A stretch of 33,446 nt of DNA from Campylobacterota bacterium. GTDB lineage: Bacteria; Campylobacterota; Campylobacteria; Campylobacterales; Sulfurovaceae. The notes under the pieces are model-generated. The model ran no database searches and was not told the origin of the DNA. It worked only from the letters and a program-made list of their open reading frames with translations. Numbering within the stretch: position 1 is the first letter of the stretch; the number at the start of each line of letters is the position of its first letter. This document shows, in pieces, positions 1 to 33,446 of this stretch. A program made the position numbers and the translations under genes. The stretch lies in contig WGAM01000135.1 of the NCBI GenBank assembly GCA_015494795.1, positions 1 through 33,446 of the forward strand. The letters run 5' to 3'.

Positions 1-617
1 GTTGTAATCTTTTTTAATCTATCATGAGCAATAGTATGACTATTACTTTTTGGTCTCTCTTCTATTACACCTTTAGATACAATAGTAGCCATAATCTCTG
101 TACTATGTTTATCAAAAAATGGATTTTTAAATTTAGAAAAAATATTTTTTATATATTTTAAAAGAGTCTCTTTTAATATAAATAATCTTTTTCTTATAAA
201 ATATAAATCTGGAATATCATCTAAGATGAGTACTAAAGAGACTAAAAAGGTTAAGAGCCAGAGTAGCCATAGTCCAGCTTTTCCTATATATGGAAGTAAA
301 AAGAGTCTTAGAGTAATACCTACACTTCCAACATTATTAAATTCTAATATTAGAGACTCTAGTAAAATTAAGGATATAAATAGTATTATCCACCCAACAT
401 AAAAATCTATCTTTTTTACAAGGTTTCTATTATAGTATAGTTGATATAGAGGATATAGGAAAAGGAGTAAATCAATATAGGCTAAATATCCAAATAGATT
501 TAAATTTGCCTCACCATAACTTCTACCAATATTTCCAACGATATCTGTAGAGTGAAATATAGTAGAGAATGCTCCATAGATAAATACTATACAAGCTACA
601 ATAATATAAATATACAC
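1..617 (-). CDS. ftsK: DNA translocase FtsK, N-terminal part (cut by window edge)
   Basis: Membrane-anchored DNA pump of the divisome that moves chromosome termini at septation. About 205 residues are visible, reading off the left edge, so the motor and gamma domains lie outside. The visible part has several hydrophobic segments: the extreme N-terminus, a LNLFGYLAYIDLLLFLYPLY stretch, a WIILFISLILL stretch and a GLWLLWLLTFLVSLVLIL stretch. Between the last two lies LPYIGKAGLW, close to the PFIGKAGVW-type loop of epsilonproteobacterial FtsK. A charged linker begins after that. I chose the GTG at 615-617 because AGGAG lies five bases upstream and an in-frame TAA precedes it with no ATG between. 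It is divergent from hup. The family call rests on topology and this loop, without the ATPase in view. Confidence 0.72.
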   Translation of the reverse strand, partial: MYIYIIVACIVFIYGAFSTIFHSTDIVGNIGRSYGEANLNLFGYLAYIDLLLFLYPLYQLYYNRNLVKKIDFYVGWIILFISLILLESLILEFNNVGSVGITLRLFLLPYIGKAGLWLLWLLTFLVSLVLILDDIPDLYFIRKRLFILKETLLKYIKNIFSKFKNPFFDKHSTEIMATIVSKGVIEERPKSNSHTIAHDRLKKIT

Positions 618-804
618 AAATACTCCTAAAATAATAAAAATTAATATTTTTATAAAATTATAACTAATTTTTTACTTATGAGAGTTTTTTTTATAGTTTT
701 AAACACCTATTTTTCGAGCTTTATCCCTTTTTCAAATTAAAAACTTGTTTTTTTAAAAAAAAAATTGTAGAATTGAGAGTATATATTTATAAAAGGAATT
801 ATTA

Positions 805-1077
805 ATGAAAAAAGCAGAGTTTATCGATAGTGTAGCAAAAAAGGCGGGTTTATCAAAGAAAGATACTAATGAGGTGCTAAATGCGATATTAGATACAATT
901 ACTGAAGCATTAAAAGAGGGTAGGAAAGTTAATTTTATTGGATTTGGCTCGTTTTCAACAGTAAGAAGAGTTGCAAGGATAGCAAGAGTTCCTTTAACGG
1001 GAAAGAAGGTACAAATTCCTGAGAGAAATGCTGTAAAATTTAAGGTTGGAAAAACTCTAAAAGAGACTATAGCTTAG
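805..1077 (+). CDS. hup: HU-family histone-like DNA-binding protein
   Basis: Small basic nucleoid protein that binds and bends DNA as a dimer in the cytoplasm. The 90-residue length is that of the family. The N-terminal helices (MKKAEFIDSVAKKAGLSKKD) are followed by the conserved core around residues 46-52 (GFGSFST) and the DNA-binding arm, which ends in RNAVKFKVGKTLKE; the usual RNP of the arm tip appears as IPERNAVKF. An AAGGAATT ribosome-binding site lies a few bases before the ATG. It is transcribed away from ftsK and precedes a tRNA-Leu gene that has its own -10 box. Nothing unusual is visible. Confidence 0.95.
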   Translation: MKKAEFIDSVAKKAGLSKKDTNEVLNAILDTITEALKEGRKVNFIGFGSFSTVRRVARIARVPLTGKKVQIPERNAVKFKVGKTLKETIA

Positions 1078-1105
1078 TTTAAAAACTATTTAAGTTTTAT
1101 CACTG

Positions 1106-1111
1106 TATAAT
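1106..1111 (+). promoter_or_regulatory. -10 box for tRNA-Leu
   Basis: A perfect TATAAT lies 20 bases before the mature 5' end of the tRNA. No convincing -35 is seen, which is common in Campylobacterota, where the -35 is poorly conserved. Confidence 0.55.
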
Positions 1112-1131
1112 CCCATTCTAATTTATAGAAT

Positions 1132-1216
1132 ACCACAGTGATGGAATTGGTAGACTTGGGAGACTCAAAATCTTCTGCCTTTTGGCGTGTCGGTTCGAGT
1201 CCGACCTGTGGTACCA
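1132..1216 (+). tRNA. tRNA-Leu (anticodon CAA)
   Basis: An 85-base class II tRNA. The acceptor stem ACCACAG pairs perfectly with CTGTGGT. It is followed by discriminator A and an encoded CCA end. The anticodon loop CTCAAAA presents CAA (reads UUG), closed by GGAGA/TCTTC with one G-U pair. A long variable arm (GCC/GGC) and a T arm GTCGG-TTCGAGT-CCGAC are present. The convergent protein gene ends three bases after the CCA. Confidence 0.96.
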
Positions 1217-1218
1217 TT

Positions 1219-1920
1219 TTAAGATTTTTTCTTCTTAATATATATAGAACCACAATATCTATCAAAAGTTTGAATAATTCTGCTCATTCTATCATTGGAG
1301 CGAAGTTCACTAAAAGGTCTATTGTCTTGAAACCATAATAGATTTGGTACATCTTGACGAAGATGTGTATCTTTTGCTACATTTTTGCCATCTATCTCCA
1401 TAACATAGTATAGAGCAGGGTAGTATGTATAAGCTTCAAAGGTAGATATGACAACATCATAAGAGTCAAAATCACTTAATACCTCTTTTATCTTTTTCTC
1501 CGCTATCTCTATCTCCTTTTCAAGTCTATCTCTTAATACCTTTCCATACTCTTCTGTTATTGCTGTCTCTTGACTTTTTATCTCTTTTTCTAAATCTACC
1601 CTAGATTTATTTTTCCAAATTTCAAATTCTGCTGGAAGAGTCTTTTTAACCTTAAGTGGGTCAAATATCTCTTTTTTCTTGTGTTTCATTAAAAGAGTAT
1701 ATTTATATGCAGGATATTGTGGATTTATTATTTTAGCATAATCATAAAAATGGTTTCTCTTTTTTATACCTCTATCTTCATTTTCTGCTACCACTCTCAT
1801 CTCTAAAATCAGAGCCTTATCTAATACCTCTTTTTCTACTAAATATAATACAATACCTTTATAATCTATCTTTTTACTACCTCTTAGTATATCTGCTAAC
1901 TCTTTATGTATATTTTGCAT
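1219..1920 (-). CDS. Uncharacterised 233-residue cytoplasmic protein
   Basis: I do not recognise this family. There is no signal peptide or membrane segment. The protein is highly charged, and its middle (about residues 100-155, rich in K, E and R with regular hydrophobic spacing) looks like a long helix or coiled coil. The C-terminal third holds an aromatic cluster (TFEAYTYYPALYYVME) and a W-F-x-D-N-R-P-F segment. A TATAAT on the minus strand lies 20 bases before the ATG, but no Shine-Dalgarno is visible. It converges with the tRNA-Leu gene, its stop codon lying three bases past the CCA end. The upstream neighbour on the same strand is an ABC ATPase, 67 bases away, so it probably has its own transcript. 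Confidence 0.7.
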   Translation of the reverse strand: MQNIHKELADILRGSKKIDYKGIVLYLVEKEVLDKALILEMRVVAENEDRGIKKRNHFYDYAKIINPQYPAYKYTLLMKHKKKEIFDPLKVKKTLPAEFEIWKNKSRVDLEKEIKSQETAITEEYGKVLRDRLEKEIEIAEKKIKEVLSDFDSYDVVISTFEAYTYYPALYYVMEIDGKNVAKDTHLRQDVPNLLWFQDNRPFSELRSNDRMSRIIQTFDRYCGSIYIKKKKS

Positions 1921-1940
1921 ATCTTTTTACTTTTTACTAA

Positions 1941-1946
1941 ATTATA
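1941..1946 (-). promoter_or_regulatory. -10 box upstream of the 1219-1920 gene
   Basis: TATAAT on the minus strand, 20 bases before the start codon, in the 67-base gap after the ABC ATPase gene. No clear -35 box. Confidence 0.4.
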
Positions 1947-1987
1947 TCTAATTTTTTTCTAAATATATGCTTTTTATTCTTTTTATT

Positions 1988-2629
1988 TTATTTGAAATAT
2001 TTATTTAGTTTTTGATTTTCAAGTAAATAGCATTTGTCACAAAATTTAGCCATTGTCTCATCATGAGTAACTAATACTAAACTAGCACTGTTGTTTTTAA
2101 TATAATCCAATAGAACTTCCATAACAAGTTTTGCTGTCTCTTTATCAAGATTTCCTGTTGGCTCATCTGCAAATATAATTTTTGGTTTTTTACTTAAAAC
2201 TCTAGCGATAGATACTCTCTGCTGTTGTCCACCAGATAAATCTCCTATCTTTTGATATATATTATCTGATATTTCTAACTTTTCTATAATAGATTTATCT
2301 ATATTTGTCTCTGCTAATATTGTAGCAATCTCTAAATTTTCTAAGGCAGTCATACCCTTAAATAGATAGTGTGCTTGAAATATAATTCCTAAATCGTATC
2401 TTCTAATATGCTCAATTTCACTCTCATCTAATGAGTATATATCTCTATTAAATAGTCTTACATCTCCACTATTTGGTTTTATAAATGTTGATAATATATG
2501 AAGTAGTGTTGATTTTCCTGAGCCACTTCTACCAAGTATAGCTTTAGATTCATGAGTTTTTAATGTAAAATCTATATTTGAAAATAGTTGATAGTCAAAT
2601 GCATGTGATATATTAGAAGCTTGTAACAT
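1988..2629 (-). CDS. ABC transporter ATP-binding protein (LolD/MacB-like)
   Basis: ATPase subunit of a lipoprotein-release or efflux type ABC transporter (LolD/FtsE/MacB branch), acting at the inner face of the cytoplasmic membrane. Walker A is GRSGSGKST at residues 33-41, the Q-loop lies near FQAHYLF (84-90), the signature is LSGGQQQR at 131-138, Walker B is IIFADEP at 151-157, followed by TGNLD, and the H-loop is VTHD. At 213 residues it is a bare nucleotide-binding domain. No permease gene is adjacent, so the partner must be encoded elsewhere. It follows tsf by 60 bases, a gap containing an inverted repeat, so it may be read through from rpsB-tsf at reduced level. The exact substrate cannot be read from the sequence. 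Confidence 0.88.
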   Translation of the reverse strand: MLQASNISHAFDYQLFSNIDFTLKTHESKAILGRSGSGKSTLLHILSTFIKPNSGDVRLFNRDIYSLDESEIEHIRRYDLGIIFQAHYLFKGMTALENLEIATILAETNIDKSIIEKLEISDNIYQKIGDLSGGQQQRVSIARVLSKKPKIIFADEPTGNLDKETAKLVMEVLLDYIKNNSASLVLVTHDETMAKFCDKCYLLENQKLNKYFK

Positions 2630-2656
2630 AGGAGTTTATATCCTTTTAATTTAAAT

Positions 2657-2685
2657 TTGAGAATAGATTAAATATCTACTCTCAA
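2657..2685 (-). terminator. Hairpin between tsf and the ABC ATPase gene
   Basis: An inverted repeat, TTGAGA-A-TAGAT with ATCTA-C-TCTCAA and a 5-base loop, gives a 12-pair stem with one mismatch just after the tsf stop. The downstream tract on the minus strand (ATTTAAATTAA) is AT-rich but not a clean T-run, so it may attenuate rather than fully terminate. Confidence 0.45.
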
Positions 2686-2689
2686 TAGA

Positions 2690-3745
2690 TTATGCCATCT
2701 GTTTTGCAACTTCAGCAGCAAAATCTTCCTCTTTAACCTCAATTCCTTCACCAACTTCAAGTCTAATAAAATCTGTAATTTCAGCTTTTCCTTTAGAGAT
2801 TTTTTTGAAATACTCTCCAACACTCATACTATCGTCCATTACATATTTTTGGTCAAGTAGAGCTAACTCTTGGTCAAGTAGAGTATTATCAGAGATATAT
2901 CTTGCTAATTTCCCCGGTAAAATTCTATCCCAAATCTTTTCAGGTTTACCCTCTGCCTTAAGCTCTGCTCTAATTCTCTCTTTTGCCTTTTCAATAACCT
3001 CATCAGTTAACTGTTGTCTGCTTACAAACTCTGGAACATTCTTAAGAGTCTTACCAAGTCTTGCTAACTCTTCATTCTCTTTTTTTACCTTCTCTATTCT
3101 ACCATTCGTCTCATCTTCTACAAATTTAGCATCAAAATCTTTATAGGATAGAGTAGTAGGTTTCATAGCTGCTGCATGCATTGCAATATTTTTAAGTTCA
3201 CCTCTTACCTTATCTGCTGTAGCTTCATCTTCACACTTTGCACCAAGTAAAACTCCCACTCTACTATTTGCATGAAGATATCCATTTATTGCAAAAGCTT
3301 TATCATCTGAGCTAACCATTCCAGCTCGTCTTACTACAATATTTTCACCAATTGTAGCTATTTGAAGAGATAGATATTCGCTAAAAGGTTGTCCATCAAT
3401 CTCAGAAGAGTTAATCTCTTCAGCACTACCTAGATTATTACTATAAGCATGTTCTGTAATTCTATTAACAACACCTTTAAAAACATCATTTTGAGCAACA
3501 AAATCTGTTTGAGAATTAATCTCAATAATTATAGCTTTATTCTCTCCAACTTTCACAGAGATAACACCCTCTGCTGCTACTTTAGTAGCTTTTTTAGCAG
3601 CAGCTCCTAAACCCTTTTCTCTAAGCCAAGCAATAGCTCCATCAAAATCTCCATCAGACTCTTTTAATGCCTTTTTACAATCCATCATACCAGCATTTGT
3701 AGCTTCTCTTAATTTTTTAATATCTTTTGGTCCAAACTTTGCCAT
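2690..3745 (-). CDS. tsf: Translation elongation factor Ts
   Basis: Guanine-nucleotide exchange factor for EF-Tu in the cytoplasm. The N-terminal UBA-like domain reads KKLREATNAGMMDCKKALKE (residues 10-29). The exchange motif INSQTDFVAQND lies at about 75-86. The core is followed by the coiled-coil region and a C-terminal helix (VGEYFKKISKGKAEITDF). At 351 residues it is at the long end of the family, in line with other Campylobacterota EF-Ts proteins. It lies three bases after the rpsB stop, with AAAGG before its ATG, so the two are co-transcribed as in most bacteria. Confidence 0.97.
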   Translation of the reverse strand: MAKFGPKDIKKLREATNAGMMDCKKALKESDGDFDGAIAWLREKGLGAAAKKATKVAAEGVISVKVGENKAIIIEINSQTDFVAQNDVFKGVVNRITEHAYSNNLGSAEEINSSEIDGQPFSEYLSLQIATIGENIVVRRAGMVSSDDKAFAINGYLHANSRVGVLLGAKCEDEATADKVRGELKNIAMHAAAMKPTTLSYKDFDAKFVEDETNGRIEKVKKENEELARLGKTLKNVPEFVSRQQLTDEVIEKAKERIRAELKAEGKPEKIWDRILPGKLARYISDNTLLDQELALLDQKYVMDDSMSVGEYFKKISKGKAEITDFIRLEVGEGIEVKEEDFAAEVAKQMA

Positions 3746-3748
3746 TGG

Positions 3749-4594
3749 TTATGCCTTTACCTCTTCTGTTTTTTTCTCTTCTTCTTTTTTACCCTCTTCT
3801 ACAGCTTCAGCAACAACCTCTTTAACCTCTTCGGTTATCTCTGCCTCCATCATTTTTTGTGCAAATTCAGCATCAGCAGATGGTGCTTGTTCAACATCTT
3901 TGCCCTCAGCTTCAGCTAACTCAGCTTGTCCCTCAATAATTGCTTCTGCCATCTCTTTACAGAATAGATTAATTGAACGAATAGCATCATCATTTCCCGG
4001 AATTGGATAATCAACTAAATCAGGGTCACAGTTTGTATCTAGTGGTGCAATAACTTTCATTCCCATTCTTCTAGCCTCTTTAACTGCAATATGCTCTTTT
4101 ACTGCATCTACTACAAACATCATATCTGGTAACTGTTTCATATATCTAAAACCTTCAAGATATGAGCTTAGTTTCTCTTTTTTTCTTATTAACATTAAAG
4201 CCTCTTTTTTTGTTAAAAGCTCTAACTGTCCACTCTCTTCCATCTGCTCAATAATCTCAAGTTTTCTAATAGATTTTTTCATTGTTGGATAGTTTGTTAA
4301 CATTCCACCTAACCATCTAGTAGATACATAAGGCATACCACATCTCTCAGCATGCTCTTTAACAGCATTTCTAGCCTGTTTTTTAGTTCCAACAAAAATT
4401 ATTGTTTGTCCCTCAGCAGCTGCATTTTTTACAACATTATATGTATATTTAAAATATCTTAATGTTTTTTGTAAATCTATGATATATATATTTTTTCTCT
4501 CACCAAAAATAAACTTTTTCATTTTTGGGTTCCATCTTCTTGTTTGGTGACCAAAGTGTACTCCACACTCTAGTAAATCTTTCATTGTTACCAT
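3749..4594 (-). CDS. rpsB: Small ribosomal subunit protein S2
   Basis: Ribosomal protein of the 30S subunit. The N-terminus [17 protein letters not shown] is the standard S2 start. A longer reading from a TTG at 4607-4609 is rejected because that TTG sits just before the Shine-Dalgarno AAGGAG, five bases before the ATG chosen here. Conserved blocks include [20 protein letters not shown] and [18 protein letters not shown]. With this start the protein has 281 residues; the last 50 or so form an acidic, E/A/K-rich, low-complexity tail absent from the roughly 240-residue E. coli protein. It leads the rpsB-tsf operon, with a structured region upstream. Confidence 0.96.
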
Positions 4595-4666
4595 TCTTGC
4601 TCCTTGCAAATAATTCTAATTTTTTATAGAGATTTCTCTTTTAGGTTTTGCCTCTGTAGCCTTCAA

Positions 4667-4682
4667 CACTAAATAAATAGTG
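4667..4682 (-). promoter_or_regulatory. Small hairpin in the presumed rpsB leader
   Basis: CACTA and TAGTG flank a six-base loop between the rpsB start and the divergent gene. On the minus strand this would lie in the 5' untranslated region of rpsB, where some bacteria carry S2 autoregulatory structures. I do not match it to a known leader family. Confidence 0.3.
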
Positions 4683-4712
4683 CAACCATTCAAGGAATAA
4701 CTACATGAGAAT

Positions 4713-4760
4713 TTATCTTAAAATAGACGCGAAAGTCTATCTAAATAGTACTTAAGATAA
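4713..4760. repeat. Nested inverted repeat in the rpsB / desulfhydrase divergent promoter region
   Basis: An outer pair TTATCTTAA (4713-4721) / TTAAGATAA (4752-4760) encloses a hairpin ATAGAC-GCGAAA-GTCTAT (4723-4740) with a GNRA-like loop. The right outer arm abuts the spacer of the promoter of the 4786 gene. It could be an operator, or an RNA structure at the start of the rpsB transcript. Confidence 0.5.
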
Positions 4761-4773
4761 AGATAAATCGGTG

Positions 4774-4779
4774 TATAAT
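4774..4779 (+). promoter_or_regulatory. -10 box six bases before the start codon (possible leaderless gene)
   Basis: TATAAT is followed by CTAGTT and then the ATG at 4786. A transcript from this box would begin at or next to the A of the ATG. A partial -35 (TTAAGA, 4752-4757) lies 16 bases upstream, inside the inverted repeat. Confidence 0.5.
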
Positions 4780-4785
4780 CTAGTT

Positions 4786-5685
4786 ATGGATATAAATAAA
4801 TATAATGTATGTAACTCACCAATTGAAGAGAGAATATTTCAAAACCAGAAAATATATATAAAACGAGATGACCTTCTTAATCCTAAATTTTCAGGCAACA
4901 AAGCTAGAAAATTTTACTATTTTATACTAAAGGAGTTTTCAGATATTAGAAAAGTTATCTCGTATGGTTCTAATCAATCAAATGCAATGTACTCATTATC
5001 TGTTTTAGCAAAGGCTAAAGGGTGGGAGTTTGAGTATTATGTTAACCATATCTCATCATATCTAAAAGCTAATCCTATTGGAAATTATAAATATGCTATA
5101 GAGAATGGTATGAAACTAATTATACAAAAAGAGAAACCAAAAAGAGAGAAGTTAGAAGATAAACATACACTATTTATTGAGGAGGGTGGAAGAGATAAAA
5201 ATGCAAGGTTTGGGGTTAAAATATTGGCTCAAGAGATAAAATTGTGGCAACAAGCAGAAGGTATAAAAGATTTAAATATATTTTTACCATCAGGTACAGG
5301 TACTACAGCACTATTTTTACAAAAATCACTATTTGAGTTTGATAGTAGATTTCAAGCAAAGGTATATACTGTTCCATGTATAGGTGATGCTCTATATCTT
5401 AAGTTACAATTCATAATGTTAGAGAATAATATATTAAAGCATCCAACAGTAGTTAAACCTAAAAAGAAATATCAATTTGGAAAACTATATAGAGAGTCTT
5501 ATGAGATTTGGAAGAGATTAAAAAATGAGATGGGAATTGAGTTTGATATGTTATATGACCCTATTGGTTGGTTAACTTTAATTGAAAATCCTAAAATTTT
5601 AAAAAAACCTCTCCTATATATTCATCAAGGTGGACTAATTGGAAATGAGAGTATGTTAGAGAGATATAAGAGAAAATATGACTAA
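4786..5685 (+). CDS. PLP-dependent D-cysteine desulfhydrase / ACC deaminase-like enzyme
   Basis: Fold-type II pyridoxal-phosphate enzyme of the family that splits D-cysteine to pyruvate, ammonia and sulfide, or deaminates 1-aminocyclopropane-1-carboxylate. Visible family features are KRDDLL near residue 26, SGNKARK with the probable PLP lysine at 39, the YGSNQSNAMYSL helix start and the phosphate-binding loop LPSGTGTTALFL. At 300 residues it is slightly shorter than typical members. A GTG at 4771 would give a longer reading, but it overlaps the TATAAT box; the ATG at 4786 begins MDINKYNVCNS. No Shine-Dalgarno is seen, consistent with a leaderless message. Substrate specificity cannot be decided from sequence. 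It is divergent from rpsB and monocistronic. Confidence 0.82.
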   Translation: MDINKYNVCNSPIEERIFQNQKIYIKRDDLLNPKFSGNKARKFYYFILKEFSDIRKVISYGSNQSNAMYSLSVLAKAKGWEFEYYVNHISSYLKANPIGNYKYAIENGMKLIIQKEKPKREKLEDKHTLFIEEGGRDKNARFGVKILAQEIKLWQQAEGIKDLNIFLPSGTGTTALFLQKSLFEFDSRFQAKVYTVPCIGDALYLKLQFIMLENNILKHPTVVKPKKKYQFGKLYRESYEIWKRLKNEMGIEFDMLYDPIGWLTLIENPKILKKPLLYIHQGGLIGNESMLERYKRKYD

Positions 5686-5777
5686 AATTTTAACAAATTT
5701 AAATATTTAAAAATAAATAAGCTTATTTTTAACCCTTTTTTAATAAAATATATTAATAATATATAAAGGATTTTATC

Positions 5778-6341
5778 ATGGTATATAGACCAATTGCTAT
5801 GGACGAAGAGATAAGATTTAGTAAGAAAAAGTTTCTGGTAAGTAAAACAGATTTAAAAGGTAATATCATATTTATTAATAAAAATTTTTGTGATGTATCA
5901 GGGTATAGTGAAGATGAGCTTATTGGAGTTGCACATAATATTGTAAGACACCCTGATATGCCAAGAGCTATTTTTTATCTAATTTGGAAAGCTCTTCTAT
6001 CTGGAAGAGCAATATCTGGAGTTATAAAAAATTTAGCTAAAAGTGGTAAATATTATTGGGTTATAGCTGATTTTGAGCCAAAATTTGATAAAAATGGAAA
6101 GATTGTATCTTTAACAGCATTTAGACGAGCAACTTCACAAGATGTAATAGATACAATAGAGGAGTTATATGAGGTGATGTTAAGTATAGAAAAAAAACAT
6201 GGAATGGAGAAATCAATAGCATACCTTGATGGTTTTTTAGAGGAGCATGGTGTAACTTATGATACATTTATTGCAGAGCTAATAAAACCTAAAGGAATTA
6301 TTGCTAAACTTCTTGCTGCTTTTAAAAAACTATTTGGATAG
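5778..6341 (+). CDS. PAS-domain sensor protein, Aer/CetB-like
   Basis: Cytoplasmic single-PAS protein. Residues about 20-120 form the PAS domain, with FINKNFCDVSGYSEDELIG followed by the HNIVRHPDMP segment typical of Aer-type redox (FAD) PAS domains. A conserved W (residue 72 area, LIWKALLSGR) and YYWVIADFEP follow. After the PAS, a helical tail of about 60 residues ends in a lysine-rich amphipathic segment. There is no kinase, cyclase or chemoreceptor signalling domain, so it must act through a partner. In Campylobacter the comparable CetB works with the membrane protein CetA in energy taxis; no CetA-like gene is adjacent. An AAAGGA site precedes the ATG. FAD binding is inferred, not shown. 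Confidence 0.82.
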   Translation: MVYRPIAMDEEIRFSKKKFLVSKTDLKGNIIFINKNFCDVSGYSEDELIGVAHNIVRHPDMPRAIFYLIWKALLSGRAISGVIKNLAKSGKYYWVIADFEPKFDKNGKIVSLTAFRRATSQDVIDTIEELYEVMLSIEKKHGMEKSIAYLDGFLEEHGVTYDTFIAELIKPKGIIAKLLAAFKKLFG

Positions 6342-6356
6342 AGATAGACAAAAGAG

Positions 6357-7391
6357 TTATCTAAAGACTCTATTACAATCTTTCTCTATTGCTTCTGGTA
6401 TAGTAGCAATAGTCATAAACTCCTCCATTTTTAAGTTAGGATACATTACAGATATATAATATTTAGGGTCTAATATCATTGCTCTACTATTTTCTATCAA
6501 AACAGGATATGGAAGTAATCCGGCGTTTTTTAATCCAATCTTTTTAGGAAATTTTTTTGTTCTTTTTGATAATTTTACACCAATCAATGTTGAGTCTTTA
6601 TCGAGTGGAAGTATAAAAGCTACTCTCTTTTTATTCTTCTTAGCCTTTTCTAATAGATTATCTCCATTTCCAACCTCTATCATATCTTTATAGTGTGGCA
6701 TACCCTCCATAAATTGATATTTTGGTAGTCCTTGAAATTTAAATTTATCTAATGAGTCTTTTAGTCCTGTAAACTCTTTAGTTATCATATCTAAAAGTTT
6801 TTCTGACTCTTTTTTATTGAAATCATCTTGTAGAAAGGCTTTTGTAATATAGAGTGGATTTGTAATTGCAAAGATTTTATCCTTTTTATCTATAAGAAGT
6901 CTTAGAGTTCCTGCAAAGCCTCTACCATTTTTACTAGCCATCTTTTTTAGAGTATCATTTGTAAATACAATAGATACTAAACTTCTTCTCTTATTGATAT
7001 GATAGACTTTTACAATCTTAAATCCTGCTTTAATAAGTTTTGCTTTAGCATCTTTTGTCTTAATTAAATCACCTATTAAATTAACAGATACTCTACCATG
7101 ATTAATATATCCAACTTTACTTTTATTATTACTCTCTATAGACATTTTAGATATTCTCTCTTCTAATGGAGTATAATTTGGAGGGTATCTTTTTGAAAAT
7201 TTAATTGCACGACTATTCATTATACTATCATTGCTAGATTTTTTAACATGTAATTTAACTACAGATGGGGATTTAATAGGATTGGGAATTATTATATTTA
7301 CATCTCTTATACTACTATTGACTTCATTAGATGATAGATATAGAGGTGATAATATAGGAATAATACTTAACGCTAAGCTTTTTAACTTCAT
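6357..7391 (-). CDS. Uncharacterised exported protein, 344 residues
   Basis: I do not recognise this family with confidence. The N-terminus (MKLKSLALSIIPILSPLYLSS) looks like a signal peptide, so a periplasmic location is likely. The rest is lysine-rich and soluble. A block at about residues 90-185 (GRVSVNLIGDLIKTKDAKAKLIKAG, then ITNPLYITKAFL) and a C-terminal block (PHYKDMIEVGNGD, later RVAFILPLDKDSTLIGVKLS and LPYPVLIENSRAMILDPKYYI) suggest two related alpha/beta modules. The final residues include a single Cys. An AAGGAA site lies five bases before the ATG. It converges with the PAS gene (15-base gap) and lies upstream of the repeat-protein cluster in gene order but reads the same way; an intervening hairpin separates them. 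Confidence 0.75.
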   Translation of the reverse strand: MKLKSLALSIIPILSPLYLSSNEVNSSIRDVNIIIPNPIKSPSVVKLHVKKSSNDSIMNSRAIKFSKRYPPNYTPLEERISKMSIESNNKSKVGYINHGRVSVNLIGDLIKTKDAKAKLIKAGFKIVKVYHINKRRSLVSIVFTNDTLKKMASKNGRGFAGTLRLLIDKKDKIFAITNPLYITKAFLQDDFNKKESEKLLDMITKEFTGLKDSLDKFKFQGLPKYQFMEGMPHYKDMIEVGNGDNLLEKAKKNKKRVAFILPLDKDSTLIGVKLSKRTKKFPKKIGLKNAGLLPYPVLIENSRAMILDPKYYISVMYPNLKMEEFMTIATIPEAIEKDCNRVFR

Positions 7392-7486
7392 TTGACTTCC
7401 TTAAAAATGATTATTATATCAATAATAACACATTTTTATAGAAAATGTAATTTTTGATTATTCTACTTTATTATTTAAAAATATAA

Positions 7487-7510
7487 AGCTACTAAAAGTG
7501 ACTAGTAGCT
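7487..7510 (-). terminator. Terminator of the short repeat-protein gene
   Basis: AGCTACTA / TAGTAGCT with an 8-base loop lies directly after the stop codon. On the minus strand it is followed by TTATATTTTT, the layout of an intrinsic terminator. Confidence 0.7.
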
Positions 7511-7792
7511 CTATTTTATATCATTAGAAATATCTTTAGCAGACTCTTTTCTATCTTTTGAGACTGTTTTCACAGTATCTTTAGTATCTTTAGAGAGCGT
7601 TTTAGTTGTATCTTTTACATCATCTGAAACACTCTTTCTTATATCATTTGCATCATCAGACATATCTTCTACTGTATCTCTAGCATTGTGAGTTACATGT
7701 TTGGCAGCCTCTCTCATATCATGAAACATACTACTAAAGAAATCTGCTGATGAAAATGTGACCATTATTGAAAAAATAACTATCTTTTTCAT
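7511..7792 (-). CDS. Short exported 11-residue-repeat protein (paralogue 3)
   Basis: A 93-residue member of the same family as the next two genes. The ATG at 7790-7792 is chosen because AAAGGA precedes it; a longer reading from 7828 has no such site. A signal peptide (MKKIVIFSIMVTFSSA) is followed by DFFSSMFHDMREAAKH, which aligns with DFSFGDMFKDMKEAAI of the longer paralogues. About five and a half 11-residue units follow, such as SDDVKDTTKTL and SKDTKDTVKTV. The units are more diverged than in the long proteins, and it may represent an older or minimal form. A periplasmic location and helical structure are inferred. Function is unknown. Confidence 0.8.
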   Translation of the reverse strand: MKKIVIFSIMVTFSSADFFSSMFHDMREAAKHVTHNARDTVEDMSDDANDIRKSVSDDVKDTTKTLSKDTKDTVKTVSKDRKESAKDISNDIK

Positions 7793-7887
7793 ATTAATCC
7801 TTTGTCTTGATATATAATATGATAACACTAATTATTCTAAAATATACTTAAAATATATAAGAAATAGTAATAGAGATAGATTATATT

Positions 7888-7922
7888 AATAGATGTAACA
7901 AAGAGTAAATGTTACATCTATT
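7888..7922 (-). terminator. Hairpin downstream of repeat-protein paralogue 2
   Basis: AATAGATGTAACA / TGTTACATCTATT makes a perfect 13-pair stem with a 9-base loop, a few bases past the stop codon at 7936. The tract after it on the minus strand is AT-rich but lacks a clean T-run. Confidence 0.6.
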
Positions 7923-7935
7923 TTAAAAGTAGAAG

Positions 7936-9033
7936 TTATTTTACATCTTTAGTTGCATCATTTGCATCATTTGAGATTGTTTTTGTTGCATCTGTTGTAT
8001 CATTAGATACCTCTTTTACACTATCTCTTGTATCATTAGATATAGTTTTAGTTGAATCATTTACATTATCTGAAACATCTTTAACAGAATCTCTTGTATC
8101 ATTAGATACTGTTTTTACACTGCTATTTAAATCATGAGAAACAGTTTTAATAGAGTCTGTTGTGTCATTAGATATAGTTTTAACAGAATTTCTTGTATCA
8201 TTAGATACAGTCTTAACAGAGTCTTTTGTATCATGAGATATTGTTGTTGCTGTACTATTAATATCATCTGAAACATCTTTTATCGTATCTCTAGTGTCAT
8301 TAGAGACAGTCTTGACAGAATCTTTTGTATCATGAGAAACAGTTTTAATAGAATCTGTTGTGTCATTAGAAACAGTTTTAACAGAGTCTTTTGTATCGTT
8401 AGATACAGTTTTAATAGAGTCTTTTGTATCATGAGAAACAGTTTTAATGGAGTCTGTTGTATCATTAGATACAGTTTTGACAGAGTCTCTTGTATCATTA
8501 GATACTGTTTTTACACTGCTATTTAGGTCATGAGAAACAGTTTTTACAGAATCTCTTGTGTCATTAGATACAGTTTTAACAGAATCTCTTGTATCATTAG
8601 ATACTGTTTTAATAGAGTCAGTAGTATCATGAGATATTGAAACAGCTGAATCTTTCATATCTTTTGATGCAATAGTTGTACTATCTTTAAGGTCTTTAGT
8701 TGTATTACTAATAGAGTCTTTTGTATCTTCAGATATCTCTACAATAGAGTCTCTAGTATCTTTACTAGTTGAAACTTCAGCAGTCTTAAGGTCATCAGAT
8801 ACCTTTACAGCACTATCTTTTGCATCACTACTAACATTTGTTATAGTTCTTTCAGCACTTTTACTTGTCTCAACTGCTCCATCTTTAAGAGAGGCTACAC
8901 TATCTTTTGCATCTTTACTCATGCTAATAGCTGCCTCTTTCATATCTTTAAACATATCCCCAAAGCTAAAGTCAGCATTTACAGTTGTAATCATTCCTGC
9001 TACTACAGCACTTAAAATTATTGTTTTTTTCAT
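7936..9033 (-). CDS. Exported 11-residue-repeat protein, long form (paralogue 2)
   Basis: 365 residues from the ATG at 9031-9033, which has AAAGGAT before it; an upstream in-frame start at 9087 lacks a ribosome site. The signal peptide MKKTIILSAVVAGMITTVNA is followed by DFSFGDMFKDMKEAAISM. The remainder is built from 11-residue units: one copy, an 18-residue (11+7) variation, then 27 continuous units to the C-terminus. The consensus is S-N-D-T-x-D-S-V-K-T-V, with variants such as SHDLNSSVKTV. Positions 4, 8 and 11 are the apolar or small ones (spacing 4-3-4), the pattern of an 11/3 amphipathic helix as in group-3 LEA proteins, synuclein-like or right-handed coiled-coil proteins. There is no Cys, Trp or catalytic motif in the repeats. 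I do not know its function; membrane-surface binding or an elongated periplasmic coil are possibilities. Confidence 0.85.
   Translation of the reverse strand: MKKTIILSAVVAGMITTVNADFSFGDMFKDMKEAAISMSKDAKDSVASLKDGAVETSKSAERTITNVSSDAKDSAVKVSDDLKTAEVSTSKDTRDSIVEISEDTKDSISNTTKDLKDSTTIASKDMKDSAVSISHDTTDSIKTVSNDTRDSVKTVSNDTRDSVKTVSHDLNSSVKTVSNDTRDSVKTVSNDTTDSIKTVSHDTKDSIKTVSNDTKDSVKTVSNDTTDSIKTVSHDTKDSVKTVSNDTRDTIKDVSDDINSTATTISHDTKDSVKTVSNDTRNSVKTISNDTTDSIKTVSHDLNSSVKTVSNDTRDSVKDVSDNVNDSTKTISNDTRDSVKEVSNDTTDATKTISNDANDATKDVK
7939..8832 (-). repeat. 33-base tandem coding repeat, 27 units (paralogue 2)
   Basis: Each 33-base unit encodes one 11-residue repeat. Units from about 8632 leftward are nearly identical (consensus SNDTRDSVKTV); units to the right, nearest the gene's 5' end, are more diverged. 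All units stay in frame, and alternative frames on both strands remain open as a by-product. Confidence 0.9.
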
Positions 9034-9184
9034 TTTTATCCTTTTTGTTAAAGTATTAAATAATATCATATATACTGTTCGAAACATATAAGAAATACTA
9101 ATGATAATAAATTATATAAAATTAATGTAACTATATGTAATGTTTTTTTGAAGAGAGGCTTTGAAATTAAATTTTAAAAAAGAT

Positions 9185-9212
9185 AATAAAGCTATAAGAA
9201 TATAGCTTTATT
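9185..9212 (-). terminator. Terminator of repeat-protein paralogue 1
   Basis: AATAAAGCTATA / TATAGCTTTATT forms a perfect 12-pair stem with a 4-base loop, followed on the minus strand by ATCTTTTTT. This is the best intrinsic terminator in the window. Confidence 0.78.
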
Positions 9213-9233
9213 TAAAAAATAGAAGATAAAAAA

Positions 9234-10331
9234 TTATTTTTTATCTTTTGTTACATCATTTGCATCATTAGAGATAGTTTTTGTTGTATCTGATGCATCA
9301 TTAGATACCTCTTTTACACTATCTCTTGTGTCATTAGATACTGTTTTTGTTGCATCATTTGCATCATCTGAAACATCTTTAATAGAGTCTCTTGTATCAT
9401 TAGATACAGTTTTAACAGAGTCTCTTGTGTCATTAGATACAGTCTTAACAGAGTCTGTTGTGTCATTAGATACAGTTTTAACAGAGTCTCTTGTGTCATT
9501 AGATACAGTCTTAACAGAGTCTTTTGTATCATTAGATACAGTTTTAACAGAGTCTTTTGTATCATTAGATACAGTTTTAACAGAGTCTGTTGTGTCATTA
9601 GATACTGTTTTAGTTGCTTCTGTTGCATCATCTGAAACATCTTTAATAGAGTCTCTTGTATCGTTAGATACAGTTTTTACGGAGTCTTTTGTATCGTTAG
9701 ATACAGTTTTAACAGAATCTCTTGTGTCATTAGAGACAGTCTTAACAGAATCTTTTGTATCGTTAGATACAGTTTTAACAGAATCTCTTGTGTCATTAGA
9801 GACAGTTTTAACAGAATCTGTAGTGTCATTAGAAACAGTTTTAACAGAATCTCTTGTATCATTAGAGACAGTTTTAACAGAATCTCTTGTATCATTAGAT
9901 ACAGTTTTAATAGAGTCAGTAGTATCATGAGATATTGAAACAGCTGAATCTTTCATATCTTTTGATGCAATAGTTGCACTATCCTTAAGGTCTTTAGTTG
10001 TATTTGTGATTGAGTCTTTTGTATCTTCAGATACCTCTACAACAGAATCTCTAGTATCTTTACTTGTTGAAACTTCAGCAGTCTTAAGGTCATCAGATAC
10101 CTTTACAGCACTATCTTTTGCATCACTACTAACATTAGTAATAGTTCTCTCAGCACTTTTACTTGTCTCAACTGCTCCATCTTTAAGAGAAGCTACACTA
10201 TCCTTTGCATCTTTACTCATGCTAATAGCTGCCTCTTTCATATCTTTAAACATATCCCCAAAGCTAAAGTCAGCATTTACAGTTGTAATCATTCCTGCTA
10301 CTACAGCACTTAAAATTATTGTTTTTCTCAT
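9234..10331 (-). CDS. Exported 11-residue-repeat protein, long form (paralogue 1)
   Basis: 365 residues, exactly the length of paralogue 2. It has the same signal peptide (MRKTIILSAVVAGMITTVNA) and a nearly identical first 130 residues. After the 67-residue head, 27 units of 11 residues run to the end. Most read SNDT(R/K/T)DSVKTV, more uniform than in paralogue 2. Every so often a variant unit appears (SDDATEATKTV, SDDANDATKTV), always preceded by a unit ending SIKDV. Each consensus unit has two acidic and one or two basic residues, so the protein is a polyampholyte with little net charge. The ribosome site (AAAGGATAAAAATG) is the same as in paralogue 2. A strong terminator follows, so each copy is its own unit. 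Periplasmic location is inferred; function unknown. Confidence 0.85.
   Translation of the reverse strand: MRKTIILSAVVAGMITTVNADFSFGDMFKDMKEAAISMSKDAKDSVASLKDGAVETSKSAERTITNVSSDAKDSAVKVSDDLKTAEVSTSKDTRDSVVEVSEDTKDSITNTTKDLKDSATIASKDMKDSAVSISHDTTDSIKTVSNDTRDSVKTVSNDTRDSVKTVSNDTTDSVKTVSNDTRDSVKTVSNDTKDSVKTVSNDTRDSVKTVSNDTKDSVKTVSNDTRDSIKDVSDDATEATKTVSNDTTDSVKTVSNDTKDSVKTVSNDTKDSVKTVSNDTRDSVKTVSNDTTDSVKTVSNDTRDSVKTVSNDTRDSIKDVSDDANDATKTVSNDTRDSVKEVSNDASDTTKTISNDANDVTKDKK
9237..10130 (-). repeat. 33-base tandem coding repeat, 27 units (paralogue 1)
   Basis: The same 33-base unit as in the neighbouring paralogue, with the same unit number. Units 7-25 (to the left of about 9932) differ mostly at single codons, pointing to recent unit duplication or gene conversion within the array. 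Confidence 0.9.
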
Positions 10332-10505
10332 TTTTATCCTTTTCTTGTTTTTAATAATCTCATCTTAGCCATATATATTTGAAATAATACTTAAACAAGA
10401 TAAAAAATATTAATTAGAAAATATACTGTTTATCAATGAAACTTAGTAATTAAAGATAATTTGTTACAATACTATTATAAAATATTTTCAAAAGGATAGA
10501 TAAAA

Positions 10506-10916
10506 ATGAAAAGATTACTATTAGTTCCAATTATTGCAACAACTATGAGTTTTGCTAGTGGATATACACAAGCCGATAGAATTTTAGATATGCAAAAAAT
10601 GGCAAAAGCTATGGAGTCAATACAGACAGGATTTTTCTATAATAACCTAGATATAGTAAAAGAGGGGACAAAGGTTCTTAAAGAGACAATCATTAAAGTA
10701 CGGGCGATAGACTCAGAGGTTAATAATAAAGATATATATGAGAAGTGGATAAATAATAATCTTAAGATGACAAATAAGATAAGAAAAAAGATTATTCAAA
10801 AAGCTGAAGATATTGAAGATAGATTTAAATCTGGAGATGCCGTTCAAGCACTACAATCCTATAGTAAAATTACTCAACAGTGTATGAAATGTCATGTTCA
10901 GATAAGAAAATGGTAG
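10506..10916 (+). CDS. Periplasmic cytochrome c'-like protein
   Basis: 136-residue exported haem protein. The signal peptide is MKRLLLVPIIATTMSFASG. The mature part is helical, and a single haem-binding CMKCH lies at residues 126-130, eleven residues from the C-terminus. A mono-haem site at the end of a four-helix bundle is the layout of class II cytochromes (cytochrome c', c-556). These act in electron transfer or in nitric-oxide binding in the periplasm. The axial methionine that separates c-556 from c' cannot be settled by eye. AAAGGATAGATAAAAATG gives the start. Eighteen bases downstream lies an RND-type adaptor gene, so the two are probably one transcript. The strand switches between this gene and the repeat-protein cluster. 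Confidence 0.8.
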   Translation: MKRLLLVPIIATTMSFASGYTQADRILDMQKMAKAMESIQTGFFYNNLDIVKEGTKVLKETIIKVRAIDSEVNNKDIYEKWINNNLKMTNKIRKKIIQKAEDIEDRFKSGDAVQALQSYSKITQQCMKCHVQIRKW

Positions 10917-10934
10917 TAGGATTAATGGAGTAGT

Positions 10935-11723
10935 ATGAAAAAAATATTAATTGTATCATTTTTACTCATTCTATCGCTGAGGGCAGATAAAATAACCCTT
11001 ACAGGTACAGTTGTATCAGATGGGCAGAAGATGATAGGTAGTAGATATATGGGTTATATTAAAAAAGTTTTTGTAAAACTTGGTGATAGAGTAAAAAGAG
11101 AAGATGACCTATATGAGATGGAGTCAGCAGAGTTTGATATTATGAAATCACAAGCTGATTTAATGTTGGAGCAGTCAAAAATTGTTGTAGAGTTTTGGAG
11201 AAAAAGATTAGCAAGGATTAATGAAAAAAAAGAGAGATTAAAGCAACGAAAAAAGATACCTATGATGGACTTAGATGATTTAGAGGCTCAAGCTGAAAAT
11301 ATAGAGACTATGTTAGAATCGGCTCAAGTTATGGTTAGACAAGCAGCAATTAAAGCTAAACAGATGGCAAGTATCTATAACTATGTTAAGATGAAAGCCC
11401 CTTCTGATGGTGTTGTTGTTCAAAAGAACATTAAAGTTGGAGATATGGTAATGCCCGGAATGTTAACAATTATGATTGTTGATACTGAAAATTTAGAGAT
11501 TGATGTATCAATTTCAGAGAGTATTATATCTAAAGTGCATGTGGGACAGAGAATTCCTGTAGAGATACCATCTATAAAATTCCATACAATGGGTAGAATT
11601 AAGGCTGTAATACCAGATGCAAATCCAATGACACATAAGATAAAAATTCGTGTATCATTTGATAAGAAAAATAAAAATATATTCCCCGGAATGTATGCTA
11701 AAGTGACACTTCAAGATTTTTAA
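10935..11723 (+). CDS. Periplasmic adaptor (membrane-fusion) protein, RND-efflux type
   Basis: Links an inner-membrane pump to an outer-membrane channel. The signal peptide is MKKILIVSFLLILSLRA. The first half of the lipoyl (barrel-sandwich) domain is GYIKKVFVKLGDRVKREDDLYEMES. A helical hairpin spans about residues 65-145 with an unusual RLARINEKKERLKQRKK basic stretch. The second lipoyl half is MKAPSDGVVVQKNIKVGDMVMPG, followed by a beta-barrel domain with VGQRIPVEIPS and FPGMYAKVTL near the end. At 262 residues it is short; the C-terminal membrane-proximal domain seems to be missing or reduced. A GGAG site precedes the ATG. No RND pump or TolC-like gene lies next to it, so it may serve a remote pump. 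The cytochrome upstream is the only operon partner. Confidence 0.82.
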   Translation: MKKILIVSFLLILSLRADKITLTGTVVSDGQKMIGSRYMGYIKKVFVKLGDRVKREDDLYEMESAEFDIMKSQADLMLEQSKIVVEFWRKRLARINEKKERLKQRKKIPMMDLDDLEAQAENIETMLESAQVMVRQAAIKAKQMASIYNYVKMKAPSDGVVVQKNIKVGDMVMPGMLTIMIVDTENLEIDVSISESIISKVHVGQRIPVEIPSIKFHTMGRIKAVIPDANPMTHKIKIRVSFDKKNKNIFPGMYAKVTLQDF

Positions 11724-11727
11724 TCTT

Positions 11728-11752
11728 TAGAAGAGTTAATAAAACTCTTCTA
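11728..11752. terminator. Hairpin between convergent genes
   Basis: TAGAAGAGTT / AACTCTTCTA, a perfect 10-pair stem with a 5-base loop, sits between the adaptor gene and the convergent 64-residue gene and overlaps the latter's TAG stop. Neither side has a clear T-run, so it is at best a weak two-way terminator. Confidence 0.5.
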
Positions 11753-11944
11753 TATAAGTCCTAACTCTATTAAAATAGGCTCTATATCTTTTGAAATTTC
11801 TACTAATTTCTTATATAAAGTCCCAGAAGCTCTGTCCTCTGCAGACCACTCCTCAATAATCTTAAAACTAGAACTCTTCTGCTCATCTGTTAATTTATCT
11901 AAATTATCTATTGACTCTTTAATCTTCTCTAACTTTTTTTGCAT
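11750..11944 (-). CDS. Small uncharacterised charged protein, 64 residues
   Basis: I do not recognise it. The protein is entirely helical in appearance, with alternating acidic and basic residues, no signal peptide and no Cys. The N-terminal half (KKLEKIKESIDNLDKLTDEQKSS) could form a coiled coil; a W-S-A-E-D-R segment is in the middle and the C-terminus is apolar (PILIELGLI). An AAAAAGGA site precedes the ATG. It follows hslU by 13 bases on the same strand, so it is probably the last gene of the rplI-hslV-hslU transcript. Confidence 0.7.
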   Translation of the reverse strand: MQKKLEKIKESIDNLDKLTDEQKSSSFKIIEEWSAEDRASGTLYKKLVEISKDIEPILIELGLI

Positions 11945-11957
11945 TTTTTATCCTTTT

Positions 11958-13307
11958 TTATAAAATGTATCTAGTAGTATCTTCACTATCTACTAACTTA
12001 TCTAACTTCTCTTCAATAAGAGCCTCATCTATTACTACATCTTGACCTACATACTCATCTGCATTAAAACTAATATCTTCTATAATCTTCTCCATAATTG
12101 TATGGAGTCGTCTAGCTCCAATATCTTCTGTCTTTTCATTTGCAAGAGCTGAATAGTTTGCAATACTTCTTAGGGCATCTTCATCAAATATTAGATTTAC
12201 TCCCTCAACAGCTAATAGTGCTTTATACTGCTTTATAAGTGAGTTTTTAGGCTCTGTTAAAATTCTATATAGTGCCTCACTATCTAAACTATCAAGCTCA
12301 ACTCTTAGAGGAAAACGCCCTTGGAGTTCAGGAATTAAATCACTTGGTTTACTTAGATGAAATGCTCCTGCTGATATAAATAGAATATGGTCAGTTTTAA
12401 CTACTCCTATACGAGTCTGAACATTAGAACCCTCAACTATTGGTAGTAGGTCTCTTTGAACTCCCTCTTTAGATGGGTCTTGCCTTGAGTTTGAGTTTGC
12501 AGGAACAGCAATCTTATCAATCTCATCAATAAATACAATTCCTCCCTGTTCTATCTTTTTAATTGCTAAATCTTTTAACTTATCTTCATCAAAAAGCTCT
12601 CTACTAGCCTCTTGAGCTAATATCTTTTTAGCCTCTTTAACAGTCACCTCTTTCTTTTTACCCTTTTTATTTAATCCACCTATAACTTTAATAATAGACT
12701 CTTGAACATTTGCCATTTCAGGTGGAACATTTCCTGCTGTTGATATATCAATTGTTGGTGCTGGTAGTTCAATCTCTATCTTTAGATGGTCAAGTTTTCC
12801 CTCTTCAAACTTTTTTTGCATTCTAGTAAAAGAGTTTTCATAATCTCTCAATTTTGCATCACTAGCACCAGATGGAAGGGGAGGAAGAAGTTTCTCTATA
12901 ATCTTATTCTCAATATATGCCTCAATCTTATCTTGATTTAACTCATTCTGCTCCTCTCGAACTAAAGAGAGTGAGTTTAGAGCTAAATCCCGTATCATAG
13001 ATTCTACATCTCTACCTACAAAACCAACCTCTGTATATTTACTAGCCTCTATCTTTACAAATGGGAGACGCATCATATTTGAGAGTCGTCTTGCTATCTC
13101 TGTTTTTCCTACACCAGTACTCCCTATCATAAGAATATTTTTAGGCATAACATCTTTTTGTAACTCAGGAGTTAGTTGTATTCTTCTATATCTATTTCTT
13201 AAAGCTACAGCTATTGTCTTTTTTGCATTTGTCTGTCCAATTACATACTTATCTAAAAATGATACAATCTCTTTTGGTGTAAGATTAGTTGACACTGTTT
13301 TACTCAA
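11958..13307 (-). CDS. hslU: HslU, ATPase subunit of the HslUV protease
   Basis: AAA+ unfoldase that feeds substrates to the HslV peptidase in the cytoplasm. Features: the N-terminal LTPKEIVSFLDKYVIGQTNAKK, Walker A GSTGVGKT at about 62-69, the GYVGRDVES-type pore loop seen as GFVGRDVES, an inserted I-domain (about 110-235), Walker B VFIDEIDKI, sensor ISAGAFH and the C-terminal EKLDKLVDSEDTTRYIL tail that docks into HslV. The length of 449 is normal. The start is a TTG directly after the hslV stop (TAATTG) with GGAG six bases before it, so translation is coupled to hslV. Confidence 0.97.
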   Translation of the reverse strand: MSKTVSTNLTPKEIVSFLDKYVIGQTNAKKTIAVALRNRYRRIQLTPELQKDVMPKNILMIGSTGVGKTEIARRLSNMMRLPFVKIEASKYTEVGFVGRDVESMIRDLALNSLSLVREEQNELNQDKIEAYIENKIIEKLLPPLPSGASDAKLRDYENSFTRMQKKFEEGKLDHLKIEIELPAPTIDISTAGNVPPEMANVQESIIKVIGGLNKKGKKKEVTVKEAKKILAQEASRELFDEDKLKDLAIKKIEQGGIVFIDEIDKIAVPANSNSRQDPSKEGVQRDLLPIVEGSNVQTRIGVVKTDHILFISAGAFHLSKPSDLIPELQGRFPLRVELDSLDSEALYRILTEPKNSLIKQYKALLAVEGVNLIFDEDALRSIANYSALANEKTEDIGARRLHTIMEKIIEDISFNADEYVGQDVVIDEALIEEKLDKLVDSEDTTRYIL

Positions 13308-13838
13308 TTAAAGCTCCAATATTTTAATATTTGTGTTTGTATATATGCAGAGTTCACCTGCAATTTTAAGACTCTCTTCTACCAATTTTCGAGCCTCCAT
13401 ATCTGTATGTCTATCTAATGCTCTTGCTGATGATATTGCATAGTTTCCACCACTACCAATAGATGCAATTTTCCCATCTTCTGGCTCTACCACATCACCA
13501 GTTCCAGAGAGTATAAATATATGTTTTCTATTTAAAACTAACATCATAGCCTCTAGTTGTCTTAGATGTTTATCTTTTCTCCACATCTTAGAGAACTCAA
13601 TTACAGATTTTAGTAAATCACCTTTTTTCTCATTTAATATTGTCTCAAACATATCAAATAGATTAAAGGCATCAGCTGTACTACCTGCAAATCCAGCCAA
13701 AATTTTTTCATGATAAAGAGTGCGAATTTTAGTAGCATTACCCTTTAAAATAGTATTTCCAAAAGTCACTTGTCCATCACCACCAATAACAGCAGAATTT
13801 TCACCCTTATAGGCAAGGATTGTTGTTGCTTCAAACAC
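13308..13838 (-). CDS. hslV: HslV, peptidase subunit of the HslUV protease
   Basis: Proteasome-beta-like peptidase of the HslUV complex. The N-terminal TTILAYKG and [11 protein letters not shown] are family signatures. The catalytic threonine is Thr5, exposed after removal of the four-residue leader [17 protein letters not shown] and SIGSGGNYA are the other conserved blocks. The start is a GTG with AGGAG about ten bases upstream, near the end of rplI. The length of 176 residues is normal. It lies between rplI and hslU, an arrangement shared with Helicobacter and Campylobacter. Confidence 0.97.
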
Positions 13839-13842
13839 TAAT

Positions 13843-14286
13843 TTACGCTCCTATAACTTCTACAATAGTATCTGCATGAATACCATGCCCTAGTTTAATA
13901 TCTATTTTAAACTCACCTGTTGATTTAATTGCCTTTTTAAGTCCTATATTTCTCTTATCTATAGTAATATTTAACTGCTCCTTAATAGCATTAAAAATAT
14001 CATCTTTTTTTACAGAACCTTGAATACCAACAGGAGCTAATTTTTTTGGTATAGTAATCTTTTTAGCCTCTAATATAACTTTCTCTTTTTTAAATCTCTC
14101 TATCTCATCAGCTAACTCTTTAGCTAATCTCTCTTGTTCTGCTTTCCAATTTTCAACAATTTTTGGAGTTGCTAACTTAGCCATACCTTTTGCTATTAGA
14201 AAATTTTGTCCATAACCATCTTTCACCTCTTTTATATCACCCTTTTTACCTAAGTTTTTTACATCTTTAATAAGTAATACTTTCAT
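13843..14286 (-). CDS. rplI: Large ribosomal subunit protein L9
   Basis: 50S ribosomal protein. The N-terminal domain [31 protein letters not shown] is the L9 signature, followed by the long connecting helix and the C-terminal domain ([15 protein letters not shown], ending [11 protein letters not shown]). I chose the ATG at 14284-14286 (147 residues, the usual size), with AAAGGA nine bases upstream. A longer reading from 14316 would add ten residues not found in L9 and run over the ribosome site. It is the first gene of the rplI-hslV-hslU operon. Confidence 0.96.
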
Positions 14287-14361
14287 CTTATATAATCCTT
14301 TTAAATAAATTATCATTTTTTTCTAATTTATAATTTTAGCAAGTTTTGTTTAGAGATGAGA

Positions 14362-14367
14362 TATAAT
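14362..14367 (+). promoter_or_regulatory. Candidate -10 box upstream of the GGDEF-EAL gene
   Basis: TATAAT between rplI and the GGDEF-EAL gene, suited to a transcript starting near 14374. It competes with the closer box at 14433-14438. Confidence 0.35.
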
Positions 14368-14432
14368 AAGAATAATATCTATTTTTTTATTATTTAACAT
14401 CTAATGTTATTTAAAATTAATATATATTATTA

Positions 14433-14438
14433 TATAAT
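14433..14438 (+). promoter_or_regulatory. -10 box seven bases before an ATG (possible leaderless start)
   Basis: TATAAT followed by GGTTATT and ATG at 14446. The same close spacing is seen at 4774-4786, and no Shine-Dalgarno is present in front of any of the candidate starts here. Confidence 0.35.
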
Positions 14439-14445
14439 GGTTATT

Positions 14446-16413
14446 ATGAAAAAAACATTTGATTACTTATTAAAAAGAATATTCCCACTAGATGTTAGAG
14501 AAGCTTTTATAGAAAAGATATACTACTCTATGCCTAAAATTGCAATGTTAATATTTATACTATCCATAATTTTTTTCTATATATTTCAAGATAAAATTGC
14601 AAATAATCTAGCATTAGTAAGTTGGTTTATATTTATAAATACACTAGTTTTTATCTTTTTATATGACTATCTCTATTACAAACTATTTTATAGAAGAAAG
14701 AGTGAGAAGAGATATAAAAATGCAAAAAGGAAATTGGAGATAAAGCAAAAAAAACTATCTCTACTTCTTAGTCAAGCACCAATTGGTATCTTCTATTATA
14801 ATAAAAATCTAAGAATACTAAATTATAACAGGATATTTTATAAAATATTTGGATTAGAGAGAAATTTAAAAGGTTTTAATTTAAATAATTTAAATGATAA
14901 AAAAGTGGTAGAGATTATGAAAAGTGCTTTAGTTAAAAAGAGAACTGAAAACTATGTTGGCTCTTATAATTTTACTTTTCAAGATAAGGCTATTTGGGTA
15001 GAGTTTAGATGTTCTGCTCTTATTGATGATAATAATAATGTTATTGGAGGAGTTGGAATTTTAGAAGATAAGACAAGAGAGCATGAAGCTTATGAGAAGT
15101 TAAATTATGTATCTCTTCATGACTCTTTAACAGGTCTTCCTAATAGACGATGTTATAAAAATTTTATGCAAAAGTTAGTTGAAAATAAGAGAAATCAAGA
15201 CTACTTCTCTATACTATTTTATATGGATTTAAACCACTTTAAAGAGATTAATGATACTTTTGGACACTCTGTTGGAGATAAACTTCTACTTGAGGTTGCT
15301 AATAGATTTAAATCTTTAGAGATAAAAAATAGCCATTTAAGTCGTTTAGGTGGAGATGAGTTTACTCTAGCAGTCACTTTTGTATCAAAGAGCGAAATTA
15401 AAACTATAGAGAGAGCAAAAGAGATTGCTCAAAAGATAAAAGAGCTATTTAATAGAGTATTTGAGATAGAGGGATTAAATCTATATATGACATCAAGTAT
15501 AGGTATTGTAATTATAGAGCCTAAGACTGATAATATAGATACAATAATTCGTCATGCAGATATGGCAATGTATCAAACTAAACGAGATGGACAGAATAAT
15601 ATAAAATTTTATGACCATACGCTAGATTTAGAGAGGCAAGAGTTAACATCTCTACAACAAGATTTAAATCATTCAATAGAAAAAGATGAGCTTAAGCTAT
15701 ACTATCAGCCAATAGTATCTATAAAAGATGATAAGCTAAATGCTATAGAGGCTCTTATTCGCTGGAATCACCCTACAAAGGGTATAATTATGCCTGATAA
15801 ATTTATACCTATGGCAACAGAGTCTGGACTTATTAATAGAGTAGGGTGGTGGGTAGCAAATGAGGTTTGCAAACAGCTCTCAATATGGAATGAAAAGGGG
15901 TTAATAAATTTTGAATATATAGCCATTAATATAAATGCAAGACAGTTACATGAGATAGATTTTCCAAAACATATCCAAAAATGTATTTTAGATTATAAAG
16001 TTGACCCATCTTTAATTAAATTAGAGGTTACTGAGACTACTCTTATAGATAGTTTTACAAAAACAGAGAAGATTATTAAAGAGTTAAAAAATATAGGAAT
16101 AGAGTGTAATATTGATGATTTTGGAACAGGATACTCATCTCTATCTTATTTAAAAAAACTCTCATTTAAAGTTTTAAAAATAGATAGAGTTTTTGTTAAT
16201 GAACTTTTAATAAATAGTGATAATTTAGAGTTAATAAAGAGTATTATTAAGATAGGTAAACAGTTTAATTATAAGATTATTATAGAGGGGATTGAAACTA
16301 TAGCACAGAAGAGAAAAATTTTAGAGATTGATAGTGATGTCTCATATCAAGGATTTTTATGTAGCAGGGCAATCCCTGCTAACGAGTTTGAGGAGAAATT
16401 TTTAATAAATTAA
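14446..16413 (+). CDS. Membrane PAS-GGDEF-EAL protein (cyclic-di-GMP turnover)
   Basis: Inner-membrane signalling protein with both diguanylate cyclase and phosphodiesterase domains. Counting from the ATG at 14446 (655 residues): two membrane helices at about 31-47 and 55-78, a short coiled coil, a PAS domain (about 105-215), the GGDEF domain with intact RLGGDEF (300-306) and the EAL domain with EALIRW (435-440). IDDFGTGYSSLSYL, KIDRVF and EGIET, which supply metal and catalytic residues, are also intact. The RxxD inhibitory site five residues before GGDEF is absent (IKNS instead). Both domains may therefore be active. Alternative in-frame ATGs at 14404 and 14437 cannot be excluded, since none has a Shine-Dalgarno. 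The end overlaps the convergent RNase T2 gene by four bases. Confidence 0.93.
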   Translation: MKKTFDYLLKRIFPLDVREAFIEKIYYSMPKIAMLIFILSIIFFYIFQDKIANNLALVSWFIFINTLVFIFLYDYLYYKLFYRRKSEKRYKNAKRKLEIKQKKLSLLLSQAPIGIFYYNKNLRILNYNRIFYKIFGLERNLKGFNLNNLNDKKVVEIMKSALVKKRTENYVGSYNFTFQDKAIWVEFRCSALIDDNNNVIGGVGILEDKTREHEAYEKLNYVSLHDSLTGLPNRRCYKNFMQKLVENKRNQDYFSILFYMDLNHFKEINDTFGHSVGDKLLLEVANRFKSLEIKNSHLSRLGGDEFTLAVTFVSKSEIKTIERAKEIAQKIKELFNRVFEIEGLNLYMTSSIGIVIIEPKTDNIDTIIRHADMAMYQTKRDGQNNIKFYDHTLDLERQELTSLQQDLNHSIEKDELKLYYQPIVSIKDDKLNAIEALIRWNHPTKGIIMPDKFIPMATESGLINRVGWWVANEVCKQLSIWNEKGLINFEYIAININARQLHEIDFPKHIQKCILDYKVDPSLIKLEVTETTLIDSFTKTEKIIKELKNIGIECNIDDFGTGYSSLSYLKKLSFKVLKIDRVFVNELLINSDNLELIKSIIKIGKQFNYKIIIEGIETIAQKRKILEIDSDVSYQGFLCSRAIPANEFEEKFLIN

Positions 16414-17330
16414 TATCCTACCTCATCAATTTTTCCTTTATAACATCTACTCTTAACTTTTCCTCCACTCTTAAGAAGCTCTTTTAAGTTATTACTACCA
16501 CTTCCAATATATATCCATAGTTCAGTAATTAAACCCTTCTGACATACTAAGTTAACATGCTCTCCTGCACCTTTTCCAAACTCTTTATCAAAAACACCTC
16601 TTATATCTCTCTGCTTTACAACTCTACCCATATTCTTTACAAAAAACTCTCTAACCTTTGAGTTATTTATCTCTTTTAGTAGCTTTATTGCATCTTTATA
16701 GTACTCATCAGCAGTAGTTCCATAACATGTTCCATGTTTTATCCACTCATGAAGATGTAGATTTGAGCTATATCCACTCATATACTTTTTTAACTCATCT
16801 CTTGTCTCTTTAGATAAATCTAATTTAGGTAGTCTATTCCACTGCTTATTCTTATCCATACCAACCTCTTTTTTACCAACATTGCAGTATAGATTATTTC
16901 TAGGTTGTGGCCATAATCCATGAAGTACAAAAGAAGTTGTTGCAAAATCTCCTTTTCTCATAGCTTTACACTCTTTTTTATATTGGTGTGTTTGACAAAA
17001 AGCATTCTGCCAAGAGATGGCAAGTAGGTTCTGTTTAGCTCTTTTTGAAATACTCTTTTTATCTTTCGATTTTTTATCTGAAAAACAGCTCTTATCTACC
17101 CATCTTTGAGCAATCTTTTCACCCTTAATTAGGGTTAATATCTGCCCTTTTCTCTGCTCTATAACTCTATATTTTTTACCCTTTTGTAATTTAATATTGT
17201 TACTATTTTTTGTATGCTTCATATTATTATATGCAAAACATGACTCTTGTGCCTCTTTATATATTACCTCTTTAGAGATTGCCATAAGTGGCAATAGAAG
17301 TATCATTAGCGATAGGATTATCTTTCTCAT
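16410..17330 (-). CDS. Exported ribonuclease T2 family protein
   Basis: Secreted or periplasmic endoribonuclease that cleaves RNA through a 2',3'-cyclic phosphate. The signal peptide is MRKIILSLMILLLPLMAIS. Residues about 20-85 form an SH3-like region (LQKGKKYRVIEQRKGQILTLI, then a W-V-D-K-S-C-F end). The catalytic domain follows with ISWQNAFCQ, the first active-site block FVLHGLWPQ and the second HLHEWIKHGTC, which provide the histidines, glutamate and lysine. Cysteines are consistent with disulfides of the periplasm. It is 306 residues, longer than the about 240-residue minimal enzyme because of the N-terminal module. AAAGG precedes the ATG. It could scavenge RNA as a nutrient source. Its end overlaps the GGDEF-EAL gene by four bases. 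Confidence 0.9.
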   Translation of the reverse strand: MRKIILSLMILLLPLMAISKEVIYKEAQESCFAYNNMKHTKNSNNIKLQKGKKYRVIEQRKGQILTLIKGEKIAQRWVDKSCFSDKKSKDKKSISKRAKQNLLAISWQNAFCQTHQYKKECKAMRKGDFATTSFVLHGLWPQPRNNLYCNVGKKEVGMDKNKQWNRLPKLDLSKETRDELKKYMSGYSSNLHLHEWIKHGTCYGTTADEYYKDAIKLLKEINNSKVREFFVKNMGRVVKQRDIRGVFDKEFGKGAGEHVNLVCQKGLITELWIYIGSGSNNLKELLKSGGKVKSRCYKGKIDEVGY

Positions 17331-17397
17331 TTTATACCTTTTTTTTATGCAATTCTATATAAAATTCCTTAAAAAGCCCCTCTAAGTAGCTTTTTAG

Positions 17398-17403
17398 TAT
17401 AAT
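17398..17403 (+). promoter_or_regulatory. -10 box for carB
   Basis: TATAAT 28 bases before the carB ATG, in the divergent gap with the RNase T2 gene. An AAAAAGC / GCTTTTT inverted repeat lies just upstream, overlapping the spacer region. Confidence 0.5.
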
Positions 17404-17431
17404 CCACAAATTAAAAATAAGGGTACTTTTC

Positions 17432-20400
17432 ATGCCAAAACGCAATGATATAAAAACTATTTTACTTATTGGTTCTGGTCCAATTGTAATTGGTCAGGCC
17501 TGTGAATTTGACTATTCTGGAACACAAGCAGCTAAAACGCTTAAAGAGTTAGGATATAGAGTAGTTCTTATCAATTCAAATCCTGCTACTATTATGACAG
17601 ACCCTGAATTTGCAGATAGAACATATATTGAGCCTATTACTTCAGAAGTTATCTCTAAAATTATAGAACAAGAGAGTGTTGATGCCATTTTACCTACAAT
17701 GGGTGGACAGACTGCACTAAATGTGGCTATGGAGATGTATGAGAGTGGAATGCTTAAAGGGGTAGAGTTTTTAGGAGCAAATCCAGAAGCGATTAAAAAA
17801 GGGGAAGATAGACAGGCTTTTAAAGAGGCTATGATAAAGATTGGTATGGATTTACCTATTTCAGAGTATGCCTATAGTATGGAAGAGGCTATGGAGATAG
17901 CTAAAAAGATAGGGTTTCCTCTTATAATTAGAGCCTCTTATACTCTAGCAGGTGGTGGAAGTGGTGTTGCTTATAATATTGATGAGTATAAAAAGATAGT
18001 TCAAGGTGGATTAGATGCCTCTCCTATATCTGAAATTCTTATAGAGGAGTCTCTACTTGGTTGGAAAGAGTATGAGATGGAGGTTATTCGAGATAGAGAT
18101 GATAACTGCATTATTGTATGCTCTATTGAAAATCTTGACCCAATGGGAGTCCATACAGGAGATAGTATTACTATTGCTCCAGCTCTAACACTTACAGATA
18201 AAGAGTATCAATATATGAGAGATGCCTCTTTTAAAATTTTAAGAGAGGTTGGGGTAGATACAGGTGGGAGTAATGTTCAATTCTCTATTAATCCAGATAC
18301 AGGTAGAATGATAGTTATTGAGATGAACCCACGAGTTAGTAGAAGTTCAGCCTTAGCATCTAAAGCAACAGGTTATCCTATTGCAAAGGTGGCTACACTC
18401 TTAGCTGTTGGATTTACGCTTGATGAGATTACAAATGATATTACAGGTACACCTGCTAGTTTTGAGCCGGTAATTGACTATATTGTGACAAAAATTCCTA
18501 GATTTACATTTGAGAAATTCCCAATGGCAGACTCAACTCTTACTACATCTATGAAATCAGTTGGTGAAGTTATGAGTATGGGTAGAACATTTAAGGAGTC
18601 TTTTCAGAAGGCTCTCATCTCATTAGAGACAGGACTTATAGGATTTGATAGAGTTGATTGTGATAATGATAGACTACTTCATGAAATTCGTCGTCCAAAT
18701 GCAGATAGAATTTTATATATATTTGAGGCTCTAAGAAGAGGAAATAGTATAGATGAGATTTTTGAACTCTCTAAAATAGATAGATGGTATCTATATCAAT
18801 TTGAAGAGTTAGTTGAGAGTGAAAATAGTATAGATATTACTCTATTAAAAGATGAGCATAGATTAAGAGAGATAAAATCAGAGGGATTTTCTGATGCTAT
18901 GATTGCTAAACTTATTAATATAAAAGATGGACTTAATCTAAATGAGAATGATATATATAGAGCAAGAGAGAAGTTAGATATACTACTAGAGTATAATGAG
19001 GTTGATACATGTTCAGCAGAGTTTAAAGCTCTAACTCCATATCTCTACTCAACTACAAATATTACAAAATTGCCTATAGAAAAGAAGAATAGTATATCTA
19101 AAGAGAAAAAAGTTCTAGTTATTGGTGGAGGACCAAATAGGATAGGTCAAGGGATAGAGTTTGACTACTGTTGTGTTCATGCATCATTTGCATTAGCAGA
19201 TATGGGTATTAAATCTATTATGTACAACTGTAACCCAGAGACTGTATCTACAGATTATGATACCTCTGATATATTATATTTTGAGCCAATAGATTTTGAG
19301 CATGTTAGAAGTGTTATAGAGCTTGAAAATCCTGATGGTGTAATAGTCCATTTTGGAGGACAGACACCACTGAAATTAGCAAAAGGTTTAACTGCTATTG
19401 GTGCAAATATAGCTGGAACAAGTGCAAAAGTTATTGACCTTGCAGAGGATAGAGAGCTATTCTCATCATTTATTAAAAATCTAGGATTGAAACAGCCTGA
19501 AAATGGAACAGTATTTACAAAAGAGGATGCTATAGTTGTAGCAAATCGTATCGGTTATCCTGTACTTGTTCGTCCAAGTTTTGTTTTGGGTGGTAGAGGA
19601 ATGAAAACAGTCTTTTCAGATAGTGAGCTAAAAGAGTATATGGACGAAGCTGTATCTGTATCTAATGATGCCCCTGTATTAATAGATAAGTTTCTAAATA
19701 ATGCGATAGAGCTTGATGTTGATGCTATATCTGATGGAGAAGATGTATATATTGGTGGTATTATGCAACATATAGAGGAGGCTGGTATCCATTCAGGAGA
19801 CTCTGCCTGTTCACTACCTACAATATCTATATCAGATAGACTCATTAATGAGATAAAAGAGCAGACGGCAAATATAGCTTTAGGGCTTGGAGTTGTTGGA
19901 CTCTTAAATATTCAATATGCAATCTTTAAAGATGAGGTATATCTTATAGAGGTAAATCCGAGAGCATCAAGAACAGTTCCATTTGTAAGTAAAGCCACAG
20001 GATTACCATTAGCAAAAGTGGCTACAAGAGTTATGTTACAAGGAAATCTAAAAGAGGCTCTAAAATTTTATGATAAATTTAATGTAGTAAATTTTGATAG
20101 AAAAATATTAGAGCCAAATTTAAAAGGGCATATAGCTGTAAAAGAGGCAGTATTCCCATTTAATAAATTAACTGGTTCAGACCTTCTTTTAGGTCCAGAG
20201 ATGAAGAGTACAGGTGAAGTTATGGGAATTAGTAATAACTTTGGTATGAGTTTTGCAAAGAGTCAATTTGCATCAAAAAATAATATTCCTCTAAGTGGTA
20301 AAATTTTTATATCTCTAGCTAATATAGATAAAAGATTTGTAGGAGAGATAGGTAGAGATTTTATTGATTTAGGATTTGAGATTGTAGCTACTATAGGAAC

Positions 20401-20695
20401 ACATAGGGCTTTAGAGAGTGCAGGTGTCCCATCTACAAAGGTTTTAAAAATATCTGAGGGGCGACCAAATATAGATGATATGATTAAGAATGGAGAGATT
20501 GTATTAGCAATAAATACAAGCGAAGACCAAGGTAGTAAAATAGATGGAGTAACTATTAGACACTCTGTATTGAGAGAGAATATTGCATACTTCACAACCA
20601 TAGCTGGAGCTAAAGCAACAATTCTAGCTATTAGAGAGTTAAAAAGATTAAATGGTAGATTAGAGCCGAAAGCACTGCAGGATTATCTAAATTGA
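17432..20695 (+). CDS. carB: Carbamoyl-phosphate synthase, large subunit
   Basis: Makes carbamoyl phosphate from bicarbonate, ammonia (channelled from the small subunit) and two ATP, for arginine and pyrimidine synthesis. The two homologous halves are visible. The first begins [26 protein letters not shown], with ATP-grasp residues near [23 protein letters not shown]. The second begins [22 protein letters not shown] and repeats the pattern with [25 protein letters not shown]-terminal MGS-like allosteric domain follows ([13 protein letters not shown] to the end). At 1087 residues it is full length. The small-subunit gene carA is not adjacent. The stop codon overlaps the start of the next gene by four bases. 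Confidence 0.98.
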
Positions 20696-21186
20696 AAAAA
20701 TGGTCTATAATATTAAGAGAGATAACGATTACTCTTTTAATGATATTTATTATCTCATTGGGATTAAACTATATTAGAAAACCAACTGTTGATAAACGAT
20801 TACCCGATATTAAACTAAAATCAATAGATAATAGAGAGATAACTCTTCTTAAAAAGGGAGAGCCTCTTATTCTACACTTCTGGGCTACTTGGTGTCCAAC
20901 TTGTAAGCTTGAAGCCTCTAATATACAAAATTTAAAAGATAGTGGTATTAGAGTAGTAACAGTAGCTGTAAACTCTGGCTCATCTCAAGCAATAGATAAG
21001 TTTTTAAAAGATAGAGGATATAACTATATAGTCATAAATGATTATAATGGAGAGTTGGCAAAGAGATTTAATGTTACAGCTTTTCCAACAACTTTTATCT
21101 ATAATAGTAGTGGAGAATTGGAGTTTAGTGAGGTGGGATATAGCACTACAGTTGGACTTAAGGCAAGAGTAAAATTAATAGAGTAG
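20692..21186 (+). CDS. Membrane-anchored thioredoxin-like protein (TlpA/ScsD type)
   Basis: Periplasm-facing thiol-disulfide oxidoreductase. One N-terminal membrane helix (about residues 11-28) is followed by a thioredoxin fold with active site WATWCPTC (Cys68, Cys71) and the cis-proline loop AFPTTFIYN. The CPTC motif and single anchor resemble ScsD and TlpA/ResA proteins, which reduce c-type cytochrome precursors or protect against copper. The length of 164 is usual. It starts at a TTG that overlaps the carB TGA (TTGA), so it depends on carB translation, an odd pairing of functions. It converges with hemC. Confidence 0.86.
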
Positions 21187-21204
21187 AGAATTTTTAAATT
21201 CTCT
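21185..21204. terminator. Hairpin between convergent thioredoxin-like gene and hemC
   Basis: AGAGAATT / AATTCTCT with a 4-base loop (TTTA) covers the junction and the hemC stop codon. It can be read from both sides. There is no long T-run, so termination strength is doubtful. Confidence 0.45.
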
Positions 21205-22153
21205 CTGGTCTATTTTCTTTAAATGCTAACTTCTCAGCATTTCTTAAAATATCTAATGCTCCATTTTTAACCATTAAAGATGCTAGTTCTATACCTAAAC
21301 TATTAGACTCTTCTCTTTTGGTTATTAATGATTTATGTAATATATTAGTTCCATCTGGATAGCCTATCATAGACTCTATTTTTATATTATCTCTATCTAT
21401 AGTAGCATTAACGGCTACTGGTGCAGAGCAACCTGCTCCAATTTCAGAGATAAAATCTCTCTCCAATTTTGTTAAAAGAGAACTCTCCTCATCATTTAGA
21501 AATTTGGCTATCTCTCTTACTTTTTTATTGGTGCTAACTATCTCTATACCTAAAGAGGCTTGTCCCATTGGAGGTATCATCATACTTAAAGGCAATTTTT
21601 GAGTAAATGGTATATCTTTAAGTAAATCTAATCTAGCTAAGCCTATATATGCTAATATGATAGCATGATACTGCCCCTCTTTTAGTTTTCTAAGTCTTGT
21701 ATTCACATTTCCTCTTAAATCTTTAACTACTAAATCAGGTCTAACTCTTAATAGTTGCATTCTTCTTCTAAGGCTTGTAGTTCCAACCACTGCACCTTTA
21801 GGAAGAGCCTCTAATGAGCTAAATTTATGAGAGAGAAAAACATCTGACTGCTCTTGCCTTTTCGTAATTGCTACTAACTCTAATCCATCTGGAATATATG
21901 TTGGTACATCTTTTAGAGAGTGAACTGCCATATCAGCATTTCCTGCTAACATCTCATCTTCAAGCTCTTTAGTAAAGTGTCCCTTTCCACCAATTAAAGC
22001 TAAAGGTTTATCTAAAATCTTATCGCCTCTTGATGTAATCTCATTTAGCTCAACTTTAATATTAGGAAACTCTTTTTCTATTCTATCTTTTATATGATAC
22101 GCCTGCCATAGAGCAAGTTTACTTGCTCTTGTTGCTATTATTAATCTATTCAA
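21194..22153 (-). CDS. hemC: Hydroxymethylbilane synthase (porphobilinogen deaminase)
   Basis: Condenses four porphobilinogens into hydroxymethylbilane in tetrapyrrole (haem and cobalamin) synthesis. Conserved blocks: N-terminal IATRASKLALWQA, GGKGHFTKELE, HSLKDVPT, GTTSLRRRMQLL with RPDLVVKDLRGNVNTRL, and EIGAGCSAPVAV, whose cysteine carries the dipyrromethane cofactor. The length of 319 is normal. The start is a TTG with AAAGAG seven bases upstream. It lies on the opposite strand from hemA of this window. The Dsb-like gene lies just upstream (28-base gap), probably in one transcript with it. Confidence 0.97.
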   Translation of the reverse strand: MNRLIIATRASKLALWQAYHIKDRIEKEFPNIKVELNEITSRGDKILDKPLALIGGKGHFTKELEDEMLAGNADMAVHSLKDVPTYIPDGLELVAITKRQEQSDVFLSHKFSSLEALPKGAVVGTTSLRRRMQLLRVRPDLVVKDLRGNVNTRLRKLKEGQYHAIILAYIGLARLDLLKDIPFTQKLPLSMMIPPMGQASLGIEIVSTNKKVREIAKFLNDEESSLLTKLERDFISEIGAGCSAPVAVNATIDRDNIKIESMIGYPDGTNILHKSLITKREESNSLGIELASLMVKNGALDILRNAEKLAFKENRPERI

Positions 22154-22181
22154 AATAACTCTTTATCTTCTCTAGTATAGT

Positions 22182-23030
22182 TCATTTATCTTTAATATAT
22201 TTCATATAAGCTTTTCTTGATTTATCCCATTGTCCATCAAGATATATAGTTGGAGTTCCTGCAACCATAGACTTTGTCCCCATATTTTCATCATATTTCA
22301 ACTCATCTGCAATCTCTTTAGCATCAATATCTTTCTCTGTAATATTTAAGTCATATTTTTTATTGATTTTACCTAAAATTTTAGTAGCATTTACCTCTCT
22401 TGGATTAAACTCTAAAGAGTACATATCTATAACTCTATCAAAGTGACCCTTTTTCTGCTCTATTAACATTACTCTTGATATTGCATCTGATACAGGGTGG
22501 ATACGAAGAAGTGGCATATGATAGTAGTATAGTGCAAAAGTTTTAGGGTTCTCTTTTACGGCTTTATATATCTTTGGAACAATCTCTTTACAGAATGGAC
22601 ACTGTGGGTCACTAAAAACTAAGATTTTATGTGGTGCATTCTTATCTCCTGCAAATAGATGTTTATCATCATAGAGTTTTGGGTCTAATTTTGGTTTAAT
22701 TTGAGATTTTAAATCTTTTCCTGTTTTCATATCAATAAGAGTGGGAACTGCAAAACCATCTTTAGCAAAAACTGTCTCAGGTACAGTTATTTTATCTGTA
22801 ACTGTTGGAGTCTTTTTTACATCTGCATGTATATTTACAAAAAATGCCTCCCACCCTTTTGGTCTATCTAACTCTTTTTTACCAATCATATCTACACTAG
22901 TAACCTTAATTCGTGAGTTATTTACCATATGGTTCATAATATAATCTTTGACCTCTGAATCTGTGGTTGAAGCATTAAGACTTAATGTGGCTACTACTGT
23001 AGTAGTCAATAATTTGGATATCAATGACAC
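22182..23030 (-). CDS. Periplasmic thioredoxin-fold disulfide oxidoreductase (DsbC/G-like)
   Basis: Exported thiol-disulfide exchange protein, 282 residues. The GTG at 23028-23030 is chosen as start because AAGGAG lies six bases upstream; it gives a signal peptide MSLISKLLTTTVVATLSLNA. A reading from 23066 would add 12 residues across the ribosome site. An N-terminal domain of about 100 residues precedes the thioredoxin-like domain, as in DsbC/DsbG. The active site is SDPQCPFC (Cys144, Cys147) and the cis-proline loop is AGTPTIYLDG. Whether it isomerises or oxidises cannot be told. The inserted helical region (about 190-240) is DsbA-like. It precedes hemC on the same strand. Confidence 0.85.
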   Translation of the reverse strand: MSLISKLLTTTVVATLSLNASTTDSEVKDYIMNHMVNNSRIKVTSVDMIGKKELDRPKGWEAFFVNIHADVKKTPTVTDKITVPETVFAKDGFAVPTLIDMKTGKDLKSQIKPKLDPKLYDDKHLFAGDKNAPHKILVFSDPQCPFCKEIVPKIYKAVKENPKTFALYYYHMPLLRIHPVSDAISRVMLIEQKKGHFDRVIDMYSLEFNPREVNATKILGKINKKYDLNITEKDIDAKEIADELKYDENMGTKSMVAGTPTIYLDGQWDKSRKAYMKYIKDK

Positions 23031-23189
23031 TGTTATCTCCTTGTTTTTTAGATGATATTGTACCACCTATTTGTAAAAATAGGGAGTATAAAAGTGTAAT
23101 TAAAGAAAAAAAACTACTATTCTTATTCCCTATTTAAGATAACTCCAAATTATTTAATATATCTCTTTTAGCTCCTCTATTAATTTTGA

Positions 23190-23195
23190 TATAAT
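23190..23195 (+). promoter_or_regulatory. Distal -10 box upstream of the cobalamin genes
   Basis: TATAAT 103 bases before the cbiET start. A transcript from here would carry a leader of about 95 bases in which I find no B12-box or known riboswitch. Confidence 0.35.
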
Positions 23196-23249
23196 CATCA
23201 CGAAAATAAATATAGAATGTGTAATAACAGATAAATATTTAAGACCAAT

Positions 23250-23278
23250 TTGCAGAAAGCACAGGGTTATAATATAAT
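23250..23278 (+). promoter_or_regulatory. Proximal promoter of the cobalamin genes
   Basis: TTGCAG (23250-23255), a 17-base spacer and TATAAT (23273-23278) fit a sigma-70 promoter with a partial -35, 20 bases before the cbiET ATG. A second, overlapping TATAAT lies at 23268-23273. Confidence 0.45.
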
Positions 23279-23298
23279 TTCAATAAAAAAGAGAATAA

Positions 23299-24465
23299 AT
23301 GTTAACAGTTATAGGCAATGGAATGGGAGATTATAATTTTAATAACCTCTCATCAATAGATATAGATAAATTTGATAGAGTAGTATGTGATAAAAATTTT
23401 AAAGAGGAGAGAGAAAATCTCCTAAAGGTTAATTTTAGAGGTGCTAAAGAGTATATTTTAGACCATTATAGAGATGAGAATATTCTATATGTAGTTACCG
23501 GCTCACCCCTATTTTTTAGTGCAGGTATATTAATTGCTAAACAGTTACCAAAAGATATGGTTAGAATTATTGATAATACCTCATCAAAAGATTATCTATT
23601 AGAAAAATTGGCATTAAGTGAGAGTGAAATTGACTATTTTTCACTTCATGCAAGAGATAGAATAGATTTAACTAAATTTCTAACTAATAGATACACTTTT
23701 ATACTCTGTGATAGATTTAGTATAGATAAGATAAGAGAGGCTACTAAATATCTAACTAGTAGAGATATAGAGGTTACTATAGGGTATAAGTTGGGTTATA
23801 GTGATGAGGTATTAGAGCAGATAGATATATTTAATAGTGGTTATAGAAGATTTGATTTAAGAGAGCCTTTTGTTCTATTAATTAAGAGACTCTTCACTCC
23901 AAAATCTCCAATAAGTAGAGATTTTGAATTTAAGACAGAGAGAGGTATGATAACAAAAGAGTATAAGAGAAATTTATCACTTCAAAATCTTGACCTAAAA
24001 GCTAATCAGATACTTTGGGATATTGGTGCTGGTAGTGGTAGTTGTGCCATTGAAGCATTTAAGAGATATAGAGTAAAGACTCTTCTATTTGAAAAAAAGC
24101 CACTAAGAGCAAATTTTATAAGAGAAAATCTATCTTATCACTCTGTTTGCGATACTACTCTTTTTGAGGGAAATGCAGAAGAGATATTTCATACTATAGA
24201 GGATAATCCTGATAGAATTTTTGTAGGTGGTGGAGGAGAGAAGGTAATATCAAAACTTCCATATCTATATGAGAGATTAAATAGTAGTGGAGTTATGCTA
24301 ATCAGTGCTATTACACTTAAAAATCTAACTCAGATGTTAACTATTTTAAATAGTGCCAAAATAGAGTATAGTGTTATATCTCTATCTTTAACTACATATA
24401 AAGGAAAATTGGATTTAATAGAGCCTGAGAGACAACTTTTTCAGATAAAGGTAGTAAAGCAGTGA
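23299..24465 (+). CDS. cbiET: Precorrin-6Y C5,15-methyltransferase / decarboxylase, CbiE-CbiT fusion (CobL-like)
   Basis: Methylates C5 and C15 and removes the acetate side-chain carboxyl in the corrin ring pathway. The N-terminal half (about 1-200) is a tetrapyrrole methylase with IGNGMGDYN at the start and VVTGSPLFFSAG as the methylase GSP motif. The C-terminal half (from about 225) is the SAM-binding CbiT domain with WDIGAGSGSCAIEA and VGGGGEKVI. The two-domain length of 388 fits CobL. It is the first gene of the cobalamin block, and its stop overlaps the next start (GTGA). N-terminal residues differ from typical CbiE by a short loop, but the order of motifs is intact. Confidence 0.9.
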   Translation: MLTVIGNGMGDYNFNNLSSIDIDKFDRVVCDKNFKEERENLLKVNFRGAKEYILDHYRDENILYVVTGSPLFFSAGILIAKQLPKDMVRIIDNTSSKDYLLEKLALSESEIDYFSLHARDRIDLTKFLTNRYTFILCDRFSIDKIREATKYLTSRDIEVTIGYKLGYSDEVLEQIDIFNSGYRRFDLREPFVLLIKRLFTPKSPISRDFEFKTERGMITKEYKRNLSLQNLDLKANQILWDIGAGSGSCAIEAFKRYRVKTLLFEKKPLRANFIRENLSYHSVCDTTLFEGNAEEIFHTIEDNPDRIFVGGGGEKVISKLPYLYERLNSSGVMLISAITLKNLTQMLTILNSAKIEYSVISLSLTTYKGKLDLIEPERQLFQIKVVKQ

Positions 24466-25187
24466 TATATTTTATTGGAGCAGGTTCAGGCGACCCAGAG
24501 CTTATTACCATTAAAGCTCAAAAGATTTTACAAAAAGCAGATGCTATTCTATATACAGGTTCACTTGTCCCTAGAGAGGTTTTAAAGTGGTGTAGAGATG
24601 ATGCTATTATAGAGGATTCACAAGGTATGAAATATCCTCAAATCTTTAACTTTTTAGAAAAGCATAGTAAAAAAATAGTAGCAAGAGTCCATACAGGTGA
24701 CCCATCTATCTACTCAACTATTGCTAAACAGATAGCTTTTTTAAAGAGTAGAAATATAGAGTATCAAGTTATAGCAGGAGTTACAGCCTGTTTTGGAGCA
24801 AGTGCTAGTTTAGGAATAGAATATACAATACCGGGTGTATCTCAAACTCTAATTATATCAAGAGTAGAGGGTAGAACTCCAAATCCAGAGAGTTTAGAGA
24901 ATATTTTAGCATGTAGAAACTCCTCTTTAGTCTTTTATCTATCTATTACACTTATTAAAAAATTAAAAAAAGAGGCGTTAGAGATAGGTTATCCATTAGA
25001 TACTCCATGTTGGGTAGTAGAGAGAGCTACTAGAGAAGATGAGAGAGTATATAGAGGAACATTAAGAGATATAGAGAATAAAGTTTCACATATTAAAGGA
25101 GTTGCAGTTATATTATTGGGAGATTTTCTATATCAAGAAGAGAGTGTTGAGTCTCATCTATATAGAAAATCTCTTTTAAAATCTTAA
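24462..25187 (+). CDS. cbiF: Precorrin-4 / cobalt-precorrin-4 C11-methyltransferase
   Basis: SAM-dependent tetrapyrrole methylase of corrin synthesis (CobM/CbiF). The N-terminus IYFIGAGSGDPELITIKAQKIL and ADAILYTGSLVPREVL are characteristic. RVHTGDPSIYST is the GDP motif, followed by AGVTACFGASASLG and IISRVEGRTPNP. At 241 residues it is of usual size. The GTG start overlaps the cbiET TGA stop by four bases, implying translational coupling. A 40-base gap follows before the small Cys-rich gene. Confidence 0.93.
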   Translation: MIYFIGAGSGDPELITIKAQKILQKADAILYTGSLVPREVLKWCRDDAIIEDSQGMKYPQIFNFLEKHSKKIVARVHTGDPSIYSTIAKQIAFLKSRNIEYQVIAGVTACFGASASLGIEYTIPGVSQTLIISRVEGRTPNPESLENILACRNSSLVFYLSITLIKKLKKEALEIGYPLDTPCWVVERATREDERVYRGTLRDIENKVSHIKGVAVILLGDFLYQEESVESHLYRKSLLKS

Positions 25188-25227
25188 GAAAATTTAGCTA
25201 CCATTCCAAAAAAAGTAAGGAGTTAAT

Positions 25228-25395
25228 ATGGCAGTACCAAATGATATTGGTTGTAGTAATGATAGATGTAAAGAGTCACCAAATTGTCAAAGAACAGTTA
25301 TCTATGAAAATGGAACAGCTAGAGAGGTGAAGAGTTTTGGTGGAACACCAGAAAAGGGTTGTGGTAAATTTCTACCTAAAGAAGATAAAAAATAG
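25228..25395 (+). CDS. Small Cys-rich protein in the cobalamin operon, 55 residues
   Basis: A short gene in the space between cbiF and cbiG. AAGGAG lies four bases before the ATG, and the TAG stop overlaps the GTG start of cbiG by one base (TAGTG). The product begins MAVPNDIGCS, has cysteines at 9, 14, 20 and 45, and ends in a lysine-rich segment after GCGKF. There is no signal peptide. Four cysteines in so short a chain suggest a metal site (zinc, iron-sulfur or cobalt), but no family is recognised. Its position and tight coupling to cbiG suggest a role in the cobalt-corrin pathway; this is inference. Confidence 0.82.
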   Translation: MAVPNDIGCSNDRCKESPNCQRTVIYENGTAREVKSFGGTPEKGCGKFLPKEDKK

Positions 25396-26408
25396 TGAAT
25401 ATAGCAGTAGTCACTATTAATCAACTAAGTCTAAATAGTGCCTCTAGGCTTATGGACTATTTAGATGGGTATGAGGTTGATATATATGGTAAAAAAGATT
25501 TAAAACATAACTTAGATAATCTTAAAATATATAATAAGTTAGATGATATTTTACCATCAGCGTGGAAGAGTTATGATGCAATAGTTTGTATTTTAGCAAT
25601 AGGTGCCGTTGTAAGAAAGATTGCTCCTCTTCTAAAAGATAAATCTACTGACCCAGCCATATTGGTAATTAATCTAGCTTTAGATAAGATAGTACCTCTT
25701 CTAAGTGGACATTTAGGTGGAGCAAATAGTTTAGCTAATGAGTTAGTAAAAAGATTACCGAATGCTATTAATTTTATCTCAACAGCAACAGACCAGACTA
25801 ATACAATGGCATTTGAGATGTTAGCTAAGAAGAGAGATTGGAGGATTGAAAATCTAAAAGCTTTAGCTAAAATCTCAAATAGACTATTAAATAAGCAAGA
25901 GGTAAAAGTTGCTACATATAAATCTATATTTGACTCAATTCCCAATAAAAAAAATCTAAAATTAGTCGATTTTAGTAGTATTGATTTAGATACAGTTGTT
26001 ATCTCTCCAATAGTGAAATCTAACTCTCTAACTCTAAAACCTAAATTATCTATTGGAATTGGTTGTAATAGAGATACTAGTTATATTGAGATTAGAGATG
26101 CCTTTTTAGAGTTTTTAAAAAAATATAATCTAAAATTAGAGGATATTAAAGATATTAACTCATTTGAGGCAAAATCTGATGAGGTTGGACTATTAGAGTT
26201 TGTAAAAAGATATAACTTTAATATAAATTTCTATAATAAAGATACTATTAACTCACTTAAAGATAATTTCTCTAAATCAGCCTCTACAAAATTCTTTGGA
26301 TTAAAGGGTGTAGCAGAGCCTAGTGCTATTTTAGGCTCAAAATATAGAGAGCTTATTATAAAAAAAGAGATATATAGTAAAAAAATAACAATAGCAGGAG
26401 CAGTATAG
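25395..26408 (+). CDS. cbiG: Cobalt-precorrin-5A hydrolase CbiG
   Basis: Opens the delta-lactone of cobalt-precorrin-5A in the anaerobic (early-cobalt) branch of B12 synthesis, releasing acetaldehyde. The N-terminal domain (MNIAVVTINQLSLNSASRL) is followed by the core with CILAIGAVVRKIAPLL, LLSGHLGGANSLANEL and ISTATDQTN. The C-terminal domain begins LSIGIGCNRDTS and ends ILGSKYRELIIKK. 337 residues, normal. It starts at GTG in TAGTG, overlapping the small Cys-rich gene by one base, and its own TAG overlaps the next gene in the same way. Confidence 0.93.
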   Translation: MNIAVVTINQLSLNSASRLMDYLDGYEVDIYGKKDLKHNLDNLKIYNKLDDILPSAWKSYDAIVCILAIGAVVRKIAPLLKDKSTDPAILVINLALDKIVPLLSGHLGGANSLANELVKRLPNAINFISTATDQTNTMAFEMLAKKRDWRIENLKALAKISNRLLNKQEVKVATYKSIFDSIPNKKNLKLVDFSSIDLDTVVISPIVKSNSLTLKPKLSIGIGCNRDTSYIEIRDAFLEFLKKYNLKLEDIKDINSFEAKSDEVGLLEFVKRYNFNINFYNKDTINSLKDNFSKSASTKFFGLKGVAEPSAILGSKYRELIIKKEIYSKKITIAGAV

Positions 26409-27190
26409 TGGCAAAGAGATTATATATATTAAGTTCTGGTGCAGGTGGAACTAAATATATGACAACAGAGGCATTAAGAGCCTTAGATGATTGCGAAGCA
26501 GTTGTAGGGTATAGAAACTATGTAAAAGAGCTAAAAGAGCTAATTGGAGATAAACCTGTATTTATGTCTGGAATGACAAAAGAGATTGCTAGATGTCAAG
26601 AGGCTATAAATTATGCTAAAGAGGGAAAGACAACCTGTATTATCTCAAATGGTGATGTTAATGTGTTTGGAATGGCCACTTTAATAGTAGAGTTGATTGA
26701 TAAACAGAATTTATGGAGTGAGATAGAGGTAATATCTATTGCTGGTGTAACATCATTTTTAGCAACAGCATCAAGAGTTGGAGCGCCTATTAGTCAAGAT
26801 TTTGCAGTTATTTCACTATCAGATAAGTTAACAGATATAAATATTATAGATAAGAGAGTTAGAAACTCTTTAGATGCAGATATGGTATTAGGTATATATA
26901 ACCCTAAATCAAGAAAGAGAATTTTACCATATCAAAATTTTCTAAAGGCTCTAAGTGAAGGTGAAGAGAGAATTGCAATAATTGCCTCTCATGTTGGAAG
27001 AGATAAAGAGAAGATTACAGTAACAGATACTACAGATTTAATTAAACAGGATATTAACCACCCAGAGGTTACTATGTCAACTCTTATTATTATAGGTAAC
27101 TCTCAAACTAGATTAACAACAAATGGACTTGTTCTAACTCCGAGAGGATATCTAAATAAGTATGAGATGAGTGGAGAGATTAAAAAATAA
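26408..27190 (+). CDS. cbiH: Precorrin-3B / cobalt-factor III C17-methyltransferase
   Basis: SAM-dependent methylase that methylates C17 with ring contraction in corrin synthesis (CbiH/CobJ). Motifs: LYILSSGAGGTKYMTTEALRAL at the start, VVGYRNYVKEL, ISNGDVNVFGMATL in the place of the usual SSGDAGVYGMA, and AGVTSFLATASRVGAPISQDFAVISLSD, then GIYNPKSRKR and TLIIIGNSQT. 260 residues, normal. The GTG start overlaps the cbiG stop (TAGTG). Presence of CbiG suggests the cobalt-early route. Other cbi genes (cbiL, cbiC, cbiD) are not in the window. Confidence 0.92.
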   Translation: MAKRLYILSSGAGGTKYMTTEALRALDDCEAVVGYRNYVKELKELIGDKPVFMSGMTKEIARCQEAINYAKEGKTTCIISNGDVNVFGMATLIVELIDKQNLWSEIEVISIAGVTSFLATASRVGAPISQDFAVISLSDKLTDINIIDKRVRNSLDADMVLGIYNPKSRKRILPYQNFLKALSEGEERIAIIASHVGRDKEKITVTDTTDLIKQDINHPEVTMSTLIIIGNSQTRLTTNGLVLTPRGYLNKYEMSGEIKK

Positions 27191-27194
27191 TTAG

Positions 27195-27932
27195 ATGAGA
27201 TTAAGAACTAAAGAGCTAGAGGCTATTATTATTAGTTTTAGAGAGGTTTTTACAAGTGGTAAAATATATCTCTTTGGTTCAAGAGTAGATGATACTAAAA
27301 GAGGTGGAGATATTGACCTATTTATATTAAGTAGAGAGGCGAATTTAGAAAAAAAGATAGATTTTTTAGGAAAACTACAAGATAGAATAGGAGAGCAGAA
27401 GATAGATATAGTTATTTCAAAAGATAAAAATAGATTAATAGAAGAAGAAGCTTTAAAAAAAGGGATAGTTTTGAGTTATAAAAATATAAAAATAGAGAAG
27501 TATCTCAATGAGTGTAGAAAACATAAACTTAGAATTGAAAAATCTTATATGAGAGTAAAGGATATATTTCCACTATCTGCACCACGATATGAGAGATTGA
27601 GTGATGATGAGATAGGAGCAATAGACCAGTATCTCTTTAGATTTGCTAAACTCCAAGATACATTAGGAACAAAACTATTTAAATTGGTTGTCTCTGAATA
27701 TGTAGAAGATATTACTCATCTTACCTTTTTAGATATATTAAATCAGTTAGAGAGAGTTGATATTTTAGATGTTAATATATGGAGAAAGTTAAGAGATATA
27801 AGAAATAATATATCTCATCAATATGATGATGAGGCTGAAGAGATGAGTGAAGCACTAAATACTATTTTTGCATACAAAGATGAGTTATTAAGAGTTTTTG
27901 AAAATATAGAGAATTTCTATAAAGATAGATAG
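27195..27932 (+). CDS. Fused MNT nucleotidyltransferase - HEPN protein (single-chain toxin-antitoxin-like)
   Basis: 245 residues with two domains. Residues about 1-100 are a minimal nucleotidyltransferase: LFGSR at 26-30, D39-I-D41 as the metal pair, and a third acid at D71 (KIDIVI). Residues about 105-240 are an all-helical HEPN domain with RFAKLQDTLGTKLF at 149-162 and RNNISHQY at 203-210, an exact R-x4-H-x-Y motif. In two-gene MNT/HEPN toxin-antitoxin pairs the R and H form the RNase site and the Y is AMPylated by the MNT antitoxin. Here both parts sit on one chain. The gene starts four bases after cbiH and is probably co-transcribed with the B12 genes. Whether it is active is not known. 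Confidence 0.82.
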   Translation: MRLRTKELEAIIISFREVFTSGKIYLFGSRVDDTKRGGDIDLFILSREANLEKKIDFLGKLQDRIGEQKIDIVISKDKNRLIEEEALKKGIVLSYKNIKIEKYLNECRKHKLRIEKSYMRVKDIFPLSAPRYERLSDDEIGAIDQYLFRFAKLQDTLGTKLFKLVVSEYVEDITHLTFLDILNQLERVDILDVNIWRKLRDIRNNISHQYDDEAEEMSEALNTIFAYKDELLRVFENIENFYKDR

Positions 27933-27998
27933 TTTTGCTTTTCTTTACAAAATTTTGATAAAATTACACAAATAAAAATTAATTGGATAATATATATA

Positions 27999-29261
27999 AT
28001 GGACTATTTACAAATTATAGGTGGCAATACTCTAAAGGGTAGCGTCACAATCTCTGGTGCAAAAAATTCAGCCCTCCCCGTAATTGCAAGTACAATCTTA
28101 TCAAACAGACCTGTAAAATTAACAAATCTTCCTAATGTTGTAGATATTAGAACTCTACTAAAACTACTAAAAATGTTAGGTGGAGAGATAGAGCATAATG
28201 GAACAACTGCCACTATTAATAATGCTAATATAAACTCAACTAAAGCTGTATATGAGATTGTATCTAAGATGAGAGCATCTATTTTAGTATTAGGACCACT
28301 TCTTGCTAGATTTGGAGAGTGTGAAGTGAGTCTTCCGGGTGGTTGTGCTATCGGACAGAGACCTATAGATTTACACCTAAAGGCACTTGAAGCGATGGGT
28401 GCTAAGATTGAGATAAAGGGTGGATATGTAAGAGCTGAAGCACCAGATGGATTAAAAGGGGCTAAAATAATATTTGATAAGATTACAGTTGGTGGAACTG
28501 AAAATATTATTATGGCAGGAGCTTTAGCTAAAGGTGTTACTAAAATTATAAATTCAGCAAAAGAGCCTGAAGTAGTCCAACTATGTGAGATAATAAGAGA
28601 TGCAGGTGTAAAGATAGAGGGGATTGGAACAAGTACTATTACTATATATGGAACTAATCAAAAACCTTTAGAGTTTAAAGAGATAAAAATTATTCCTGAT
28701 AGAATAGAGGCAGGTACATATCTATGTGCTGGAGCGATTACAAACTCATCAATAACACTAAAAGAGGTTAATCCTACACATATTCAATCATCAATAGATA
28801 AGTTAGAGGCTATGGGGTGTAGTTTTGATATAGGGGAGAGAGAGTTAACAATATATCCAACAAATAGACTAAAGCCAATAAATATTATAACTTCAGAGTA
28901 TCCAGCATTTCCAACAGATATGCAGGCTCAATTTATGGCAGTGGCTACAATGGCTATTGGTGAGTCTCTTATTGAAGAGAGACTATTTGAGAACCGTTTT
29001 ATGCATGTGAGTGAGCTTAATAGATTAGGAGCTGATATATGGTTAAAGGGTAGTGTTGCCTCTGTTAGACCTGTAGCTGAGTTAAATGGAGCTGATGTTA
29101 TGGCTACAGATTTAAGAGCTAGTTCAGCACTAGTCTTAGCAGGACTTGTTGCAAAGGGTGTAACAAATATAAGAAGAATATACCATCTTGATAGAGGATA
29201 TGATAACCTTGAGGGCAAACTCTTATCACTTGGAGCTAATATTAAGCGATTAAGTGAATAG
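27999..29261 (+). CDS. murA: UDP-N-acetylglucosamine 1-carboxyvinyltransferase MurA
   Basis: First committed step of peptidoglycan synthesis: transfers enolpyruvate to UDP-GlcNAc in the cytoplasm. Blocks seen: [15 protein letters not shown] near residue 18, [37 protein letters not shown] with the active-site (fosfomycin-target) cysteine near 114, [15 protein letters not shown], and a C-terminal [13 protein letters not shown] with [16 protein letters not shown]. 420 residues, full length. The upstream region has AT-rich promoter-like sequence (TTGATAAAATTAC), but the ribosome site is weak. Confidence 0.97.
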
Positions 29262-29277
29262 TTATCTATTAATTGGA

Positions 29278-29283
29278 TATAAT
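29278..29283 (+). promoter_or_regulatory. -10 box upstream of the DUF2018 gene
   Basis: TATAAT lies 23 bases before the ATG, in the short gap after murA, suggesting a separate promoter for the DUF2018-ispB-hemA-proS-fxsA set. Confidence 0.5.
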
Positions 29284-29306
29284 CTAAATAAAAAAGTGGA
29301 GACAAA

Positions 29307-29579
29307 ATGAATATTTTTGATGATGATGACGCATTTGTAGGAACACCAAAGAGTAATTTCTTCTCAATTGCAAGGACAGCTAATCAAAATATAGTAGAGA
29401 TGGAGCTAGATAAGATGTTTAGACGATTTGCTATAGCCGAAAAGATTTTAGAGGAGAAGGGGCTTGAAGAGGAGCATGAGAGGCTAATGAGAAGCATGGT
29501 TATAGATAAAGAGTTAGATGATAGAACAAATAGTCTATATATAGAGCTTGTAGGTAACATAGTTACTCAGTGTGAATAG
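29307..29579 (+). CDS. DUF2018 (HP0242-like) small protein
   Basis: 90-residue helical cytoplasmic protein. The C-terminal part (LEEEHERLMRSMVIDKELDDRTNSL) aligns by eye with the Helicobacter pylori HP0242 protein, an intertwined (knotted) all-helical dimer of unknown function, including the spacing of LEE...IDxEL. In H. pylori that gene is also close to ispB-hemA-proS. The first twenty residues are acidic and probably disordered. GGAG precedes the ATG. It lies eleven bases upstream of ispB and is in operon with it. Identification is from memory of the family, not from a search. Confidence 0.72.
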   Translation: MNIFDDDDAFVGTPKSNFFSIARTANQNIVEMELDKMFRRFAIAEKILEEKGLEEEHERLMRSMVIDKELDDRTNSLYIELVGNIVTQCE

Positions 29580-29590
29580 AGGACTCTCAG

Positions 29591-30487
29591 GTGATAAGTG
29601 CTGTTGAGAGAATAATGAAGCAGTATATTATAGAGCTTAATGATAAAAGAGCTAGATTGCTATATAAAAAACTGCCAAAAGGGAAACGATTACGCTCAAA
29701 GTTAATCTTAAAGATTGCAGGAGATAGTATAAAATCTATTAAAACAGCCTCAACTGTTGAGTTAATTCATACAGCTAGTCTATTACATGATGATGTAATA
29801 GATGATGCTAATACTAGGAGAGGTAAAATATCTGTTAATGCTAGTGAGGGTAATAAGAGTGCTATTATGATGGGAGATATACTCTACTCCAAAGCATTTT
29901 TTGAGTTAATAGATATATCACCTCTTATAGCAAAGGTTATCTCAAATTCAGTTGTAGAGCTAAGTCTTGGTGAATTAGCAGATGTTGAGTTATCTAAAAG
30001 ATTTCATACAAATAGAGATGCATATATAAAGATGTTATACCAAAAGACTGCATCACTTATGGAGGCTAGTGCAGAGGCTGGAGCTATATTAGCTGGAAAA
30101 CCAAGAGAGGTATATAGAAGATATGGAAAAAATTTAGGGTTAGCTTTTCAGATGATAGATGATATTTTAGATATTACTTCAGATAGTAAAACTCTTGGAA
30201 AACCTGCCCTTCATGATTTTAAAGAGGGAAAAGTTACACTCCCATATATCTATCTATATGAGGTTTTAGCTCACGAAGATAGAGAGTATCTTTTATGTCT
30301 CTATAAAAAAAGCTTAAGTGAAGATGAGGCTCTATGGATAAAGAGTGCTATGAGAAAGTATGGAATTATTGAAAAGGCATATCAAGAGGCAAAAGAGCTT
30401 ATAGATGAAGCTATAGATTTAATGGAATCATTAGGAGAGAGAGATTTATCTAATATTGCAAGAGCAATGATAGAGAGAGAGTTTTAA
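29591..30487 (+). CDS. ispB: Polyprenyl (octaprenyl-type) diphosphate synthase
   Basis: Chain-elongating trans-prenyltransferase that makes the side chain of menaquinone or other quinone. The first aspartate-rich motif is LLHDDVIDDANTRRG (about 65-79), the second is LGLAFQMIDDILDITSD (about 185-201), and KGKRLRSKLIL near the start is the usual substrate-binding block. The 298-residue length fits. The start is a GTG with AGAGGA near it. Chain length cannot be set by eye, hence octaprenyl is assumed from position and family. hemA starts one base after its stop. Confidence 0.93.
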   Translation: MISAVERIMKQYIIELNDKRARLLYKKLPKGKRLRSKLILKIAGDSIKSIKTASTVELIHTASLLHDDVIDDANTRRGKISVNASEGNKSAIMMGDILYSKAFFELIDISPLIAKVISNSVVELSLGELADVELSKRFHTNRDAYIKMLYQKTASLMEASAEAGAILAGKPREVYRRYGKNLGLAFQMIDDILDITSDSKTLGKPALHDFKEGKVTLPYIYLYEVLAHEDREYLLCLYKKSLSEDEALWIKSAMRKYGIIEKAYQEAKELIDEAIDLMESLGERDLSNIARAMIEREF

Positions 30488-30488
30488 T

Positions 30489-31793
30489 ATGTCATATCAA
30501 GTTGTCTCATTTAACCATAAAAATTGTCAACAGGAGCTAAGAGAAAAATTAGCCTTCTCATCTAATGAGGAGATGGCTACAATGTTAAATAAACTTACTG
30601 GATTTGAGTTTATAGAGGAGGCCTATATATTATCTACTTGTAATAGAGTGGAGATAGTAATAGCTTCAAAAGATACTTTTTCTAGTTATCATGCAATACT
30701 TGGAATGCTTAGTCTGAAATCTGGACTTAGCTTTTTTGAGTTAAAAGGAATGGACGGAAGATATGATGATAAAGAGGCAATTAGACACATATTTGCAGTA
30801 GTATCTTCACTAGAGTCGCTTGTAATTGGTGAGTCTCAAATTACAGGGCAGGTTAAAGAGGCTTTTCGTTTCTCATACCAAAATGGAACAGCAGGTGCAA
30901 AACTAAATCGTGTAATATCTTATGCTATAAAGTGTGGAGCAGAGGTTAGAAATGTAACAGATATATCTCGTTATCCTCTATCTATAGCTTCAGTTGCAGT
31001 TACACAGGCATATAAGATATATGGAGATAATATTACAGGTATGAGTGCTGTTGTAATTGGTGCCGGTGAGATGGGGCTAATTGCTATTAAAAATCTATTA
31101 AGATTAGGGTGTGATATTATCATATTAGGTAGAGATATAGATAAACTAAAATCTATTGCAAAAGAGTTGGGTGAAGATGTTAGATATGACACTATGGTGC
31201 ATCTTCATAAATATCTAAATAGATACCGTCTATTATTCTCTGCCACCTCATCAGAAGATACTATTATTAAACAAGAGATGATAGAGAGTGATAATATAGA
31301 TAGAGTATGGTTCGATATGGCAATTCCTAGAGATATTGATGATATGAATTTAAATAGACTACAACTATTTAGAATAGATGATTTAAAGGGTATATCAAAA
31401 GAGAACTATGCACTAAAGGCAGAACAGGCAAATAGAGCAAGAGATATAGTAGATAGATATATAGATGATTTTTATAAGTGGCTTAGAGCATTATCTATTG
31501 AGCCAATTATAAAGGATATGCGACTCCAAGCAAAAGATGCTATATCTAAAGAGATTAATAGAGCTATAAAGAAGAGATTTATACCATCTGAATATAGAGA
31601 GAATATAGAGAAGATGGCTGAACAGATGTTTAACCGTTTTCTACATAATCCCACTCAAAACTTAAGAGAGTGTTCATCAAAGAGTACATCATCAAATAGA
31701 GTTGAGGCAATAAAAGATATATTTAATATAGAGATAGATGAGCAAGATGTAAAAAAATATAAGAGAGAACACCATAAAAAAGGATATATATAG
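30489..31793 (+). CDS. hemA: Glutamyl-tRNA reductase
   Basis: Reduces glutamyl-tRNA to glutamate-1-semialdehyde, the entry step of tetrapyrrole synthesis. The N-terminal catalytic domain carries [11 protein letters not shown] with the catalytic cysteine, [18 protein letters not shown] follows, the NADPH site is VIGAGEMG, and the C-terminal dimerisation domain ends with HNPTQNLRE. 434 residues, full length. One base separates it from ispB and its TAG overlaps the GTG of proS (TAGTG). Confidence 0.97.
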
Positions 31794-33055
31794 TGAAGTT
31801 TTCAAGACTATTAATACCAACAACAAAAGAGAGTCCAAATGATGCCATATTGCCATCTCATAAACTTCTCATTAGAGCAGGTTTTATTCAACAATCTGGT
31901 GGAAGTGGACTATATAATTTTCTACCATTAGGAAAAATTACACTAGATAGAGTTAGAGCCATAGTTAAAGATGAGTTAGATAGAGCAGGTTGTCAAGAGG
32001 TACATCTTCCAATAGTTACACCAATTACTCTATGGGAGGAGACGGGTAGAGCAGATAAGTTTGGAAAAGAGCTTTTAAGATTTAAAGATAGACATAACAA
32101 TAGTTTTGTGCTTAGTCCAACAAATGAAGAGGCTATGGTAAATCTTGTAAGAGAGAGTGTAAAGAGTTATAGAGAGTTACCTCTAAATATGTATCAGATT
32201 AATTGGAAATTTAGAGATGAGGTTAGACCACGATTTGGACTTATGAGAGCTAGAGAGTTTTTAATGAAAGATGCCTATAGTTTCCACTCATCAACAGAAG
32301 ATATGATACGAGAGTTTAATCTTATGGAGGAGACCTATAAGAGAATATTTAAAAGATTAGATTTAGATTTTAGAGTGGTTGAGGCTGATAGTGGAGCTAT
32401 TGGTGGAAGTGGCTCTAAAGAGTTTATGATTTTAGCTGATAGTGGTGAAGATACCATTATGGTATGTAGTAGTTGTGAGTTTGGAGCTAATATAGAGGTT
32501 TTAGATGAGAATGAAAAGATTTGTCCTAAGTGTGGAGGAGAGCTTACAAAAACAAAAGGGATAGAGGCAGGACATATATTTCAATTAGGTACAACCTACT
32601 CTAAACCTATGAGAGCAGAGTTTTTAAATAGAAATCAAAAATTAGAGCCTTTTATTATGGGAACTTATGGAATTGGTGTTAGCCGACTCTTAGCAGGAAT
32701 TATAGAGCAGAACCATGATGATAGAGGCTGTATATGGACTGAAGAGTCTGCACCATTTTTAGTTGATATTATTGTAGCTAAGGCGAAAGATAAAAATCAG
32801 ATGAATATAGCAAATAAGATATATAATAGCCTATTAGAAAAAGGGCTATCTGTAATCTTAGATGATAGGGCTGATAAAAAAACAGGTTTTGGAGTTAAGA
32901 TAAAAGATTTTGAGTTAATAGGGTTTCCTTACGCTATTATTATTGGAAATGGTATAAAAGATAATAGGATAGAGCTTATTAGAAGAGTTGATTTAGTTAA
33001 AGAGGAGCTATCTTTAGATAATATTGTAGATACTATTTTAAAAAGGATAACTTAA
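31793..33055 (+). CDS. proS: Prolyl-tRNA synthetase lacking the INS editing domain
   Basis: Class II synthetase that charges tRNA-Pro. Motif 1 region ([14 protein letters not shown]), motif 2 ([17 protein letters not shown], about 140-157), motif 3 ([11 protein letters not shown], 290-300) and the C-terminal anticodon-binding domain ([20 protein letters not shown]) are all present. At 420 residues it is about 150 shorter than the about 570-residue bacterial form of Campylobacter or E. coli. The missing piece is the INS editing domain: after [10 protein letters not shown] and C225-S-S-C228 the chain goes directly, through eight residues, to C244-P-K-C247 and KGIEAGHIF. The frame is open throughout. 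The start GTG overlaps hemA (TAGTG); the stop overlaps fxsA (TAATG). Editing of Ala-tRNA-Pro must be lost or done elsewhere. Confidence 0.95.
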
Positions 33056-33446
33056 TGTTAATTATTATTCCATATTTTCTTTTAGAACTATACTTCTCCC
33101 TTGCCGTTGGCTCTAAAATAGGATTTTTAGGCTCTGTTATATGGATAGTTACAACCTTTATAATAGGTATGGGGCTACTCCAAAATGCTCATACATCTTT
33201 TTTAAAAGGTTTTAATTCCCTATCTAATGGCAAATTAACTCTTGATACTTTTCAAAACTCTACAACTTCTTACTTTTTTGGAGCAATACTTTTAATTATA
33301 CCCGGAGTCTTTTCTGATTTTTTAGGAGTAATTTTACTTCTATATTCTCTATTTCTACAGATGGGTATTAACATACCATTTAAAAAGAGAATAGATAAAT
33401 CAGATAAAAAAGATAGTGATGATATTATAGATGTGGAGATTATTGA
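33055..33446 (+). CDS. fxsA: FxsA family membrane protein (cut by window edge)
   Basis: Small inner-membrane protein of unknown role, named for suppression of F-plasmid exclusion of phage T7. 130 codons are visible, the last incomplete. The pattern fits the family: an N-terminal helix PYFLLELYFSLAVGSKIG, a second helix VIWIVTTFIIGMGLL, the LLQNAHTSFL-type stretch and the IIPGVFSDFLGVILLL helix, followed by a polar lysine- and aspartate-rich tail. The ATG overlaps the proS stop in TAATG, so it is coupled to proS. Confidence 0.85.
   Translation, partial: MLIIIPYFLLELYFSLAVGSKIGFLGSVIWIVTTFIIGMGLLQNAHTSFLKGFNSLSNGKLTLDTFQNSTTSYFFGAILLIIPGVFSDFLGVILLLYSLFLQMGINIPFKKRIDKSDKKDSDDIIDVEII

Follow-up and report, generated by a model that had tools for sequence, protein, structure and literature searches.

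A family of predicted exported 11-residue-repeat proteins linked to a haem protein and an RND-type adaptor in Campylobacterota

What is the role of three adjacent genes in a Sulfurovaceae genome whose products consist of a signal peptide, a short head and a long series of 11-residue units? The window, by which we mean the whole analysed stretch of 33,446 nucleotides (contig WGAM01000135.1 of GenBank assembly GCA_015494795.1), was described in an initial annotation as carrying these genes on its minus strand. The open reading frames confirm the three genes and their coordinates, and signal peptide, head and repeats are present. The genes, here called A, B and S, and their conserved neighbours are as follows.

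9234..10331, minus strand: gene A, a predicted exported 11-residue-repeat protein of 365 aa (ORF and homologues)
10272..10331, minus strand: signal peptide of A, MRKTIILSAVVAGMITTVNA (seen in the sequence, with an Ala at -1 that all 17 aligned homologues share)
10224..10271, minus strand: conserved head of A, DFSFGDMFKDMKEAAI (invariant M, F, D, M and K columns)
9240..9932, minus strand: 21 uninterrupted 11-residue units of A (Tandem Repeats Finder and 11-mer layout)
9188..9209, minus strand: terminator-like A+T-rich hairpin, then a T-rich tract, after A (read from sequence)
7936..9033, minus strand: gene B, paralogue of A, 365 aa (ORF, 86% identity to A)
7942..8634, minus strand: 21 uninterrupted 11-residue units of B (Tandem Repeats Finder and 11-mer layout)
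7891..7919, minus strand: terminator-like hairpin after B (read from sequence)
7511..7792, minus strand: gene S, short paralogue with the same head, 93 aa (ORF)
7483..7514, minus strand: terminator-like hairpin with T-rich tail after S
6357..7391, minus strand: c3, predicted exported protein of 344 aa, first folded domain with a predicted DUF302 fold
10506..10916, plus strand: c1, predicted exported CxxCH (c-type haem) protein of 136 aa, weakly cytochrome c'-like
10935..11723, plus strand: MFP2, RND/HlyD-type periplasmic adaptor, second gene of the divergent pair

The start of B was placed at the ATG at 9033, which gives a protein equal in length to A (the longest ORF would give 383 aa), and that of S at the ATG at 7792. 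The head sequence common to A, B and S is DFSFGDMFKDMKEAA, and their consensus unit is SNDTxDSVKTV. A shared head had been proposed with a single spacing; the head is present in all three proteins, but the spacing is D-F-x(3,4)-M-F-x-D-M-(K/R)-E-A-A, with four residues in A and B and three in S. The three aromatic residues of A are all within the head. A and B hold a single 11-residue register from about residue 35 to the C-terminal end. The view that little follows the head except consensus units holds for residues 134-364, which form 21 clean 11-mers without interruption, but the first 100 or so mature residues are conserved and degenerate, with residues 35-133 forming degenerate units in the unchanged register. 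S contains about five degenerate units, and has a close homologue at locus L031. Tandem Repeats Finder detects the A and B arrays independently, and lag-11 identity falls from 0.63 in A to 0.52 in B and 0.40 in S.

The signal peptides of A, B and S, read by eye, are of the basic-hydrophobic-AxA type with AxA or VxA sites, the Ala at -1 is invariant in 17 aligned homologues, and the three proteins contain no Cys and no lipobox cysteine. Read in this way across paralogues and homologues, they predict Sec export, as originally suggested.

The hydrophobicity of A peaks at 98.4 degrees, 26.7 s.d. above composition-preserving shuffles. In 55 of 55 dereplicated homologues the peak lies at 98.2-98.8 degrees, the value of an 11/3 helix, which upholds the 4-3-4 apolar stripe and 11/3 period first noted in the window. 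The third harmonic of the 11-residue period is the strongest in 115 of 115 members, and the power in the A repeats is 531 at 98.2 degrees against 49 at 163.6 degrees, the beta value. Measured against the NVS motif of the head, the phase has a resultant length of 0.979 (850 windows), its coherence stays above 0.97 up to the far end, and the register runs without slip across up to about 480 residues. As the phase is kept along the repeats, insertions come in whole units. The units also carry charged stripes on their sides, which the initial annotation had not described. Across the family, Asp occupies unit position 3 in 76% and position 6 in 74% of cases, Lys position 9 in 56%, Lys or Arg position 5 in 52%, and Val or Ile position 11 in 69%. 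The apolar stripe is formed by positions 4, 8 and 11, the basic stripe by 5 and 9, and the acidic stripe by 3 and 6. The basic strip lies at +133 degrees from the apolar face (54 of 55 members fall within +60 to +150 degrees) and the acidic strip at 221 degrees (55 of 55 members); the mature chain is acidic overall, with a net charge of -19. This three-stripe layout suggests side-by-side self-association.

A and B are under purifying selection. Between them dN/dS is 0.10 in the head and 0.26 in the repeats, and the unit-to-unit pN/pS is 0.36-0.45, values which indicate that the protein sequence of the unit is under selection and is not a mere product of DNA slippage.

An AlphaFold2 model of A (39 sequences) has a pLDDT of 41.9 and gives no usable model of the repeats. 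It places helix in the head region and low-confidence strands in part of the repeats, so that the model neither shows nor excludes a fold. Solved structures searched by sequence gave no match to the repeat proteins. On average the A repeats have a poor helix propensity (0.54 kcal/mol per residue), and other members have somewhat better values (0.44-0.50 kcal/mol per residue); by analogy with synucleins, the helix may form on binding or packing. A single helix of all 345 mature residues would measure about 52 nm, at 0.15 nm per residue. This is too long to span the periplasm, and the helix would therefore lie along a surface, bundle or fold back. Taken together, export and 11/3 helicity are highly probable.

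Profile searches of Pfam and NCBIfam returned no library model that fits the repeat family, and in the literature on hendecads, 11-mers and sulphur-globule proteins we found no description of the family or of its neighbouring module. The synuclein model (PF01387) scores 25.6 with A, against a cut-off of 23.3, and 16.9 with B, and matches neither S nor any of five homologues scanned. The apolipophorin-III model (PF07464) scores 39.6 with B, against a cut-off of 36.3, 26.7 with A, 14.9 with S and 26.4 with the homologue at L063. In each case the other paralogue and the homologues fail; we read these marginal matches as reflecting composition and periodicity, and the repeat proteins may work in a similar manner. 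Synucleins share with the repeat family 11-residue units, 11/3 periodicity, a Lys/Thr/Val-rich composition and poor intrinsic helix propensity, but they are eukaryotic and cytosolic and lack the head, the export and the acidic and basic side stripes. Apolipophorin-III and apolipoproteins A1/A4/E are exported amphipathic 11-mer helices, as the repeat proteins would be, but do not have the head in common with them. For the apolipoprotein A1/A4/E model (PF01442) the best score is 53.4 (L085), with 29.4 for A and 37.0 for B, all under the cut-off of 90. LEA group 3 proteins and perilipins have an 11-residue amphipathic period; the repeat family differs from both in being exported and linked to a pump module, it matches no Pfam model of either group, and LEA models are absent among its matches down to E = 1. 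YtxH-like proteins (PF12732) show a weak amphipathic-helix similarity, scoring 33.0 against a cut-off of 37.5. The best NCBIfam match is Ag473 of Neisseria (NF047840), at 37.3 bits against a cut-off of 100. Like the repeat family, Ag473 is exported, repetitive, of low complexity and poor in aromatic residues, and it comes from a Gram-negative bacterium, but this meningococcal lipoprotein has 7-residue repeats (PMC3402496) and is lipid-anchored, whereas the proteins in the window are without Cys. The original statement that no exported bacterial family of this kind is known holds in that no model fits, and is slightly too strong in view of Ag473.

Of 60 related genomes, 38 contain homologues of the repeat proteins. 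Scanning named genomes gave 80 loci, each either labelled as Campylobacterota or consistent with that phylum, in Sulfurovum, Sulfurimonas, Nitratifractor and MAGs labelled Sulfurospirillum, Helicobacteraceae or Campylobacteraceae. A profile of the head matches 18 of 397 good Campylobacterota genomes, in the window's family and three other families. The distribution is patchy and clade-specific. Most members have about 14 to 43 units, and several genomes carry two to four tandem copies. At L027 and L039 neighbouring proteins resemble the family only in the signal and a head-like start, and end in a different tail, so the head looks like a module.

The genes around the repeat genes form a conserved module, which goes beyond what was initially annotated. 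c1 and MFP2 lie upstream and are divergently transcribed, and c3 lies downstream. The CxxCH motif of c1 is invariant, and MFP2 matches HlyD_D23 at 102 bits and RND_mfp at 99 bits (cut-off 94.9). c3 is conserved at 40-84% next to repeat genes. The AlphaFold2 model of c3 has a pLDDT of 86.7, and its top three VIA matches are DUF302-type: 1j3m (Z 11.0; rmsd 2.4 over 106 residues in VIA-align), 1q9u (Z 10.0) and 7tj1 (Z 9.6), the last of which is titled CrcB and is taken as DUF302-type from its identical placing; the next VIA row has Z 7.0. The model thus points to a DUF302 fold for the first folded domain of c3, and the comparison barely covered the C-terminal half. Foldseek with the c3 model gave no significant match, and the window's c3 sequence matched no Pfam model, PF03625 included. 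A longer homologue at L026 matches PF03625 in its N-terminal part (31.8, cut-off 23), and the longer homologues have N-terminal DUF302-like regions ahead of the conserved C-terminal part. DUF302 has been noted beside sox genes of sulphur oxidisers (PMC5037610).

Of 113 repeat-protein loci, 92 have the adaptor family, 87 have c1 and 78 have c3; this total counts some contigs twice, under two ids, and contig ends truncate many of the loci. At many loci (L091, L097, L144, L146 and others) a two-ORF RND pump, an adaptor and TolC adjoin, and at L047 the repeat genes, c3, the adaptor, a beta-propeller protein and both pump halves are consecutive on the same strand. Some loci also carry an OMPP1/FadL protein. 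Two other neighbours were dropped: d6 is elongation factor P by sequence, and d16 is an antisense ORF overlying c1.

Co-inheritance was assessed in the 397 good genomes of the phylum, 18 with the repeat-protein head and 379 without. All 18 genomes with the repeat protein have a close c1 (E <1e-39), as does 1 of the 379 others (Fisher 3e-30); the Fisher values and genome counts ignore shared ancestry and are descriptive. c1 is directly adjacent to a repeat gene in 16 of these 18 genomes and on a different contig in the other two; in the exception, G422, c1 stands alone and no repeat gene adjoins it. A close c3 (E <1e-100) is present in 15 of 18 genomes against 1 of 379. The common RND pump was rejected as a specific partner, being found in 163 of the 397 genomes. 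At least two RND pump copies are found in 13 of 18 repeat-protein genomes against 3 of 145 other pump-bearing genomes.

In a tree of selected RND copies, from which the second copies of G405 and G430 (genomes with no repeat protein) were left out, the linked copies of Sulfurimonas and relatives fall in one clade of 15 rows with 100/100 support. This clade takes in most second copies, including the unlinked ones found in G404 and in four genomes from the window's family; the second copy of G328 lies outside it on a very long branch. In G264 and G431, two genomes from the window's family, it is the common pump that adjoins the repeat genes. The window's genome has the common pump only, unlinked, in a complete TolC-adaptor-pump operon on another contig (G000:C5), so that an extra pump cannot be an obligatory partner. 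It is the paralogous RND clade, not the common pump, that goes with the repeat protein, and this clade is not found in the window's genome. Co-inheritance with the haem protein, and often with an extra pump, makes the repeat proteins look like part of an undescribed envelope system.

We propose that A, B and S are exported 11-mer amphipathic helices with a docking head, which form a side-by-side coat on a hydrophobic surface in the service of the RND/haem/DUF302 module; we give this reading a probability of about 0.4. Cleavage of the signal peptide would expose an N-terminal aromatic/Met head (FSFGDMFKDM), which may dock on the membrane or on a partner. Behind it the repeats, about 14 to 43 units in most members, would make up one unbroken amphipathic alpha-helix of the 11/3 type. 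The chain would be poorly ordered alone and become helical once helices pack side by side, with the basic flank of one helix against the acidic flank of the next. The apolar stripe would be buried on lipid or another hydrophobic surface, giving a coat that would work with the c1 haem protein and the RND-type adaptor of the divergent transcript and with the DUF302-fold c3, joined by the extra RND pump in most genomes with the family. The failure of AlphaFold2 to model the repeats, part of which it drew as low-confidence strands, the poor helix propensity of A and a pump tie that is not obligatory count against a coat. The net charge of -19 also speaks against attachment to an anionic membrane by simple electrostatics. 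A further reading, of an undescribed Campylobacterota envelope machine that joins an RND pump and its dedicated adaptor to a haem protein, a DUF302 protein and an exported apolipoprotein-like helix coating or carrying hydrophobic cargo between the membranes, is unlikely.

In a lone helix on a membrane surface, both flanks are usually basic. In the repeat proteins basic residues line one flank and acidic residues the other, and the net charge is -19; this favours helix-helix packing and makes a parallel right-handed (hendecad) coiled-coil bundle or filament the strongest rival. Such a bundle would be a rod or spacer of the envelope and not a membrane coat. The unbroken 11-residue hydrophobic period expected of right-handed hendecad coiled coils is found here, over up to about 480 residues, and the opposite charges flanking the apolar stripe (positions 3 and 5) fit inter-helix salt bridges in a parallel bundle. 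The stripe, however, is made of Val, Thr and Ala with little Leu, which would give a weak core, and three of 11 positions are apolar, compared with about four in classical hendecads. We regard the bundle as possible but less likely than the coat. A soluble, disordered, LEA-like protectant, which would become helical on drying, salt or heat stress and shield envelope components, would suit the low-complexity, Cys-free, highly polar 11-mers, the poor helix propensity and the uninformative AlphaFold2 model, as well as the several paralogues, each with a terminator-like hairpin. It leaves the linkage and co-inheritance with the haem protein, adaptor and RND pump unexplained and lacks a Pfam LEA match, and is quite unlikely.

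Less probable again is an apolipoprotein-like periplasmic carrier of a hydrophobic pump substrate such as lipid, hydrocarbon or zero-valent sulphur. The apolipoprotein and apolipophorin-III profile resemblance and the linkage to RND pump, TolC and in some loci OMPP1/FadL are consistent with it. Many hosts live on sulphur, and sulphur particles in Sulfurovum-rich biofilms are reported to be organically stabilised (PMC8377587). Yet the profile scores are mostly below the curated cut-offs, several homologues give no match, FadL is present in few loci only, and sulphur-metabolism genes are not consistent neighbours. A transcriptome of S. indicum in which HlyD and TolC genes are reported as induced (PMC10045233), and whose text has no DUF or YtxH entry, was dropped as support for a link to sulphur, since the induced genes could not be tied to those of the module. 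Finally, folding of the repeats as a small beta-solenoid would agree with the short AlphaFold2 strands 10-12 residues apart (pLDDT under 50) and with a beta-branched unit rich in Asn, Asp, Ser and Thr. It is very improbable, given that the beta harmonic has about a tenth of the alpha power in A, that alpha is dominant in all members and that Ala-rich homologues such as that at L038 look helical.

The long 11/3 amphipathic repeat proteins known so far are mainly stress protectants and lipid-surface proteins of eukaryotes. A bacterial family that is exported and keeps an exact register over hundreds of residues would offer a simple natural system for testing how 11-mer helices assemble. The tie to a haem protein and an RND subclade would open a way into an envelope process of the sulphur-oxidising Campylobacterota that live at vents and in sulphidic waters.

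The head that directly follows the signal peptide in the repeat proteins also occurs, in similar form, in exported proteins of other loci. Three short proteins begin with a repeat-protein signal and a head-like start, their tail is rich in Asn, Ser and Thr in place of the 11-residue units, and their genes lie immediately behind the repeat gene:

L039:6044-6310, short protein
L041:6976-7242, short protein
L053:1842-2123, short protein

Two further exported proteins with a related head are encoded downstream of c3 (the exported DUF302-fold protein), with a tail of repeats rich in Glu, Lys, Thr and Ala (EEATEKTEAQP):

L027:9713-10168
L029:9844-10353

In some loci the gene behind c3 encodes an outer-membrane protein of the OMPP1/FadL family (L082:4414-5658, L066, L069).

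At L042 (3910-8275, G036:C1) the repeat gene lies at the centre of a perfect inverted duplication of 4.4 kb. The head and the haem-protein gene are each present twice and, together with flanking genes, face their counterparts in the other arm; the two repeat genes both break off at the midpoint. This is either a true palindrome or an assembly artefact.

The window also contains the following genes:

27195-27932, plus strand, single ORF with an MNT-type nucleotidyltransferase domain and a possibly HEPN-like C-terminal part
16410-17330, minus strand, exported protein of the RNase T2 family that has an additional N-terminal stretch

The first adjoins cobalamin genes. Its C-terminal part has a sub-threshold likeness to the nucleotidyltransferase substrate-binding (HEPN-like) family and the ORF contains an RNNISH motif; it looks like an MNT-HEPN pair fused into one protein.

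In 15 of the 55 dereplicated homologues, roughly a quarter, the chain ends at its C-terminus in a DDYKDYLKLK-like motif, possibly a binding tag; L085, L102 and L132 are examples, and the repeat proteins of the window lack it.
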